From: Aquidulcibacter paucihalophilus | Lineage (GTDB): Bacteria; Pseudomonadota; Alphaproteobacteria; Caulobacterales; Caulobacteraceae | Direction of reading: 5' to 3' | Assembly: GCA_030285985.1 (NCBI GenBank) | Contig: CP127384.1 | Span: 2,468,501 to 2,532,500, forward strand | DNA length: 64,000 bases | Shown here: positions 1 to 64,000 of the stretch, one piece after another | How the letters are laid out: every line of letters starts with the position of its first letter | Position numbering within the stretch: position 1 is the first letter of the stretch | Notes under the pieces: generated by a model | Database searches by the model: none | Seen by the model: the letters and a program-made list of their open reading frames with translations, nothing else | What the model was told of the DNA's origin: nothing | Position numbers and translations under genes: made by a program

Positions 1-694
1 CGCCGAGCGCAGACGAAATGTCGTCCGGCACGAAGAACGGACCGAACATGCCGTCGCTGCTGACCAGCAGCGCCTGACCCGGGTGCTCCAGCGACACCGT
101 CACCCCGTCGCGCTCGATATCGACCGCGCCCGGGGTGTCGAACGTCCGGGCGTCGCCGGCCGGACCCCGCAGGACGACCAGCAGCATGGTCTCCTCATCC
201 CCCGTGAACGGCGGGACGTCGGGCTGGGCCCGGAGGAAGCCGAGGATATCCGGGCCGACCACCCCTTCGACGATGGTGCCACGGACGCCGATCGAGCCGA
301 CCGGGGTGGCGATCGCCTCGCGCGACGATGACCGGGCGGTCCGGCCCGAGACGAAGCGGAAGGCACCCCGTGCCACCGACACGGCCGAGCCGCCACTTTC
401 ACTGACCACGAACCGGTCGACCGTCATGCGGGCGTTGGCCCCGACGGTGAAGGTCGAGCGGTCCCGCAGCAGCACCTGGACCTGGCTCTGAGGGCCGGTC
501 ACGAACTGGTCGCCGAGGCGGACAGGCGCGCGAAGCTGGGCCGGGCGGAGCGGCCCGCTGGCCGAACTGCGCGTCTGGACAGAGTTGCGGATGGCCGCGT
601 TGACCCCGACGGAATCCTGGGCCTCGACCGGGACGGCCAGCGCAAGCCAGCCGCAAAGGGCGAGGGCGGGAGCCAGGGACGCGAACTTCCTCAT
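1..694 (-). CDS. FecR-domain protein, C-terminus cut off by the window edge
   Basis: The frame opens at an ATG (complement of 692-694) preceded by AGGAAC and stays open to base 1, so at least 231 residues are present and the C-terminus is missing. A signal peptide is visible (MRKFASLAPALALCGWLALA, then an Ala-Gln cleavage region). The middle (TGPQSQVQVLLRDRSTFTVG, followed by a V-A-R-G-A-F-R-F stretch and TPVGSIGVRGT) is the FecR fold typical of free-standing secreted FecR-domain proteins rather than the TonB-linked anti-sigma type. It lies 16 bp downstream of the TPR/barrel gene and is probably co-transcribed. The exact role is unknown. Confidence 0.8.
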   Translation of the reverse strand, partial: MRKFASLAPALALCGWLALAVPVEAQDSVGVNAAIRNSVQTRSSASGPLRPAQLRAPVRLGDQFVTGPQSQVQVLLRDRSTFTVGANARMTVDRFVVSESGGSAVSVARGAFRFVSGRTARSSSREAIATPVGSIGVRGTIVEGVVGPDILGFLRAQPDVPPFTGDEETMLLVVLRGPAGDARTFDTPGAVDIERDGVTVSLEHPGQALLVSSDGMFGPFFVPDDISSALG

Positions 695-710
695 GACCGG
701 GTTCCTGACA

Positions 711-2039
711 TCAATCGCGCGCGCCGAAACGCCAGATCAGCCGAAGCTCGGCACCCCAGCCGTCAAAATCGGCCAGGGGCGGCGAGGAGCCACGGCGGCT
801 GTAGTTCAGGGCGCCTTCGAGGGTCACATTCTCACGCACGTCGCCGGTGGCCCCTCGCGCCGTAAAGGCGCTGAGCGGCGCGCCGACGGCGAGCCGGGCG
901 TGGGTCCTGACATCGTCGCGGGTCGCACCGCCGAGGAAGACCGCATCCGGTTCGTCATACTCGATCCAGCGCGCGGAGCCGCTGGCGAACACATAGATGC
1001 CCTTGTCGAAGCGCTGGTCCAGGCTGAGGCCGAGCCGCGGACCGGAATAGCCGAACGGCTCGTAGCCGGCGGACTTGATTTCATGGTCGAGGCTGGCGTC
1101 GAAGGTCGTGCGCGACGTGAATCGATGGCTGACACCGATCCCCACGGAATAGCGGGCACCGTCGCGGTCGCCGCCGAGAACGCCTGACAGGGCGTCGATT
1201 CCGGGCTCATCATAGTCCTGGCTGACAGCTTCGCCACGCAGTCTCAGGGTGGTGGCGTTGGTCATGCGCCAGCGCGTTTCGCCCCTCACACCGGCTTCTG
1301 TCAGCTGCGGCTCGCCCATCAGGCGGACGTGGCGCAGCACGGCGCCGAAGCGGGATTTGCTCAACCGGGTGTTCCGGGCGAGGCCGAACTCAAGCCCCGC
1401 GCGCCGGAAGTCGATCGCCGCGCCGGATTGGGCGGTATGGTCGTAAAGCAGGCCAGTCCCGTAGACCTCCCAGACCTGGCTGGTTCCGATGTCGGCGCGC
1501 CCTTCGAGGACCAGCGACACCTCGCTGGACACGCCTTCTTCCGGGGCCGGTGCACCGAGCAGTTCAAAGGCCGTGAAATAGGCACCTGCCGCGTCATCCT
1601 CATAGGCGACGCCGGCGCTGAGGCTGCCCGAGAAGGAGCGGGTCGCGAGGCCCCGGTCAATCCGCCGTGAATAGCTCTCGGCCTCTGCGCGCTGCATCGG
1701 CGTGAGTTGTACGGCCTCAAGCCGGCGCAACTCGTCCTTCGCGCCCTGCAGATCACCCAGCCGGTACAGCACCACGGCATGGAACAGCCGCGCCGAATGC
1801 CGGTTCGGCTCAAGGATCAGGATCCGTTCAAGCGCCGAGGCGGCGAGCGCCAGATTGCCGAGTGCCGCCTGTTCCCGCGCATAGGCCATGTTTAGGGCCT
1901 CGTCGTCGGGCGCGGCGAGGATGGCCTCAAAATCCTGGGCCGCGGCCGTCGTGACCGGCCCCACCAAGGCGACGGCAAGCGTCAGCGCAAGGGACGCCGC
2001 CCGGGCTGTTGACCGACGGTTACCGGACATCGCAGCCAT
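711..2039 (-). CDS. TPR and beta-barrel outer-membrane protein (Slam/DUF560-like)
   Basis: The 442-residue product starts at ATG 2039 (or ATG 2030); a longer frame to 2150 lacks a sensible N-terminus. A signal peptide ends at TTAAAQD. Residues about 35-120 contain tetratricopeptide-like helices (ALGNLALAASALERILILEP, ALVVL-type repeats with LGDLQGAKDELRRLEA). From about residue 140 alternating aromatic/hydrophobic strands run to the terminal W-R-F, the usual barrel ending. This layout matches surface-lipoprotein-assembly-modifier (DUF560) proteins. Together with the downstream FecR gene it suggests a cell-envelope function; substrate unknown. Family assignment is from architecture, not a search. 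Confidence 0.7.
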   Translation of the reverse strand: MAAMSGNRRSTARAASLALTLAVALVGPVTTAAAQDFEAILAAPDDEALNMAYAREQAALGNLALAASALERILILEPNRHSARLFHAVVLYRLGDLQGAKDELRRLEAVQLTPMQRAEAESYSRRIDRGLATRSFSGSLSAGVAYEDDAAGAYFTAFELLGAPAPEEGVSSEVSLVLEGRADIGTSQVWEVYGTGLLYDHTAQSGAAIDFRRAGLEFGLARNTRLSKSRFGAVLRHVRLMGEPQLTEAGVRGETRWRMTNATTLRLRGEAVSQDYDEPGIDALSGVLGGDRDGARYSVGIGVSHRFTSRTTFDASLDHEIKSAGYEPFGYSGPRLGLSLDQRFDKGIYVFASGSARWIEYDEPDAVFLGGATRDDVRTHARLAVGAPLSAFTARGATGDVRENVTLEGALNYSRRGSSPPLADFDGWGAELRLIWRFGARD

Positions 2040-2206
2040 CGAACAGCGTTCCCCAATCCTGACCGGACGGTAGGTCGGGGCCCGGCCATGGTCAAGCTGG
2101 CCGCGCGGCTGGACTTCCGCCGCGCGACAATGTTCATCTGCGCCCACCAAGGACGCAGCCGCCGACGGCGCGAGACGTCCGAAGATGTCCCCGGGGATGA
2201 CACACC

Positions 2207-5545
<3,339 letters not shown>

Positions 5546-5563
5546 TCGGACGGACGATCGCGA

Positions 5564-5587
5564 GGCGGAACCGTTCGCGGTTCCGCC
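5564..5587. terminator. perfect 10-bp hairpin with TTCG loop between convergent genes
   Basis: Bases 5564-5573 pair perfectly with 5578-5587 around a TTCG loop, which forms a very stable UUCG tetraloop in RNA. It sits 19 bp after the amidohydrolase stop and 9 bp from the stop of the convergent Anbu gene, the right place for a bidirectional terminator. No T-tract follows on either strand, so intrinsic termination is uncertain; it may mainly protect 3' ends. Confidence 0.6.
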
Positions 5588-5595
5588 GACGCGGC

Positions 5596-6360
5596 TCAGC
5601 CCTCGACGGCGGTTGGCCGGGCCCGCTTCATCCAGGGCGGCTCGGGCATCGACCGGCGCGCGGCCGCCTGGGCCTGGGTCCAGCGCAGGTGCAGGTCGGC
5701 GAAATAGGAGTCGTCCTCCTCGATCCGCCGCTGGTCACCGCTGAAATAGTCCCGGCGCAGGGTCAGCACATCGAACGGCGCGCCGACCCCGACGTTCGAC
5801 CGCATGGTGGTCGAGAACGAAATCAGCCCCAGCTTGACCGCTTCCGCGAGCGAACTGTCGTGCGCCAGCCCGCTCTCCAGGATGGGCTTGCCGTATTTCA
5901 GCTCGCCGATCTGGAGGTAGGGGGTGTCAGGGCCGCACTCGATGAAATTGCCCTGGCTGTAGATCAGGAACAGCCCCATCTGGCCGCCGTTGATCTGGCC
6001 ACCCAGCAGCATGGAGGCCGAGGTGTTCAGGCTGTCCGCTTCCAGCGCCGGGGCGATCGACAGGCGCACGCTGCGCAGGGCGTGGCCCAGGATCTGGGCG
6101 CAGCGGAACAGGGTCGGTGCCGTCTCCAGCGTCTCGGCCGGCTCGCCGACGTTGAGATGGACTCCCTCGCGCGCCATGGCGAGGGCCGTCTGGGTGACGG
6201 ACAGATTGCCGGCGGTGCAGATGCCCAGCACCCGCTCGCCCGGCCGGTCGACGACATGCAGCTTGCGATAGGTCGAGATGCTGTCGACGCCAGCATTGGT
6301 CCGGGTGTCGGCGATCATCGCCAACCCCTCTTCAACCAGCATGCCCACGCAATAGGTCAT
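5596..6360 (-). CDS. Anbu proteasome-like peptidase
   Basis: This 254-residue protein belongs to the Anbu (ancestral beta-subunit) branch of Ntn-hydrolase proteases, related to HslV. The N-terminus is MTYCVGMLVEEGLAMIADTR; removal of Met1 would expose Thr2 as the nucleophile, and ADTRTNAG resembles the conserved N-terminal beta-subunit core. GGQING and LGLISFSTTMRSNVGVG are other family-like stretches. Its neighbours, a transglutaminase, an alpha-E protein and a circularly permuted ATP-grasp enzyme, are exactly the genes that accompany Anbu in other proteobacteria, which makes the assignment firm. The physiological substrate of this system is not established. Confidence 0.93.
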   Translation of the reverse strand: MTYCVGMLVEEGLAMIADTRTNAGVDSISTYRKLHVVDRPGERVLGICTAGNLSVTQTALAMAREGVHLNVGEPAETLETAPTLFRCAQILGHALRSVRLSIAPALEADSLNTSASMLLGGQINGGQMGLFLIYSQGNFIECGPDTPYLQIGELKYGKPILESGLAHDSSLAEAVKLGLISFSTTMRSNVGVGAPFDVLTLRRDYFSGDQRRIEEDDSYFADLHLRWTQAQAAARRSMPEPPWMKRARPTAVEG

Positions 6361-6434
6361 GCGGCGCGCAATCCCCGATGCCCGTCCGTCATGGCGCTCA
6401 CGGTAACAGATTCCCCCGTCCGGTAACCCAAAGC

Positions 6435-7262
6435 CTAAGCCTGTTGCTGTCCCTGTTGCATGTCGGCATCACGCACGTTCAGCCGCACGGCCAGCCGCTC
6501 GCCCCCGCCGCCGTAGCTGGCGCCCCGCACGGGCGCCGCGCCGCGATAGTCCAGTCCGGCCGCAACCCGCACATAACGGTCGGTCGAGCAGATGCCGTTG
6601 GCCGGATCGAAACCGACCCAGCCGAGATCCGGAATCCAGGCCTCGGCCCAGGCATGGGCGGCCTCCTGATCGTCCTTGCCGTCGCGGCGCAGCAGATGGC
6701 CCGAGACATAGCGCGCCGGCGTGCCCATCTGACGGGCGCAGGCGATGAAGACGTGGGCGTGGTCCTGGCAGACGCCGCGTCCGAGCGCGAGCACCTCCGC
6801 CGCCGTGTGGGTGGGGGTCGTCACCCCGACCTCGAAGGCCACCGAGCCGTGGATGCCCGCCATCAGCCGGTGCAGCCGCTCCAGCGGCGGATGGGCCGAA
6901 AACTCCGAGGCGAAGACCGAGATCAGCTTGTCCCGCCGCGTCAGGGCGGTGTCGCGCAGGAAGACCAGCGGCGACAGCGTCTCCTGGCCCGCGGGCACGA
7001 CGCCGGCGGTGTCGGTGGTGACCACCTCGCCCGAGACCCGGACGGTCAGGCTCTGGGTCGGCTGCTCGGTGTAGAGGGTGTGGACGATGTTGCCGAAGGC
7101 GTCCTCGGACTTGCGCAGGCGCGCGTCGACATCGGTCTCGACCCGCCAGTTGCGGACCTGCTGGGCCTCGGACGAGCGGGGCGTCAGCCTGAGAGTCTGG
7201 ATGATGAAGCGCGCCGCCCGGTCGTAGGCATAGGTGGTCGCATGGTCGATACGGATGCGCAC
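6435..7262 (-). CDS. transglutaminase-like cysteine protease of the Anbu cluster
   Basis: The 275-residue protein has an N-terminal beta-rich domain (MRIRIDHATTYAYDRAARFI, then TLRLTPRSSEAQ) followed by a transglutaminase core. The catalytic triad is readable: Cys in LGRGVCQDHAHVFIACAR, His in AAHAWAEAWIPDLGW and Asp in VGFDPANGI. Family members usually act as proteases or amidases rather than cross-linkers. It is 3 bp from the alpha-E gene and 74 bp upstream of Anbu in the same direction, so it belongs to the four-gene operon. Confidence 0.92.
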   Translation of the reverse strand: MRIRIDHATTYAYDRAARFIIQTLRLTPRSSEAQQVRNWRVETDVDARLRKSEDAFGNIVHTLYTEQPTQSLTVRVSGEVVTTDTAGVVPAGQETLSPLVFLRDTALTRRDKLISVFASEFSAHPPLERLHRLMAGIHGSVAFEVGVTTPTHTAAEVLALGRGVCQDHAHVFIACARQMGTPARYVSGHLLRRDGKDDQEAAHAWAEAWIPDLGWVGFDPANGICSTDRYVRVAAGLDYRGAAPVRGASYGGGGERLAVRLNVRDADMQQGQQQA

Positions 7263-7265
7263 GCG

Positions 7266-8198
7266 TCAGCTCAGATACTGGTCATGGATGGCCTGTCCCA
7301 GCCGGCCGTTCTCGCCGAGGAAGGCCTGGATGTATTCGTGCAGGCCCGACTGGAAGATGTCTTCCATACGCGAGTTGTCGAAGGCGCGCATCCGGTCGGC
7401 CGCCAGCCGCTGGGCCGGGCCGCGCCGGCCGTAGTCGCTGGCCAGCCGCTCCAGATAGCGGACGATCGAGGCCTGGCAGCTGGCCAGCGACCGCGGCATC
7501 TGGCGGTTCAGCACCAGCAGGTCGGCCACCAGCCACGGCTTGACCGAGTCGCGATAGACCCAGCGATAGGCGGTCAGGGCCGAGACCTCGCGCAGCAAGG
7601 TCGTCCATTGGAAATAGTCCAGCTGACCCCCGACGCGTTCGCCCTCGGGCAGCAGCAGATGGTATTTCACGTCCAGCAGCCGCGCCGTGTTGTCGGCCCG
7701 CTCGATAGCCGCGCCGAGCCGCAGGAAATAGTAGCCGTCGTTGCGGAGCATGGTCCGCGAGGTCGCGCCCTCGACCGACAGGGTGACCGTCTTCACCCAT
7801 TCGAGGAAGCGGGCGAACTCGTCGCGGCGGGTCGGCTGCCCCTGCTCTTCCAGCCCGTTCCAGGCGCCGTTGATGGCCTCCCAGAGCTCGACCGTCAGGG
7901 CCGTGCGGACCGAGCGGGCGTTGGTGCGGGCGCGGGTGATACAGGCGGTGATCGACGAGGCATTGTTCGGCGCGAAGGCCAGATATTCGCGCACCGACTT
8001 CTCGGTCGGCGACCGGCCGAGCGCCTTGGGCGCGCCGGCGGACGCGAGGGCGCTGGCCCAGACCGTCTCGGCGTCGCCGTCGCCGCGCGTCGGAATGGCG
8101 GCGAGGCGCAGCGTCGCCTCGAGGATGCGGGCGAGGAAGTCGGCCCGCTCGATATAGCGGCCGGTCCAGTAGAGGCTGTCTGCGGTACGACTAAGCAT
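7266..8198 (-). CDS. alpha-E domain protein (DUF403)
   Basis: The 310-residue, largely helical protein begins MLSRTADSLYWTGRYIERAD, the diagnostic start of the alpha-E family, and later has GAAIERADNTARLLDVKYH. The start ATG overlaps the stop of the upstream ATP-grasp gene by one base, so translation is coupled. Alpha-E proteins occur almost always with circularly permuted ATP-grasp ligases and Anbu or a transglutaminase. Comparative genomics has proposed that the set makes or processes a peptide tag; this has not been proven. Confidence 0.92.
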   Translation of the reverse strand: MLSRTADSLYWTGRYIERADFLARILEATLRLAAIPTRGDGDAETVWASALASAGAPKALGRSPTEKSVREYLAFAPNNASSITACITRARTNARSVRTALTVELWEAINGAWNGLEEQGQPTRRDEFARFLEWVKTVTLSVEGATSRTMLRNDGYYFLRLGAAIERADNTARLLDVKYHLLLPEGERVGGQLDYFQWTTLLREVSALTAYRWVYRDSVKPWLVADLLVLNRQMPRSLASCQASIVRYLERLASDYGRRGPAQRLAADRMRAFDNSRMEDIFQSGLHEYIQAFLGENGRLGQAIHDQYLS

Positions 8199-9610
8199 CA
8201 GACGTCCAGCACCCAGGTGTCCTTGGTCCCGCCGCCCTGGCTGGAGTTGACCACCAGCGAACCGGGCTTCAGCGCCACGCGAGTCAGGCCGCCCGGGGCG
8301 ACCTTCACGCCTTCGGGGCTCGACAGCACGAACGGCCGCAGGTCGACGTGGCGACCGTGCAGCTCACCCTTGTCGAGCGTCGGCGCGGTCGACAGGTCCA
8401 GCGTCGGCTGGGCGATGAAGTCGTCGGGGTCGTTGATCAGCTTCTTCCGGAAGGCCTCGATCTCGGCCTTGGTCGAGGCCGGGCCCACCAGCATGCCATA
8501 ACCGCCCGAGCCTCCGACCTCCTTGACCACCAGCTGATCCAGCTTCGACAGCACCTCCTTGAGCGCCTCCGGCTCGCGGCAGCGCCAGGTCGGGACGTTC
8601 TTCAGGATCGGCTCCTCGCCGGTGAAGAAGCGGATGATCTCGGGCATGTAGGTATAGACGGCCTTGTCGTCGGCCACGCCCGTGCCGACCGCATTGGCCA
8701 GGGTCACGGTCCCGTTCTGGTAGGCCGTCATCAGACCCGGAACGCCCAGGGTGGAGTCCGGGCGGAAGGTCAGGGGATCGAGGAAGTCGTCGTCGATCCG
8801 GCGATAGATGACATCGACCTGCTGACGGCCCTGGGTCGTGCGCATGAAGACCTTGCCGTCGTCGACGAACAGGTCGCGGCCCTCGACCAGATCGACGCCC
8901 AGTTTGTCGGCCAGGAAGGAGTGTTCGTAATAGGCCGAGTTGAACGGCCCCGGCGTCAGGACGACGATAGTCGGGTCGCCCCCCGCCGCCTCGGGCGCCG
9001 AGCCACGCAGGCTGGCCAGAAGCATGTCGGCATAGGTCTCGACCGGCCGCACCGGATAGTCGGCGAACAGGTCGGGGAACAACCGCATCATCATCTCGCG
9101 GTTCTCCAGCATGTAGGAGACCCCCGAGGGCGTACGGCAGTTGTCTTCCAGCACGTAGAAGCCGTCCTCGCCCGTGCGCACCAGATCGACGCCGGCGATG
9201 TGGACCCAGACCCCGCGCGGCGGCCGCCGGCCCTGCATCTCCGGCACATAGTGGGGATTGGTCAGGATCAGCTCGGCCGGGACGATGCCGGCCTTCAGAC
9301 ACTCCTGCGGGCCATAGACATCGGCCAGGAACAGGTTGATCGCCCGGACGCGCTGGGTCAGCCCGGCCTCCAGCCCCGCCCACTCGGAAGCGCCGATGAT
9401 ACGCGGCACGACGTCGAACGGGATCAGGCGTTCACTGGATTCGGCGTCACCATAGACGGCGAAGGTGATCCCCATGCGGCGGAAGAACAGCTCCGCCTGA
9501 CGCGAGCGCGCCTGCAGCAGCCCCTCGGGGGCGTCCGCCAGCCAGCGCGCGAGTCCGCGATAGCTGTCGCGGACTCCCCCGCCGTCACCTGACATTTCGT
9601 CGAAGGCCAT
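8198..9610 (-). CDS. circularly permuted type-2 ATP-grasp protein
   Basis: The 470-residue protein starts at ATG 9610 with GGGAG five bases upstream. Family landmarks are FRRMGITFAVYGD, the ADVYGPQECLKAGIVP segment, VLEDNCRTPSGVSYMLENRE, VYRRIDDDFLDP-type residues and the C-terminal SSQGGGTKDTWVLDV. Members are predicted peptide-bond-forming ligases that use ATP. It is the promoter-proximal gene of the Anbu operon (ATP-grasp, alpha-E, transglutaminase, Anbu). Sequence identity to the family is obvious by eye; the chemistry here is inferred. Confidence 0.93.
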   Translation of the reverse strand: MAFDEMSGDGGGVRDSYRGLARWLADAPEGLLQARSRQAELFFRRMGITFAVYGDAESSERLIPFDVVPRIIGASEWAGLEAGLTQRVRAINLFLADVYGPQECLKAGIVPAELILTNPHYVPEMQGRRPPRGVWVHIAGVDLVRTGEDGFYVLEDNCRTPSGVSYMLENREMMMRLFPDLFADYPVRPVETYADMLLASLRGSAPEAAGGDPTIVVLTPGPFNSAYYEHSFLADKLGVDLVEGRDLFVDDGKVFMRTTQGRQQVDVIYRRIDDDFLDPLTFRPDSTLGVPGLMTAYQNGTVTLANAVGTGVADDKAVYTYMPEIIRFFTGEEPILKNVPTWRCREPEALKEVLSKLDQLVVKEVGGSGGYGMLVGPASTKAEIEAFRKKLINDPDDFIAQPTLDLSTAPTLDKGELHGRHVDLRPFVLSSPEGVKVAPGGLTRVALKPGSLVVNSSQGGGTKDTWVLDV

Positions 9611-9705
9611 GCTGCTCCCGCTGCAACGATCTTGCAGCGTGGCCCGACAAGCGGCGCTGGCGCAACAGGAATGTTGCGCCGCCGCAAAGGTTCAGCGACC
9701 GCGCG

Positions 9706-10083
9706 CTATCGCGATTGCAGCGTGGTGGTCCGTCCGGGGACGACCGTCACCTTCGCATAGCCCTCGGTCCAGGTATTCTGGCTCAGGACCTCGCCGGCTC
9801 CCACGTCCCAGCACCCGGCGGAGAGGGTGAAGGTATAGCTGCCGCCCGGCGGGATGCTGTAGCCCGACGGCAGGCGGTTCAGACCGTAGGTGGACGCGCT
9901 GCAGTCCGAGACAAGGACGACATCGATGGAGTTGGTCCGCGAGACGTTGCGGATCTGCAGGCCGCCCGTGGGCTCGCCCGGCCGGATCAGCTCGCCGCCG
10001 GTGATCAGCGAGGCGCAACCGCCGAGCCCGCCAGCCAGGCCGATGATGCTTGCCGCAACGGCGGCCCGAAGAAGCGTTTTCAT
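9706..10083 (-). CDS. small secreted lipoprotein of unknown function
   Basis: From ATG 10083 (GGAGGGAG upstream) the product is 125 residues. The N-terminus MKTLLRAAVAASIIGLAGGL ends in a lipobox-like L-G-G-C, giving a lipidated Cys. The mature part is beta-rich with two further cysteines (VSDCSAS and SAGCWDVGAG), which could form a disulfide, and a SIPPGGSYTFTL segment resembling an Ig-like strand pair. I do not recognise a family. It stands alone between the ATP-grasp gene and the S9 peptidase, both on the same strand. Confidence 0.7.
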   Translation of the reverse strand: MKTLLRAAVAASIIGLAGGLGGCASLITGGELIRPGEPTGGLQIRNVSRTNSIDVVLVSDCSASTYGLNRLPSGYSIPPGGSYTFTLSAGCWDVGAGEVLSQNTWTEGYAKVTVVPGRTTTLQSR

Positions 10084-10162
10084 GGAATCTCCCTCCTGTT
10101 CCCGCGCGCAGATCACCACGCGCGGGACGAGTCCGGGACTTACGATTCCTGACGTACGGCGA

Positions 10163-12619
10163 TCAGGGAGCCGCGGGAGGTGCCACCCGCGGCCCGGCGT
10201 TCTTGAGATACTGATCCAGCCAGCGAGTCATCTCCCACTGGGTGTGGCCGACCGATTCCCGCGCCCGGTAGCCGTGGGCCTCGAGCGGGAGGACGACGTA
10301 GCGGACATTGGCACCGTTGCCCTTCAGGGCAGCGTAGAACCGCTCGGACTGGACCGGGAAGGTGCCGGAGTTGTCGTCCGCCTCGCCGTGGATCAGCAGG
10401 ATCGGCTCATTGACCCGGTTGGCGAAGGTGAAGGGCGACATCTCCGTATAGGTGTCGCCGGCCTCCCAGTAGGTGCGCTGCTCGGCCTGGAAGCCGAACG
10501 GGGTCAGGGTGCGGTTGTAGGCGCCCGAGCGGGCGATGCCGGTGCGGAACAGGTCGGTGTGGGCCAGCAGGTTGGCGGTCATGAAGGCACCGTAGCTGTG
10601 CCCGCCGACGGCGATCCGGTCGCGGTCGGCCACGCCCATTTCCACCACCGCATTCACCGCCGCCTCGGCGCTGGCGGTCAGCTGCTGGATGTAGGTGTCG
10701 TTGGGCTCGGCCCCGTTGACGCCGACGATCGGCATCGACGGATCGTCCAGCACGGCATAGCCCTGGGTCAGCAGGAAGAGGTGGCTGATGCCGCCCGGCC
10801 GGGTGAAGCGGTTGGCGGTGTCGACCACCTGGCCGGCCACGGCGGCGTCGGTGAACTCGGCCGGATAGGCCCACATCACCAGCGGCAGCGGTCCGTCGCG
10901 GTCCTTGTCGTAGCCGGCAGGCAGATAGAGCGTACCCGACAGCTGGACCCCGTCGGCGCGGGTGTAGCTGATCAGCTGTTTGGTCACCCCGGCCATCTGC
11001 GGGGCCGGGTCCGCGAAGGTGGTCAGGGGCGTCGCCTGGGCGTCGAGGTCGCGGACGAAGAGGTTGGGCGGATCGTTGCGGGTCTCGCGTCGCGTCACCA
11101 TTCGGCGACCGTCCTCATCGAGGATGCCCACCACAGTCTCATAGGTACCGTCTTCCGCCGTCCAGACCCGCTCGGTCGCGCCGGTGGTCAGGTCCATGGT
11201 CGACAGGAAGGGATATTCCCCTGCCCGCGTCGCCCCGGCGCCGGTCATCAGCACCCGGGAGCCGTCGGCGGTGAACTGCATCACCGGGAAGCCGCTGGCG
11301 TTGGCCTCGGTCAACGGGAAGCCGGGATCGTTGTAGCGATCCTGATAGTTCCGCTCCAGCAGGACGCGGCCCTCGCCGGGGTTGGACGGGTCGACCAGAT
11401 AGCGGGTCTCGCGCCGGCTGTTGAACTGCCGGCTGACCACCAGCGCGGTGTCTGCGTCACCCCAGATCATGCCGCCGTAGCGGTCCTTGAGGTCGATCAG
11501 CGAGGTTGGCGCGGCGTCGAACGGGGCCTCGAGGGTGAAGACCCGGTCGCGGACCTCGGCGGGGGTGCGCGGATCGCCGCCGTCCTGGGCCTCGACCCAG
11601 ACCAGGGTCGAGGGGGCGTCGGCCCGCCACTGGGCCGAGCGCGGACCGGGCGCGACGGCGTCGAACGGGGTCGGGATGTTGTCGCGCAGCGGCAGGTCGG
11701 CGACCCGGTGCACGATCACGCCCTCCATATCCGTCACCAGAACATCGGCCGGGAACAGGGCCGCCGGGACCACGTAGCTGTAGGGCCGCCGCACCCGCGT
11801 CTGCAGGACATAGCGACCATCGGGCGAGACGCCCGAACCCAGAAAGACGGCAGGGGCCCCCAGGGTCCGCGCCTGCCCGGCCAGCGGAACCAGCGTCAGC
11901 TGGGAGGTGAAATAGTATTCGAACAGGGCCTCGTCGCCGGCGTTGGACAGCAGGTCCTGATAGGTCCGGGCGGGGGCGGTACGGCCCAGGCTCTCCTCGA
12001 CGATCGGACCCTCGGGCGGACGGCTGACGTCAGGGGCCGGGCCGCGGCCCGCCGGGGTCATCCGGACCAGAAGGCCCGAGCTGTCCGGCAGCCAGTCGAA
12101 GGCACCGCCGCCCGCGGCATTGACCCGGGCGTCCGTCAGTTTGCGCGCCACACCGCTGGCCACGTCCACGGTCCAGAGCTCCAGGCCGGTCGGCGCATCC
12201 ATCAGCAGGGCCACCGAGCGGCCGTCCGGCGACCAGCCCGGCGAGACGAAGCGCGCGTTGGCCGGCAGGCTGACCGTCCGGGCGGGCCCGCCCGCGACAG
12301 GCTGGAAGCTGAGGCCGGTCAGCCAGGTCACCCGGCTGTTGGCCTGGCCGTTGTTGCGCGGATTGATCCGGTATCCGGCCAGTCGCAGCATCGGCTCGGC
12401 GAGTTCGGCGATCGGCGGCAGATTGGCGCGGTCGAACAGGGCCAGGGTCGTCCGGTCCGGCGACAGGCTGGGCGTCGGGGTGGGTTTGGTGTCGAGAATA
12501 TCCGCGATCGGCGCCGGCGGCTGCTGATAGGTCCGGCCTTCCTGCGCCATGACGGGTCCGGCCAGAACGGCCAGCAACACAAAGGCGGGCAGAGCCCGGC
12601 CAAGCAGACGATGACGCAT
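10163..12619 (-). CDS. periplasmic S9-family prolyl oligopeptidase
   Basis: The product is about 818 residues from ATG 12619; a TTG six bases upstream is a weaker alternative. A signal peptide ends near GPVMAQEG. The first ~500 residues are a beta-propeller (PSLSPDRTTLALFDR, SPGWSPDGRSVALLMD, VSPDGRYVLQTR). The C-terminal alpha/beta-hydrolase domain shows the nucleophile elbow VGGHSYGAFMTANLLAHTD, the acid loop LLIHGEADDNSGTFP and the catalytic His in LPLEAHGYRARES. The HGEADDNSGTFP form resembles the glutamyl endopeptidase subgroup. It should trim peptides in the periplasm. Confidence 0.9.
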   Translation of the reverse strand: MRHRLLGRALPAFVLLAVLAGPVMAQEGRTYQQPPAPIADILDTKPTPTPSLSPDRTTLALFDRANLPPIAELAEPMLRLAGYRINPRNNGQANSRVTWLTGLSFQPVAGGPARTVSLPANARFVSPGWSPDGRSVALLMDAPTGLELWTVDVASGVARKLTDARVNAAGGGAFDWLPDSSGLLVRMTPAGRGPAPDVSRPPEGPIVEESLGRTAPARTYQDLLSNAGDEALFEYYFTSQLTLVPLAGQARTLGAPAVFLGSGVSPDGRYVLQTRVRRPYSYVVPAALFPADVLVTDMEGVIVHRVADLPLRDNIPTPFDAVAPGPRSAQWRADAPSTLVWVEAQDGGDPRTPAEVRDRVFTLEAPFDAAPTSLIDLKDRYGGMIWGDADTALVVSRQFNSRRETRYLVDPSNPGEGRVLLERNYQDRYNDPGFPLTEANASGFPVMQFTADGSRVLMTGAGATRAGEYPFLSTMDLTTGATERVWTAEDGTYETVVGILDEDGRRMVTRRETRNDPPNLFVRDLDAQATPLTTFADPAPQMAGVTKQLISYTRADGVQLSGTLYLPAGYDKDRDGPLPLVMWAYPAEFTDAAVAGQVVDTANRFTRPGGISHLFLLTQGYAVLDDPSMPIVGVNGAEPNDTYIQQLTASAEAAVNAVVEMGVADRDRIAVGGHSYGAFMTANLLAHTDLFRTGIARSGAYNRTLTPFGFQAEQRTYWEAGDTYTEMSPFTFANRVNEPILLIHGEADDNSGTFPVQSERFYAALKGNGANVRYVVLPLEAHGYRARESVGHTQWEMTRWLDQYLKNAGPRVAPPAAP

Positions 12620-12698
12620 GATCAATTCCCCAAACCCTCAGACCGAGCGGTGGGGAACGCTAGCGTCGGCGCTGCGCAATTCAAGCACATCCCTTTCC

Positions 12699-12835
12699 TC
12701 CGCTCATCCCGGCGAAAGCCGGGACCCAGTTCTGTCCAGCTTGACGCAAGTGTTTGAGGACGACCGTGATGCTACTCGGTCCACAGATTCCATCACCCAG
12801 AACACTGGGTCCCGGCTTTCGCCGGGATGAGCGGA
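12699..12835. repeat. 137-bp element with 32-bp inverted ends (CCCGGCGAAAGCCGGG arms)
   Basis: Bases 12699-12730 are repeated in exact inverted orientation at 12804-12835. Each arm itself contains a hairpin, CCCGGC-GAAA-GCCGGG (12708-12723 and its mirror), next to a CTCATCC and an ACCCAGT flank. The 73-bp centre has no recognisable gene. The whole forms a long cruciform, as in REP-doublet or MITE-like mobile repeats of alphaproteobacterial intergenic regions. It lies upstream of the S9 peptidase and 10 bp past the 3' end of the O-acylation operon. Translated frames across it (HPGESRDPV-type peptides) are not genes. Confidence 0.85.
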
Positions 12836-12845
12836 AATACTGAAA

Positions 12846-13343
12846 TCAGCCCGCGGGTGGCGCCGGCTCCTGGCCCACGAAGCGCGCCTCCCGCACCGCC
12901 ATCCAGACCTCGCGGGCACCCTGTCGGGGGATGTCGACGCCGAACACGGCCAGCTGGCCGACCCAGACCCCGGAGATCTGCTGGACTGTGCCCTGCAGCC
13001 ATGACGGGGCCTGCTGCCGCGACCAGTTGAGCGGCGAGACGGCGTTGAAGACGAGCAGGAAGGCGGTCACCACCACGATCGTGCGGCTGGTCCAGCGCCG
13101 GTCGCGGGCGGCGATGCCTTCATCGTCCAGCGGCGGGGCGGGCGGAAAGGCGAACCGTCCGAGCGCCGCCAGCCGGTTCTCGCGCGTCGGCAGGTCGTGG
13201 GCGTCCGCATTCTGGTTCCAGTCACTGTGCGGATCGGCCGGCCCCGGCGGCAGGCTTTCGTAGAGCGGCGGAAACGGCGACTCCTGCCGGTGAACCGGAA
13301 ACGGCTCCAGCGGGATTTCGGGAGGATCGCGGTGGTCGTTCAT
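12846..13343 (-). CDS. small single-pass membrane protein of the O-acylation operon
   Basis: The 165-residue product has a Pro-rich cytoplasmic N-terminal half, one transmembrane helix (TIVVVTAFLLVFNAVSPL, about residues 88-106) and a periplasmic C-terminus with WLQGTVQQISGVWVGQLAVF. I recognise no named family. It follows the MBOAT gene by 15 bp on the same strand and is the last gene of the operon, so it may be an accessory subunit of the acyl-transfer machinery; that is inference from position. Confidence 0.7.
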   Translation of the reverse strand: MNDHRDPPEIPLEPFPVHRQESPFPPLYESLPPGPADPHSDWNQNADAHDLPTRENRLAALGRFAFPPAPPLDDEGIAARDRRWTSRTIVVVTAFLLVFNAVSPLNWSRQQAPSWLQGTVQQISGVWVGQLAVFGVDIPRQGAREVWMAVREARFVGQEPAPPAG

Positions 13344-13358
13344 CGCCGGCTCAACGCC

Positions 13359-14765
13359 TCAGAACTGGAAATAGATGAAGGGGGCGACGCCGTCCGGACG
13401 CACCGCCTCGATGAGCAGGAAGGCCGCTCCGATCAGCAGGCCAAGGGTGATCGACGGCGCCGCCTTGAGCCGCTCGGCCACGCCCTCGATCGCGCGCGGC
13501 GGCAGCCAGTGCATGGCCAGACCCCCGACGATCAGGGTCAGCAGCAGCGGCGTGAGCGCCGTCACCGGACCGATCCGGCCCAACCCCTGCAGCATGGCCA
13601 TGGCCAGGTCGAAAGTCTCGGCCCGGAACAGGATCCAGCCGAGGCAGACGATGTGGAAGGTGACCAGCACACCGATCACCGTCGGGATCACCTTGCGGTC
13701 GCCGAAGACCGCCCGACCCAGCCGTTCAATCACCTGCACCCCGCCGTGGAGCGCCCCCCAGGCCAGGAAGGTCCAGGCCGCCCCGTGCCACAGCCCGCCC
13801 AGCACCATGGTGATGAAGACATTGATGCAGGACGCGGCCAGCCCCTTACGACCGCCCCCCAGCGGCACATAGAGGTAGTCGCGCAGCCAGCTGGACAGGC
13901 TGATATGCCAGCGTCGCCAGAAGCTCTGCATCGACGAGGCCCGGTAGGGCTGGTCGAAGTTGCGCGGGAAGGAATAGCCCAGCAGGGCGGCGATCCCGAT
14001 CGCCATGTCCGAATAGGCCGAGAAGTCGCAATAGATCTGGACCGCATAGCCATAGACCGCCGCGGCGATGTCGAAGGCCCCGTAGGCGGATGGATCGAAG
14101 AACACCGGATCGACCAGGTTCACCGACAGTTCCGAGGCGATCACCGTCTTCTTGAACAGGCCCCAGACGATCAGCAGCAGGCCGTGGGTGGCCATGGCTC
14201 GCGTCAGGCGGGGGGCGCGGTCGAACTGCGGCAGCAGGTCCGAGGCCCTTACGATCGGCCCGGCCACCAGATGTGGGAAGAAGCTCATCAGCAGCATGAC
14301 GTCGAGCAGGCTCTTCGCCGGCGGCGTCTTCCCGCGATGGACGTCGACGACGTAGCTAATGCCCTGGAAGGTGAAGAAGGAAATCCCCACCGGCAGCACG
14401 ATCTGCAGCAGCGGCAGATCCCGCTCCCAGCCGAACCGCATCAGCAGGTCGCCGGCCTGTTCGATGAAGAAGCCATAGTATTTGAAGAAGCCGAGGATCA
14501 GCAGGTTGGCTGCAACCCCGAGGCCGACCATCCAGGCTGTCTTGCCGTCCTGTTCCCGCGCCCGGGCGATCAGCGCCCCGACGCCCCAGTTCAGCACCGC
14601 CGAGAAGATCAGCAGGGCGACGAACCGCCAGTCCCACTGGGCGTAGAAGAACCAGCTGGCCAGCAGCAGGAACAGTTTGCGCCGCCCGTTCTCGCGATCC
14701 AGCGACCAGGCGGTGAAATAGACGAACAGGAAGAAGACGCCGAAGGCGAGCGTAGGGAACAGCAT
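13359..14765 (-). CDS. MBOAT-family membrane O-acyltransferase (AlgI-like)
   Basis: The 468-residue polytopic protein starts MLFPTLAFGVFFLFVYFTAW and carries the family core SMQSFWRRWHISLSSWLRDY followed by YVPLGG and MVLGGLWHGAAWTFLAWGAL, including the conserved His thought to be catalytic. AlgI/DltB-type enzymes move acyl groups across the inner membrane for O-acetylation of exopolysaccharide or other envelope glycans. It directly abuts (0 bp) the upstream SGNH gene and is followed by a small membrane protein, the classical layout of a polysaccharide O-acetylation module. The acceptor is not identifiable here, as no synthase genes are nearby. Confidence 0.92.
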   Translation of the reverse strand: MLFPTLAFGVFFLFVYFTAWSLDRENGRRKLFLLLASWFFYAQWDWRFVALLIFSAVLNWGVGALIARAREQDGKTAWMVGLGVAANLLILGFFKYYGFFIEQAGDLLMRFGWERDLPLLQIVLPVGISFFTFQGISYVVDVHRGKTPPAKSLLDVMLLMSFFPHLVAGPIVRASDLLPQFDRAPRLTRAMATHGLLLIVWGLFKKTVIASELSVNLVDPVFFDPSAYGAFDIAAAVYGYAVQIYCDFSAYSDMAIGIAALLGYSFPRNFDQPYRASSMQSFWRRWHISLSSWLRDYLYVPLGGGRKGLAASCINVFITMVLGGLWHGAAWTFLAWGALHGGVQVIERLGRAVFGDRKVIPTVIGVLVTFHIVCLGWILFRAETFDLAMAMLQGLGRIGPVTALTPLLLTLIVGGLAMHWLPPRAIEGVAERLKAAPSITLGLLIGAAFLLIEAVRPDGVAPFIYFQF

Positions 14766-16013
14766 CTATTGGCCTCCCCCGCGCCGGGCCGACCAGGCGT
14801 CATAGGCCGTCATCAGATCGGCATTGAGCGCTCCGCCGATCCAGTCGGCGCCGGCGGAACTGAAATGCACCCGGTCGCGCAACATGAAGGGCTCGCCCCG
14901 CGTCGCCAGCCGGTCCGCTGAACAGTCTCCGCCCATCCGCCCGTGCCAGTCCCAGAAAGCCACACCCACATCGGCAGCGACACGGCGTTGCACGTCCCGC
15001 ACCACGGCGAGAGACGGCGGCGGGCTGCGTCGGCCGTCGGCGCTGCAGCCGTTGGTGACGCCATTGCGCAGGGCGTCCGGCGCGCCGAGGATCATCAGCG
15101 AAGCCCCCGGCGCCAGCCTGCGCAGGCGCACGATCTGGCCGCGCAGCAGCGCCTCATAGGCCCGCGGATCGAGGCCGTCGTCGAACCCCTCATTGGTGCC
15201 GAAGGCCAGAACGATCAGCGCCGGCTGCCAGGCCGCCAGCTCGCGCGCCACCACCCGCTGGTCGCGCGCGGCCAGATCCCGGATCGTCGCCCCGACCACC
15301 CCGAGATTGGACAGCTCCACGCCCCGATTTATGTTGCTCAGGCGGACATCGTGCAGGGACAGGACATCGTCCAGCGCGCGGAGCTGGACCTGTCGCGGGC
15401 TGCGGTTGCTGTAGAGGATTGCGCAGCGCGCCTCCCCGAAATCCACCGTCCAGCGCTCGTCATCCGCGGTCACCTCGAGGCGTCCGGGCCCCTCCCCGCA
15501 CAGGCCGATCTGCACGAAGGCGGGCGAGACGGTCTCGCGACGGAATGTCAGGGCGCTACCCGGCCGCACCGTGACGGCCTGCACGCCGGAAAGACCGACA
15601 CCGGCGCGGACGTAGCCCGCATTGCCGGCCAGTGGCGCGAGCGTGGTCGCCCAGCCGTCCGCCGTCACCTCGACCTGAAGGGGCGCATAGCCGGCATAGG
15701 GTATGCCGGGCGGCAGGACGCCGCGCCCGCCGTCACCGAACCGCGCCTGCAAGGCGGCCCTGAGCTTGCCGGTGATCCGGTCGCCGGCCGTGTGGCTGTC
15801 GCCGATCTGGAGGATGTGGACCGGAGCCGTCCCGAGGCCTGCCTCGGTCCGCGCGAGGGCCTCGAATACGCCGTTCAGCGCCTCGGGCTGGCACAGGCCG
15901 GAAGGACAGACGGAGGTGCCGGGCGCGGGCGCGTCGGTCGGCCCATAGGGCACCTGGGCGGCGGCCGCGGACGCCAGAACAGCCGCGACAAGGGCCCCGG
16001 CGAACGCCTTCAT
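14766..16013 (-). CDS. secreted SGNH/GDSL-type esterase or acyltransferase
   Basis: The 415-residue protein has a signal peptide (MKAFAGALVAAVLASAAAA). SGNH blocks are present: block I ILQIGDSHTAGDRITG (nucleophile Ser in GDS), block III LAFGTNEGFDD and block V DRVHFSSAGADWIG with the catalytic Asp and His. Similar periplasmic SGNH proteins (AlgX/AlgJ type) pass acetyl groups from the MBOAT protein to a glycan or remove them. It lies 2 bp from the upstream DUF459 gene and touches the MBOAT gene, which supports a joint role. Confidence 0.85.
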   Translation of the reverse strand: MKAFAGALVAAVLASAAAAQVPYGPTDAPAPGTSVCPSGLCQPEALNGVFEALARTEAGLGTAPVHILQIGDSHTAGDRITGKLRAALQARFGDGGRGVLPPGIPYAGYAPLQVEVTADGWATTLAPLAGNAGYVRAGVGLSGVQAVTVRPGSALTFRRETVSPAFVQIGLCGEGPGRLEVTADDERWTVDFGEARCAILYSNRSPRQVQLRALDDVLSLHDVRLSNINRGVELSNLGVVGATIRDLAARDQRVVARELAAWQPALIVLAFGTNEGFDDGLDPRAYEALLRGQIVRLRRLAPGASLMILGAPDALRNGVTNGCSADGRRSPPPSLAVVRDVQRRVAADVGVAFWDWHGRMGGDCSADRLATRGEPFMLRDRVHFSSAGADWIGGALNADLMTAYDAWSARRGGGQ

Positions 16014-16015
16014 GG

Positions 16016-16912
16016 TCAGGCGGCGGGCGGTGCGGCGGGTGCCGGACGATCCAGCCCGGCGTCGCGCTTCAGCCGGGCGGCGACCGGGGCGCTCATGCGC
16101 AGATAGCCGGCCATCGACATGTGGATTCCGTCGCCGGCGCGCATCAGGACCCGGCGTCCGCCGGCGGTCGGCAGATAGGCTTCATAGCCGCCCTCGCCGT
16201 TCGAGGTCAGGCCCACGGTCTCGATATACGGCACGCCCAGCGCCCGCATCCGGGCCTCGACCACGCCGTTGATCAGCATCATCTTGTCGTCGAAGGTGTC
16301 GCGTTTCATGCGCGGCAGGCCGACCCAGTAGACCGCCACATTGCGGCTGCGCAGCAGGGCGACCAGGTCGTCGATCCGCTTGCCATAGGCGGCCTTCCAG
16401 CCTTCCGTGCCGAACATGTGCACCACGCCGCCGGTGTCGATGCCCTGGGCGTCATTGGTGCCGAACAGCATGACCGCCGCGTCGACCGGCTGCTCGTCGA
16501 GCTGGGCCTGGGTCCTGGCCTGGATGTTCACATAGTCGTAGCGGCTCAGGCCGGTCGAAACCTGCGAGAATTTGGTCACCGTGACGTTGGGCTGGTCCTG
16601 CAGGTCACGATACAGGCCCGCGTACAGGCCGTCGGCCATGGAGTCCCCGAAGACGCCGATCCGCAGCGGCCCCTGCGCCAGCCGGGCGTTCAGCGGCGTC
16701 ACGCGAACCATGGCCGGCACCGGCCCGGCGGCGGGTGCCGCCACGGGGGCCGGAGCGACGGGCGCAGCAGCCGGCGGCGCGGAGGCGGCGGCCTTGTCGC
16801 CGAGCATGATGGTGGGGTTGCGCAGCCATGCCCGTCCGTCCGGCGTCAATGCCAGTCCGGCCAGAACGCCGACCACGAAGATCGCCGTCAAAGCGTTGAT
16901 ACCAGCGCGCAA
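16016..16912 (-). CDS. DUF459 SGNH-type protein
   Basis: The 298-residue product appears to start at TTG 16912 (MRAGINALTAIFVVGVLAGL), a membrane anchor, followed by a Pro/Ala-rich linker to residue ~80. The DUF459 core has IGVFGDSMADGLYAGLYRDL (block I, Ser), VMLFGTNDAQGIDTGG (block III) and AGDGIHMSMAGYLRMS (Asp-His). DUF459 proteins regularly accompany MBOAT acyltransferases. It is the first gene of the four-gene O-acylation operon; about 105 bp without a gene precede it and should carry the promoter. Confidence 0.85.
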   Translation of the reverse strand: MRAGINALTAIFVVGVLAGLALTPDGRAWLRNPTIMLGDKAAASAPPAAAPVAPAPVAAPAAGPVPAMVRVTPLNARLAQGPLRIGVFGDSMADGLYAGLYRDLQDQPNVTVTKFSQVSTGLSRYDYVNIQARTQAQLDEQPVDAAVMLFGTNDAQGIDTGGVVHMFGTEGWKAAYGKRIDDLVALLRSRNVAVYWVGLPRMKRDTFDDKMMLINGVVEARMRALGVPYIETVGLTSNGEGGYEAYLPTAGGRRVLMRAGDGIHMSMAGYLRMSAPVAARLKRDAGLDRPAPAAPPAA

Positions 16913-17018
16913 AGCGTCCCCCGACGGAACCAGGTCCAGTCGGACCTTTTACCCTATCGCTGCGATCTGGCCACCTCGCGCCCGTGTCGCGGGAAGAAAA
17001 AGGTTAATCGCGCGGGCC

Positions 17019-17432
17019 TTAGCCGAACCGGCGCTCGGCCCACCGCGCGCTGAAATAGCCGCCCAGTGCCGAAACAGTCGTCAGGGTCGTGCCCCAGGCC
17101 AGGTCGATCAGCGTGAGGTGAAGCGACCAGACCTTCAGCGTCGCCTGGTTGGTCAGGTCATAGGTGGCATAGGCCACGAAGCCGAGCACCGCACCGTTGA
17201 TCGCCGCCCGCTGCCAGGCCCCGTTGCGCAGGGCAGGCGCGATGGCGAGGAAGACCGTCCCGAAGATGGAGATCAGATAGAAGGCGACCGCCGCCTGCAT
17301 GTCCGGCTTGTCGGCCAGGATCGGCCCCAGCACCGGCCTGTAGAGTCGGTCGGTCATGGTGGTCAGCCAGACCGCGTCGATAGCCGCAAAGCTGAGGCCG
17401 GCCCCGAGATAGGCGATGATGTATTTGATCAT
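17019..17432 (-). CDS. DUF2177 membrane protein
   Basis: The 137-residue protein has four predicted membrane helices and the family hallmarks MIKYIIAYLGAGLSFAAIDA followed by VWL, and YATYDLTNQATLKVWSLHLT. Its biochemical role is unknown. It lies 12 bp after the cyclopropane-synthase-like gene on the same strand. DUF2177 genes are regularly found with that gene, an FAD-dependent oxidoreductase and DUF1365, all of which are here, so a role in membrane fatty-acid modification is likely by association. Confidence 0.88.
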   Translation of the reverse strand: MIKYIIAYLGAGLSFAAIDAVWLTTMTDRLYRPVLGPILADKPDMQAAVAFYLISIFGTVFLAIAPALRNGAWQRAAINGAVLGFVAYATYDLTNQATLKVWSLHLTLIDLAWGTTLTTVSALGGYFSARWAERRFG

Positions 17433-17444
17433 GTCTTCAGGTCC

Positions 17445-18491
17445 TCAAGCCGGTTTCAGCAGATAGTGGGTGACTGCCCAGGTGTTTCCGCCATCGTTGC
17501 CGAACAGGCCGGCCGTGGCCAGATAGAACCGCCGCCAGCGCCGGCGCCACAGGGCCGCATCGGCCCCGTAGGTCCCGCGCATCAGCTCCATCACGCGGTC
17601 GCCGTTGGCGTCCATATTGGCCAGCCAGTGGTCGGCGGTGCGTTGGTAGTTGACGCCGCTCCAGGTCCATTCGCGCTCGACCCGGAACAGGTCCGGAAAC
17701 TGCCGCATCAGGCCGCGGCTGGGCATGACGCCGCCGGTGAAGAAATGCTGGGCGATGAAGTCGCCGCTGTCGGTGTGATCGAACCGGTAGGGCGCGTCGC
17801 GGTGTGTGAAAATGTGGATGAACATCCGGCCGTCAGGCTTGAGCCAGCCATGCGCCCGCGTCAGCAGCGCCCGCCAGTTGGACATATGCTCGAACATCTC
17901 CACCGAGACGATCCGGTCGTAGACCCCCTCCGCTGCCGGCTTGAAATCGTTCATGTCGCAGGTGACGACCGTCAGATTGGTCAGGCCCCGTGCCGCGGCC
18001 TGGGCTTCGATATGCCCTCGCTGGCCATGGCTGTTGGACACGGCGGTGATGGTCGAATTGGGATAGCGCTCGGCCATCCACAGGCTCAGCGAGCCCCATC
18101 CGCAGCCGAGTTCCAGCACCGTCTGGCCGTCGCTCAGTCCGGCGTGTTCGCAGGTCTCCGCCAGCGCGGCCTCCTCGGCCTGGTCCAGCGTCGTGTCAGC
18201 GGCCGGATAGAGGCAGCAGGAATATTTCAGCCGCTTGCCGAGGCAGATCTGGAAGAACTCCGGCGGCAGCTCATAGTGCTGGGCGTTGGCCGCGTCCGTA
18301 TGTTCGGCGATCGCGCGTTTCGCCATGTCGCGGGCGAAGACGGCCTCGTCGTGCGGGCCCTCGCGGTCCAGCCGCCGCCGCGCCTCGCTGACCAGACTGT
18401 TGATCGCCGGCCGGGCGATGAAATCCGGGAACGGGGCATCCTGCAGCCGCCGTATGGCATCCGTGACGAGAGAGGTGGGCGCGAAAGACAT
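17445..18491 (-). CDS. cyclopropane-fatty-acyl-phospholipid synthase-family methyltransferase
   Basis: The 348-residue protein carries the SAM-binding motif VLELGCGWGSLSLWMAERYP and the family segments LKYSCCLYPAADTTLDQAEE, SNSHGQRGHIE, DRIVSVEMFEHMSNW and HIFTHRDAPY. True CFA synthases are slightly longer; this shorter branch is the one paired with DUF1365 and an FAD-dependent enzyme and, in Rhodobacter-type clusters, relates to methylated or furan fatty acids. It would methylate unsaturated acyl chains in the membrane. It diverges from the flavoprotein gene across 115 bp, so one region can control both arms. Confidence 0.85.
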   Translation of the reverse strand: MSFAPTSLVTDAIRRLQDAPFPDFIARPAINSLVSEARRRLDREGPHDEAVFARDMAKRAIAEHTDAANAQHYELPPEFFQICLGKRLKYSCCLYPAADTTLDQAEEAALAETCEHAGLSDGQTVLELGCGWGSLSLWMAERYPNSTITAVSNSHGQRGHIEAQAAARGLTNLTVVTCDMNDFKPAAEGVYDRIVSVEMFEHMSNWRALLTRAHGWLKPDGRMFIHIFTHRDAPYRFDHTDSGDFIAQHFFTGGVMPSRGLMRQFPDLFRVEREWTWSGVNYQRTADHWLANMDANGDRVMELMRGTYGADAALWRRRWRRFYLATAGLFGNDGGNTWAVTHYLLKPA

Positions 18492-18522
18492 GGGCGTTCC
18501 TGACAGACCTTACTATGCCATA

Positions 18523-18540
18523 GCTACGCCTCAGCGTAGC
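18523..18540. promoter_or_regulatory. perfect inverted repeat between divergent lipid genes
   Basis: GCTACGC-CTCA-GCGTAGC (7-bp arms, 4-bp loop) is followed at once by the palindrome CATCCGGATG (18540-18549) and a second ATCCG copy. It lies centrally between the divergent starts at 18491 and 18607, far from any 3' end, so an operator is more likely than a terminator. No regulator gene is adjacent. Confidence 0.45.
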
Positions 18541-18606
18541 ATCCGGATGAAGGCATCCGACGTGCGGTTTCCGCCGTAGCTCTTCTGAACCATAGTTGGA
18601 GTCGGC

Positions 18607-19977
18607 ATGCCCCCTCACCTTGTCGCAGAGACGCCCGCCTCGCCAGCCGGACAGCGCATCGCTGTCGTCGGTTCCGGCATATCCGGGTTGTCCTGCGCCT
18701 GGCTGCTGTCACAGGCGCATGACGTCACCCTGTTCGAGGCCGACGACCGGCTGGGCGGGCACTCCAGCACCGTCGACGCGCCCTCGCCGCAGGGACCGAT
18801 CGCCGTCGACACCGGCTTCATCGTCTACAATGAGGCCAACTATCCCAATCTCAAGGCCCTGTTCGCGCACCTTGAGGTGCCGACCAAGCCGGCCATGATG
18901 TCCTTCGCCGTCTCCATCGACGACGGAGCCTTCGAATATTGCAGCCAGGGCCTGGGCGCCCTGTTCGCCCAGAAGCGCAACTACGCCAGCCCCCGGTTCT
19001 GGCGCATGATCAGCGACCTGCTGCGGTTCCAGAAGCAGGCACCGCGCGATCTGGCCGAGCTTGAACGGACCGGAGAGACGCTGGAGGCCTATCTGGTCCG
19101 CGGCGGCTACGGCCCGCTGTTCAAGGAGGCCCACCTCCTGCCGCAGGCGGCCGCGATCTGGTCCTGCACCATGGGTCAGATGGCCGACTATCCGGCGGCG
19201 TCATTCGTCCGGTTCTACATGAACCACAACCTGCTCAAGCTGGATCTGAGGCCGACCTGGCGGACGGTCGATGGCGGAAGCCGGTCCTATGTGACCCGGC
19301 TGGCGGACGCCTTCCGGGGCCAGGTCGTCACCAACGCCGGCATCACCGGCGTGCTCCGCGGCCTCGATGGTGCCGCGCTGCGGTTCGAGGACGGCCGGAT
19401 CGAACGGTTCGACGCCGTGGTTCTGGCGACCCATTCCGATCAGGCCCTGAACCTGCTGGAAGCGCCCTCGGCCGATGACCGCCGCCTGCTGGGTGCCATC
19501 GCCTACCGGCCCAACAAGGTGATCCTCCATCGGGACACGTCGCTGATGCCGAAGCGCCGCAAGGCCTGGGCCGCCTGGACCCACATGGGCTATTCGGAGC
19601 GCGCGGGCGAAGGCGGGGTGACCTACTGGATGAACGAGCTCCAGTCCCTGCCCGGCCCTCCCCTGTTCGTCAGCCTGAACCCGGCCAAGGCACCCGATCC
19701 GGCGCTGATCATCGGCGAGTGGGACTATGAGCATCCCGTGTTCGACCGGGCGGCGGTGGCCGCCCAGTCCGAACTCTGGTCTTTGCAGGGCCGCCGCAAT
19801 GTCTGGTTCGCGGGGGCCTGGTTCGGTTCGGGCTTCCACGAGGACGGGCTGCAGGCCGGACTGGCCGTGGCCGAACAGCTGGGCGGGGTGCGCCGGCCGT
19901 GGTCGGTCGAGAACGAGAGCGGCCGGATTCAGGTGCGCGCGCCCGGGGATGCAAACCGGATGACCGAGGCGGCGTGA
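18607..19977 (+). CDS. FAD-dependent oxidoreductase of the lipid-modification cluster
   Basis: The 456-residue flavoprotein has the dinucleotide-binding motif IAVVGSGISGLSCAWLLSQA ending in an acidic residue (LFEADDRLGGHSST), and a C-terminal FAD motif (WFAGAWFGSGFHEDGLQAGL). This is the amine-oxidase/desaturase-like family commonly annotated as NAD/FAD-dependent oxidoreductase next to cyclopropane synthase genes. In related clusters such enzymes oxidise or desaturate methylated acyl chains; this is not proven here. It overlaps the DUF1365 start by four bases (GTGA). Confidence 0.85.
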   Translation: MPPHLVAETPASPAGQRIAVVGSGISGLSCAWLLSQAHDVTLFEADDRLGGHSSTVDAPSPQGPIAVDTGFIVYNEANYPNLKALFAHLEVPTKPAMMSFAVSIDDGAFEYCSQGLGALFAQKRNYASPRFWRMISDLLRFQKQAPRDLAELERTGETLEAYLVRGGYGPLFKEAHLLPQAAAIWSCTMGQMADYPAASFVRFYMNHNLLKLDLRPTWRTVDGGSRSYVTRLADAFRGQVVTNAGITGVLRGLDGAALRFEDGRIERFDAVVLATHSDQALNLLEAPSADDRRLLGAIAYRPNKVILHRDTSLMPKRRKAWAAWTHMGYSERAGEGGVTYWMNELQSLPGPPLFVSLNPAKAPDPALIIGEWDYEHPVFDRAAVAAQSELWSLQGRRNVWFAGAWFGSGFHEDGLQAGLAVAEQLGGVRRPWSVENESGRIQVRAPGDANRMTEAA

Positions 19978-20771
19978 CCACGACGCCAGCCCTCGCCTCG
20001 TCTTCGGCCCTCTATGTCGGCGAAGTCGTGCACCAGCGGTCGCGGACCTTTGACCACCGGCTGCGCTATCGGCTCTGGATGGTGCTGGCCGATCTGGATG
20101 AGCTGGACGGGCTGCAGGCGCGTCTTCGCCTGCTCGGCCGCGCGCGTTTCGGCCTGATCACCCTGCGCACCGGCGATCACGGCGACCGCTCCGGCCGCCC
20201 CCTGCGCGCCCAGGTCGAGGGCCATCTGGCGGAGGCGGGCATCGACATCGCTGGCGGGCCGATACGCCTGCTGACCATGCCGCGCATCCTTGGCTACGGC
20301 TTCAACCCGATCAGCGTCTTCTTCTGCCACACGCCCGACGGTGCCCTGGCGGCCCTGCTCTATGAGGTCACCAACACCTTCCATGAGCGCCACAGCTACC
20401 TCGTCGCGGTTCCGGCGGACCGGACCGGCGCGGTGCGCCAGACCGTGGAAAAGCAGCTGTTCGTCTCGCCCTTCATGGACCGCGATCTGACCTACGACTT
20501 CACCGTCCGACCGCCCGGCGAGGCCGTGTCCGTCGTGGTGGCGGTGCGTCGGGGCGACACGCCGATCCTGACCGCCAGCTTCGCCGGCCAGCGACGGCCC
20601 CTGACCGACCGCCAGCTGCTCCGCGCCTTCCTGACCCACCCCCTGCTCACGTGGAAGGTCACCTGGGGCATCCACTGGGAGGCGGCGAAGATGATGCTCA
20701 AGGGTGCCCGCTATCGCCATCGCGGTGCTCCGCCAGATCAGCCGGTGACCGAGGGGTCGGTCCGGGCCTGA
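19974..20771 (+). CDS. DUF1365 protein
   Basis: The start is set at GTG 19974, which overlaps the flavoprotein stop (GTGA); an upstream in-frame ATG at 19899 would extend it wholly inside the previous gene. The 265-residue product shows the family motifs LYVGEVVHQRSRTFDHRLRY, MPRILGYGFNPISVFFCH and ALLYEVTNTFHERHSYLV. The function of DUF1365 is not established; it nearly always sits beside the flavoprotein and CFA-type methyltransferase and is treated as part of the same acyl-chain pathway. Confidence 0.88.
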   Translation: MTTTPALASSSALYVGEVVHQRSRTFDHRLRYRLWMVLADLDELDGLQARLRLLGRARFGLITLRTGDHGDRSGRPLRAQVEGHLAEAGIDIAGGPIRLLTMPRILGYGFNPISVFFCHTPDGALAALLYEVTNTFHERHSYLVAVPADRTGAVRQTVEKQLFVSPFMDRDLTYDFTVRPPGEAVSVVVAVRRGDTPILTASFAGQRRPLTDRQLLRAFLTHPLLTWKVTWGIHWEAAKMMLKGARYRHRGAPPDQPVTEGSVRA

Positions 20772-20855
20772 ATCAGCGGATGCTCCGGAGCGTGTTTTTT
20801 TCGGCTCGCCTTGCCCGTGTCGCAGCGCCGCGTTAGGGACGAACAAGCGCCGCCA

Positions 20856-20877
20856 ATATTCATCAGGTGGTGAAAAT
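20856..20877. promoter_or_regulatory. imperfect inverted repeat upstream of the CoA-transferase operon
   Basis: ATATTCATCA and TGGTGAAAAT form 10-bp arms matching at 8 of 10 positions with a 2-bp spacer. The site ends 11 bp before the ATG of the A subunit and is unusually AT-rich for this genome. That fits an operator for a fatty-acid or ketone-body regulator (GntR, MarR or TetR class), but no regulator gene is adjacent and the match is not to a named consensus. Confidence 0.35.
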
Positions 20878-20888
20878 ATGAGGAAGCG

Positions 20889-21593
20889 ATGCGGAAAATC
20901 TTCCCCGACGCGGCGTCCGCCCTTGAGGGCCTGACCTTCGACGGCATGACCGTCATGTCCGGTGGCTTCGGCCTGTGCGGTATTCCCGAGCATCTGATCG
21001 CCGCCCTGCGCGACAGCGGGACCAAGGGCCTGACCGTCATCTCCAACAACGCCGGCGTTGACGGCTTCGGCCTCGGCCAGCTGCTGGAGACCCGCCAGAT
21101 CGCCAAGATGATCTCGTCCTACGTCGGCGAGAACAAGGAGTTCGAGCGTCAGTATCTGGCCGGCGAGCTCCAGCTCGAGTTCAACCCCCAAGGCACCCTG
21201 GCCGAGCGCATTCGTGCCGGCGGGGCGGGCATCCCCGCCTTCTTCACCGCCACCGGCGTCGGCACCCTGGTCGCCGAGGGCAAGGAAGTCCGCAACTTCA
21301 ACGGCCGCGACTATGTCATGGAGACCGGCCTCATCGCCGACCTGTCGATCGTCAAGGCCTGGAAGGCCGACGGCCGCGGCAATCTCCAGTTCCGCAAGAC
21401 CGCCCGCAACTTCAACCCGATGATGGCCACGGCCGGCAAGGTCACCGTCGTCGAGGTCGAACACATCGTCCCGACCGGCTCGATGGACCCCGACCAGATC
21501 CACACCCCCGGCATCTATGTCGACCGCATCGTCCTGACCGTGCCCGAGAAGCGCATCGAACAGCGGACGGTCCGCCAGCGGGAAACGGCGTGA
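20889..21593 (+). CDS. 3-oxoacid CoA-transferase subunit A
   Basis: The 234-residue protein starts at ATG 20889 with AGGAAG five bases upstream. It has the subunit A signature [20 protein letters not shown] and [16 protein letters not shown], and [16 protein letters not shown]. With subunit B it moves CoA from succinyl-CoA to acetoacetate or a related 3-oxoacid, feeding ketone-body or branched-chain degradation. The B subunit follows after one small gene, and all three overlap by single bases, so they form one transcript. Confidence 0.93.
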
Positions 21594-21826
21594 TGGCGGC
21601 GTTCCAGACCAAGAAGGGTGAGCCGGTTCCGGAAGAACTGGCGGGTGCCATCCAGGGCGACCCCCGGCTCAAGGCGCTGTGGGACATCGCACGGCCCTCG
21701 TGCCAGGCGCGGTACGCGACCCACATCGATGATGCGAAGAGCCTCGAGACCCGCTCGCGCCGGGTGAGCTCTGTTCTGACCATGATGGCCAAGACCTACG
21801 GCCCTAAACTGAGGGAGACCGCCTGA
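21593..21826 (+). CDS. small YdeI/OmdA-like protein between the CoA-transferase subunits
   Basis: The 77-residue product starts at ATG 21593, sharing its A with the preceding TGA, and ends in the same way on the B subunit start. The sequence [20 protein letters not shown], then [20 protein letters not shown], matches the C-terminal helical domain of YdeI/OmpD-associated proteins (R-x-R-R-x-x-x-x-x-x-M pattern). Its function is unknown. Tight coupling on both sides suggests that it is made in step with the two enzyme subunits. Confidence 0.75.
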
Positions 21827-22476
21827 TGGCCCGGACCCGCGAACAACTGGCCGCTCGCGCCGCCCACGAGCTGCAGGACGGCTTCTATGTGAACCTGGGG
21901 ATCGGCATCCCGACCCTGGTCGCCAACTATATTCCGCACGGGATGGAGGTGACCCTCCAGTCCGAGAACGGCATGCTCGGCATGGGCCCCTTCCCCTATG
22001 AAGACGAGGTCGACGCCGACCTGATCAATGCCGGCAAGCAGACCATCACCGAGATTTCGGAGAGCAGCTATTTCAGCTCGGCCGACAGTTTCGCCATGAT
22101 CCGCGGCGGCCACATCAACCTGTCCATCCTCGGGGCCATGGAAGTGGCCGAGAACGGCGACATCGCCAACTGGATGATCCCCGGCAAGCTGGTGAAGGGC
22201 ATGGGCGGCGCCATGGACCTGGTCGCGGGCGTCAAGCGTGTGGTCGTGGTCATGGATCACGCCAACAAGCACGGCCAGTCCAAGGTGCTGAAGGCCTGCA
22301 CCCTGCCCCTGACCGGAACGGGCGTCGTCAGCCGTGTCATCACCGACCTGTGCGTCTTCGATGTGAAGCCGGACGGGACCGGGCTGGAGCTCATCGAACT
22401 GGCCGAGGGGGTCACCCTTGAAGAGGTCGCGAGCAAGACCGAGGCGACCTATACGATCGCGCCCGGCCTGGCCTGA
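21826..22476 (+). CDS. 3-oxoacid CoA-transferase subunit B
   Basis: The 216-residue protein carries the subunit B signature [13 protein letters not shown] and the active-site stretch [14 protein letters not shown], whose Glu forms the glutamyl-CoA intermediate. [20 protein letters not shown] and [18 protein letters not shown] are further family markers. It pairs with subunit A upstream. Length is normal for the family. Confidence 0.94.
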
Positions 22477-22482
22477 CCGGCG

Positions 22483-23661
22483 TCAGGCGCTCGCGTACAG
22501 TGTCGCGAGCGCCGCCAGCGCCTGCTCCGCCTCGGCGCGGTCGGGCGTCTCGTCCTCGACGCCATAGCCGACCATCTGGCTCGCGCCATTGGCCTGGATG
22601 ACGATGCCGTCGTGGCGCGGCACCATGCTGATTGCCCGGAAATTGACGGCGTAGGTCAGCTCGGGCTGCGGCGTCAGCCAGGCGATCTGGCCGCGGACCG
22701 GGACGACGCTCTCGTCCCCGAACAGGGCACGCGCGCCATAGCCCGTGCAATTGACCACCACCGGCTCGGCGAGGTCGGCCAGTTCCGACGGCTGGTGGAA
22801 CACCCGCTGCACGATCCGCCCGCCCTCCATCAGGAAGGCCTCGGTCAGTTGCCGCGCATACTCCGCCACATTGAAGGTCATCTGCGGCACCACCCGCGCG
22901 GAGGCCACCGGGAACGGATGCTCGCCCCGCCCCAGTTCGCGTGCGTGGGGGACCAGGTCGGCCAGCCGGTCCGCGTAATGCGCGAAGCCGACCCGCCCCG
23001 GCGTCGGCGCCGGACCGACCGCACCGTTGCCACCCCGCTTGGCCGACAGATTGTACTGATCGATGAACCGCACGGGGTCGCCGTCGAGGCCCACGAAGGC
23101 ATGGTGATCGACCCAGGACCGCCGCGCCATCGCCTCCCACCGCGCGGGGAAGTCTGCGGAGACCGAGGCCTCCGCTGCGATCCGCGAGTCCGGCGACCAT
23201 ACGCCGGTGGCCCGGGCGGACCGGGTGTAGGGCGTGCGCTCTGCGGCAAAGATAGTGACCCGCGCGCCGGCTCTCAGGATCTGAAGCGCCGCCGTGAGGC
23301 CGAGCGCACCGCAGCCGATGACGGCCACGTCCCGCTGCCCTCCGGCCAGCGCCAGATCGCGCGCGGCCGCAGCCGATCCCCAGGCCAGGGACCAGCCCGA
23401 TCCGCCGTGGCCGTAGTTGTGAACCACCCGCTTGTCGCCAACCGTCTCCACCTCGATGCGCGGTCCCTGCGCCCGGAACGGCCGGGTGCAGACGGTGATG
23501 CGGCTGAGCCGGCCCGGGTCGGTCAGCAGCGGCGCGAAGGTCTGGCGCTGGAAGACAGGCCGGGTGGTCGTCGCGAGACGCGCCGGTGCCGAGGCGCAGC
23601 CAGCAAGGCCGACATAGCCCAGGCCGGCGAGGACCCTCCGACGGTGCAGCTGAACGTCCAA
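22483..23661 (-). CDS. secreted FAD-dependent D-amino-acid-oxidase-like protein
   Basis: The preferred start is TTG 23661, with GAGGGAA upstream; it gives 392 residues beginning with a twin-arginine and lipobox-like signal (LHRRRVLAGLGYVGLAGCAS). Longer frames to 23700 or 23793 add an unlikely N-terminus. The FAD motif DVAVIGCGALGLTAALQILR and the C-terminal QIAWLTPQPEL and VIQANGASQMVGYG resemble D-amino-acid oxidase/DadA-type proteins. The Tat signal fits a folded flavoprotein exported to the periplasm and anchored as a lipoprotein. The substrate is unknown. Confidence 0.75.
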   Translation of the reverse strand: MDVQLHRRRVLAGLGYVGLAGCASAPARLATTTRPVFQRQTFAPLLTDPGRLSRITVCTRPFRAQGPRIEVETVGDKRVVHNYGHGGSGWSLAWGSAAAARDLALAGGQRDVAVIGCGALGLTAALQILRAGARVTIFAAERTPYTRSARATGVWSPDSRIAAEASVSADFPARWEAMARRSWVDHHAFVGLDGDPVRFIDQYNLSAKRGGNGAVGPAPTPGRVGFAHYADRLADLVPHARELGRGEHPFPVASARVVPQMTFNVAEYARQLTEAFLMEGGRIVQRVFHQPSELADLAEPVVVNCTGYGARALFGDESVVPVRGQIAWLTPQPELTYAVNFRAISMVPRHDGIVIQANGASQMVGYGVEDETPDRAEAEQALAALATLYASA

Positions 23662-23836
23662 CAGGGTTCCCTCGAGACAGTCGGCTGACCGGCCTAACAT
23701 CCGGTCCCGGACGGGGCAATCCGGGCCCCGCGTCGGCCCGCCATACAACCGGGACAACCTGTACCGTTGCCGCGGGGGCGAAGTCGTAGTCATACTCTTT
23801 CACCGGTCGCAGAACCGGAGGGGTGGAGTGAGTGTG

Positions 23837-24682
23837 ATGGCCGACGGCGCCTATCGCTGGCAGGGCAACTGGCCTGCGCCTGACGCGGCGCGCGTCGCAG
23901 AAATCGACGCCGCCTGGGATGATACCCAGGTGGAAGCGTTCGCCGAGCCCGCGAGGCTTGCCGCGGTCGAGCGTATCGAACGCGCCCTCGCCGCCGCGCG
24001 CACCGGCGATCTGACCGAGGCCTCGGCCCAGCTGACCCACGCCCGTTCGGTGCTGGATGGTCTGGACCCGGGCGCGCTGGAGCCCCGTCGCGGGCTCGCC
24101 GGCCTGTTCGACAGCCGGGGCGGAAGGCTGAAGCGCTTCCGCGAGACCTGGACCCGCGCCGCCGCCGGACTGACCGAAACCGCGAGCGAGCTGGCGGGTC
24201 GGGTCGAGGGCGCCGCCCTGCGCTCAGGCGCGCTCGACAAGGCCTGGATCGAGATCCGGGACGCGCTCGCCGACCTTGACGCCCACCTCGCCGCGGCCGC
24301 AGCCCGGCTGGGCGGTCATGCCCCCGCAGAGGGCGAGGTGCCGCATCCGCTGGTCGCGCGGCGCGCCACGCTGGACGCCTGCCGGGCCGCCGCCCTGCAG
24401 GCCCTGCCGCTGATCCGCAGCGCCCAGAACGCGGACGCCCGCGCCGCCGAGGCGCTCAAGGCCTGCGCCGACGGCCTCGCCTCATGGCGCGATGACTGGA
24501 AGGACGCGCTCGGGCTCAACGCCAAACGGCCAAAGACCGTCCGCCCCGACCGCGACCGGATGGGCAAGGTGCGCGCGGACCTCAAGGCGCGCTTAGACCG
24601 GGCCCTGGCCGAACTGACCGCGTCCCGCACCCGCCGCGCCGAGGTCGAAAGCCGGATGGCGGACCTGCGCCGCCCTCTTTGA
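23837..24682 (+). CDS. helical protein of unknown function, weakly TelA-like
   Basis: From ATG 23837 (GGAG eight bases upstream; a GTG at 23828 is possible) the product is 281 residues, rich in Ala, Arg and Glu and almost entirely helical with likely coiled coils. The stretch LDGLDPGALEPRRGLAGLFD followed by LKRFRETW recalls the N-terminal part of TelA/toxic-anion-resistance proteins, but the rest does not clearly fit. It diverges from the flavoprotein and converges on the Mla-type operon. No function can be assigned. Confidence 0.6.
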   Translation: MADGAYRWQGNWPAPDAARVAEIDAAWDDTQVEAFAEPARLAAVERIERALAAARTGDLTEASAQLTHARSVLDGLDPGALEPRRGLAGLFDSRGGRLKRFRETWTRAAAGLTETASELAGRVEGAALRSGALDKAWIEIRDALADLDAHLAAAAARLGGHAPAEGEVPHPLVARRATLDACRAAALQALPLIRSAQNADARAAEALKACADGLASWRDDWKDALGLNAKRPKTVRPDRDRMGKVRADLKARLDRALAELTASRTRRAEVESRMADLRRPL

Positions 24683-24697
24683 TTCAGGCCGCTCTGA

Positions 24698-25312
24698 TCA
24701 GCCCGCGCTGGCGTCGGTCCAGGCGACGATCTGCGTATTGATATCCCGCGTCGCCAGATCGAAGGCCTCAACGATCGAGGAAACCCGATTGGCCGTCGCC
24801 GGCTGTTCCACGGTGAACACCCGTTCCGCGGAGACCGTCCGCTCCGGCAGGACGAGCATACGGGCGCGGGCCGTCACCACGATGGTGGGTGCCAGACCCG
24901 GCGCGTCATAGCGGGCCTCGAACGAGCGGATGTCGATATCGAGCGACCGCTGGCCCCGGGTCAGCTCACGGGCACCGATCAGCCGAACGCGCGTCGCCTG
25001 GGCGGCGAAGGCGTTCTCGATGCTCTCCATATAGAGGTCCGACGCCGGCGAGACCCAGCGGGCGCCGGCGATATAGGCGGCCTCGGTCCCGGTGACGCCG
25101 AGCAGCTTGTCGCCCTCGACAGCCTCGGGGAACTCGACCCGGCGCAGGGTGACCTGAACCGGGCTGGCGACCACGGCGGCGGAGGTGGCGGCAGCACCGC
25201 CTCCGAACCGGTAGGTCTGCACCGGGTCGGGCGTCGACAGCAGGGCGCAGGCCGAGAGCGCCATCATGGCCACGGTCGCCGCGAGCGGGCGGATCAGCGA
25301 GAAGCGGGTCAA
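24698..25312 (-). CDS. ABC-transport auxiliary lipoprotein (PqiC-like)
   Basis: The 204-residue protein has a lipoprotein signal (SLIRPLAATVAMMALSACAL). The mature part contains LGVTGTEAAYIAGARWVSPA and RSLDIDIRSFEARYD, typical of the PqiC/ABC-type auxiliary lipoprotein family that docks at the outer membrane. It is the last gene of a four-gene operon with MlaD-, MlaF- and MlaE-type proteins and overlaps the MlaD-type gene by four bases, so it should help phospholipid transfer across the periplasm. Confidence 0.88.
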   Translation of the reverse strand: MTRFSLIRPLAATVAMMALSACALLSTPDPVQTYRFGGGAAATSAAVVASPVQVTLRRVEFPEAVEGDKLLGVTGTEAAYIAGARWVSPASDLYMESIENAFAAQATRVRLIGARELTRGQRSLDIDIRSFEARYDAPGLAPTIVVTARARMLVLPERTVSAERVFTVEQPATANRVSSIVEAFDLATRDINTQIVAWTDASAG

Positions 25313-26247
25313 GGTTGGACCTCCAGTTCCTTGGTCGGCGGGCGGCTGATGAAATCACGGGGGCTGGAGCGGACCTCGTCGATCAGTCCTTCGAGTGACC
25401 GAGTGGCGTCTTCCAGTCCCTGGATCGACTGCTGCAGCTGCGGCAGGCCCGTGGTGGCGAACTCGTTCATGGGGCCTTCGACGTTGGTGGCCGTACGGTT
25501 GATCGAGGCCACCGCCGCGCGCGCCTCTTCGGCAGCGGCGTTGATGTTGGCCACGGCCTCGCGCCCGTCGCCCTCGATGATGCCGCGGGTGCTGGCCGCC
25601 AGGGCCTCAAACTCACCCACCGCGGCATTGGCCTTGGTCAGTGCCTGTTCCAGCTGTTCCAGCATGCCCTTGCGGGCTTCCAGCTCGGTGGTCAGGGACT
25701 CGATATTCTTCAGGCTGGTGGAGAACGAACGCACATTGTCGTCCGACAGCACCCGATTAATCCGGTTCAAGGCATCCACCGTCTGTGCCAGCACCGTGCC
25801 GGAGCCGCTGAGCAGCTCGGCGATCGGCGACGGCTGGCTCTGGATCACAGGCACCACATTGTCCGGATACTGCTCCTTGAGAATGGCGCTCTGCGGATTG
25901 CCGGCGGTGATCTGGATATAGTTCAGGCCGGTAATGCCCTGCGGCTCCAGCTGGGCGCGCGAGGTGACGCGGACCGGCGTGGTCGCGTCGACGCGGATGC
26001 GGGCGATGACCTGGTCGCCCTTGTCAGGGTCGAGATTCAGATCGGTGACCTCGCCGACGCGGATGCCGTTGAAATGCACCTCGCCGCCTTCCGAGAGGCC
26101 GCGCACGGGGCCGTAGAAGACGATGTCATAGACATCGTAGTCGTTGTTGAAGGACAGGCGGGCCAGCCACATGGCGAACACCACCGCCGCCGCCAGAAGG
26201 GCGATGGTGGCGATGCCGACGGCGGCGTAGTGGGCGTCTCGTTCCAT
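25309..26247 (-). CDS. MlaD/MCE-family lipid transport protein
   Basis: The 312-residue protein has one N-terminal membrane helix (AVGIATIALLAAAVVFAMWL) and an MCE domain (VYDIVFYGPVRGLSEGGEVH, then FNGIRVGEVTDLNLDPD). A long helical C-terminal region (NINAAAEEARAAVASINRTA) is typical of MCE proteins that build a periplasmic hexameric channel. It lies between the ATPase and lipoprotein genes of the Mla-type operon. Confidence 0.93.
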   Translation of the reverse strand: MERDAHYAAVGIATIALLAAAVVFAMWLARLSFNNDYDVYDIVFYGPVRGLSEGGEVHFNGIRVGEVTDLNLDPDKGDQVIARIRVDATTPVRVTSRAQLEPQGITGLNYIQITAGNPQSAILKEQYPDNVVPVIQSQPSPIAELLSGSGTVLAQTVDALNRINRVLSDDNVRSFSTSLKNIESLTTELEARKGMLEQLEQALTKANAAVGEFEALAASTRGIIEGDGREAVANINAAAEEARAAVASINRTATNVEGPMNEFATTGLPQLQQSIQGLEDATRSLEGLIDEVRSSPRDFISRPPTKELEVQP

Positions 26248-26261
26248 CTCGTCCGCTCTCC

Positions 26262-27062
26262 TCAGGCGGCCTTGTCGGCTGCGCGACCGCGCGGCCCAAG
26301 GAAATATTCCCTGATCCAGGGATGGTCTGAACGCTCGAGTTCCTGAACCGTCGCCTTGGCGACGATCCCTTTCTCGGCCAGCACCGCAACCTTGTCGGTG
26401 ATGGCGTAGAGGCTGTCGAGGTCGTGGGTTATCATGAACACCGTCAGGCCGAGGTCATCTGATAGCTGACGGATGAGGGAGTCGAAGGCCGCGGCGCCGA
26501 TCGGGTCGAGCCCGGCCGTGGGCTCGTCGAGGAACAGCAGCTCCGGATCCAGCGCCAGTGCGCGGGCCAGCCCGACGCGCTTGCGCATCCCGCCCGACAG
26601 TTCGGCCGGCTTCAGATGGTGGGCTTCAGGCTTCAGCCCGACCATGGCGATCTTCATCTCGGCCAGTTCACGGATCACGTCCGCCGACAGGCCGGTGTGC
26701 TCGACCAGGGGCGAGGCGACGTTGTCGATGACGCTCAGGGACGAGAACAGGGCGCCCTGCTGGAACAGGATGCCGGTGCGCCGCTGGACATCCGCCTCGT
26801 CGGCCTCCGTCATGGTCGCCCGGTCATAGCCGAGGATGCTGACCGTTCCGCCCTCGGGCTCCTTCAGGCCGATGATCGAGTTAAGGAGCACGGTCTTGCC
26901 CGTGCCCGAACCACCGACCACGCCGAGCACTTCACCGCGCTCAAGCGTCAGGTCGAGGTCCTGGTGGATGACGCGTTCGCCGAACTGGCTGAGCAGGCCG
27001 CGAACCTCGATGAGGTTTTCCGGGGCTGTGGCCGGAGCCGCCGGCGTATGGGCGGCGGTCAC
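26262..27062 (-). CDS. ABC transporter ATP-binding protein, MlaF-type
   Basis: The 266-residue ATPase shows Walker A VVGGSGTGKTVLLNSIIGL, signature LSGGMRKRVGLARAL and Walker B ELLFLDEPTAGLDPIG, with the switch His in MITHDLDSL. It overlaps the permease stop by four bases. It powers the retrograde or anterograde phospholipid movement of the MlaE/MlaD complex that maintains outer-membrane asymmetry. Confidence 0.94.
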   Translation of the reverse strand: MTAAHTPAAPATAPENLIEVRGLLSQFGERVIHQDLDLTLERGEVLGVVGGSGTGKTVLLNSIIGLKEPEGGTVSILGYDRATMTEADEADVQRRTGILFQQGALFSSLSVIDNVASPLVEHTGLSADVIRELAEMKIAMVGLKPEAHHLKPAELSGGMRKRVGLARALALDPELLFLDEPTAGLDPIGAAAFDSLIRQLSDDLGLTVFMITHDLDSLYAITDKVAVLAEKGIVAKATVQELERSDHPWIREYFLGPRGRAADKAA

Positions 27063-28171
27063 AGGTTCAGCTCCAGGAAGATCATGGCAAACACGGCGTC
27101 CAGGAAGATGATCGCGAAGGTCGCCTGCACCACAGCGGCTGTAACCCGCCGGCCCAGACTCTCGACGTCGCCCGCGACCGCCATGCCCTGGCGGCAGCCG
27201 ATGGCAGCGATGACCACTGCGAAGACGGGTGCCTTGATCATCCCGACCATCAGATGGGTGCCCATCTTTGCGTCCTCGCCGATGCGCTGGATGAAGAACG
27301 ACGGGCCGTAGTCGAGCTGTGACCAGGTCACCAGCATCCCACCAAACAGGCCCGCGACCATGCCGATGAAGGTCAGGAGCGGCATCATCAGCACCATGGC
27401 GGCGAGCCGCGGGATGACCAGCGCCTGGAACGGGTTCACCCCCATGACCTGCATGGCGTCAACTTCCTGGTTCATCCGCATCGAGCCGATCTCGGCCGCG
27501 AACGATGAGGAGGAACGACCGGCCAGGAGGATGGCGGTGATCAGGACGGCCAGCTCGCGCAGGGTCGCCACGGCCACCAGCTGCACGGTGTACACGCCGG
27601 CCCCGAACTGGGTCAGCAGGTTGGCACCGAGGTAGGCGATGACCGCCCCGATGAAGAAATTGGTCGCGGCGACGATCGGGATGGCATCCAGCCCGGCCCG
27701 TTCGCCCTGGCTGAACCAGGCGGCCCAGCGGATGCGCCCCGGGCGAAGCGCCGACCCGGCGGCAACCATCAGCCGCCCGAGGAAGGCCATGGACAGGGTC
27801 GCTTCGTCCATAATGTCGTGAACGCCCCGGCCGACCTTGCCGAACGTCCGCACCCAGCCGGGCGACCGGCGCGGCGGACCGGCGCTTTCGCGCTCCAGCT
27901 TTTCGACCATCGCATAGGTGCGCCCGGCCTCCGGGCGCTGCCTCCAGGCCGACGGAGGCAGGACGCAGTTGGAGGCCTGAACGATGGCAAGAGCACCCGC
28001 TGTGTCGAACCTGCCCAGATCTGTCAGGTCAACCGACTCGACGCACCGCTCCCGTAGTGCGTCATCAAGCCGAAGTGAGATCCGGCCCAGCTCGGTTGCT
28101 GTCCAGTCGCCGGTCAGGCGCAGGGTGAGCCCAGGCCACCCGTCCTCAATCTGGAAATCCGCTGCGGCCAT
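27059..28171 (-). CDS. MlaE-type permease with N-terminal STAS domain
   Basis: The start is placed at ATG 28171 (TTGGGGA just upstream), giving 370 residues; a frame extending to 28270 is not supported. Residues 1-100 are a STAS (MlaB-like) domain (LTLRLTGDWTATELGRISLR, ESVDLTDLGRFDTAGALAIV). The rest is the MlaE permease: RSSSSFAAEIGSMRMNQEVD followed by AMQVMGVNPF. Fusion of MlaB and MlaE functions is usual in alphaproteobacteria. It leads the operon permease, ATPase, MCE protein, lipoprotein. Confidence 0.92.
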   Translation of the reverse strand: MAAADFQIEDGWPGLTLRLTGDWTATELGRISLRLDDALRERCVESVDLTDLGRFDTAGALAIVQASNCVLPPSAWRQRPEAGRTYAMVEKLERESAGPPRRSPGWVRTFGKVGRGVHDIMDEATLSMAFLGRLMVAAGSALRPGRIRWAAWFSQGERAGLDAIPIVAATNFFIGAVIAYLGANLLTQFGAGVYTVQLVAVATLRELAVLITAILLAGRSSSSFAAEIGSMRMNQEVDAMQVMGVNPFQALVIPRLAAMVLMMPLLTFIGMVAGLFGGMLVTWSQLDYGPSFFIQRIGEDAKMGTHLMVGMIKAPVFAVVIAAIGCRQGMAVAGDVESLGRRVTAAVVQATFAIIFLDAVFAMIFLELNL

Positions 28172-28289
28172 TCCCCAACCTAAATCGCCCCGCCCGTTTT
28201 GCCTACGCCGGCCACACGGCAAAGGTGAAGCAGACCTCAGAACGCGGCCGTGCCGTATTCGTTCAGCCACGGTTTCAGCTGTTTACGGT

Positions 28290-29720
28290 TCAAAGCAGTG
28301 CCCGGATGCGCTTCAGGTCCGCAACGAAGCGGCCACGTTCCTCAATCCGGGCGGCTTCATCCGTCAGGCGGAGGAGGTAGGCGGGATGCACGGTCGCCAC
28401 GACCCGGGCTCCACCGGCCTGATGCATCGGCTGTCCGCGTTCCTGCATGAGGGCGATTTTCCGGTTCAGGACCCCGAGGGCCGCCGTGGTTCCCAGCGTC
28501 ACGATCACCTTCGGCTTCACCAGCCGGCGCTCCGCGTCCAGCCACCAGCGGCAGGCGCTGATCTCGCTGGCGAGCGGGGTCTTGTGGATGCGCCGCTTGC
28601 CGCGCGGCTCATGCTTGAAATGCTTCACCGCATTGGTGACGAAGGCGTCCTCCCGCCGGATGCCCGCCTCCACCAGCGCCTCATCCAGCAACTGTCCCGC
28701 CGGCCCGACGAAGGGACGACCGGACAGATCTTCCTGGTCGCCCGGCTGTTCGCCGACGATCATCAAGGGCGCGGCTTTCAAGCCGGTGCCGCAGACGCCC
28801 TGGGTCGCATCCCGCCACAGGGGGCATCGGCGGCAGGCCTGGACCGCCTGTCCGAGTTCTTCCAGCGACGACGGGACGAACCCTTCGTCGAAGGCGTGGT
28901 CGCGATTGATCCGGGACAGGGTCTTCGCAAGCCGGGCGTTGGGTTCCGACGCCGGTGCCGCGACCATTGTCTCGGTGCGGGCCAATGATTGCGCCGTCAG
29001 CTGATGGATCAGCGCCGCCTCGGGCAGGTTCTTCCAGTAGCGTTTGGGCATCTCGCCCTGCATGGTCTTCAGCTTCAGGCGCGCCGGATTGAAGGTCGAG
29101 GCGTAGTAGGTCTTCCAGAAGTCCTCGACCTCATCCTCGCCCGGAGCCATGTCGCGGGTCGCCGGCGGACCGAACGCCAGCGTATCCCCGTCCCAGATCG
29201 CTGACCCGTCCGGCGTGAGGATGGTCCAGTGCATGTTGGCAAACCGGCGGGCGAAGAAGGGTGCCGTGCGTTCCAGCACCCGATGTGCGGGCTCGAACCA
29301 CGCCGCCCACCGCTCCCCGTCCGCCGCATCAATCCGCCGGAAGCGGACGAAGGCCTTCATCTTGTGGCTGGCGCGGCTGACGTTTTTGGCGCGTTCCATG
29401 GCATCGGCCACATCGACGTCGGTCACGACCCGGATCAGGTCGGGTTCGGCCTTCAACCGCCAGAGCAAGCGGTACAGCAGATCAAACCGGTCCCCGGAGC
29501 GATGCAGGATCACCGACTGCGCCAGATCGACGAAGGCGCGCGCCGTGTGAAAGCCGGTGTCCGGCGTCAGTGCAGGCAGACCGTCGTCGAACAGACCCGG
29601 CCCGCTTCCCCCGACCCGGAAAACCGCCTCCCCCGGCGCAACGCCCGCCTGACGGAACGCCCGCGCGCCGGCCCGCCAGCCATCGAAATCGGTTTCCCCG
29701 GCCAGGGTCGCGACGCGCAT
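28290..29720 (-). CDS. udgX: UdgX-family uracil-DNA glycosylase with N-terminal DUF4130-type domain
   Basis: The 476-residue protein is a fusion. Residues ~1-250 are the DUF4130 / TIGR03915 domain (AKNVSRASHKMKAFVRFRRI, ANMHWTILTPDGSAIWDGDT). Residues ~270-476 are a family-4-like uracil-DNA glycosylase with two Cys of a likely iron-sulfur cluster (VQACRRCPLW), motif A VGEQPGDQEDLSGRPFVGPA and the UdgX-specific loop GKRRIHK, whose His forms a covalent bond to the abasic sugar in characterised UdgX. It directly abuts the radical SAM gene upstream, sharing its LexA-type control. It is expected to bind uracil in DNA very tightly. Confidence 0.93.
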   Translation of the reverse strand: MRVATLAGETDFDGWRAGARAFRQAGVAPGEAVFRVGGSGPGLFDDGLPALTPDTGFHTARAFVDLAQSVILHRSGDRFDLLYRLLWRLKAEPDLIRVVTDVDVADAMERAKNVSRASHKMKAFVRFRRIDAADGERWAAWFEPAHRVLERTAPFFARRFANMHWTILTPDGSAIWDGDTLAFGPPATRDMAPGEDEVEDFWKTYYASTFNPARLKLKTMQGEMPKRYWKNLPEAALIHQLTAQSLARTETMVAAPASEPNARLAKTLSRINRDHAFDEGFVPSSLEELGQAVQACRRCPLWRDATQGVCGTGLKAAPLMIVGEQPGDQEDLSGRPFVGPAGQLLDEALVEAGIRREDAFVTNAVKHFKHEPRGKRRIHKTPLASEISACRWWLDAERRLVKPKVIVTLGTTAALGVLNRKIALMQERGQPMHQAGGARVVATVHPAYLLRLTDEAARIEERGRFVADLKRIRALL

Positions 29721-30962
29721 TCAGAACAGGCTCAGCTGGACCGGCTGGACGGTCGGCGTCATCCGGGCGCGCAGATCGGCTGCGTCCGTCAAGCCTCCCG
29801 GAGTCCAGTCCAGCGCCGTGATGAACGGCCGAACCTTGTCGATGCCCCGGCAAAGACGCCCGATGTCCTCAAGCCTCAGCGTGCGCCAGCGACGGACCTG
29901 AAGGATGCGGTTCACAGACTTCACGCCGAGGCCCGGCACCCGCAGCAGCATCTCGCGCGCGCCGGTGTTCACATCGACCGGAAACTGCGCCCGGCTGTTC
30001 AGCGCCCAGGCCAGTTTGGGGTCGATGGCGAGGTCCAGCATGCCGTCATTGGCGGCGTCGCCGATCTCTCCGGGCGAAAAGCCATAGAAACGCATCAACC
30101 AGTCCGCCTGGTAAAGCCGGTGCTCGCGCATCAGCGGCGGCTTCGACAGCGGCAGGATGCTGGACGAATCGGGGATCGGGCTGAAGGCCGAATAATAGAC
30201 CCGCCGCAGGCCGTAGCCGGCGTAGAGCGAGGCGCTGCGGTCAACGATTTCGGTATCGGACGCGCCGTCGGCACCGATGATCAACTGGGTGCTCTGGCCG
30301 GCCGGGGCGAATTTCGGCGGCTTGGCCCGGTCCTTCCTGGCCGGACGCGCGGCCTCGACCTTCAGACGCACCCGGCCCATCGCCTGTTTGATGACGCCCA
30401 CGTCCTTCTGTGGGGCCAGCCGCTTCAACGCCTCGTCGCGCGGCAGTTCGATATTGGCGGACAGCCGGTCGGCGTAGAGGCCGGCTTCCTCGACCAGAAG
30501 CGGATCGGCCTCGGGGATCAGCTTGAGGTGGATGTAGCCGCGGAAGTCGTGCTCTTCCCTGAGCTTCTTCGCGACCAGCACCAGCTGCTCCATGGTGTAG
30601 TCGCCCGAGCGGATGATGCCGGAGGAGAGGAACAGGCCTTCGATGTAGTTCCGCTTGTAGAAATTCAGCGTCAGCTCGACCACCTCATCGACGCTGAAGC
30701 GGGCGCGCTGGACGTTCGAGGACGCCCGGTTGATGCAGTAGACGCAGTCGTAGATGCAGAAATTCGTCAGCAGGATCTTGAGCAGGGACACACAGCGGCC
30801 GTCCGGTGTGTAGGCGTGGCAGATGCCCATACCTTCCGTGGAGCCGATCCCCTTGCCGCCGGACGAGTCGCGCTTCGACGTCCCGGACGATGCACAGGAG
30901 GCATCATATTTGGCCGCATCCGCGAGGACGGCGAGCTTGCTGCGGAGATCGAGAACGGCCAT
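29721..30962 (-). CDS. putative DNA modification/repair radical SAM protein
   Basis: The 413-residue protein has the radical SAM cluster motif FCIYDCVYC (C-x3-C-x2-C) and NRASSNVQRARFSVDEVVEL, matching the TIGR03916 family. A helix-hairpin-helix (LLRVPGLGVKSVNRILQVRR, about residues 335-355) points to DNA binding. The protein ends VQLSLF; QLSLF is the canonical sliding-clamp (DnaN) binding pentapeptide, here at the extreme C-terminus. The start codon at 30962 lies 2 bp from a LexA box. It is the first gene of a two-gene operon with udgX. Reaction unknown. Confidence 0.92.
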   Translation of the reverse strand: MAVLDLRSKLAVLADAAKYDASCASSGTSKRDSSGGKGIGSTEGMGICHAYTPDGRCVSLLKILLTNFCIYDCVYCINRASSNVQRARFSVDEVVELTLNFYKRNYIEGLFLSSGIIRSGDYTMEQLVLVAKKLREEHDFRGYIHLKLIPEADPLLVEEAGLYADRLSANIELPRDEALKRLAPQKDVGVIKQAMGRVRLKVEAARPARKDRAKPPKFAPAGQSTQLIIGADGASDTEIVDRSASLYAGYGLRRVYYSAFSPIPDSSSILPLSKPPLMREHRLYQADWLMRFYGFSPGEIGDAANDGMLDLAIDPKLAWALNSRAQFPVDVNTGAREMLLRVPGLGVKSVNRILQVRRWRTLRLEDIGRLCRGIDKVRPFITALDWTPGGLTDAADLRARMTPTVQPVQLSLF

Positions 30963-30964
30963 TC

Positions 30965-30979
30965 GTTCACTTTATGTTC
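30965..30979. promoter_or_regulatory. LexA (SOS) box GTTC-N7-GTTC
   Basis: GTTC-ACTTTAT-GTTC matches the alphaproteobacterial LexA operator GTTC-N7-GTTC exactly. It lies between the flgL stop (31025) and the radical SAM start codon (30962), ending two bases from that ATG, where bound LexA would block transcription or initiation. The radical SAM-udgX operon is therefore predicted to be induced by DNA damage. Confidence 0.82.
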
Positions 30980-31024
30980 TCAGCGACATGCCTGTCGAGC
31001 GTAGCCGGTGCATAAAGTGCACTG

Positions 31025-31954
31025 TCAGTTCAGATAGTTGAGCAGGGAGACCTGGCGCAGCTGGCTGATCACCTGGGCCGACGCCTGGATCGCCACCTGG
31101 GACAGCTGCAGATCGGTGATCGCCTCCGCCATGTCGGCATCCGTGCGGCTGGCCAGCAGTCCGTCGAGGGCGATCTTCTGCGCCTCATGGCCTTCTGTGA
31201 TGTTTTCCACCTGTTTTGCGAGCGACCCGGTCCGGGCCATCTTGTCGACCACGGCCGTTCCGGCCTGCTCAAGCCGACCCAGCTGCGTCGTCAGGAAGGT
31301 CTTCTGCGTCGCGGTGAGTTTGCCGGTCAACGGACCGAGGCCGGGCGTCGCATGGTAGGTCTGGATGTCCCGCAGGACGCTCAGGATGTCCGTGCCCAGT
31401 TCATCGGCGAGGAAGCCGGTCTCCAGGGTCGTGCCTTCAGCGACGCGGCTCGCCGTCTTCAGGGTGTCATTACTGAAAAGGGAAGCCACGTCCGGCGCGG
31501 CCGCCAGTTCGGCGAGGCTGGTTGCGGCGAGGGGGGTGGTCGAGGTCGAGGCACCGGCGAACAGATAGCCGCCGTGGTGCCGCATGTTCAGCCCGCCGCG
31601 CGCCGACTGGAAATGAGAATCCAGCTCCAGCATCACCAAGGTGCCGGAATCCGTCGAAATCGCGCTGCCCAGCGAATCGCGCACGCCGGTGATGGCGTCC
31701 TTCACCTGGCCCAGCGCCAGGTCCTGCGTGGTCAAGCGGGCGCTGACGGCGGCGCTGGTGTCGATGAAGCCCTGGATCCGGTTCTGCGAACCCTTGATGG
31801 CGGTCAGGGTTTCGGACTGGCGACCGAACCCGGTCAGGTCCGTCGCCACCTTCTGGGTCGAGACCCGCTGCTGGGCGTCGGTCGCCCGGCTCTGGGCGTT
31901 CATCAGGTCCAGCAGGGCCGACTGGTAGTTTCCGAAGGTTGCGACGCGGGTCAT
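31025..31954 (-). CDS. flgL: flagellar hook-associated protein FlgL (HAP3)
   Basis: The 309-residue flagellin-like protein starts MTRVATFGNYQSALLDLMNA and has the heptad-rich terminal helices of hook-filament junction proteins (QSRATDAQQRVSTQKVATDL; C-terminal IQASAQVISQLRQVSLLNYL). It lacks the central variable domain of filament flagellins. The start overlaps the flgK stop by one base, giving the usual flgK-flgL order. It joins the hook to the filament. Confidence 0.92.
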   Translation of the reverse strand: MTRVATFGNYQSALLDLMNAQSRATDAQQRVSTQKVATDLTGFGRQSETLTAIKGSQNRIQGFIDTSAAVSARLTTQDLALGQVKDAITGVRDSLGSAISTDSGTLVMLELDSHFQSARGGLNMRHHGGYLFAGASTSTTPLAATSLAELAAAPDVASLFSNDTLKTASRVAEGTTLETGFLADELGTDILSVLRDIQTYHATPGLGPLTGKLTATQKTFLTTQLGRLEQAGTAVVDKMARTGSLAKQVENITEGHEAQKIALDGLLASRTDADMAEAITDLQLSQVAIQASAQVISQLRQVSLLNYLN

Positions 31955-34068
31955 CAGACCATCCCCATCAGCGAGTCATACATATCCTTGGCCGCCTGGA
32001 TCAGCCGGGCCGAGGCGTTGAAGGCCTGCTGATAGGTCGTCATCAGCACGAGCTCCTCGTCCAGGTTGACGCCTTCATGCGCCGTCTGGCGTGAACCCGC
32101 TTCAGTGTAGAGTGCGCTCGCCGTCTCCATCCGGTTTTTGGATGCGGCCGCCTTGCCGCCGATCTCGCCGGACAGCTCCGCCGCGTAGCGGGAGACCGAG
32201 ATCGCGCCGCCCGATGATCCACCGGCCGCCGCGAAATTCGCCGTGCGCTCACCGGCATCGGCGAGGACCAGCGCCCCCCGGCCGTCGCCCGTGCTCAGGG
32301 AGGGAGTCCCGACAGCGGCGGACAGGTTCAACTGGGCGAAAGCGAGTTTGGACGGGCTTTGCCGGATGTCCGCCCGCAGGGCGAAGTCGTCCGCGCGCGA
32401 GGCACGCACCCCGCCGCCGAGGCCGAACAGCTCCGTCACGGATACGCCGGAAGGCACCTGGGTGGTGCGATCCTCAAGCACGGTCAGCGTCGGAGCCGGA
32501 TTGCCGTAACCGGTGAAGGACAGGGAACCGTCCGCGGCCAGCGAATAGGCCCCGAGGCGGCCAACACCGGTTGCGGGATCATTCAGTGCTGCAACCAGGT
32601 CGCCGACCGTACCGCCTGCAGGAATAACGATCTCCACATCCCGCAGCCGCGAGCCGGTCTCGCCAGTGAAACGGAGCTTCAGTGTCTCGCCGGCGGTGAA
32701 GCCGTGCGGCGAGGCGGCCGTCAGACCGTTGTCGTAGAAGGCGGGCCGATCCGAGGAGACCAGGTCGTTGAGGCCAAAATAGTGCGAGAACCCCCGACCG
32801 GCCTTTGCCGAAGGCGTCGTGGCGCTGTCCGCCACCGCGACGCCGTTGCTGCCAGTGGCCGCGATGCTCAGCCGTCCGTCGGTGAAACTGGCCGTCGCCG
32901 CTCCGCCCAGCTGGGCGTTCAGGACGCTGAGGAAGGTCGCCGGTGTCGCCGCGGCGCCGTTGACCGTCATGGTCGCGCCCGAGAAGACGATGTCGGCCCG
33001 CGTCTGGATCACCCCGGCGGCATTGGTCACGGCGACCGTGGCCTGCCCGGAGAAGCCGGCGATGGCGCTCTCGAACGACTGGCCGACATTGCGCCCGGTC
33101 AGCCTGGTCGGGGCGGGTACGGCGGAATTGGCGTTGTGCGCGCGGTTCAGTTCGTCCGCCGCATGGGCCACCAGTTCGGCCAGCCGTTCCGCCGCCGCTG
33201 GTGCCTCGATATCCCTGAGCTCAACCAAGCCCTTGATCTCGCCTGAAACCAGGCTGTCCAGCAAGGGCCGCTTCTGTCCGCCGGGTTCGGTCACGAGGAC
33301 CTCACCGAAAGCGGTTGCTCCGGTGACCGTCCCGGCGCGGCCATACTCAAGGACCGCAGCACCCTGCCCGGCCAGGAGCGCACCCACGCCAGTGCGGATC
33401 GACACACCGCCCACGGGTCGCGGTGCAATCCGGATATCCATCAATTGCGCTAGCTGGCCGACCAGGGCCGACTGGGCGGTCTCTGCGCCCGAGGCGTCTC
33501 CGTCAACGGCTGTGGCGCGCGCGATCTCGAGATTGAGGCCCTCAATCTGCTCAAGCAAGCCGTTGGCCCGTTCGACGGCACTCTGAATCCGGCTGTCGGC
33601 GTCCTGGCGCACGGCCTGGATCTGGCCGGCGATGCGGCTGGCCTCGTCAAACAGGGCCTGTGTCCGGAACAGGGCGTCCTGACGTCGGGGCGAGGAGGTC
33701 GGGTCCTCGGCGCTGGCCGCGAAGGCGGAGAACACGGCGTCGACCTGGGAGAAGAAACCTGTGTCGCCGCCCGGATCGCCGAACAGGGACTGGATTCTGT
33801 CATACAATTCGTGGCGCACGCCCATGCGCGCCGACTCGGCCCCTGCGTTCAGGGTGGCCGCCTGCAGGAACCGGTCGGTGGCGAGCCGAACGCGCGCCAC
33901 CTCGACGCCGGAGCCCATGCCCTGGCCGGTCAGGGTCCGCTGCTCCCCGATCTTGCGGACATAGCCGGGCGTGTTGACGTTGGAGACGTTGTCCGAAACG
34001 ATACGGAGTTGGGTCTGGGCCGCCTGGAGGCCCGAACTCGCCGTGTTCATGATGGCGTTCAGGGACAT
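31954..34068 (-). CDS. flgK: flagellar hook-associated protein FlgK (HAP1)
   Basis: The 704-residue protein has the rod/hook N-terminal motif (MNTASSGLQAAQTQLRIVSD, NVSNVNTPGYVRK) and the C-terminal FlgK ending (GVNLDEELVLMTTYQQAFNA followed by SARLIQAAKDMYDSLMGMV). The middle is a long variable region with small-residue-rich repeats. It is the first gene of the flgK-flgL unit and diverges from fliK across 408 bp that hold sigma-54-type promoters on both strands. Confidence 0.94.
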   Translation of the reverse strand: MSLNAIMNTASSGLQAAQTQLRIVSDNVSNVNTPGYVRKIGEQRTLTGQGMGSGVEVARVRLATDRFLQAATLNAGAESARMGVRHELYDRIQSLFGDPGGDTGFFSQVDAVFSAFAASAEDPTSSPRRQDALFRTQALFDEASRIAGQIQAVRQDADSRIQSAVERANGLLEQIEGLNLEIARATAVDGDASGAETAQSALVGQLAQLMDIRIAPRPVGGVSIRTGVGALLAGQGAAVLEYGRAGTVTGATAFGEVLVTEPGGQKRPLLDSLVSGEIKGLVELRDIEAPAAAERLAELVAHAADELNRAHNANSAVPAPTRLTGRNVGQSFESAIAGFSGQATVAVTNAAGVIQTRADIVFSGATMTVNGAAATPATFLSVLNAQLGGAATASFTDGRLSIAATGSNGVAVADSATTPSAKAGRGFSHYFGLNDLVSSDRPAFYDNGLTAASPHGFTAGETLKLRFTGETGSRLRDVEIVIPAGGTVGDLVAALNDPATGVGRLGAYSLAADGSLSFTGYGNPAPTLTVLEDRTTQVPSGVSVTELFGLGGGVRASRADDFALRADIRQSPSKLAFAQLNLSAAVGTPSLSTGDGRGALVLADAGERTANFAAAGGSSGGAISVSRYAAELSGEIGGKAAASKNRMETASALYTEAGSRQTAHEGVNLDEELVLMTTYQQAFNASARLIQAAKDMYDSLMGMV

Positions 34069-34212
34069 CCGAAGGCCTCCAAAGTCGCGGCACCCGGCAA
34101 GCCCTGCCAGCCGACGCGCGCTTTTTGCCCGGCATCGCGCGAAGGCGGGCCGTACAAGTTACTGAAATTACGCGCTCTTGCGTTTCGCGCCTGGGTCATG
34201 AGCGGCAAGGGG

Positions 34213-34228
34213 CGCAAACGCCGGGCCA
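34213..34228 (-). promoter_or_regulatory. sigma-54-type promoter for flgKL
   Basis: Read on the minus strand the bases are TGGCCCG-GCGT-TTGCG, matching the -24/-12 consensus TGGCACG-N4-TTGCA with GG and GC at the right spacing. Transcription would start near 34203, leaving about 135 nt before the flgK ATG. Late flagellar genes of Caulobacter-type bacteria use sigma-54 with the activator FlbD, which fits. Confidence 0.75.
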
Positions 34229-34388
34229 GTTGCGCGGCGGGCCTTCGTCAGGGCTGAACGTTCCACGCCGGGCGCCGGGCAAGAATCGTCTCCACGCGGC
34301 AAGTTTCGACTGAGGCGCCGCCACGAAGCATTCGACGGACACGATATTTTCCTATTCCTGTTCAGTGACTTATGGCCACCTGATCAGT

Positions 34389-34404
34389 TGGCCCGCGACT
34401 TGCG
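34389..34404 (+). promoter_or_regulatory. sigma-54-type promoter for fliK-flgD-flgE
   Basis: TTGGCCCG-CGAC-TTGCG (34388-34404) matches the sigma-54 -24/-12 consensus. The start point would be near 34415, about 60 nt before the fliK ATG at 34477. The element mirrors the one for flgK on the other strand, 160 bp away. The GCGGCAAG 8-mer at 34202-34209 and 34296-34303 is a possible activator (FlbD) half-site shared by both promoters. Confidence 0.78.
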
Positions 34405-34476
34405 CCAGAGGTTCCGAATGTCCGGCGCAGGAAGCGCCCTCGTCCCCCTCGCTTCGGCGAACCGCTCCCCGGCACA

Positions 34477-35826
34477 ATGTCCGCCCTCCCCCTCATGTCC
34501 GTCATCGCGCCATCCGTCGCCAGCGCCCCGCAAGGGTCGCCGGGCGAAGACGCGTCCGGATTCCAGGACCTGCTGACGGCCCTGTCGGGAGAGGACGCCG
34601 CCGCGCCTACGACCAAGGGTAGCGTCAGCGAAGCAGAGACGACCGCCGACCCGAAAGCAGAGGCGAGCGACACCGCCGGCTTCCTGGTCGCGCCAACCCA
34701 GCCCCCGGTCCCCCTGGTCCTGCCCATAGTACCGGACGCGCCGGCCGGAAGCGACGTGAAGGCCTCGACGGAAAACGGCGACGAAGAGCGTCCCGTCGTC
34801 CTGCCGCCCGTGCCAGCCGGCCCGTCCGGGACGTCGGACGATCCACCCGTCATGCCGTTGCAGCCGGTCGACAAGAACCCCGGGCCCAAGACGACCGACC
34901 CGCAGACACCGCCGGTCGTGCATGAGTTCTACCGGGACCAGGGTCACGCCCCGTTGCTTGTCACGGCCGCCCAGACGGCCGCCGCCCTGGAAGCCATCAA
35001 CGCCGAGGCGCGGGCCGGTGCGCCCGCCGCCTCGTCCGCGCCCCCGGTCCCGCCTCCGGTCGTTCCTTCGCCGGCACCGATGCGCGCCCTGGCCGAGCGC
35101 ACCTCCCGTCCCGTGGAACCGTCGGTCGGCAAGACCGGCGAAGAGCCCCGGGCCGCGGGTGCGTCTCCCGCAGCTCCGGCCGCCGCGACCGCGGCTCCGG
35201 CCGTCGCCTCGGGTCCCACGCCGGGCGCGGCTGACCTCCTCGCCGCCGCCGCAGCCGCCCGCGACGCCGCCGCCGACACGGGCGAAACCGGAGAGCCGAC
35301 GTCCGACCTGCCGCCCCCCGGAGAAGGCGCTTCGACGCAGACCCAGGCCCCCGCCGCTGCGCGGGAGACCGGCGTGTCCCAGCTGTCCCGGGCCACCATC
35401 GAGGCGACGGCCCAGATCGCCGCCCAGATCCTGCGCCGGCTCGAGGGCCGCTCGACCCGGTTCGAAATGGCCCTGACGCCCGACGAACTCGGCCGGGTCG
35501 ACGTCAAGCTGGACATCGATTCCGAGGGGCGACTGAACGCCCGCCTGGCGTTCGACAACCCCGCCGCGGCCACGGATCTGAGAGGCCGCGCCGACGAACT
35601 GCGCCGGGAGCTTGAGGATGCCGGCTTCCACCTGGCCGCCGACGCCTTCGAGTTCGCCGAGCGGGACAGCGGGTCCAGCGCCTTCGACCGCGGTCAGGAT
35701 GCGCGGAATGGCTCGTCGCGCGCCTTCGCCGCCGCCTCGCGTCTCAATGACGAAATCGATGTCGCCCAGCCGCCGCGCTGGCTGGCGCTCACCCTCTCGC
35801 CTTCGGGCGTGGACATGAAGGTCTGA
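34477..35826 (+). CDS. fliK: flagellar hook-length control protein FliK
   Basis: The 449-residue protein is Pro/Ala/Thr-rich and disordered for its first ~300 residues, as expected for the secreted molecular ruler. The C-terminal Flg_hook domain is clear: RFEMALTPDELGRVDVKLDI, then DSEGRLNARLAFDNPAA and LRRELEDAGFHL. It is followed 4 bp later by flgD and then flgE, the known Caulobacterales order. The start (ATG 34477) has no strong ribosome site and ATG 34495 is an alternative. Confidence 0.9.
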   Translation: MSALPLMSVIAPSVASAPQGSPGEDASGFQDLLTALSGEDAAAPTTKGSVSEAETTADPKAEASDTAGFLVAPTQPPVPLVLPIVPDAPAGSDVKASTENGDEERPVVLPPVPAGPSGTSDDPPVMPLQPVDKNPGPKTTDPQTPPVVHEFYRDQGHAPLLVTAAQTAAALEAINAEARAGAPAASSAPPVPPPVVPSPAPMRALAERTSRPVEPSVGKTGEEPRAAGASPAAPAAATAAPAVASGPTPGAADLLAAAAAARDAAADTGETGEPTSDLPPPGEGASTQTQAPAAARETGVSQLSRATIEATAQIAAQILRRLEGRSTRFEMALTPDELGRVDVKLDIDSEGRLNARLAFDNPAAATDLRGRADELRRELEDAGFHLAADAFEFAERDSGSSAFDRGQDARNGSSRAFAAASRLNDEIDVAQPPRWLALTLSPSGVDMKV

Positions 35827-35830
35827 TCCG

Positions 35831-36592
35831 ATGGTCGACTCTGTCGCCAACACGACTGCCAGCGCCACCAACCGGATCGGTGCCGGCTCGACCATGCTGG
35901 CCTCGAATTTCGAGACCTTCCTGACCCTGCTGACCTCGCAGTTGAAGAACCAGGACCCGCTGTCGCCGGTCGATTCCAACCAGTTCACAGCCCAGCTGAC
36001 GCAGATGGCCGGGGTGGAGCAGCAGCTACTGACGAACGACCTGCTCAAGGGCCTGCTGGCCGCCCAGGGCGGCGGCGACCTCGCCGGCGCCGCCACCTAT
36101 ATCGGCAAGGAGGCCACCGCGGTCTGGTCGGCCACCAAACTCACTGGTGGTGAGGCGACCTGGAGCTATGAACTGGCCGCCAACGCCACCTCGGCGCGGC
36201 TTGAGGTGCTGGACGGCGCGGGCAAGGTGGTCTGGTCCGGCGATGCGCCCGACCGCACGACCGGCGTCCACGACTTTACCTGGGACGGCAAGGCCACCAG
36301 CGGCAATGATGGTCAGGACGGCCAGGTCTATTCGCTGCGGGTCGTGGCCAAGGACGCCGCCGGCGGCGCTGTCGACAGCCAGGTCCTGACTCGCGGCCGG
36401 ATCACCGGCGTCGAGATGTACGACGGCGAACCATATCTCACCGTCGGCAACTCCATACTGCCGCTCTCCACCGTGATCGCGCTGGAAGAGGCCCGGGCCG
36501 CCGCGACGCCGCCGCCCGCCAATGACGACAGCGAGGAAGGCCTGATGGCCGCCATCGCCTCCTCCCTCAATCCAATGAAACTGTTCTCGTAA
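35831..36592 (+). CDS. flgD: flagellar hook-capping protein FlgD
   Basis: The 253-residue protein has the FlgD N-terminal motif FETFLTLLTSQLKNQDPLSP, continuing VDSNQFTAQLTQMAGVEQQL. A FlgD Ig-like/Tudor C-terminal part follows (DFTWDGKATSGNDGQDGQVY). FlgD caps the growing hook and lets FlgE subunits assemble. It sits between fliK and flgE on one transcript. Confidence 0.94.
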   Translation: MVDSVANTTASATNRIGAGSTMLASNFETFLTLLTSQLKNQDPLSPVDSNQFTAQLTQMAGVEQQLLTNDLLKGLLAAQGGGDLAGAATYIGKEATAVWSATKLTGGEATWSYELAANATSARLEVLDGAGKVVWSGDAPDRTTGVHDFTWDGKATSGNDGQDGQVYSLRVVAKDAAGGAVDSQVLTRGRITGVEMYDGEPYLTVGNSILPLSTVIALEEARAAATPPPANDDSEEGLMAAIASSLNPMKLFS

Positions 36593-36605
36593 GGAGTCTG
36601 ACGCC

Positions 36606-38060
36606 ATGAGTATCAACAGCGCCATGCTGGCCGGCGTGTCCGGCCTGACCGCCAACTCCGCCGCCCTCGCGGCGATCTCGCAGAATATCGCGAACGTGAA
36701 CACCGTCGGCTACAAGCGCACAGTAGGTGAGTTCTCGACGGTAATGAACAGCAGGTCGCAAGGCGCGGGCTATTCCGCCGGCGGCGTGCTGGCCACCGCA
36801 CGCCACTTCACCAGCCAGAACGGCCAGTTGCAGCGCACGACCTCGAACACAGACCTCGGCATCGCCGGCCAGGGCTTTTTCGTGGTCACCGAGCGGGCCG
36901 AGAACCTGGAAGTCACCGATACCCGCCTGTTCACCCGCGCCGGCGCCTTCAGCGTCGACAACCTGGGCTATCTCAAGAACACATCCGGGCTTTACCTGCA
37001 GGGCTGGCCGGTCGATGCGGACGGCAATATCGCCACCGACCCCTCCGACCTGAACCGCCTCCGCACGATCAACGTCGGCTCGGTCGGCGGCACGGCGGAA
37101 GCCACCACCCGCATCCAGCTGAACGCCAACATCAAGTCCAGCCAGACGGTCACCCCCGAGGCCACCGACGCCGCAGCCGTGCCCCCCGGCACCAATGCCT
37201 ACGACCCCGCGACCAACTCGATGGCGATGTGGGACGTAGAGACCGGTGCGGGCGTAAAGCCCGACTTCGAACTGACAATCCCGCTGTCGGACTCCAAGGG
37301 CGGGCAGCGGACTGTGGCGGTCTCCTTCCTGAAGAGCACCGTGCCCAACCAGTGGTACGCCGAAATCCGGGCCATCCCGGCCTCTGACGTCACTACCGGA
37401 GCCGGACTCTCTAACGGCCAACTCAGAAGCGGCCTGGTCGCCTTCACCCAGGACGGCCGACTTGACGTCGCCGCCATGGCAGGCCTCGGCGCCAGCGCCC
37501 TGTTCCCCGACGTGAACAACGCCACCATCAGCTTCGGCTCATCCAACTCGGGCCCGCCTGCCGCCGGAGCGGCGGCCTGGGCTTCTGATCTCGGCATCGA
37601 GAGCCAGACACTGACCTTCGACCTGACCGCTACAACGGGTGGCCTGACGCAGTACGACAGCGGTTCGGTGGTGCAGGCCGTGCTGACCAACGGTACCGCC
37701 TTCGGCAATCTGTCCGAAATCAGTATCGACGACACCGGTTTCGTCACCGCCATCTTCGACAATGGCGTCACCCGGCAGATCGCCCAGATCGCCTTGGCCA
37801 CCTTCCCCAGCCCGGACAACCTGACCCAGACCTCGGGCAACGCCTACTTTGTCGCCCAGGCCTCCGGCACCTTCAATCTGAAGACGGCCGGCACGGGCGG
37901 CGCCGGCCTGATCGGGGCCTCCCAACTGGAGGCCTCCACGGTTGACCTGTCGGCCGAGTTCACCGGCCTGATCACCACCCAACGCGCCTATTCCGCATCG
38001 TCCAAGATCATCACCACCGCGGACGAAATGCTCGCAGAACTCATCAGCATCAAACGCTGA
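36606..38060 (+). CDS. flgE: flagellar hook protein FlgE
   Basis: The 484-residue protein starts with an AGGAG 12 bases upstream. The N-terminal motif MLAGVSGLTANSAALAAISQ followed by NIANVNTVGYKRT and the C-terminal TTQRAYSASSKIITTADEML are the flagellar hook/rod signatures. GLYLQGWPVDADGNI is the conserved FlgE F/B domain. It builds the curved hook between rod and filament and ends the fliK-flgD-flgE unit. Confidence 0.95.
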   Translation: MSINSAMLAGVSGLTANSAALAAISQNIANVNTVGYKRTVGEFSTVMNSRSQGAGYSAGGVLATARHFTSQNGQLQRTTSNTDLGIAGQGFFVVTERAENLEVTDTRLFTRAGAFSVDNLGYLKNTSGLYLQGWPVDADGNIATDPSDLNRLRTINVGSVGGTAEATTRIQLNANIKSSQTVTPEATDAAAVPPGTNAYDPATNSMAMWDVETGAGVKPDFELTIPLSDSKGGQRTVAVSFLKSTVPNQWYAEIRAIPASDVTTGAGLSNGQLRSGLVAFTQDGRLDVAAMAGLGASALFPDVNNATISFGSSNSGPPAAGAAAWASDLGIESQTLTFDLTATTGGLTQYDSGSVVQAVLTNGTAFGNLSEISIDDTGFVTAIFDNGVTRQIAQIALATFPSPDNLTQTSGNAYFVAQASGTFNLKTAGTGGAGLIGASQLEASTVDLSAEFTGLITTQRAYSASSKIITTADEMLAELISIKR

Positions 38061-38154
38061 TACTTGAGTAACAAGGCGTAAACCTCAATGAATCATTCGT
38101 TGAATATTGAGATGGTGGACGGACGGCATTTTAGCCTTTCCTTCACCACGACGC

Positions 38155-38169
38155 TTAAACGGCCCTTAG
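38155..38169 (+). promoter_or_regulatory. CtrA box upstream of sciP
   Basis: TTAA-ACGGCCC-TTAG is one base from the CtrA consensus TTAA-N7-TTAA. It lies 40 bp before the sciP start. In Caulobacter CtrA activates sciP and SciP then inhibits CtrA at its target promoters, so the position fits a conserved feedback loop. A GAATC (38090-38094), the CcrM methylation motif GANTC, lies further upstream in the same intergenic stretch. Confidence 0.7.
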
Positions 38170-38208
38170 CCGCCGACCGCTATCGTTCACTCCTAGTGGT
38201 GGTGGTCA

Positions 38209-38511
38209 ATGAGGCATAAGCCCATGTTGCAAGAGCGACGCCTTAATAATCGAGGCGAACAATACGTGGTCGGGCCGACGGGCACTCCCCTGACGCTGCA
38301 CGACCTCCCTCCGGCCAATACGGACCGTTGGGTGATCCGCCGCAAGGCAGAGGTTGTGGCCGCGGTACGCGGCGGACTGATCAGTCTGGAAGACGCGCTC
38401 GCGCGCTACCGTCTGACGGCCGAGGAATTCCTCGCCTGGCAGAAGGCGATCGACAAATGGGGCATGCAGGGCCTGCGCACGACGCGCATCCAGCACTACG
38501 GCCGCCCCTAG
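38209..38511 (+). CDS. sciP: SciP, CtrA-inhibitory cell-cycle regulator (DUF1153)
   Basis: The product is 100 residues (95 if ATG 38224 is used). The sequence [20 protein letters not shown], then [20 protein letters not shown] and [20 protein letters not shown], is the highly conserved SciP helix-turn-helix protein of alphaproteobacteria. SciP binds CtrA (and DNA) and blocks RNA polymerase recruitment in early cell cycle. It follows the flagellar hook genes, themselves part of the CtrA-FlbD cascade, and has a CtrA box upstream and a terminator downstream, so it is its own unit. Confidence 0.95.
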
Positions 38512-38532
38512 GGCGACCGCTCCGAAGAGATC

Positions 38533-38565
38533 ACGGCCGCTCCCGGCGAAGGGGGCGGCCGTTTT
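38533..38565 (+). terminator. intrinsic terminator of sciP
   Basis: ACGGCCGC (38533-38540) pairs with GCGGCCGT (38555-38562) and is followed by TTTT and TCGTTT. It starts 21 bp after the sciP stop and 50 bp before mnmA, a good rho-independent terminator for this genome. Confidence 0.75.
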
Positions 38566-38617
38566 CGTTTCCGGACGGGCCTCGAATTCGCGCCGCTTTC
38601 GCACTACATGGCCCGCC

Positions 38618-39817
38618 ATGACCCTCACTGAGGACATCTGCCCGGTTCCGACCATCGCCCGCACCGACATGGATGCGGCGGTCGAGTCCGCGCGCGCGGC
38701 GGTCGGCCTCCCGGTCGGCTCGCGCGTCGTGGCGGCCATGTCGGGCGGGGTGGACTCCACCGTCGTCGCGGCCCTGCTGCACAAGGCCGGCTATGACGTC
38801 GTGGGCGTGACGCTGCAGCTCTATGATCACGGGGCGGCGCTCAAGAAGAAGGGGGCCTGCTGCGCCGGCCAGGACATCCACGACGCCCGTCTTGCGGCCG
38901 AGATGCTGGGCATTCCCCACTATGTCCTCGACTACGAAAGCCGGTTCCGTGACGCGGTGATCGACCAGTTCGCGGATGCCTATCTGGCCGGCCAGACGCC
39001 GGTGCCCTGCATCCGCTGCAACCAGACGGTCAAATTCCGCGACCTGCTGGACGTCGCCCGCGATCTCGGTGCCGAGGCCATGGCCACGGGCCACTATGTC
39101 CGACGCGCGGTCGTCGATGGCCGCGCCCAGATGCGCAAGGCGATCGATCATTCGCGCGACCAGTCCTATTTCCTGTTCGCCACCACGGCGCAGCAGCTCG
39201 ACTATCTGCGCTTCCCGCTGGCCGATCTGGAAAAGCCGCAGGTGCGTGGCGTCGCCGCCGAACTGGGCCTGCGCATCGCCGCCAAGCCGGACAGCCAGGA
39301 CATCTGTTTCGTCCCCAACGGCGACTATCGCACCCTGATCGACAAGCTGCGGCCGCAGGGGCGCGAGGCGGGCGAGATCGTGCATATGGACGGCCGGGTG
39401 CTGGGCGGCCATGCGGGCATCACCGACTATACGATCGGCCAGCGCCGCGGCCTGAACGTCGCCGTGGGCGAGCCCCTGTTCGTGACCCGGCTGGATCCGG
39501 TGAAGCGCCACGTCATCGTCGGCCCGCGCGAAGCCCTGCTGACCGCGTCCCTGACGCTGGACGAGACCAACTGGCTGGGCGATGAGGCCTCGATCGAGGC
39601 GGCGGCTGACGCCGGGGCTCCGGTGCTGGCCCGCGTGCGCTCGACCCGTCCGCCCTCCCCCGCCCGCCTGTCGATGGTCGACGGTGCCGTCGCCGTGACC
39701 TTCGCCTCGGGCGAGGAAGGCGTGGCCCCCGGCCAGGCCTGCGCCCTCTATGACCCGGCGGATCCGGACCGGCTTCTGGGCGGCGGCTTCATCAAGACGA
39801 CCACCGCGGTTGTCTGA
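38618..39817 (+). CDS. mnmA: tRNA-specific 2-thiouridylase MnmA
   Basis: The 399-residue protein has the PP-loop [20 protein letters not shown], the catalytic Cys region [31 protein letters not shown] and the second Cys in [16 protein letters not shown]. It activates U34 of tRNA-Lys, -Glu and -Gln with ATP and inserts sulfur to give 2-thiouridine. ATG 38618 gives about 20 residues more before the core than some homologues. The downstream hemerythrin gene overlaps its last bases. Confidence 0.96.
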
Positions 39818-40364
39818 GGCCCTCGCCTCGCGGACCGGGCTGCCGTCCCGTTTCCGCTACCTGCTGGAAGAATACCCGCGCGACCGCTGGACCGCCGCCC
39901 TCGACGAGACCGCGGCCTTCTGGCTGCAGATGCACGGCAGCTTCCGCGGGCACCAGGCCCATATGGACGGCCTCGTCGGCCAGTGGCGGGCGAATGGCGA
40001 CCTGACGACCCTGCATCGCCAGCTGATCCCCGCCCTCCAGTCCTTCCTTCAGCACCTCGACGGCCACCACCGGATCGAAAGCGGCCAGTATTTTCCCATG
40101 ATGCGGAAGATCGAGCCGAAGATCGGCGCCGGCATCGACCTGCTCGACCGCGACCATGACGCCATCCACGAGACGCTGGAGGCCCTGTTCCAGGGCGGTC
40201 TGGCCTTTCATCAGGCGGTGACCGGCAACGCCCCGGATGCGGCGGACAAGGCCGCCCGCCTGTCCGATCTGATCGCGCGCGGGGCCCGTCCCCTGCTGCG
40301 CCATCTGGAGGATGAGGAGGACATCGTCATCCCCCTGATCCAGTTGCGTGGCCTGCACGGCTAG
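39810..40364 (+). CDS. hemerythrin-like cation-binding protein
   Basis: The best start is TTG 39810, overlapping the mnmA stop; an ATG at 39750 lies wholly inside mnmA. The 184-residue helical protein has the hemerythrin ligand pattern: [43 protein letters not shown] and [12 protein letters not shown]. Such proteins bind a di-iron centre and sense or store oxygen or NO. The gene converges on the thioesterase gene and the two stop codons share a CTAG palindrome. Confidence 0.82.
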
Positions 40365-41200
40365 CCGCGCGTCGGCATCAGCTTCCTGCGTTGCCGCACC
40401 AGGGCCAGCGGCCGGCCGTCCGGAGCACGCGCCACCCCGTCCTCGACCGCCCAGCCCCCGCCGACATCCCGGCTGGTGAAGTGGAAATACGCCCAGCCTT
40501 CCGGCGAGGTATCGGGCGTCAGTTCCGTGAGCAGGTCGGCGCGAAGATCGACACTGGCCGAGACATTCGGCGGGGCCGGGAAGGCCGTGAAATAGGTCGG
40601 ATAAAGCCCGTCCAGCAGGAACAGCAGCCGCGCCTCGTCCAGCGGGGCGGCGTCAAGGGTCCGCATCCAGCAGCTGAGCTCGGGCGTCCGGCCCGCGTTC
40701 TCGCCGAACAGCTTCGGGCCGGCGTCGAAACGGTGATCGATGTGGCGGGTAAACCAGGGCCCGAAGAGCGGATCCAGAGGTGTCGAATCCAGATCCTCGA
40801 CCGGCGTCGGCGAGGCTGCCAGTGGCGTCAGCACCGGCCCGGCCACATCACGACCATAGGTCCCAAGCGCCTGTATCGCTGGCCGGTCGGCCTGCCCACC
40901 CGTGACCGAGGCATAGGCGACGTTGCGGCCGCCACGGTTCATCGTCGGGGTGAAGACCGCTTCCTCGAAACGGGCGGCGGCGAGATACTGAATGGTCAGC
41001 GACTGCAGCGGCGTCTCGATACCCAGCCCCTGCCGCATGGCACCGGCGGCCAGAGCGGCCATCAACCCGCCGAAGGGCGCGCCGCGTTCCTGGGGCGCGG
41101 ACTGCGGCGCATTGGAAAATCCACCGGTCAGCCGGGCGGTCAGGCCGCCGGCACCATCATCGGTCAGGGCCAGGGCTTCGGCGAGGGTCTGCTCGGTCAT
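40361..41200 (-). CDS. acyl-CoA thioesterase-family protein
   Basis: The 279-residue protein has the two-hotdog thioesterase (TesB/4HBT-like) plan: GGFSNAPQSAPQERGAPFGG followed by LMAALAAGAM, LQSLTIQYLAAARFEEAVFT, and a second half with PNVSASVDLRADLL and WAYFHFTSRDVGGGWAVEDG. It would hydrolyse acyl-CoA to free acid and CoA; substrate length cannot be told. Diverges from the HxlR regulator across 169 bp. Confidence 0.85.
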   Translation of the reverse strand: MTEQTLAEALALTDDGAGGLTARLTGGFSNAPQSAPQERGAPFGGLMAALAAGAMRQGLGIETPLQSLTIQYLAAARFEEAVFTPTMNRGGRNVAYASVTGGQADRPAIQALGTYGRDVAGPVLTPLAASPTPVEDLDSTPLDPLFGPWFTRHIDHRFDAGPKLFGENAGRTPELSCWMRTLDAAPLDEARLLFLLDGLYPTYFTAFPAPPNVSASVDLRADLLTELTPDTSPEGWAYFHFTSRDVGGGWAVEDGVARAPDGRPLALVRQRRKLMPTRG

Positions 41201-41321
41201 GCGGCCTTGCTACCGTGCGGGAAAGGCGGGCGGAAGCGCTGAGGCCTCCGCCCGGAGTCAAGGGATCCGGAAACGCCGCGGCGCGTCCGTAGCTAAACAA
41301 GACTGACCTAGTCCGTTCAGA

Positions 41322-41340
41322 TTGGCAACCCTCTTGCCAA
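41322..41340. promoter_or_regulatory. palindromic operator candidate upstream of the HxlR gene
   Basis: TTGGCAA-CCCTC-TTGCCAA is a perfect 7-bp inverted repeat with a 5-bp spacer, 29 bp before the HxlR ATG; a further half-site CGGCAA lies at about 41365. HxlR-type regulators bind such dyads and usually control themselves and a neighbour, so either the regulator and thiolase or the divergent thioesterase could be targets. Confidence 0.6.
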
Positions 41341-41369
41341 ACGGCTGACGCAGGGTCACTTTCGGCAAC

Positions 41370-41873
41370 ATGGGACGCACCGCAGACTATTCTCGACAAA
41401 GCTGTTCGATCGCCGCCACCCTTGAGGTCATCGGCGATCCCTGGACGCTGCTGGTCATCCGCGACGCCTTCAACGGCGTCAGCCGGTTCGAACAGTGGCA
41501 GGAGCGGCTGGGCGTCGCCCGCAATGTGCTGGCGGCGCGATTGAAGAGCCTCGTCCAGCACGGGGTGCTGGAACCCCAGCTCTATTCGGAGCGCCCGCCC
41601 CGCAATGAGTATGTCCTGACCGCCAAGGGCAAGGACCTGTACGGCGTGCTGGTCACCCTGCATGGCTGGGGTGCCAAACATGTCTATGGCGATGCCGATT
41701 CCGGCGTCTCCATGATCCACAAGGCCTGCGGCCACGACCTGGCGCCGCGCATCGCCTGCGGTCACTGCAACGAGATCGTCAAACCCCGCGACATCCTGCT
41801 GACCCGGGCAGAGAACCGGCCGACGGTCGGCGAGATGATGCCCCGGGAACGGACCGACGAAGAGGCCGCCTGA
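41370..41873 (+). CDS. HxlR-family transcriptional regulator
   Basis: The 167-residue winged-helix protein begins YSRQSCSIAATLEVIGDPWT followed by LLVIRDAFNGVSRFEQW, the HxlR signature including the N-terminal Cys, and has LAARLKSLVQHGVLE as recognition region. A C-terminal tail with two Cys-containing CGH motifs (KACGHDL and IACGHCNEI) may bind metal. The palindrome 29 bp upstream is its probable own operator. Thiolase follows 69 bp later on the same strand. Confidence 0.9.
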   Translation: MGRTADYSRQSCSIAATLEVIGDPWTLLVIRDAFNGVSRFEQWQERLGVARNVLAARLKSLVQHGVLEPQLYSERPPRNEYVLTAKGKDLYGVLVTLHGWGAKHVYGDADSGVSMIHKACGHDLAPRIACGHCNEIVKPRDILLTRAENRPTVGEMMPRERTDEEAA

Positions 41874-41942
41874 GCCTCTTGCCTTTCCCGGCGCAGCGGC
41901 CCATCCACCCGCGCAATTCCTCCTCCCAAGGGTAGTTTTTCC

Positions 41943-43124
41943 ATGTCCGATCCCGTCGTCATCGTCTCCTTCGCCCGCACGCCCATGGGCGGCTTCCAGG
42001 GTGCCCTGTCCGGCGTCAAGGCGACCGAGCTGGGCGCGACGGCGGTCCGGGCCGCGGTCGAGCGTGCCGGGATCGCGGCGGACAAGGTCGAGCAGATCTA
42101 CATGGGCTGCGTCCTGCCCGCCGGCCTCGGCCAGGCCCCGGCGCGCCAGGCCGCCATCGGTGCCGGCCTTGGCCAGCATGTCGAGGCGACGACCGTGAAC
42201 AAGATGTGCGGCTCGGGCCTGCAGGCCGTGATGATGGCCTCTGACAGCCTGATGGCCGGCAGCGCGGATGTCATCGTCGCGGGCGGCATGGAGTCGATGT
42301 CGGGCGCGCCCTATCTGATGACCAAGCACCGCGGCGGTGCCCGGATCGGCCACGATGTCATCGTCGACAGCATGTATATGGATGGGCTGGAGGATGCCTA
42401 TACGCCCGGCAAGCTGATGGGATCGTTCGCCGAGGACTCGGCGCGCACCTACCAGTTCACCCGCGAGGCCCAGGACGAATATGCGCTCGAAAGCCTGAGC
42501 CGGGCGCTGGAAGCCATTGCCTCGGGTGCCTTCAAGGCCGAGATCACCCCGGTCGAGGTCACCTCGCGCAAGGGCGTCGTCACCGTCACCGAGGACGAAC
42601 AGCCCGGCAAGGCCATGCCGGAGAAGATCCCGACGCTGAAGCCCGCCTTCTCGAAGGACGGCACCATCACCGCCGCCAACGCCAGTTCGATTTCGGACGG
42701 CGCCGCGGCCTTGGTGATGACCCGCGAGAGCGTGGCCAGGGCCATGGGACTGCCCATCGTCGCGCGCGTCGTCAGCCACGCCGCCCACGCCCATGAGCCG
42801 GGCCTGTTCACCACTGCACCTGTGCCGGCCATGCAGAAGGCGCTGAAGAAGGCCGGCTGGACGGTCGACGACGTCGATCTGTGGGAGATCAACGAGGCCT
42901 TCGCCGTGGTCGCCATGATCGCCATGCGCGACCTCGGCATCGACCGGGCGAAGCTGAACGTCAACGGCGGGGCCACGGCCCTGGGTCACCCGATCGGAGC
43001 CTCGGGTGCCCGTGTCCTGACCACCCTGCTGTCGGCGCTTCAGGCGCGGGGCGGCAAGAAGGGCGTGGCCAGCCTGTGCATCGGTGGCGGCGAGGCCGTG
43101 GCCGTGGCGGTCGAACTGGTCTGA
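41943..43124 (+). CDS. acetyl-CoA C-acyltransferase (thiolase)
   Basis: The 393-residue thiolase has the nucleophilic Cys in TTVNKMCGSGLQAVMMASDS, GGMESMS, the catalytic pair NEAFAV with GGATALGHPIGASGARVL and the second Cys in LCIGGGEAVAVAVEL. Length is standard for biosynthetic or degradative acetyl-CoA acetyltransferases. It follows an HxlR regulator. Its product acetoacetyl-CoA could link to the 3-oxoacid CoA-transferase 20 kb away, but that is only metabolic logic. Confidence 0.95.
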   Translation: MSDPVVIVSFARTPMGGFQGALSGVKATELGATAVRAAVERAGIAADKVEQIYMGCVLPAGLGQAPARQAAIGAGLGQHVEATTVNKMCGSGLQAVMMASDSLMAGSADVIVAGGMESMSGAPYLMTKHRGGARIGHDVIVDSMYMDGLEDAYTPGKLMGSFAEDSARTYQFTREAQDEYALESLSRALEAIASGAFKAEITPVEVTSRKGVVTVTEDEQPGKAMPEKIPTLKPAFSKDGTITAANASSISDGAAALVMTRESVARAMGLPIVARVVSHAAHAHEPGLFTTAPVPAMQKALKKAGWTVDDVDLWEINEAFAVVAMIAMRDLGIDRAKLNVNGGATALGHPIGASGARVLTTLLSALQARGGKKGVASLCIGGGEAVAVAVELV

Positions 43125-43185
43125 TCCGGGCCGCCTTGGCGGACGACGACTGAAGGCCTAGCTTCGGCTTCAGGAGCCCCGCCTC

Positions 43186-44172
43186 ATGACCCTCAATCGC
43201 CGAGCCGCGCTGGGCCTCGCCGCCCTGGCCGCGACAGCCCGACCTGCCGCTGCGCTGACACCGGTATCGTTGCAGGTCGCGCCCTCCGATCCGGCCGAGG
43301 TCATCCGGCTATGGCCCGGCGCGGCACCGGGCGGAGAACGGGTCACGGTGACGCCGCAGGTGACCGAGCGCTCGACCGATCCTGCGTTCCACGATCGTTT
43401 CGCCCGCTACACCACCGATCCGATCCTGACGGTGCTGCGGCCCGACCGGCCCAACGGGGCGTCGCTGCTGCTGATCCCCGGCGGCGGGTACAAATGGGCG
43501 GTCGTGGACAAGGAAGGGCTGGACTGCGCCCGGGTGTTCGCCGCGGCCGGGGTGACCTGTTTCGTCCTGCGCTACCGTCTGCCGGGCGACGGCTGGGCCG
43601 CCGGGCCCGACGCGCCGCTACAGGATGCCCAGCGCGCCCTAAGGCTGGTGCGGTCACAGGCCGCCGCCCGTGGACTGGACCCGACGCGGGTCGCGGTGCT
43701 GGGGGCATCCGCGGGTGGGCATCTGGCTGGTATGCTGACCGCACGCACGGACGCGACCTATGCCGCCGTGGACGCCGCCGACACCGTGTCGCACCGACCG
43801 GACCTGTCGATCCTGCTCTATCCGGTCGCCACCATGGCGGACTCGCATGTCCATGCCGGGTCGCGGCTGGAGCTTCTCGGCGACACGCCGACGGCGGAAA
43901 TGATCGCGCGCTACTCGCTGGAGCGGATGGATTGGACCGCCCGGCCACCGACCTTCCTGCTGCACGCCATGGATGACGCGTCCGTACCCGTCGAGAACAG
44001 CCTGCAACTGCTGACAACCCTCAGGGCCGCCGGCGTGCCGGCCGAGGCGCATCTGTTCCAGGAGGGCGGCCACGGTTTCGGCATTCGGCTGATTGCGGGC
44101 CGGCCGGCCGCCGTCTGGCCCGAACTGGCGCTGGCCTGGGCCGCGCGGCACGGCTGGATTACGCAGACTTAA
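43186..44172 (+). CDS. secreted alpha/beta-hydrolase (esterase, BD-FAE-like)
   Basis: The 328-residue protein has a short Tat-like signal (MTLNRRAALGLAALAATARP). The oxyanion region LLIPGGGYKWAVVDKEG, nucleophile elbow VAVLGASAGGHLAGMLTA, acid FLLHAMDDASVPVENS and His in FQEGGHGFGIR give a complete triad. RLWPGAAPGG at the N-terminus is typical of carbohydrate-esterase-like or xylanase-associated hydrolases. Substrate unknown. Confidence 0.85.
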   Translation: MTLNRRAALGLAALAATARPAAALTPVSLQVAPSDPAEVIRLWPGAAPGGERVTVTPQVTERSTDPAFHDRFARYTTDPILTVLRPDRPNGASLLLIPGGGYKWAVVDKEGLDCARVFAAAGVTCFVLRYRLPGDGWAAGPDAPLQDAQRALRLVRSQAAARGLDPTRVAVLGASAGGHLAGMLTARTDATYAAVDAADTVSHRPDLSILLYPVATMADSHVHAGSRLELLGDTPTAEMIARYSLERMDWTARPPTFLLHAMDDASVPVENSLQLLTTLRAAGVPAEAHLFQEGGHGFGIRLIAGRPAAVWPELALAWAARHGWITQT

Positions 44173-44245
44173 TCTTCGCTGCCTTGTTACATTATCCGGG
44201 CGGACTAAGGTCCGCGCGGGCTTTCAGTTGGGGACGGTGTTTCGA

Positions 44246-46651
44246 ATGCGGATCGGTATATTGCTGGCGTCGGTTGCCGGCGTCTCCCTCATGGCCACGG
44301 CCGCCCTAGCGCAGCAGAGCGTTGGCCCGGTCGACCAGTCGCGCGGCACCTTCGAGGACAAATTCCGCCAGTTCGAGGGCGAGGACTGGCCGACCCCGAC
44401 CGATTACCGCAACGCCTCGGGAGCCCCCGGACACCGCTACTGGCAGCAGCAGGTCGACTATGACATCGACGTCAGCCTGAACGAGGCCAACCGCACCCTG
44501 ACGGGGCGCGAGGCGGTGACCTACACCAACCATTCGCCGGACTCGCTCGGCTATCTGTGGCTGCTGCTGGATCAGCAGAACTACCGCCGCGACTCCCTGG
44601 CCGAACGCAGCCGCACCTACACCGCCTCGGACACGGTCAGCGTCAACGAGGTGCTGCGCGTGCAACGGATGCAGGGCTGGGAGGGTGGCTTCAACGACCT
44701 GAAGGTGACCGGTCCGGACGGCCGCGACCTGCCCTTCACCATCGTCGATTCCATGATGCGGGTCGAACTGCCGCGCCCGCTCGCAACCGGCGAGAGCTTC
44801 GCCTTCACGATCGACTTCAGCCTGCCCCTGCCGGAGACCAATGTGGTCGGCGGCCGCAGCGGCTATGAATGTTTCACCAAGCCCGGCGAGGACGGCAACT
44901 GCCTGTTCCTGGCGGCACAGTGGTTCCCGCGTCTGGCGGTCTATTCGGACTATGAGGGCTGGCATAACGCCCAGTTCCTGGGTGCCGGGGAGTTCACGCT
45001 CGAGTTTGGCGACTACGACGTTTCCATCACCGCACCCGCCGACCATACGGTCGCCGCGACGGGCGAACTCCAGAACACCGACATCCTCAGCGCCGAACAA
45101 CGGGCCCGCCTCGCCGAGGCCCGCACCGCCGACGCCCCGGTCTATATCGTCACGCCCGCCGAGGCCGCCGCGGCCGAGTCCCGCCCGGCCCGCTCCGGCA
45201 CGCGCACCTGGAATTTCAGCGCCGACAATGTGCGTGACTTCGGCTGGGCCTCGAGCCGCAAATTCATCTGGGACGCCATGGGCGTCGAACAGGAGAGCGC
45301 CGAACACCCCGTGGTCATGGCCATGTCCTTCTATCCGAAGGAGGCCCGCCCGCTGTGGGACGCCTATTCGACCCGGTCGATCGCCCACACCATCGACGTC
45401 TACAACCAGTTTGCCTTCACCTACCCCTATCCCACGGCACAGTCGGTCAACGGTCCGGTCGGCGGGATGGAATATCCGATGATCACCTTCAACGGGCCGC
45501 GCCCGGTGCGGGGTGACGACGGCCGCCTGACCTATACCGAGCGCGCCAAGAACGGCCTGATCGGCGTGGTCATCCATGAGGTCGGCCACACCTATTTCCC
45601 GATGATCGTCAATTCCGACGAGCGTCAGTGGACCTGGATGGACGAGGGGCTGAACAGCTTCCTGCAGTTCCAGGCCGAGAAGCTGTGGGATGCCGACTTC
45701 CCGGCGCGCGGCGAGCCGTCCAGCATCATCGAATACATGATCAGTCAGGACCAGGTGCCGGTCATGACCCAGTCGGACAGCCTGCTGCAGTTCGGCAACA
45801 ACGCCTATGCCAAGCCGGCCACCGCCCTGGTGATCCTGCGCGAGACGGTGCTGGGCCGCGAACTGTTCGACCGCGCCTTCCGCGAATATTCGCAGCGCTG
45901 GGCCTTCAAACGTCCGACGCCCTATGACTTCTTCCGTACCATGGAGGAGAGCTCCGGCGTCGATCTCGACTGGTTCTGGCGCGGCTGGTTCTATTCGACC
46001 GACCACGTCGACATTTCGCTGGAGAGCGTCACGGCGGCGACGCTGGACTCTCCCGACCCCGAGGTCCGCAACCGCGCCGCCCGCGAGCGGTTCGAACAGG
46101 AGCCGGTCTCGCGCACGGTCGAGAACAACCGCGGCATCGAAACGGTCGTCGAACGCGATCCGGCAACGCGGGACTTCTACAACGAGACCGACCGGTTCAC
46201 GACGACGGCCCAGCAGCGCCGGGACGCCGAAAGCGCCGCCCGCCGCGCCGACGCCGACCGCCGCGCGGCCCAGGGCTTCGACGACAACATCTACCGCTTC
46301 ACCTTCAAGAACGTCGGCGGCCTGGTCATGCCGGTGATCCTCAAGCTGACCTATTCGGACGGCTCTGACGAGACGATCCGCATCCCCGCCGAGATCTGGC
46401 GGCGGAACAGCCAGCAGGTCATCTGGCAGCACGTGTCCTCGAAGACCCTGGTCTCGGCCGAGGTCGACCCGCTGCGGGAAACCGCCGACGCCAACCTGGC
46501 CAACAACCACTTCCCGCGCCGCATCGACGAGCGGACGCTGCGCCTGTCCCCGCCACCGCCGCCCGGCGAGAATCGCATGCGCGACTCCGACGTTGAAGTC
46601 AGCCCCGACTCGACGGCGACCCGGGTCCGTCGTCCGGCGGCGAGCCAGTGA
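44246..46651 (+). CDS. secreted M1-family metallopeptidase
   Basis: The start is ATG 44246, which gives a signal peptide (MRIGILLASVAGVSLMATAA then LAQQ); a longer frame from 44093 runs inside the preceding gene. The 801-residue protein has the gluzincin motif VVIHEVGHTYFPMIVNSDER followed 18 residues on by the third ligand in WMDEGLNSFLQFQ, and GPVGGMEYPMITFNGPR in place of the canonical GAMEN. It is a periplasmic aminopeptidase-type enzyme. It shares one base with the downstream DUF6702 gene, a recurrent partner. Confidence 0.92.
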   Translation: MRIGILLASVAGVSLMATAALAQQSVGPVDQSRGTFEDKFRQFEGEDWPTPTDYRNASGAPGHRYWQQQVDYDIDVSLNEANRTLTGREAVTYTNHSPDSLGYLWLLLDQQNYRRDSLAERSRTYTASDTVSVNEVLRVQRMQGWEGGFNDLKVTGPDGRDLPFTIVDSMMRVELPRPLATGESFAFTIDFSLPLPETNVVGGRSGYECFTKPGEDGNCLFLAAQWFPRLAVYSDYEGWHNAQFLGAGEFTLEFGDYDVSITAPADHTVAATGELQNTDILSAEQRARLAEARTADAPVYIVTPAEAAAAESRPARSGTRTWNFSADNVRDFGWASSRKFIWDAMGVEQESAEHPVVMAMSFYPKEARPLWDAYSTRSIAHTIDVYNQFAFTYPYPTAQSVNGPVGGMEYPMITFNGPRPVRGDDGRLTYTERAKNGLIGVVIHEVGHTYFPMIVNSDERQWTWMDEGLNSFLQFQAEKLWDADFPARGEPSSIIEYMISQDQVPVMTQSDSLLQFGNNAYAKPATALVILRETVLGRELFDRAFREYSQRWAFKRPTPYDFFRTMEESSGVDLDWFWRGWFYSTDHVDISLESVTAATLDSPDPEVRNRAARERFEQEPVSRTVENNRGIETVVERDPATRDFYNETDRFTTTAQQRRDAESAARRADADRRAAQGFDDNIYRFTFKNVGGLVMPVILKLTYSDGSDETIRIPAEIWRRNSQQVIWQHVSSKTLVSAEVDPLRETADANLANNHFPRRIDERTLRLSPPPPPGENRMRDSDVEVSPDSTATRVRRPAASQ

Positions 46652-47148
46652 TGAAGCGGGCCCTGCTGGTCGCGGCCCTGGTCGGCGCCCTCGCCTCTCC
46701 GGCGTTGGCGCACCGCGGCCACGCAGGCCTGACCGTGGTCGAGATCGATCCCGCCTCGGGCGCGGTCAGCGTGGTGCATCGCTTCTCCGCCCATGACGTG
46801 GAGCCCGCCCTGGTCTCCATCGCCCCGGAGGCCCAGCCGAGCCTCGACGACCCCCGGGCCGTGGCCGACCTCGAGACCCATCTGCGCCAGCGGTTTCGTC
46901 TGGATATCGACGGTGCCGCCATCCCGGTGACCCACGCCGCCACCGATCTGGCCGGCGACAACGTCCGCGTCGCCTTCAGCGGCGAGACCACCGACCGGGA
47001 CATCGCCGCCGTCACGATCGACCTCGACTTCTTCCCCGGCGTCCACGACGACCAGGAACAGCAGGTCAATGTGCGGATCAATGGCGTGACCCGGACCGTG
47101 GTGTTCCGGCCGGGCTCGCAGGCGCAGACGGTGACCTTCGGCGGCTAG
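46651..47148 (+). CDS. DUF6702 secreted protein
   Basis: The 165-residue product starts at ATG 46651 (TGATG overlap with the peptidase). A signal peptide (MKRALLVAALVGALASPALA) precedes the histidine-containing start HRGHAG and a beta-rich domain, SVVHRFSAHDVEPALVSIAP. DUF6702 genes repeatedly follow M1 peptidase genes; the role is unknown, perhaps an inhibitor, chaperone or structural partner. The stop codon overlaps that of the convergent HTH gene in CTAG. Confidence 0.75.
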   Translation: MKRALLVAALVGALASPALAHRGHAGLTVVEIDPASGAVSVVHRFSAHDVEPALVSIAPEAQPSLDDPRAVADLETHLRQRFRLDIDGAAIPVTHAATDLAGDNVRVAFSGETTDRDIAAVTIDLDFFPGVHDDQEQQVNVRINGVTRTVVFRPGSQAQTVTFGG

Positions 47149-47381
47149 TCCTCGTCGACGGCGGCGAGATCCGCCGGGTCGAAGTCATAGTCCAGCAAAT
47201 CCCCGGGCCGGCACTCCAGCGCGGCACACAGCTTCGCCAGCGTGCGGAAGCGGATGCCCTTCACCTTGCCCGAGCGGAACAGGGACAACTGGGTCTCGCT
47301 GAGGCCGACCTCGGCGGCGAGGTCGCGGGCCTTCAGCCCCTTCTTCACGATCAGATGGTCGAGGGTGACGCGGATCGGCAT
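47145..47381 (-). CDS. small Cro/CI-type HTH regulator
   Basis: The 78-residue protein is a single helix-turn-helix (LIVKKGLKARDLAAEVGLSE followed by TQLSLFRSGKVKGIRFRTLA) with the acidic tail RPGDLLDYDFDP, the YozG-like form that travels with DUF2975 membrane proteins. Its start shares a base with the DUF2975 stop. Such pairs look like small membrane-signal-regulator units; the target is unknown. Confidence 0.88.
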   Translation of the reverse strand: MPIRVTLDHLIVKKGLKARDLAAEVGLSETQLSLFRSGKVKGIRFRTLAKLCAALECRPGDLLDYDFDPADLAAVDED

Positions 47382-47881
47382 CAGATCATCTCGTCCAGCT
47401 CGGCCTGGACCTTGCCGGCCTGTTCCATGACACCGCCGAGCAGGAACAGGGCCCCGCCGATCATGCCCAGGGTCATGCCCGCCACATCGAAATAGGCGAA
47501 GCCGCCCCGGCCGCCCTCGATCAGGCGGATCACATTGGTGACCCCGAACACGCTGAACAGCCCCCCCAGCCCGAGGGACAGGCCGACGCGTCGAAGGGCG
47601 TGGACAAGGATCGGCTGGATCAACCGCCCCTTCGACAGCTGCCCCATGGCCGCGCCGATCGCCCAGACGGCGAACAGGTAGAAGACGGTCGGCAGGGCCC
47701 AGACGACGTCCGAGATCCAGCCACCCGGCGTTCCGTCGTAGTCGCCGCGGGCCAGCATCACCCCGGGGGCGACGAAATGTATGAGGGTCAGCAGGGCGCC
47801 GACGCTGATGACCATGAAGACGGCCAGCCGGCGGAACCAGGCACAGCGTTGGCGGAAGCGGTCAATGTCAGTCTGGCTCAC
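47381..47881 (-). CDS. DUF2975 membrane protein
   Basis: The 166-residue protein starts at GTG 47881 and has four membrane helices (LAVFMVISVGALLTLIHFVA; VVWALPTVFYLFAVWAIGAA; a third near residue 105; MTLGMIGGALFLLGGVMEQA). Between helices 2 and 3 lies the DUF2975-like GQLSKGRLIQPILVHALRRV. It is the upstream member of a DUF2975-HTH pair and diverges from an ABC exporter across a perfect CtrA box. Confidence 0.85.
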   Translation of the reverse strand: MSQTDIDRFRQRCAWFRRLAVFMVISVGALLTLIHFVAPGVMLARGDYDGTPGGWISDVVWALPTVFYLFAVWAIGAAMGQLSKGRLIQPILVHALRRVGLSLGLGGLFSVFGVTNVIRLIEGGRGGFAYFDVAGMTLGMIGGALFLLGGVMEQAGKVQAELDEMI

Positions 47882-47916
47882 GGGTCGGTCTCCGGGGTCG
47901 GAACTCTGTCTGATCT

Positions 47917-47931
47917 TTAATCTTGACTTAA
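47917..47931. promoter_or_regulatory. perfect CtrA box TTAA-N7-TTAA
   Basis: TTAA-TCTTGAC-TTAA matches the full CtrA consensus and is part of a larger dyad, TCTTTAA-N7-TTAAAGA (47915-47933). It lies 36 bp before the DUF2975-HTH pair start and 55 bp before the ABC ATPase start, so it could serve either direction. The sciP box shows that the regulator is expected in this organism. Confidence 0.7.
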
Positions 47932-47985
47932 AGACACGAGCTTCGCAACTTTATATGCGAGTTAAACGAACCCAGAGCGCCGCCC

Positions 47986-48933
47986 ATGTCCGCCGCCATC
48001 GAGACAACCGAACTCACCCGGCGCTTCAAACGCCATCTGGCGGTGGATGCCGTGTCGATGACCGTGCCGGAGCAGGCCGTCTACGGCTTCCTGGGCCGCA
48101 ACGGGGCCGGCAAGACGACGACGCTGAAGATGCTGCTGGGCCTGATCCGGCCGAGCGGCGGCACGGCGCGGATCTGCGGCGTCGATGTCGGCGGCGACCG
48201 GCTGGGCGCGGCGCGCAAGGTCGGGGCCCTGCTGGAGGCGCACGGTTTCTACGGAAACCTGTCCGGGCGGGAGAACCTGGACCTGACCCGTTGCCTGGTC
48301 GGCCTGCCCCGGACCGAGATCGATCGCGTACTGGAGGTGGTTGAGATGTCCGAACACGCCGGGCGGCGTGTCTCCGACTATTCGCTGGGCATGCGCCAGC
48401 GGCTGGGGCTGGCCCGGGCCATGCTGGGGGCACCGCCGGTGCTGATCCTCGACGAGCCGACCAACGGGCTGGATCCGGACGGCATCGCCGACATGCGCCG
48501 CTTGCTCGGCGAACTGCCGGCCCGGACCGGGGCGACGGTGCTGCTGTCCAGCCACCTGCTGGGGGAAATCGAACAGACGGCGACCCATGTGGGCATCATC
48601 CATCAGGGCCGGCTGGTCCTGGAGGGCGAACTCGCCCGGCTCAAGGCCGAGCTGGCGCCGGAGATTGCGGTCGAGACCGACGACCCGGCGCGCGCGGCCG
48701 AACTGGCTGCGTCGCGGGGGTTCACCGTGGCGCGGTCAACCGACCGGGTCGTGGCCAGCCTCAAGCCCGGCGAGGACGCCCGCGCAGCCGCCGCCGCCCT
48801 GAACCGCGCCCTCGTCGAAGCCGACATCGCCGTCTTCGCCATCGGACCGCGCGCCCGGACGCTTGAGGGGATTTATCGCGACGTCTCCGCCCCGCCCCCT
48901 GCCCAACCCCTCATGCAGCCGGAGCACATCTGA
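47986..48933 (+). CDS. ABC-2-type exporter ATP-binding protein
   Basis: The 315-residue ATPase has Walker A GFLGRNGAGKTTTLKMLLGL, signature DYSLGMRQRLGLARAML, Walker B PVLILDEPTNGLDPDG and the switch His in LLSSHLLGEIE. The C-terminal ~90 residues are a regulatory extension common in lantibiotic-immunity or drug exporters. It overlaps the permease start by one base. Confidence 0.93.
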   Translation: MSAAIETTELTRRFKRHLAVDAVSMTVPEQAVYGFLGRNGAGKTTTLKMLLGLIRPSGGTARICGVDVGGDRLGAARKVGALLEAHGFYGNLSGRENLDLTRCLVGLPRTEIDRVLEVVEMSEHAGRRVSDYSLGMRQRLGLARAMLGAPPVLILDEPTNGLDPDGIADMRRLLGELPARTGATVLLSSHLLGEIEQTATHVGIIHQGRLVLEGELARLKAELAPEIAVETDDPARAAELAASRGFTVARSTDRVVASLKPGEDARAAAAALNRALVEADIAVFAIGPRARTLEGIYRDVSAPPPAQPLMQPEHI

Positions 48934-49673
48934 TGTCCGCCGCCCCCTTTTTCGCGCCCTTCGCGGTCGAGGCCCGCAAGCTGAACCGTTCGCTGGCGGC
49001 CCTGCTCGCGGTCGCCGCACCGTCCCTGATTGCCGTGTTCGGCTTCTTCATGCTTCTGCGGTCCGGCCGGTCGGCGACCTGGGACATGTGGATGACCAGC
49101 GCGGCGGGCGTCTGGGCCTTCTTCATGTTGCCGATGAGCGTGACGGCCCTGACCGCCCTGGTCGCCCATATGGAGCACGGGCCGCGCAGCTGGGACCATC
49201 TGCGCGCCCTGCCCGCACCGCGCTGGCGTCTGTACGCGGCCAAGGCCGTCGCCGTACTGGCTGTCGTGGCCCTGATGAGCGTCGCCACACTGGCGATGAA
49301 CTGGGCGGCGATCAGCCTGGCCGGCGCCATCAAGCCGGAGTTCGCCGCCACGGGCCCCTTCAACCTGGCGACCTATGCGGAACTGATGGGGAAGATCTTC
49401 CTCGCCAGCCTGCTGATGATCGCCCTGCAGCTCTGGACCGCCCTGCGCTTCGCCAGCTTCGTGCCCGGGCTGGTGCTGGGCATCGGCGGGACCTTCTTCG
49501 CCGTCGTCGCCACCTCGGCGAAGGAGGGCGTGTTCCTGCCGTGGCAGATGCCCGTGAACATGATGGCGTCAGACGCCTGGCGGGTTAACACCGCCCTTGG
49601 ACTGGGCTGCGGGCTCGGCCTGGTCGCCCTGATCCTGATGACGATCCACCTGTCCCGGCGGGAAGTGCTGTGA
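48933..49673 (+). CDS. ABC-2-type permease
   Basis: The 246-residue protein has six membrane helices and the ABC-2 permease outline (FAVEARKLNRSLAALLAVAA near the N-terminus, HMEHGPRSWDHLRALPAPRW after helix 2, the conserved coupling segment). It resembles the permeases of bacitracin/lantibiotic self-protection exporters. Together with the ATPase it forms a minimal exporter; no peptide synthesis genes are near, so the substrate is unknown. Confidence 0.88.
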   Translation: MSAAPFFAPFAVEARKLNRSLAALLAVAAPSLIAVFGFFMLLRSGRSATWDMWMTSAAGVWAFFMLPMSVTALTALVAHMEHGPRSWDHLRALPAPRWRLYAAKAVAVLAVVALMSVATLAMNWAAISLAGAIKPEFAATGPFNLATYAELMGKIFLASLLMIALQLWTALRFASFVPGLVLGIGGTFFAVVATSAKEGVFLPWQMPVNMMASDAWRVNTALGLGCGLGLVALILMTIHLSRREVL

Positions 49674-49753
49674 CGATCCATCCCGCCGCATGAGGCGGGC
49701 CAGCGACACCCGGCCCGTGGTAGGCAGGATCATGGACGTTCGGAGCCTCCCCC

Positions 49754-50182
49754 ATGCGTGAAGACGGCCCGGCCCCCGCCAGGAGCTGCGGCGATTGCGG
49801 CCTGTGCTGCAAGCTGATGGGCGTGACCGCGCTGGACAAGCCGTCGGGCAAATGGTGCAGGCATTTCAGCAAGTCCGCCGGCTGCGCCATCTATGAAGAC
49901 CGGCCTGCCGACTGCCGCGTCTTCAACTGCCTGTGGCTGCTGACCGATGCGCTGGACGAAAGCTGGAAGCCGACCACCGCCGGCTTCGTCCTGCACAGCG
50001 AACAGGGCGGTGCGCGGCTGGTGGTGGAATGCGACGCCGCCCGGCCGCACGACTGGCGGCGCGAGCCCTATCAGGCGACGCTGCGCCGCTGGGCCGCCGC
50101 GCCCGGGCAGGAGGTGCTGGTCTTCGTCGGCGCGCGCGGCGTGCGTCTGGGTGACCCGGACACAGTGGTCCGCCGGGTCTGA
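49754..50182 (+). CDS. cysteine-cluster protein (YkgJ/zinc- or iron-chelating type)
   Basis: The 142-residue protein has the CxxCxxCC-type cluster SCGDCGLCCKLMGVTALDKP, then KWCRHFSKSAGCAIYEDRPA and DCRVFNCLW, giving eight conserved cysteines that bind metal. The C-terminal half is a compact beta-rich region. The exact reaction is unknown. It ends 8 bp before the convergent proline-rich protein gene. Confidence 0.85.
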   Translation: MREDGPAPARSCGDCGLCCKLMGVTALDKPSGKWCRHFSKSAGCAIYEDRPADCRVFNCLWLLTDALDESWKPTTAGFVLHSEQGGARLVVECDAARPHDWRREPYQATLRRWAAAPGQEVLVFVGARGVRLGDPDTVVRRV

Positions 50183-50189
50183 GGTCGCG

Positions 50190-51206
50190 CTAGCGGACGT
50201 CGACCGACTGGGCGATCTGTTCGGCCAGGTCGCGATCGGCGCCGTCCAGACTCATGGTCCAGACGTGGACTTCGCGCGGCGTGGCCGTCCGCTGGAACAG
50301 GTGCTCCACCGCATGGCGAACGCCGTCCTCGGTCGAGAGGATGGAGGCGCGTCCGGCGGCCTCGACCATCTGGCCGCTGTAGATCGGGAACTGCGACGCC
50401 GGGCCGGCATAGACCATCACGAACGACTGGCCCCCGCGCCGGATCGTATAGATGCGGAAGTCCGGACCCGGACGGCCGGTGACGATCTCGAAGCCCGGCG
50501 GCAGGTCGGCGGTGAACGGCAGGGCCGCACGGGCGGCGCTGTCCAGAACGGTGACGGCCGGAGCGGCGGGAGCAGCGGGCGGCGCGGTGACGACCTCCAG
50601 AGGGACCGTAGGCGCCGGAGCCGGGGGCGCGCCCGGCGGCGTGAAAGGCGCAGAAGGCGGCAAGACAGGGCTGGGCAGGGAAGATCCCGGCGGCGTGATC
50701 GGCGCCATCCTCGGCTGGGGCGCGGGTGTGGTGGGTATCGGGGTCAACCGCGGTGTGATCCCGCCGGGCGGAGGGGTGAAGGGTGCTGACGGCGGCAGGA
50801 CCGGGGTCGGCGCGACGGAACGCACTGGCGGCGCAGGCGTCGGTGCGGGAACCGGGGCAGGCGCGGCAGCAGGCGGCGCGACCGTCGTCGCCGACGCCGG
50901 AGCAGTCTCGGGAGCCGGAGCGGGCGCCGGGGCCAGATAGACCGCCGGGGCCGGCGGACCGCTGTTCAGGTCACGGGTCAGGCTGCTGACGGGCGGTGCG
51001 GGCGCGGCCGGAGTCTGGGCCGGTGGAGTCTGGGCCGGTGGAGTCTGGGCCGGTGGAGTCTGGGCCGGTGGAGTCTGGGCCGGTGGAGTCTGGGCCGGTG
51101 GAGTCTGGGCCGGTGGAGTCTGGGCCGGTGGAGTCTGGGCCGGTGGAGTCTGGGCGTGCGCGGCTCCGGCGAGCAGCAGGGCGGCGGCGGCAACGAGCAT
51201 TTTCAT
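50190..51206 (-). CDS. proline-rich periplasmic protein with QTPPA repeats
   Basis: From ATG 51206 the product is 338 residues: a signal peptide (MKMLVAAAALLLAGAAHA), nine QTPPA repeats, a Pro/Ala/Val-rich spacer to about residue 225 with two copies of PVLPPSAPFTPP, and a globular C-terminal domain (LPPGFEIVTGRPGPDFRIYT, then IRRGGQSFVMVYAGPASQFP). The start at 51323 would read through the DUF2474-like gene. It lies 17 bp after that small gene on the same strand, so it may be the last gene of the cydAB transcript. No family recognised. Confidence 0.75.
   Translation of the reverse strand: MKMLVAAAALLLAGAAHAQTPPAQTPPAQTPPAQTPPAQTPPAQTPPAQTPPAQTPPAQTPPAQTPAAPAPPVSSLTRDLNSGPPAPAVYLAPAPAPAPETAPASATTVAPPAAAPAPVPAPTPAPPVRSVAPTPVLPPSAPFTPPPGGITPRLTPIPTTPAPQPRMAPITPPGSSLPSPVLPPSAPFTPPGAPPAPAPTVPLEVVTAPPAAPAAPAVTVLDSAARAALPFTADLPPGFEIVTGRPGPDFRIYTIRRGGQSFVMVYAGPASQFPIYSGQMVEAAGRASILSTEDGVRHAVEHLFQRTATPREVHVWTMSLDGADRDLAEQIAQSVDVR
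51013..51147. repeat. nine perfect 15-bp tandem repeats (QTPPA codons)
   Basis: The 15-bp unit GTCTGGGCCGGTGGA occurs nine times head to tail without a base change and encodes QTPPA on the minus strand; a tenth, partial unit follows at 51148. Identity between copies indicates recent expansion or repeated conversion, and copy number probably varies between strains. As the unit is a multiple of three, changes keep the reading frame. Confidence 0.95.
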
Positions 51207-51223
51207 GGGACGACAATCCCCCC

Positions 51224-51370
51224 TCAACCCGCGAACGGCAAGGCCCTGAGCACATAGGCGACGATGGCCGTCACGGTCGAGGCGGCCACGGCCAGCCCCG
51301 CGAACCAGGCCAGCCGCTTCCACAACGGGCCGGGCGCCTCTTCGGTTTCAGGCGGAGGTACGGGCTCAAT
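51224..51370 (-). CDS. small DUF2474/CydX-like membrane protein after cydB
   Basis: An unlisted open frame starts in the cydB stop region and runs to TGA 51224-51226. Read from ATT 51370 it gives 48 residues: an acidic Pro-rich start, LWKRLAWFAGLAVAASTVTA (aromatic/basic start of one membrane helix) and a short tail ending LPFAG. L-W-K-R-L-x-W-F followed by one helix is the DUF2474 pattern found directly after cydB in many alphaproteobacteria. No ATG or GTG is available; TTG 51325 would give 33 residues. It probably stabilises the oxidase like CydX. Confidence 0.7.
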   Translation of the reverse strand: MEPVPPPETEEAPGPLWKRLAWFAGLAVAASTVTAIVAYVLRALPFAG

Positions 51371-52397
51371 GATGATAGCCGGACTCCGTGTCGACCTTGC
51401 CGCGGAACACCCAGTAGACCCAGGCCGTGTAGCCGAGGATGGCCGGCAGGATCGCGACCGTGCCCACCAGCATCAGGCCCAGCGCGTTGTCCGGCGCCGC
51501 CGCCTGACGGAAGTCGAGGGCGTAGGGCACGACATAGGGCATGAAGCTGACGGCCAGGCCGAAATAGCCGGACAGGAAGACGACGAGCGCGCCGATGAAC
51601 GGCCAGAGATGCGAGCCCTTGCGCGCCATGACGAAGATCGCCGCTAGGCCCGCCAGACCCAGCGCCGGAATGGCCAGGCGCGGCAGGAGCATGTCCCAGG
51701 CGATCTGCACCTCGGCCGTATCGATCCCCCAGCGCATGCCGATGCGGTGGTGAACCAGCAGGGTGGCGACACTCACCGCAGCCAGCAGGAAGGCCACCGC
51801 GGCCGCCGATATCAGGCTCCAGCGACGGGCGTCGCCGTGCAGGTTGTCCCTGGTCTTCATCATCAGCCAGGTCCCGCCGAGCAGGGCGTAGCCCGCGACG
51901 ATCCCCGCCGAGACCAGCAGGGTGTAGGGCGTAAGCCAGTCGAACGGCCCGCCGGCGAAGCGGTCGTTCTCGACCGTCACCCCCTGGATGAAGCCGCCGA
52001 GGATCAGGCCCTGGGCGACCGCGGTCAGGATGGAGCCGCCGGCGAACATCTGGGTCCAGAATTTGCGGCCGCGATTGCGGGCGCGGAAGCGGAACTCGAA
52101 CGCCACGCCGCGCAGGATCAGCCCGGCCAGCATCAGCAGGACCGGCAGGTAGAAGGCGGGCATCAGCACTGAATAGGCCACCGGGAAGGCCGCCAGCAGG
52201 CCGCCGCCGCCCAGCACCAGCCAGGTCTCGTTGCCGTCCCAGACGGGCGCGACCGTATTCATCATCACGTCCCGGTCTTCCTTCGATCTCGCGAAGGGAA
52301 ACAGGATGCCGATGCCCAGGTCGAAGCCATCAAGGGTGACATAGAGCAGGACGGCTGTGGCGATCAGCCCGGCCCAGATCAGTGGCAGGTCCAGCAT
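51366..52397 (-). CDS. cydB: cytochrome bd-type quinol oxidase subunit II
   Basis: The true start is ATG 52397 in an ATGA overlap with cydA; a longer frame to 53021 is a read-through inside cydA. The 343-residue polytopic protein begins MLDLPLIWAGLIATAVLLYV followed by TLDGFDLGIGILFPFA, the CydB signature, and has NTVAPVWDGNETWLVLGGGG. It forms the oxidase with CydA, transferring electrons from quinol to oxygen. Confidence 0.95.
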   Translation of the reverse strand: MLDLPLIWAGLIATAVLLYVTLDGFDLGIGILFPFARSKEDRDVMMNTVAPVWDGNETWLVLGGGGLLAAFPVAYSVLMPAFYLPVLLMLAGLILRGVAFEFRFRARNRGRKFWTQMFAGGSILTAVAQGLILGGFIQGVTVENDRFAGGPFDWLTPYTLLVSAGIVAGYALLGGTWLMMKTRDNLHGDARRWSLISAAAVAFLLAAVSVATLLVHHRIGMRWGIDTAEVQIAWDMLLPRLAIPALGLAGLAAIFVMARKGSHLWPFIGALVVFLSGYFGLAVSFMPYVVPYALDFRQAAAPDNALGLMLVGTVAILPAILGYTAWVYWVFRGKVDTESGYHH

Positions 52398-53815
52398 CAG
52401 GCGTCTCCCGGCGTGGTGTCTTCGGGAGCCTTGGCCAGCGGCGATCCCGGTGCCCGATCTCCGCGCGGTGCGTGTTCGGCCAGGGCCGCAACCGGCCCCT
52501 CGGCCATGAGCCGGAGGATGAAGAGAGCCCCGGCCGTGAACACAACCGAATAGACCACGACATAGGCGATGAGACTGGTCGCGACCTCGCCGGCGGTGAC
52601 GGGCGAAACGGCATCCCGCGTCTTCAGCACGCCATAGACAACCCACGGCTGGCGACCGACCTCGGTGACCATCCAGCCGGCGAGCACGGCGATGAAACCG
52701 GACGGGCCCATGGCCACGCAGAAGCGCAGGAACCACGGCGTCTCGAACAGTTTGCGACGCCAGATCAGGAACGCGCCCGCCGTCCCGAGGACGATCATCA
52801 GCAGGCCCAGGCCCACCATGATGCGGAAGCCGAAGAAGGGAATGAAGGGCGGCGGCTGATCCTCGCGCGGCCAGGCGTCCAGACCCTGGATCACCTCGTC
52901 GCGCGGCAGGTTCTGGACGGCGTTGCCCAGCCCCGGGATCGAGACCTCGAAATGGTTCTTCTGCGCATCCCGATCGGGGATGCCGAACAGATGCAGCGGC
53001 TGGTCGGACCGGGTCTCCCAATAGCCTTCGATCGCCGCCGTCTTGGACGGCTGGTATTTGTGCGTCACCTCGCCGGACAGGTGGCCGGCGACCAGTTGCA
53101 GGGGTGCGAGGACCGCGACCAGCCCGACCGCCATGACGAGCGCGATCCGGCTCTCGGTCCAGCCCGTGACGGCACCCTTCGCCCGGTCCTTGAGCACATG
53201 GAAGGCCGAAACCGCCCCGACCACCAGACCGGTGGTCAGGAAGGCCGCCAGCAGCATGTGGGCCAGCCGGGTGGGCAGGCTGGGATTGAAGATGACGGCC
53301 ATGAAATCCGTGGCGCGAAGCGTGCCGTCGGCCAGGGTCTCGAACCCCTGCGGCGTCTGCATCCAGCTGTTGGCCGACAGGATCCAGAAGGCCGAAATGG
53401 TGGTGCCGACCGCGACCAGAACCGTGGCGAGGAAATGCAGCCTCGGCCCGACCTTCTTCCAGCCGAACAGCATGACGCCCAGGAAGGACGCTTCAAGGAA
53501 GAAGGCGGTCAGGACCTCATAGGCGAGCAGGGGTCCGATGACCCCGCCGGTCAGGCGGATGAACTCCGACCAGTTGGTGCCGAACTGGTAGCTGAGCACC
53601 ACGCCGGAGACGACGCCCATGCCGAAGCTGAGAGCGAAGATCTTGACCCAGAACAGGTAGAGGACCTTGAAGGCATCGCGCTTCGTCCAGAGCCACAGCC
53701 CCTCGAGCACGGCCAGAAAAGCCGCCAGCCCGATGGTGAAGGCCGGGAACAGGATGTGGAAGGCGATGGTGAAAGCGAACTGCAATCGCGAAAGCAGCAG
53801 TGCGTCGAGTTCCAC
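52397..53815 (-). CDS. cydA: cytochrome bd-type quinol oxidase subunit I, cyanide-insensitive (CioA) type
   Basis: The 472-residue protein has the haem and quinol motifs LLLSRLQFAFTIAFHILFPA (His19 region), FWVKIFALSFGMGVVSGVVL and EVGRQPWVVYGVLKTRDAVS. The Q-loop is short, as in the cyanide-insensitive CioA group, which agrees with the downstream DUF2474-like gene. It binds haems b and d or b in the inner membrane and gives respiration at low oxygen or in the presence of inhibitors. Upstream, 92 bp separate it from the histidine kinase gene. Confidence 0.95.
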   Translation of the reverse strand: MELDALLLSRLQFAFTIAFHILFPAFTIGLAAFLAVLEGLWLWTKRDAFKVLYLFWVKIFALSFGMGVVSGVVLSYQFGTNWSEFIRLTGGVIGPLLAYEVLTAFFLEASFLGVMLFGWKKVGPRLHFLATVLVAVGTTISAFWILSANSWMQTPQGFETLADGTLRATDFMAVIFNPSLPTRLAHMLLAAFLTTGLVVGAVSAFHVLKDRAKGAVTGWTESRIALVMAVGLVAVLAPLQLVAGHLSGEVTHKYQPSKTAAIEGYWETRSDQPLHLFGIPDRDAQKNHFEVSIPGLGNAVQNLPRDEVIQGLDAWPREDQPPPFIPFFGFRIMVGLGLLMIVLGTAGAFLIWRRKLFETPWFLRFCVAMGPSGFIAVLAGWMVTEVGRQPWVVYGVLKTRDAVSPVTAGEVATSLIAYVVVYSVVFTAGALFILRLMAEGPVAALAEHAPRGDRAPGSPLAKAPEDTTPGDA

Positions 53816-53907
53816 AGCGGTTGGTCCTCACAGGGTCGGGGGGCTTGTCCTGCGCCCCGGTCCGGCCCGTGTCCATGCACCATCCGCCGCGCGGCGGAAC
53901 GCCGCGA

Positions 53908-55590
53908 TCAGGCCGCCGGAAGTTCGACCCAGAAGGTGGCACCCTCGCCGGGTGCCGAGGTCACGCCGATGGAACCACCCTGCAACTCGACCAGCCGCTT
54001 GGCCAGGGCCAGGCCGATGCCGTGCCCCTCGACCGTCGAACGTTCGAGGCCGAGCCGATTGAAGGGTTCGAACAACTGGGTCTGCTTTTCGGCCGACAGG
54101 CCGCCGCCTCGGTCGATAACCTCAATCCGGACGCCGTCGTAGACCTTGCTGGCGCGGAAGATGACCACCCCGCCGGCACCCCCGTATTTGACGGCATTGG
54201 AGGCGAGGTTGGCGATCACCTGGGTCAGGCGCTGGGAGTCTGCGAGCGCGACCAGGCCGTCGCCTTCGCTGATCACGTCCAGCCGGATTCCGTGGGCGTC
54301 CGCCCGGAGCGCCGTCGTCCGGCGGACATCCTCGAGCACGCCGGGCACATCGGTCGGCCGCAGCTCGACCTTGACCGCGCCGGACTCGGCGCGGGCGACG
54401 TCCAGCAGGTCATGCGCCAGGGCCTCGACCTGCCGGGCGGTCTTGACCAGCATGTCCGCCATCTCGGCCTGGGTCTCCGAGACGGGGCCCAGTTGACCGG
54501 CCTTCCACAGCTCGCCGATGCCGATCACACCGCCGACGGGGCTCTTGATCTCATGGGCGACGTTGGCGAGCAGGCGCGACTTGGCCTCGGACGCCTTTTC
54601 GGCACGGACCCGACCCAACCGGGCCCGGTCGGCGAAGCGGTCGCGCTCTTCCAGCAGGGCGGCGACGAGCATGATCGGCAAATAGCCGAACAGCACGAGC
54701 AGCTGGGCCATCAGGGCCCGGTCGGCGCCCTCGAACGCCACGGCATAAGGACCGAAGCCTCGCATGCTGCCGCCGACAGCCAGTATGGAAATGATGATCA
54801 GCGCCGCAGTCACCCCGAGCATGCGGAGTCTGACGGCGATCAGCAGCAGCACCGGCATGGTGACGAAGCCGATCGGCAGAAGCTGCTGCGAGAAGACGGC
54901 GTAGCAAAGGCCTGTCAGCCCGCCCAGCAGGACCACGGCCTCGATGGCCCGGGCAGGGACGCGGTAGCGGGCGATTTCCCGCCTGTTCAGAGCCAGGCCA
55001 AAGCTCGACAGAACGGCGATGCTGAGCGCATGACCGAACCACCAGGTCTGGGCGGAGGCCATAAAATCAGCACCGGTCATCCACCACAGCATGCCGCTGG
55101 CGAACACCGCCGCGGGGATGGGGGCGATGACGGCGGCCGCCAGCAGGAAGCGGCAGGCGCCCTGCACAGAAGCCAGATTCAGGGTCGGGGCGAACCGCCG
55201 CGCCAGCAGAACGGCGAGGCAGATCTCCAGCATGTTGGCGACGGTGAACATCACCGTCAGCCCGATGGAGTTGCCAGCCAGCAACTCGCCGGCCGCGATC
55301 CCGGCAGCAATCAAACCGCCGAAAGACAGGTCATAGAGCTGGCCCCGCGACGTTCGCAGCCAGACAGCGACCGCGACCCCGGCCGCTCCCCAGAGCGCCG
55401 CCACTACGCCGGCGGACCGCGCAAATGTCAGGGACAGAACCACCAGAACCAGGACGGCCATGGCTGTGAAGATGGGTGCCATCGGCTGACCGAGGCCCGC
55501 CGGGCGCCCGGCGGCGCGCGCTATCGTCTTCGCCGCAACTTCGGCGCCGACGACGGGCTCAAGCGGGTCGAGCGCGCGGCTCATGGTCAT
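53908..55590 (-). CDS. MASE1-like membrane sensor histidine kinase
   Basis: The 560-residue kinase has eight to ten N-terminal helices with a MASE1-like pattern (VANMLEICLAVLLARRFAPT; TWWFGHALSIAVLSSFGLAL). The kinase core has the H-box VAHEIKSPVGGVIGIGELW, N-box NLASNAVKYGG, G-box DRGGGLSAEKQTQLFEPFNR and the glycine-rich GHGIGLALAKRLVELQGG. No response regulator is adjacent. It precedes cydA on the same strand and could respond to membrane or respiratory state, but this is not shown. Confidence 0.88.
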   Translation of the reverse strand: MTMSRALDPLEPVVGAEVAAKTIARAAGRPAGLGQPMAPIFTAMAVLVLVVLSLTFARSAGVVAALWGAAGVAVAVWLRTSRGQLYDLSFGGLIAAGIAAGELLAGNSIGLTVMFTVANMLEICLAVLLARRFAPTLNLASVQGACRFLLAAAVIAPIPAAVFASGMLWWMTGADFMASAQTWWFGHALSIAVLSSFGLALNRREIARYRVPARAIEAVVLLGGLTGLCYAVFSQQLLPIGFVTMPVLLLIAVRLRMLGVTAALIIISILAVGGSMRGFGPYAVAFEGADRALMAQLLVLFGYLPIMLVAALLEERDRFADRARLGRVRAEKASEAKSRLLANVAHEIKSPVGGVIGIGELWKAGQLGPVSETQAEMADMLVKTARQVEALAHDLLDVARAESGAVKVELRPTDVPGVLEDVRRTTALRADAHGIRLDVISEGDGLVALADSQRLTQVIANLASNAVKYGGAGGVVIFRASKVYDGVRIEVIDRGGGLSAEKQTQLFEPFNRLGLERSTVEGHGIGLALAKRLVELQGGSIGVTSAPGEGATFWVELPAA

Positions 55591-55657
55591 CTACGGGTCC
55601 GAGCGGCGGGATGTCAGCGGACTTCCTAACCCGTCGCATCCTAATATCCCCTGAAGG

Positions 55658-56317
55658 TCAACCGGCTGTGGCGATAGACTGACACAACTCCCGGGCACCC
55701 GCCGCAGGTCCGTCCGGATGGTTCCAGACGGCGGCGCTCACCGCGACAAAGTCGGCCCCGGCCCGCGCCAGGTCCCCGGCAGTGGCAGCGGTGATCCCGC
55801 CGATGGCGACACAGGGGATCTCGACCGTCTCCTGCCAGATGGTCAGGATTTCCGGATCGGGTCGGTGGATCGTCTCCTTGGTCGCGGTCGGGAAGAAGGC
55901 CCCGAAGGCAACATAGTCCGCGCCCGCCTCGGCCGCGTCCATGGCCAGTTCCCGGCTGTCATGACAGGTCACGCCGATCATGGCGTCCCGACCCATCATG
56001 GTCCGCGCCGCACTGACCGTGCCGTCGGACTGCCCCAGATGGACGCCGTCGCAGCCCGATCGCGCCGCCAGATCGGCCCGGTCGTTGAGGATCACGGCCA
56101 CGCCCCGCGACTGCGCCAGGGGCTTCAGTACCGCGACAGCGGCCAGCACGGCCGCATCGTCCGCGTCCTTGAGCCGGATCTGCAGCGCCGCCACGTCACC
56201 CGCGTCCAGGGCCGCCTCGAGGTCGCGCGCAAAGGCGGCGAGATCCGGGATGACCGGGGGTGTGATCAGATAAAGCCGGCAGGGCGGGCGCTCGGGAATG
56301 ACGGGGGGTCTGGCCAT
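55658..56317 (-). CDS. thiE: thiamine phosphate synthase
   Basis: The start is ATG 56317, giving 219 residues with the TIM-barrel start [10 protein letters not shown]. Family motifs: [30 protein letters not shown] followed by [19 protein letters not shown] (with K) and [20 protein letters not shown]. It joins the pyrimidine and thiazole halves of thiamine. A longer frame to 56413 has no sensible N-terminus. It diverges from bfd. Confidence 0.9.
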
Positions 56318-56398
56318 GGCCCGGAAGTGCGACGGATGGACCGATCGGTCAACCGCACACTGCGAACGACTTGCATTCTCCACACGCCAACTGCTATA

Positions 56399-56411
56399 GC
56401 GAACCATTCGC
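56399..56411. promoter_or_regulatory. Fur-like palindrome upstream of bfd
   Basis: GCGAA-CCA-TTCGC is a perfect 5-bp-arm palindrome, extended by A-A to TTCGCAA on the right. It resembles the TTGCGAATNATTCGCAA form of Fur boxes of high-GC alphaproteobacteria and lies 22 bp before the bfd GTG start, the place where iron-bound Fur would block transcription. A second AT-rich ATTCGCA stretch lies at 56645-56651 before bacterioferritin. Confidence 0.5.
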
Positions 56412-56433
56412 AATCAGTCGGGTCCGCCCTTCC

Positions 56434-56619
56434 GTGTACGTCTGCAACTGCAACGGCCTTCGCAAACGTGACGTCGCCGCCGCCATCGAGGCAGGCGCGA
56501 CGCGGCCGCGTGATGTCTTCGCCCGCAACCAGTGCGCCGTGCAATGCGCCCGCTGTGTCTGCGAAATGCGCGAGATGATCCAGGAAACGCGCCAGTCCTT
56601 CGCCATGGCTGCTGAATAG
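56434..56619 (+). CDS. bfd: bacterioferritin-associated ferredoxin
   Basis: The start is GTG 56434, which gives a 61-residue protein beginning at the conserved YVCNCNG motif. The four [2Fe-2S] ligands match E. coli Bfd by position: Cys4, Cys6, Cys38 and Cys41 (QCARC), with extra Cys34 and Cys43 in CAVQCARCVCEM. Bfd reduces the haem of bacterioferritin so that stored iron can be released. Bacterioferritin follows on the same strand 159 bp later. A Fur-like palindrome precedes it. Confidence 0.88.
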   Translation: MYVCNCNGLRKRDVAAAIEAGATRPRDVFARNQCAVQCARCVCEMREMIQETRQSFAMAAE

Positions 56620-56671
56620 TCCCTGCCCTCCCTCACGGGAGATTCATTCGCATTTTCAATGTCGTGAGAAG

Positions 56672-56687
56672 TGTTCGCAGGTGAACA
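56672..56687. promoter_or_regulatory. inverted repeat upstream of bacterioferritin
   Basis: TGTTC-GCAGGT-GAACA has perfect 5-bp arms with a 6-bp spacer, about 90 bp before the bfr start. The sequence between bfd and bfr (159 bp) is AT-richer than its surroundings and may hold a second promoter. No named operator is matched. Confidence 0.35.
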
Positions 56688-56778
56688 TTTCCCGGTTTTG
56701 CGTGTTAAGACAGGCGCTCACAGACGGTGATTCATGACGGTCGGGCTGACCGCCGCGCCGCTGACGGAAAGAATGACG

Positions 56779-57279
56779 ATGAAGGGCGATCCCGCGATCA
56801 TCCGCACGCTCAACGCGGTGCTGACCAACGAACTGACGGCCGTGAACCAGTATTTCCTGCACGCCCGGATGTTCGAGAGCTGGGGCCTGAAACATCTCGG
56901 CCAGATCATCTACGACGAATCGATCGGCGAGATGAAACACGCCGACATGCTGATCAAGCGGGTGCTGTTCCTCGACGGCCTGCCCAACCTGCAGGACCTG
57001 CACAAGCTGAAGATCGGCGAGACCGCCGTGGAATGCCTCGGCGCCGACCTGCAGCTGGAGCTGGGCGGGCGCGAGACGGTGAAGGCCGGCGTGGCCCAGT
57101 GCGAGGCCGCCCAGGACTTCGTCAGCCGCGACCTCCTGATGCGCATCCTCAACGACACCGAGGAACACATCGACTTCCTCGAGGCGCAGTTCAAACTGAT
57201 CGAACAGCTGGGCGAGCAGAACTATCTGCAGTCGGCCATGACCGAAATCGCTCCGGACAAGAGCGCGACCGGGAACTGA
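56779..57279 (+). CDS. bfr: bacterioferritin
   Basis: The start is ATG 56779, chosen because GGAAAG lies 7 bases upstream and the product then begins MKGDPAIIRTLNAVLTNELT. The 166-residue four-helix protein has the di-iron ligands Glu18, Glu51 and His54, the haem ligand Met52 (in SIGEMKHADML) and the second set DTEEHIDFLEAQ. A longer frame to 56734 adds an unsupported N-terminus. It stores iron in a 24-mer; Bfd, its reductase, is upstream. Confidence 0.93.
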   Translation: MKGDPAIIRTLNAVLTNELTAVNQYFLHARMFESWGLKHLGQIIYDESIGEMKHADMLIKRVLFLDGLPNLQDLHKLKIGETAVECLGADLQLELGGRETVKAGVAQCEAAQDFVSRDLLMRILNDTEEHIDFLEAQFKLIEQLGEQNYLQSAMTEIAPDKSATGN

Positions 57280-57324
57280 CGACCGGGCCCGCTCATTCCG
57301 CTCCCGCTACGTGAGGGAGCCGGA

Positions 57325-57870
57325 ATGACCACGATCGACGACGCACTCGATGACGTCCAGAACGCCGCGACCGACTTTCTCAACATCGGCGAGCGCAACG
57401 CCGGCCATGTGGCGCTGGGCGTGGCGGTGACCGTCGGCTTTGCGCTGGCGGCGACCCTGTTCGCGAGCCGGACCGTGCAGCCCCGCCCGCAGACGCTCGC
57501 CGATGATGACGCCCCCATCACCGAACGGCCGCGCGGGCCGTTGAGCCTGATCCTGCCGGCGGTGTTCTCGGTCACCACCCTGTCGGCCGTCCGTGTCTGG
57601 AACGCGCCATCGAGGCCTGAGCGTACGGCCGCGCTGGGCCTCTGGGCCGCGGCCCAGGCGTTGAATGCGGTGTGGATCGCCATGCGGCCTGCCAGCCGGG
57701 GCCTGCAGATCGCGGCGGCCATGTCCTCGGCGGGGCTGGCGGCGGCCTTCGCCCACGAGGCCCGCAAGCTGGACGAGGGTGCGGGCAAGCTGGCCTCTCC
57801 AACCGGCGGCCGCGTCCGCTTCGCCAACTTCATCCAGCGCAGGACCGAGCACCGTCCGACGGTCCATTGA
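57325..57870 (+). CDS. membrane protein of unknown function, weakly TspO-like
   Basis: The 181-residue protein has four predicted membrane helices (VALGVAVTVGFALAATLFAS; PLSLILPAVFSVTTLSAVRV; AALGLWAAAQALNAVWIAMR; a fourth near residue 145). VWNAPSRPERTAALGLW and the short loop pattern recall TspO/MBR proteins, but several conserved Trp residues are missing, so the link is weak. Located between bfr and efp, same strand; no operon evidence beyond spacing. Confidence 0.6.
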   Translation: MTTIDDALDDVQNAATDFLNIGERNAGHVALGVAVTVGFALAATLFASRTVQPRPQTLADDDAPITERPRGPLSLILPAVFSVTTLSAVRVWNAPSRPERTAALGLWAAAQALNAVWIAMRPASRGLQIAAAMSSAGLAAAFAHEARKLDEGAGKLASPTGGRVRFANFIQRRTEHRPTVH

Positions 57871-57975
57871 GCGCCCGCATACGGCCCACGCCTTGCCGGA
57901 TGACGCGGCTTCCTCTAGGGACTGCGCCCGTTCGCGCGCCGTCGCAGGCTGCGCCCAATCCCTTCCGAGACACCC

Positions 57976-58545
57976 ATGGCGAAGATCAACGGCAACACCA
58001 TCAAGCCCGGCATGGTCCTTGAGCACAACAAGGGCCTGTGGGTCGTGACCAAGGCCAGCCACGTCAAGCCCGGCAAGGGCGGCGCCTTCGCCAACGTCGA
58101 GGCCAAGAACCTCGAGACCGGCAACAAGCTGAACGAACGCTTCCGGTCGGAAGACAAGGTCGAGCGCGTCACGCTGGAGCAGAAGGAGTTCTCCTATCTT
58201 TACGAGCAGGGCGACGCCCTGGTCTTCATGGACGACGCTACCTACGAGCAGACCGAGCTGCAGAAGGACTGGGTCGGTGAGGACCGCGTCGCCTACCTCC
58301 AGGACGGCATGAAGGTCGTCATCGAAATGCACGAGGACCGGCCGATCGGCCTGACCCTGCCCGACCAGGTCACGCTGGAAGTCGTCGAGACCGAGCCCAC
58401 CGTGAAGGGCCAGACCGCCTCGTCGTCCTACAAGCCCGCCATCGCCAACAACGGCGTCCGCATCATGATCCCGCCTTACATGGGCGTGGGTGAGCGGATC
58501 ATCGTCGACACGACGACGGGCGAGTACGTTCGCCGCGCCGAGTAG
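57976..58545 (+). CDS. efp: translation elongation factor P
   Basis: The 189-residue protein starts [20 protein letters not shown] and carries the modified-lysine loop [20 protein letters not shown] (Lys in PGKGG), then the C-terminal [20 protein letters not shown] and [20 protein letters not shown]. It relieves ribosome stalling at polyproline, which is relevant in a genome encoding proteins such as the QTPPA-repeat protein. No modification enzyme gene is nearby. Confidence 0.96.
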
Positions 58546-58556
58546 CCGCTACGCGG

Positions 58557-58639
58557 GTGGTTGGTGATTGGTGGTTGGTGGTTGGTTGCGTCCTCGGCGG
58601 CGCCTGACCTGCAATCACCAATCACCAATCACCAACCAC
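58557..58639. repeat. heptad-built inverted repeat (TTGGTGA/TTGGTGG units)
   Basis: The left arm 58557-58584 is built from TTGGTGA and TTGGTGG heptads; the right arm 58612-58639 is built from TCACCAA heptads. The 28-nt arms pair throughout in RNA, with two G-U pairs, around a 27-nt loop. It lies just after efp and before a separate GC-rich hairpin. No coding content. Such heptad palindromes are short repeated elements; function unknown. Confidence 0.9.
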
Positions 58640-58640
58640 T

Positions 58641-58660
58641 CGGCCCCATCCGGGGCCGTT
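58641..58660 (+). terminator. GC-rich hairpin, probable efp terminator
   Basis: CGGCCCC-ATCC-GGGGCCG is a perfect 7-bp stem with a 4-base loop followed by TT. It directly follows the heptad inverted repeat and precedes the next gene by 60 bp, the position of the efp transcript end. The T-tract is only two bases long. Confidence 0.5.
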
Positions 58661-58719
58661 GAACTTCTCCGCATCTCCGGGCTGAGCGCCTTTCAGGACA
58701 TGCGGACCAGGAGATCCCC

Positions 58720-59523
58720 ATGGCCCTCGCCTCTGCCCTCGTTTCCGTCATGATCGACGCGGTCCGCAAGACCGCCCGGCCGATGCTGCGCGACTTCGGC
58801 GAGGTCGCCCAGCTGCAGGTGTCGCGCAAGGGGCCCGGCGACTTCGTCACGGCCGCCGACATCAAGGCCGAGGACACCCTCTACGAACTGCTGATGAAGG
58901 CCCGCCCCGGCTACGGCTTCCTGGGCGAGGAACGCGGCATGATCGAGGGGACCGACAAGTCCCACCTGTGGATCGTCGATCCGATCGACGGCACCACCAA
59001 CTTCATGCACGCCATGCCGCATTTCGCGATCACGGTCGGGCTGCAGCGGACCGCGCCGGACGGCAGTTCCGAGATCGTCGCGGGCGTGACCTACAACCCC
59101 GTCATGAACGAGCTGTTCTGGGCCGAAAAGGGCAAGGGCTGCTATCTGAACGACCAGCGCATCCGCGTCGCGGCGCGCCGCGACCTGTCGGAAAGCCTGA
59201 TCGCCACCGGCCTGCCCTTCATCGGCAAGACCGGCCACGCCCAGGCCATCAAGGACATCCACGCCATCGGCCAGCGCGTCGCCGGCATCCGCCGTCTGGG
59301 CTCGGCGGCGCTGGACTTCGCCTGGGTCGCGGCGGGGCGGTACGACGCCTACTATGAGCGCAACCTCCAGCCTTGGGACGTGGCGGCGGGCATCCTGTTC
59401 GTCACCGAGGCCGGCGGCATCGTCACCACCATCGACGGCGAGGGCCGCCCCGAGACGGGGGCCCAGATCCTGGCCACGAACTCGGACCTGCACCCGCAGC
59501 TGCTGAAGGTCCTGCGGGGCTAG
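58720..59523 (+). CDS. suhB: inositol monophosphatase-family phosphatase (SuhB-like)
   Basis: The 267-residue protein has the metal-binding motifs GFLGEERG (GEE), WIVDPIDGTTNFMHAMPHFA (DPIDGTTNF) and LQPWDVAAGILFVTEAGGIV (WDVAAG), which give the full Mg-dependent phosphatase site. SuhB proteins hydrolyse inositol-1-phosphate and also act in rRNA antitermination. The gene after efp is commonly this one in Caulobacterales. Confidence 0.93.
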   Translation: MALASALVSVMIDAVRKTARPMLRDFGEVAQLQVSRKGPGDFVTAADIKAEDTLYELLMKARPGYGFLGEERGMIEGTDKSHLWIVDPIDGTTNFMHAMPHFAITVGLQRTAPDGSSEIVAGVTYNPVMNELFWAEKGKGCYLNDQRIRVAARRDLSESLIATGLPFIGKTGHAQAIKDIHAIGQRVAGIRRLGSAALDFAWVAAGRYDAYYERNLQPWDVAAGILFVTEAGGIVTTIDGEGRPETGAQILATNSDLHPQLLKVLRG

Positions 59524-59870
59524 TTCGCGGGGGGCGATAGTCTCGCTTTCCCGACAAAAAAGTCGCCGACAATCCCTGCCGGACCGGCCGGGCCTGTGAG
59601 ACAGGGTTCGCCGGCCCCTGGACGGTGGCGGCGGCGGGTTCGGCAATGTCAAAGACCCAGGCCCGGCGGGCATTTCACCACTATGCACGCGCCTGCGTCA
59701 GAAACGGTCGTCGGGGCGGTTCCGGCGCGGTGATCGCACGCCCCCAAGGGTCGAAAGTCGACGATCACGGTCCTCAAGGGGCGAGAAGACACGGGGCGAG
59801 AAGACACACCCGGACGGTGGGGTTGCGGACGCAAGCCCTGGAGCCGGCGATGGCCTGGCCGACCCGGCGA
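59524..59870. other. 347-bp gap without a gene
   Basis: Between the inositol-phosphatase gene and the convergent cytochrome operon no convincing frame is present. It holds the small hairpin CGAC-AAAAAA-GTCG (59552-59565) and a perfect 15-bp tandem duplication of GGGGCGAGAAGACAC (59778-59792 and 59793-59807). Nothing else stands out. Confidence 0.6.
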
Positions 59871-60578
59871 TCAGTCGTCGTCCTCGCCTCCCACTGACCG
59901 TCCCCCCCGGTGGCAGCGCGCACAATCGCTGATGTCGCGGATGCCCTCGTTCCTGTGTTCAGCCAGAATCTGGTCGGGCCGATGCTCATGGCAGCTGAAG
60001 CAGGTGTAGCGGCTGAGATCTCCGCCCGTATGGCAGGTCGCACAGCGCACATTGTGCGGGCCGGTCAGGGGGAAGAAGCGCTGGTGATCGAAGGTGGCGG
60101 GGGTCCAGGCGTCCGGCGTGTGACACGACGCGCAATTGCCCTGCACCGTGCGGTGAAAATCGTTGGCGGGCGGAACATGGCAGGTTGCGCACCGCGGACG
60201 AATGTCCGCCTTCAGCAGGTCATGGGAAAAGCGCGGCCGGCTCGGGTGACTGAGCTGAGGTTGGGCATGCACCGTGTGGCAGGCCAGGCAGTCCGTTGTG
60301 GCCAGGGCCTGGTGGAAGGGCGTCCTCGCGCGGGGCTGCATCAGGGTCTCGCCGGCGCTGGTCGACACGCCGATCGCCGCGACCGCGTGGCAGCCTGTGC
60401 AGCTTTCGGCGGGCACGGCCCGAAACGGCAGGTGGCAGGCCGCGCAGGCGACGGGTGGGTCTGAATGTCCCGCAGACAGCCGGCCGGGGCTGATCATGGC
60501 GTCCGGATAGAGGAATATGAGGGCGATCAGCACCGCAAGGTTGGCCGCGATGATCGCCAGTATCCATGGCCGCTTCAT
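59871..60578 (-). CDS. periplasmic octahaem c-type cytochrome
   Basis: From ATG 60578 the product is 235 residues with an N-terminal membrane anchor (ILAIIAANLAVLIALIFLYP) and eight CxxCH haem motifs (CAACH 45, CTGCH 60, CLACH 97, CATCH 130, CASCH 149, CATCH 179, CFSCH 193, CARCH 219). Further His residues (PFHQ, FSHD, FDHQ, GPHN) can be distal ligands. It resembles class III/NrfB-like multihaem electron carriers, and no enzyme active site is evident. It overlaps the membrane b-type gene (ATGA) and ends the three-gene operon. Confidence 0.88.
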   Translation of the reverse strand: MKRPWILAIIAANLAVLIALIFLYPDAMISPGRLSAGHSDPPVACAACHLPFRAVPAESCTGCHAVAAIGVSTSAGETLMQPRARTPFHQALATTDCLACHTVHAQPQLSHPSRPRFSHDLLKADIRPRCATCHVPPANDFHRTVQGNCASCHTPDAWTPATFDHQRFFPLTGPHNVRCATCHTGGDLSRYTCFSCHEHRPDQILAEHRNEGIRDISDCARCHRGGRSVGGEDDD

Positions 60579-61162
60579 CGCCAGTTCCAATGCCAGAAGA
60601 CGGCCAGGATATGGGCCAGGGCAAGCACCGCGAAGGCCAGCGTGACCGGATAGTGGACCGCCCGCCACCGCTTGACGACGTCAAACGTCAGGGTGTCCCA
60701 GTGGAGGCTCTGTTCCAGTTCCACGTCGGAAAGCCCCTGCGCCTGCAGCCGGGCACGCGCTGCCTCAAGCCGTGACCGCGCACGCTTCATGAGGAATTTG
60801 CCGGTCAGGCCGCTGGCGATGTTGATCAGCATGGCCCACACGGCCAACCAGGCGAGGATGGCGTTGAAATGGATGCCCGCGTGGACCAGCACCAGCAAGG
60901 AACCGGCCCAGGCCATCCGTTCGTGCAGCCGGAGCAGTCCTGCGGGCGAGGCGACCTTGATCCATTTCCGGCGGGCCGCTGAGTAGCCGAACGACCCGAT
61001 GATCAGCAGCGTCCCCGGAATGCCCAGCCACCGACCGATCCATACCAGGTGGAGAAGATGCAGCAGGGCATCGATGAGAAGCGCCCCGCCACCCAGCATC
61101 AGCAGGGCAAGGTAGAAGGGCAGCACCTCGCGGCTGACCAGATGCGCGCGCCAGCCGGTCAT
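60575..61162 (-). CDS. membrane cytochrome b-like protein of the redox operon
   Basis: The start is ATG 61162, giving 195 residues and an ATGA overlap with the reductase stop; a longer frame to 61306 is unsupported. Four or five helices are visible. Candidate haem ligands occur as pairs on facing helices: RLHERMAWAGSLLVLVHAGI (with a further HFNAI) and VHYPVTLAFAVLALAHILAV followed by FWHW. No close family is recognised by name, but it looks like a small di-haem b subunit that could pass electrons across the membrane. Confidence 0.72.
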   Translation of the reverse strand: MTGWRAHLVSREVLPFYLALLMLGGGALLIDALLHLLHLVWIGRWLGIPGTLLIIGSFGYSAARRKWIKVASPAGLLRLHERMAWAGSLLVLVHAGIHFNAILAWLAVWAMLINIASGLTGKFLMKRARSRLEAARARLQAQGLSDVELEQSLHWDTLTFDVVKRWRAVHYPVTLAFAVLALAHILAVFWHWNWR

Positions 61163-62367
61163 GCGTCCAGCTCCAGGGCCGAGGACGGGGCGCAGACGCA
61201 GGGCAGGCAGTAGCCCTGCGCCACCTCCCAGTCCGGACGTTGATGGTAGCTGACCTCGCCCGAGACGAGGCGGGTCTCGCAACTGCCGCACTGGCCCGCC
61301 CGACAACCGGCGTCGATGGCGATACCGTTGCTCTCCGCAAACTCCAGCAAGGTGCCGGCCTGGCCGGTCCAGTCCACCGTGCGGCCCGACCGCAGGAAGC
61401 GCACCGGCAGGCGGACGACCGGGAGGCCCCCCGCGTCAGCCGGGATGTGGGCCGGGCGCGGCACCGAGGCCGGGCCAAAGGCCTCATAGTGCAGGTCGGC
61501 CTCGGCGACCCCGGCACGGCGCAGGGCGGGGACCAGGGCTTCCATCATCGGCGGCGGACCGCAAACATAGACGGCGCAGCGGCCAAGGGTCTGCAGGACC
61601 GGCTCTACCAGCGCCTGATCGACAAAGCCTTTCCGGTCGTAATCCTGACCCTCCACATCGCCTGGCAGGGGCCGGGCATAGACGACGGTCTGATCAAGGG
61701 CCGGACAGGACTGGAACAGCGTGCGGAGTTCCAGCCGGAAGGCGTGCACGGCGCTGTTCTGGACAGCATAGAAGAGATGGGCCCGGCGCTGCGGCGTCGT
61801 GCTGGCCAGCCAGCGCAACATGCTGACCATCGGCGTGACCCCGATGCCGCCCGCGATCATCACCACCGGCAGGTCGGGGTCCGGGTCGAGGTAAAAGGCA
61901 CCTGAAGGCCCTCGCACCCGGATCGTGTCGCCGACCTGGACATGGTCATGAAAATAGCCGGAGCACCGACCCGGCGGCAGATCCGGTCGCTCCGGGGGAG
62001 ACGGGACACGCTTGATCGTGATCCGATAGAGACCGGGTTCCGGCCGGTCCGACAGCGAGTAGCACCGGACCACCGGACACGCCTCGCCCGGAGGGGTCAG
62101 GGACACCGTCAGGAACTGACCGGGGTGAAAATCCGGCAGGGGTCGACCGTCGACCGGAGCGAGGTGAAAGGAGCACTGGGACCCGTCCGGGTCCTCAAGG
62201 GTTCGTCGCACGATCCGGAATGCGCGCCATGGCGGCCCCGCAGCGGGTTCCGGCGATGCCCGGGGGCTGACCTGCCGACGGCTCAACCAGGCCCCGAGAC
62301 CGCCCCAGATGATGATCTGGATCAGCGCCGCCCAGCCAATATATCCGAGCAGCTGGGACGCGGTCAT
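61159..62367 (-). CDS. membrane-anchored flavin/2Fe-2S reductase
   Basis: The 402-residue protein has an N-terminal membrane helix (LLGYIGWAALIQIIIWGGLG), an FAD domain (VRCYSLSDRPEPGLYRITIK, with R-x-Y-S), an NAD(P) domain (MIAGGIGVTPMVSMLRWL; YVCGPPPMMEAL) and a C-terminal plant-type [2Fe-2S] domain (DAGCRAGQCGSCETRLVSGE, then the fourth Cys in QGYCLPCVC). This is the ferredoxin-reductase-with-2Fe-2S architecture of oxygenase or Na-translocating reductases. It leads a coupled operon with a b-type membrane protein and an octahaem cytochrome. Confidence 0.9.
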   Translation of the reverse strand: MTASQLLGYIGWAALIQIIIWGGLGAWLSRRQVSPRASPEPAAGPPWRAFRIVRRTLEDPDGSQCSFHLAPVDGRPLPDFHPGQFLTVSLTPPGEACPVVRCYSLSDRPEPGLYRITIKRVPSPPERPDLPPGRCSGYFHDHVQVGDTIRVRGPSGAFYLDPDPDLPVVMIAGGIGVTPMVSMLRWLASTTPQRRAHLFYAVQNSAVHAFRLELRTLFQSCPALDQTVVYARPLPGDVEGQDYDRKGFVDQALVEPVLQTLGRCAVYVCGPPPMMEALVPALRRAGVAEADLHYEAFGPASVPRPAHIPADAGGLPVVRLPVRFLRSGRTVDWTGQAGTLLEFAESNGIAIDAGCRAGQCGSCETRLVSGEVSYHQRPDWEVAQGYCLPCVCAPSSALELDA

Positions 62368-62623
62368 CGGTGGTCGGGAACCACCGGCAGGCCAGTGAGA
62401 GACCCGTCAGCCGCGGAACAGCCAGTCACTGGATAGCCGTGAACCGGCCGGCGCGGTTCTGATCGGGCTCGGAAACGGAACCGGACGGGCATGGGTGCAC
62501 GGTGCCTCCGGAACCGGCCTGACGCCTTGTTCTGGCGCAATGCTGCGGGTTCGGCCCGTGCGGGACCGCCGGAGTCAGCCCCTCAGGCCATTGGCCGCTT
62601 CCGACCCGAAGCGGACCTCCTGA

Positions 62624-62815
62624 CTATTGCTCGTCCTCGGGTCGTAGTGGCGACCGATGCCAATCAAACTCAGCCAGGAGGCTTGCTGCCTCTCCATCGT
62701 ATTCCGGTCGATCATGATGGATGTGGTTGGCGAGTGGCTGCAAGACGCCTTCCTCAAATCCCTGCTGACGAAACGTGCCGGCCAGTTTTCGCTGCCGCGC
62801 CAGCTCACTGGCCAC
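62624..62815 (-). CDS. possible small protein after the thioredoxin-like gene
   Basis: A 63-residue frame starts at GTG 62815, 38 bp after the thioredoxin-like stop on the same strand. The helical, charged sequence SELARQRKLAGTFRQQGFEE continues with a His-rich HIHHDRPEYDG and an acidic end. Amino-acid use looks protein-like, but I recognise no family and the frame could be the relic of a longer gene. The rest of 62368-62853 has no gene I can support. Confidence 0.35.
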   Translation of the reverse strand: MASELARQRKLAGTFRQQGFEEGVLQPLANHIHHDRPEYDGEAASLLAEFDWHRSPLRPEDEQ

Positions 62816-62853
62816 TGCCAGCAGCTGTCGCCTGGTCGGCGGGTCTTACCGGT

Positions 62854-63348
62854 TCAGAGTTGCAGGTCGGCCAAGGCTGCCAACTCATCGTAGATTGCGT
62901 CGCCCGTGCGACTCCCGGCGTTCCCCCAACGGGTTGCCGTCGTCGGGTTCACCAGAACACCGTCACCTGTCAGCACCAGCACATTCGGCAGACCCGGCAA
63001 CTCCTGAATGCCGAACCGGGTGGCGATGCCCAGATTGTGTCCATCACCGCTGCTTGGCATTCCGATATTCACGAAGACCAGTTCGTACTTGCGTTCGATC
63101 AGTTCGGCGAAGCGATCGGTAGCCAGCCAACCGGCGAGGGCGCGGCTGTCGCCGCACCAGTTGGCTCCCATCACCAACAGGACCCGTTTGCCCGACTGCC
63201 TGGCCCGCGCCAACGCAGCGTCCACGTCGGCCGACGCGTTCTCGCTCACGAGATAGGAGCGGGCTTCCGGCTTGCTCGCAGTGTCAGGCGCGGACGCACA
63301 AGCCGCCACGGCCAACGCCGCCGAGACGATCAGCGCAACTCGTTTCAC
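62854..63348 (-). CDS. thioredoxin-fold lipoprotein with one active-site cysteine
   Basis: The 164-residue protein has a lipoprotein signal (MKRVALIVSAALAVAACASA). The thioredoxin_7-like core shows KRVLLVMGANWCGDSRALAG, where the usual CxxC is CGDS (second Cys replaced by Ser), FVNIGMPSSGDGHNLGIATR, and the cis-Pro loop LPGLPNVLVLTGDG. With a single Cys it cannot cycle like thioredoxin; binding or an isomerase-like role is possible. Confidence 0.85.
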   Translation of the reverse strand: MKRVALIVSAALAVAACASAPDTASKPEARSYLVSENASADVDAALARARQSGKRVLLVMGANWCGDSRALAGWLATDRFAELIERKYELVFVNIGMPSSGDGHNLGIATRFGIQELPGLPNVLVLTGDGVLVNPTTATRWGNAGSRTGDAIYDELAALADLQL

Positions 63349-63543
63349 CGGGCAATCTCCTGTGGAAGGCGCGCTCAGCGGTGATCAGGCACGCGGTGTC
63401 GCCGTCTAGGCGGCCCGGTTCGCCACGAATTCCAGGATGGGTCAAGCTGCGGCCGCGTCCCGGGCACCCTTCCGCGACGGATCGGCACACGGTGCGCCCC
63501 GTTTCAGCGAACGACGGATCGGGGGGCGGTGGCTGAAGGACCG

Positions 63544-64000
63544 TCAGCCCGGGCGGGCCTCGCCCCATTCACACCAGCCGAACGCACGGGGAGTCCCGGG
63601 CAGATACATCGTCTCGACTTGCTCGATGACGAGGCCCGCCGCTTCAATCGAGGCGGTTACCGGACGGGTCAGGTGACAGCCGCCGGCCAGGGGGTGCCAG
63701 AAGGGCTCGATGCGCCGCTGCCACCGCTGCACCCCGGGATCGGGCGACAGGCCATGCTCGCTGTAGAGAAAGGTGCCCGACGTCTTGAGGACCCGGCGGG
63801 CCTCGGCCAGGACCGCAGCCGGGTTCTGGACCGAGCAAAGCGTGAAGGTGCAGACGACCGTGTCGAAACTCCGGCTGTCGAACGGCAGCGCCTCGGCCCG
63901 TCCCGCGACGATCTCGACCGTCAGGCCTGCCGGTCGAGGGGCGTCCTCGGCCAGGTCCCGCAGACCTTCAGAGGGATCGACGCCCGTGACGCTCTCCACC
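63544..64000 (-). CDS. class I SAM-dependent methyltransferase, N-terminus beyond the window
   Basis: The frame is open to the right edge, so the N-terminus is missing; about 152 residues are present. It shows the end of motif I (VTGVDPSEGLRDLAED), motif II-like LPFDSRSFDTVVCTFTLCSV and LAEARRVLKTSGTFLYSEHG, and ends WCEWGEARPG. This is the UbiE/Coq5-like small-molecule methyltransferase fold; the substrate is unknown. Confidence 0.85.
   Translation of the reverse strand, partial: VESVTGVDPSEGLRDLAEDAPRPAGLTVEIVAGRAEALPFDSRSFDTVVCTFTLCSVQNPAAVLAEARRVLKTSGTFLYSEHGLSPDPGVQRWQRRIEPFWHPLAGGCHLTRPVTASIEAAGLVIEQVETMYLPGTPRAFGWCEWGEARPG

Follow-up and report, generated by a model that had tools for sequence, protein, structure and literature searches.

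A predicted sliding-clamp tail on the radical SAM protein of an SOS-type DUF4130/UdgX operon

The genome of Aquidulcibacter paucihalophilus (Caulobacteraceae) harbours a two-gene operon in which a TIGR03916 radical SAM protein is followed by a fusion of TIGR03915/DUF4130 and UdgX, and the locus raises the question of when and where in the cell such a combination of enzymes would act. The available excerpts of the literature that we found assign no reaction to the TIGR03916 radical SAM family, and in the accessible part of one report the precise physiological role of UdgX is called largely unknown (PMC10359453). A sequence-only reading of the window (the whole stretch of 64,000 nucleotides that was analysed) proposed that the two genes form an uncharacterised damage-inducible repair or base-modification pathway recruited to the replication clamp. 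A conserved clamp motif would point to the site of action, and SOS control to its timing. Here we describe the families, the operator and the protein tail on which an answer can be based.

A radical SAM protein and its DUF4130 partner

The radical SAM protein matches TIGR03916, which we take to be COG4277, well above the curated cut-off of 343.5 bits, and in the same profile searches the second gene exceeds the cut-offs of both TIGR03915 (202.4 bits against 112.25) and the UdgX family TIGR03914 (297.5 bits against 189.95). The TGA of the first reading frame abuts the ATG of the second, and the KRRIH loop occupies residues 375–379 of the latter, in agreement with the claim that a UdgX gene with this loop follows directly (Table 1).

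Table 1. Features of the operon, with positions in the window
Feature	Position	Strand	Basis
Putative -35 element TCGACA, 18 bp from -10	30993..30998	-	inferred from weak enrichment
LexA operator (SOS box), GAAC-N7-GAAC on coding strand, GTTCACTTTATGTTC	30965..30979	-	motif and conservation
Putative -10 element TAAAGT inside operator spacer	30969..30974	-	inferred from aligned promoters
Radical SAM protein, TIGR03916 (rSAM_link_UDG), 413 aa	29721..30962	-	profile score 549.5 bits
Radical SAM cluster motif CxxxCxxC (C69, C73, C76)	30735..30758	-	invariant in alignments
Helix-hairpin-helix-like region LLRVPGLGVKSVNRIL	29889..29984	-	conserved in alignment; weak ComEA-type match
QLSLF, predicted beta-clamp-binding pentapeptide	29724..29738	-	motif and conservation
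Second gene, TIGR03915/DUF4130 fused to UdgX, 476 aa	28290..29720	-	profile matches
DUF4130/TIGR03915 domain, residues 9-235	29016..29696	-	profile match
UdgX domain, residues 237-472, GEQPG motif and KRRIH loop	28305..29012	-	profile, alignment, structure match
KRRIH R-loop	28584..28598	-	histidine equivalent to M. smegmatis crosslinking residue

Relatives of the radical SAM protein number at least 584, of which the best 80 were kept and all examined; of the 103 matches over the cut-off, 57 were added to the sample, 15 already belonged to it and 31 lay outside it. The counts below omit one locus with a masked stretch (L118/L287), leaving 77 of the 78 Caulobacteraceae loci, as well as repeats of the window and of G024 (L134, L135), loci below the family cut-off (L140–L147, L286) and a viral-collection contig (L255). 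A few genomes were sampled twice, the 204 alphaproteobacterial loci corresponding to 201 distinct proteins, and the structure alignments were built from 61 of the 81 rows listed for the radical SAM protein and 56 of the 75 listed for its partner. The operon is patchy, occurring in 78 of 149 Caulobacteraceae genomes. A phage origin was considered and rejected: viral relatives of the radical SAM protein amount to one viral contig and ten phage-collection records (eight fecal contigs and two filed as Acinetobacter phage), and the UdgX hits in phages, 20 of 42 being listed, cover 40% or less of the query.

The three cysteines of the cluster motif are invariant in alignments of 20 and 61 sequences, as befits a TIGR03916 member, and together with the N-terminal C23, C48 and C57 they are present in 204/204 alphaproteobacterial loci, 29/29 loci of other Pseudomonadota and five of six further loci. 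One locus (L293), whose radical SAM protein is a distant relative, has neither the extra cysteines nor DUF4130. At E values up to 0.001 the Pfam and NCBIfam hits of the protein comprise the general Radical_SAM Pfam model and TIGR03916 only, and solved structures offer no strong sequence match to it (best E 0.012). The predicted structure (pLDDT 83.9, with the cysteine region C23–C57 at low confidence) resembles radical SAM barrels at low TM-scores. The helix-hairpin-helix that had been proposed is backed by an LLRVPGLG stretch conserved in the 20-sequence alignment and by weak ComEA-type profile matches (E 0.02 and 0.05).

In the second protein the UdgX signature is intact, E324, Q325, P326, G327, R377 and H379 being invariant and K375 conserved to at least 90% in 56 sequences. 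Its model (pLDDT 91.0) matches M. smegmatis UdgX structures in the UdgX part, and uracil-DNA glycosylases and the like take up the 50 Foldseek matches listed. In M. smegmatis UdgX the KRRIH histidine crosslinks to the abasic site (PMC10359453). Gene content indicates that DUF4130 is the near-constant partner of the radical SAM protein and UdgX is optional. A DUF4130 partner is found in 201/204 alphaproteobacterial and 29/29 other pseudomonadotal loci, and its fusion to UdgX in 167/204 alphaproteobacterial loci. Among loci of other Pseudomonadota, 16/29 (one with a short stretch) have radical SAM and DUF4130 but no UdgX in the stretch examined, as do five of six further loci. We rejected a central role for UdgX, because many loci show none in the stretch examined; DUF4130/TIGR03915 takes that place.

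A lineage-specific operator at the start codon

The perfect GTTC-N7-GTTC box at 30965–30979 and the ATG on the complement of 30960–30962 are separated by two bases, precisely as the sequence-only reading had placed them. The motif alone is not rare: the window holds two copies against 1.33 expected, and 43 of 100 shuffles reach two, while the whole genome holds 84 boxes compared with 18 for the pattern read backwards. Position and conservation reject chance, since the exact box lies upstream of the radical SAM gene in 197/204 alphaproteobacterial loci (194 of 201 distinct proteins), far beyond the Caulobacterales, against 29 boxes in 1,124,767 bp, or 0.0019 per 75 bp, in the rest of these loci. 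Five of the seven loci lacking the exact box differ by one mismatch, and L122 and L230 have no recognised LexA box. The spacer varies, and the orientation is GAAC-N7-GAAC in 192 of the 197 box-bearing loci, one of which has both orientations.

Other Pseudomonadota carry CTGT-N8-ACAG in place of GTTC-N7-GTTC (23/31 loci), and a Clostridia plasmid copy (L289) has two GAAC-N4-GTTC sites upstream, so that control seems to be kept while the LexA motif changes with the lineage; among the non-alphaproteobacterial loci, L228, L272–L274, L283, L288 and L290–L293 have no recognised LexA box. With a lineage-specific operator thus conserved in its orthologues, the operon has the hallmark of a LexA regulon member, and its regulation by the SOS response is well supported from the DNA. 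Of 18 boxes hand-picked from the 84 in the A. paucihalophilus genome, some lie close to where lexA, uvrA, ssb, ruvC, radC or an mmcB-like gene begins, and several adjoin genes without a repair link or without a family match. A PA0069-family radical SAM gene (L062) also bears the GTTC-N7-GTTC box; it likewise encodes a radical SAM protein but belongs to a different family (NF033668, 506.5 bits).

The alphaproteobacterial operator itself appears to contain a promoter -10 element. When 188 distinct promoters were aligned on the box, TATAAT emerged as the commonest letters at spacer positions 2–7, and TTGxC is weakly enriched 17 bp from the -10 element, the putative -35 element of A. paucihalophilus lying one base further; the -10 consensus may in part reflect LexA's own spacer preference. 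The transcript is predicted to be leaderless.

SOS control of the radical SAM/UdgX-type operon is already in print and is not new. The parts of PMC8565304 available to us predict it for a COG1573-COG4277 operon in Bacteroidetes and cite reports that the SOS response governs a uracil-DNA glycosylase repair system in Verrucomicrobia and in Alphaproteobacteria (Caulobacter), and an excerpt of PMC3828012 predicts it for CAC3343-CAC3344 in Clostridium.

A clamp-like pentapeptide at the C-terminus

The radical SAM reading frame ends in ...QPVQLSLF*, confirming the predicted C-terminus. According to excerpts of the literature, QLxLF is the consensus for binding the beta clamp and QLSLF its full form (PMC4549789), the motif has also been given as QL[S/D]LF (PMC3716654), and replacing Q and F by alanine abolished the binding of a transposase to beta (PMC4549789). 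The concern that the tail might be absent from close homologues was dispelled by counting. A strict pattern, Q[LM]xL[FLIW], occurs in the last 34 residues of 216/237 distinct radical SAM proteins, as against 131 of 11,850 shuffles (1.1%), 2 of 1,857 stretches from within the proteins and none of the 231 partner tails. Restricted to the last 16 residues, the figures are 215/237 as against 154 of 11,850 tails after shuffling, none of the 227 partner tails and 2 of 2,816 internal 16-mers; this narrower count scored L290 and L293 as motif-free, their motif lying 15–21 residues before the end, and the wider count extends to the last 34. The strict pattern fits just 21/31 other Pseudomonadota and 3/5 further loci. 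A loose penta- or hexapeptide pattern fits all 237 distinct proteins and, counted by locus, 204/204 alphaproteobacterial, 31/31 other Pseudomonadota and 5/5 loci from four other phyla, but taken alone it is weak evidence because it is also matched by 22% of shuffles and by 30 of the 231 partner tails. A like motif was seen by eye in 7/7 gut contigs.

The residues behave as a motif at the end of a flexible, variable linker: Q409 and L412 are invariant in the 20-sequence alignment and conserved to at least 90% in 61 sequences, and model residues 410–413 have pLDDT values under 50. The motif sits at the very end in 182/240 loci and 1–21 residues before it in 58/240. We rejected the explanation that the tail is conserved just as the ribosome site of the next gene, since synonymous codons vary among 82 QLSLF tails and nine loci keep the tail with the partner gene 519–1,269 bp away. 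In the same genome DnaE carries QVSLF about 235 residues before its end; DinB, a second Y-family protein and the end of MutS lack the pattern and are therefore not usable as positive controls. Box and tail, as judged from these comparisons, are conserved more than chance would allow, and docking of the radical SAM tail on the clamp is probable.

A candidate clamp-tethered repair system

We propose, with a probability of about 0.6, that this is an SOS-inducible repair operon in which a clamp-tethered radical SAM protein and DUF4130 act on a damaged base, with a UdgX cap where fused. LexA would sit on the operator spanning the -10 element, and upon damage RecA would trigger LexA cleavage so that both proteins are made. 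In the division of labour that we infer, the flexible QLSLF tail would tether the radical SAM protein to the beta sliding clamp while its helix-hairpin-helix region holds DNA, its radical chemistry, with the DUF4130 protein as regular partner, would be directed at a damaged base where replication has stalled or left gaps, and the fused UdgX would remove uracil and cap the abasic site covalently, protecting against breakage.

Four other readings were weighed. The tail might be a protease recognition signal for the turnover of an SOS protein rather than a clamp motif, as its hydrophobic, low-confidence and mostly terminal character (182/240 loci) would suit a degron and some tails end in FAA, which resembles ssrA-like tails; this is very unlikely given that the first-position Gln and the fourth-position Leu are invariant in the 20-sequence alignment, that some homologues carry the motif as far as 21 residues from the end, and that penta- and hexapeptide forms alternate, as they do among clamp motifs. 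In another reading the radical SAM protein is a release or activation enzyme of a UdgX system, with UdgX itself or its crosslink to DNA as the target; this draws on the frequent DUF4130-UdgX fusion (167/204), but is quite unlikely when 16/29 other Pseudomonadota and 5/6 further loci keep the radical SAM and DUF4130 genes with no UdgX in the stretch examined.

The remaining two concern the chemistry. To our knowledge SplB has no DUF4130 partner, which counts against a photoproduct-lyase-like enzyme of direct reversal, for which SOS control would be incidental and the tail would just raise the local concentration on DNA. The barrel of the model is compatible with such an enzyme, and the accessible text of PMC8565304 gives a SplB-type radical SAM protein as an SOS gene of its own in several species; the idea is nonetheless unlikely, as the Pfam and NCBIfam hits (E up to 0.001) include no family named for SplB, and with HydE, biotin synthase and viperin-like enzymes as the closest folds, at low TM-scores. 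The title of the NCBIfam family allows modification or repair, so that the pair could make a regulated base modification; LexA-type operators in several lineages would fit repair or tolerance better, making this alternative highly improbable.

Returning to the clamp-tethered repair operon, the switch is already known, and the novelty would lie in the clamp-like tail, for which the literature found on the TIGR03916/UdgX operon, in the parts available, holds no report. The proposal of a damage-inducible, clamp-recruited pathway thus survives in the conserved box and tail, but not in the novelty of its SOS control, and its clamp link comes from sequence. With even odds in our estimation, TIGR03916 proteins may be the first known clamp-tethered radical SAM enzymes. 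They would belong to an ancient pairing of radical enzyme and DUF4130 that is induced by the SOS response and serves to repair or bypass a base lesion at the fork, and UdgX would have been fused to it later as an abasic-site cap. In this view the tail dates back to the origin of the family and has persisted in the five phyla sampled, and the LexA operator changed with the lineage. Clamp docking, if true, would bring radical chemistry into the range of enzyme activities that the replication clamp recruits, and because the motif would give the place and SOS control the time of action, the function is testable by one point mutant and one pull-down.

At the family level the operon does not differ from the known set of TIGR03916, TIGR03915/DUF4130 and UdgX (TIGR03914), here likewise in adjacent genes with every domain over its cut-off. 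Beta-clamp binders such as DnaE, transposases and UmuC have a QLxLF-type peptide, often C-terminal, like the radical SAM tail (PMC4549789; PMC3716654), whereas no radical SAM enzyme is among those named in the accessible parts of the literature found. The Bacteroidetes operon likewise places a uracil-DNA glycosylase and COG4277 under LexA-type control, but the available text reads it as uracil-based excision repair and names no clamp link (PMC8565304). M. smegmatis UdgX is 47–51% identical to the UdgX part in the structural alignments listed, with GEQPG and KRRIH kept; it has been solved and studied as a protein of roughly 210 residues, whereas in A. paucihalophilus UdgX is fused to DUF4130 beside the radical SAM gene.

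The operon and its promoter

The radical SAM gene and its partner, which fuses DUF4130 to a UdgX domain, are flanked on the same strand by a flgL-like gene upstream, whose flagellar profile matches score below their cut-offs, and an MlaE-type permease gene downstream, in a one-contig genome of 3.1 Mb whose closest named relatives, among the matches listed, are Brevundimonas (79-90% identity). The sequence-only reading had described a perfect LexA box next to the radical SAM start codon and a UdgX-bearing gene following without a gap; both are seen in the window, the radical SAM stop codon abutting the start codon of the fusion gene.

Features of the operon (window coordinates)
Feature	Position	Strand	Evidence or setting
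Radical SAM protein, TIGR03916, 413 residues	29721-30962	minus	profile 549.5 bits
TIGR03915/DUF4130 + UdgX (TIGR03914) fusion, 476 residues	28290-29720	minus	profile matches
LexA box GTTCACTTTATGTTC	30965-30979		inside 62-base gap to flgL-like gene; 2 bases from radical SAM start codon

By count the box is unremarkable, GTTC-N7-GTTC being found twice in the window against 1.33 expected (the other, at 14118-14132, is a motif match only) and 84 times in the whole genome, but by position it is remarkable. Among loci taken from the window's family, class and phylum and from a named-genome collection, the exact direct repeat lies just upstream of the radical SAM start codon in 197 of 204 alphaproteobacterial loci (194/201 per distinct protein), against a background of 0.0019 per 75 bp in the remainder of these loci. 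Five of the seven exceptions carry the box with one mismatch, and no box was seen upstream of the gene in the other two, L122 and L230. Conservation of the box, which the sequence-only reading suggested checking across Caulobacterales, extends more widely through the class.

Alignment of 188 distinct promoters on the box gives A-TATAAT as the commonest letters of the spacer that separates the two GAAC half-sites, and, 17 bases upstream of that, a weak TTGxC. The GAAC-N7-GAAC orientation occurs in 192 of the 197 loci; in this genome, the boxes that accompany repair genes other than this operon face both ways. From the alignment we infer a -10 element inside the operator, although the TATAAT-like letters could in part arise because LexA itself favours AT-rich spacers. 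If the operator does contain the -10 element, bound LexA would block RNA polymerase directly. The commonest spacing, with the box beginning at -17 (83/197 loci), would make transcription begin on the ATG or close to it and yield a leaderless message.

LexA operators in other lineages and elsewhere in the genome

None of the 31 loci of other Pseudomonadota has the alphaproteobacterial-type box upstream; 23 carry CTGT-N8-ACAG instead, with L266 and L267 one base short of it, and the Pusillibacter copy has two upstream GAAC-N4-GTTC sites. These motifs resemble the SOS boxes of gamma-proteobacteria and Gram-positives described in part of PMC9578287. Since lineage-typical boxes lie upstream in these groups, LexA control seems to be kept while its motif turns over. 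A scan with a few patterns recognised no box in the Acinetobacter, Phocaeicola, Acetoanaerobium, Fusobacterium and Gemmatirosa copies (Acetoanaerobium has a single stray palindrome match at -257), nor was one recognised upstream of the gene in L228, L272-L274 and L283. The three related genomes L272-L274 share TCTCATCCAATGAGA upstream of the radical SAM start, in the place that a LexA box takes in other loci; it is possibly the site of another regulator.

Of the 84 boxes in this genome, 18 were selected and their neighbours inspected. Among these neighbours are lexA, uvrA, ssb, ruvC (whose box overlaps its start), radC and an mmcB-like gene, as well as a PA0069-family radical SAM gene, an MraZ-like gene and dnaE; some boxes adjoin a glyoxalase-like gene, a Dfp-type gene or genes without a family match. 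Another lies some 0.7 kb ahead of a match to a second Y-family protein, probably ImuB, beyond which a second DnaE follows. In Caulobacter, mmcB is known to belong to the SOS genes (PMC9578287). One box (L061, G000:C1:1806246-1806260) is 133 bases away from where the replicative-type DnaE gene starts and adjoins an aconitase X-type gene on the opposite strand. Another (L064, G000:C1:2572003-2572017) lies ~120 bases ahead of the MraZ-like gene, assigned by profile matches below cut-offs; an SOS link to the division cluster is possible.

A predicted clamp-binding tail

A motif of the form Q[LMP]x[LF][LFA] was found near the end of 96/96 alphaproteobacterial radical SAM proteins in a first census. 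Of 237 distinct proteins, 216 have the stricter Q[LM]xL[FLIW] within their last 34 residues; controls gave 131/11,850 shuffles, 2/1,857 internal stretches and 0/231 partner tails. A tail of the QLSLF kind, whose absence from close homologues would have counted against the sequence-only reading, is thus kept. By group, the strict pattern is present in 195/204 alphaproteobacterial loci, 21/31 other Pseudomonadota and 3/5 loci of other phyla. A looser penta-/hexapeptide pattern covers all of these (204/204, 31/31 and 5/5) and also matches 22% of shuffles and 30/231 partner tails. A similar motif was recognised by eye in 7/7 partial or whole fecal contigs. Codons and the preceding linker vary, the position is sometimes internal, and the motif is kept even where the partner gene is far away; its last four residues have pLDDT < 50 in the structure model.

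The replicative-type DnaE of this genome carries QVSLF ~235 residues before its end, the place of the clamp motif in E. coli DnaE; no clamp pattern was matched in DinB, in the second Y-family protein or at the end of MutS. QLxLF is given as the beta-clamp consensus in parts of PMC4549789 and PMC3716654. No clamp link for this radical SAM family appeared among the papers listed from an open-licence library (20 of 41 in one of the listings), and the predicted tail is the new, testable part of the observation.

Core partner, variants and known systems

The radical SAM protein has CxxxCxxC and a helix-hairpin-helix-like end. Three further cysteines are conserved ahead of CxxxCxxC, which suggests an auxiliary cluster in a region of low model confidence; the closest folds to the barrel, at low TM-scores, are HydE, biotin synthase and viperin-like proteins. 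The UdgX half retains the motifs of M. smegmatis UdgX, with 47-51% identity to chains of the latter among the 30 top-ranking structural alignments.

The pairing of radical SAM protein with UdgX holds in part: UdgX is fused to DUF4130 in 167 alphaproteobacterial and 13 other Pseudomonadota loci, but the steady partner is DUF4130, beside the radical SAM gene in 201/204 and 29/29 loci respectively. No UdgX was seen beside DUF4130 in 32/204 and 16/29 of these (downstream stretch under 1,700 bases in 29 and 1) or in 5/6 further loci. With DUF4130 near-constant and UdgX often not seen beside it, the radical SAM protein and DUF4130 together form the core of the system, and the UdgX crosslink is unlikely to be the sole substrate of this pair.

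Seven loci (L126, L160, L174, L176, L194, L204, L218), five from records named Sphingomonas, Stakelama or Sphingomonadales, have a hemerythrin-like gene separating the radical SAM gene from that for UdgX (PF01814 in both loci scanned, by eye in the other five), possibly protecting the iron-sulfur enzyme against oxygen or NO. In L286 (overlapping L140, G299) the radical SAM gene is recognisable at 3477-3884 in its C-terminal part only, near a LexA box and a DUF4130 ORF, and is apparently a decayed copy. The gene also occurs in 158 records of a plasmid collection, 58 from Phaeobacter; nine are typed mobilizable and seven conjugative, and a few of those listed are chromosome-sized.

The observation stands, and SOS control of the operon is well supported by the conserved box, but it is already known and hence not new: part of PMC8565304, citing work in Verrucomicrobia and Caulobacter, predicts it for COG1573-COG4277 in Bacteroidetes, and part of PMC3828012 for the same operon in Clostridium. 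A gene bearing the radical SAM family's name is reported to be up-regulated in a desiccated Acinetobacter (PMC13130816), and PMC3765255 presents DUF4130 as an enzyme with a predicted role in mutagenesis that is associated with uracil-DNA glycosylases and with radical SAM proteins of the SplB-like kind.
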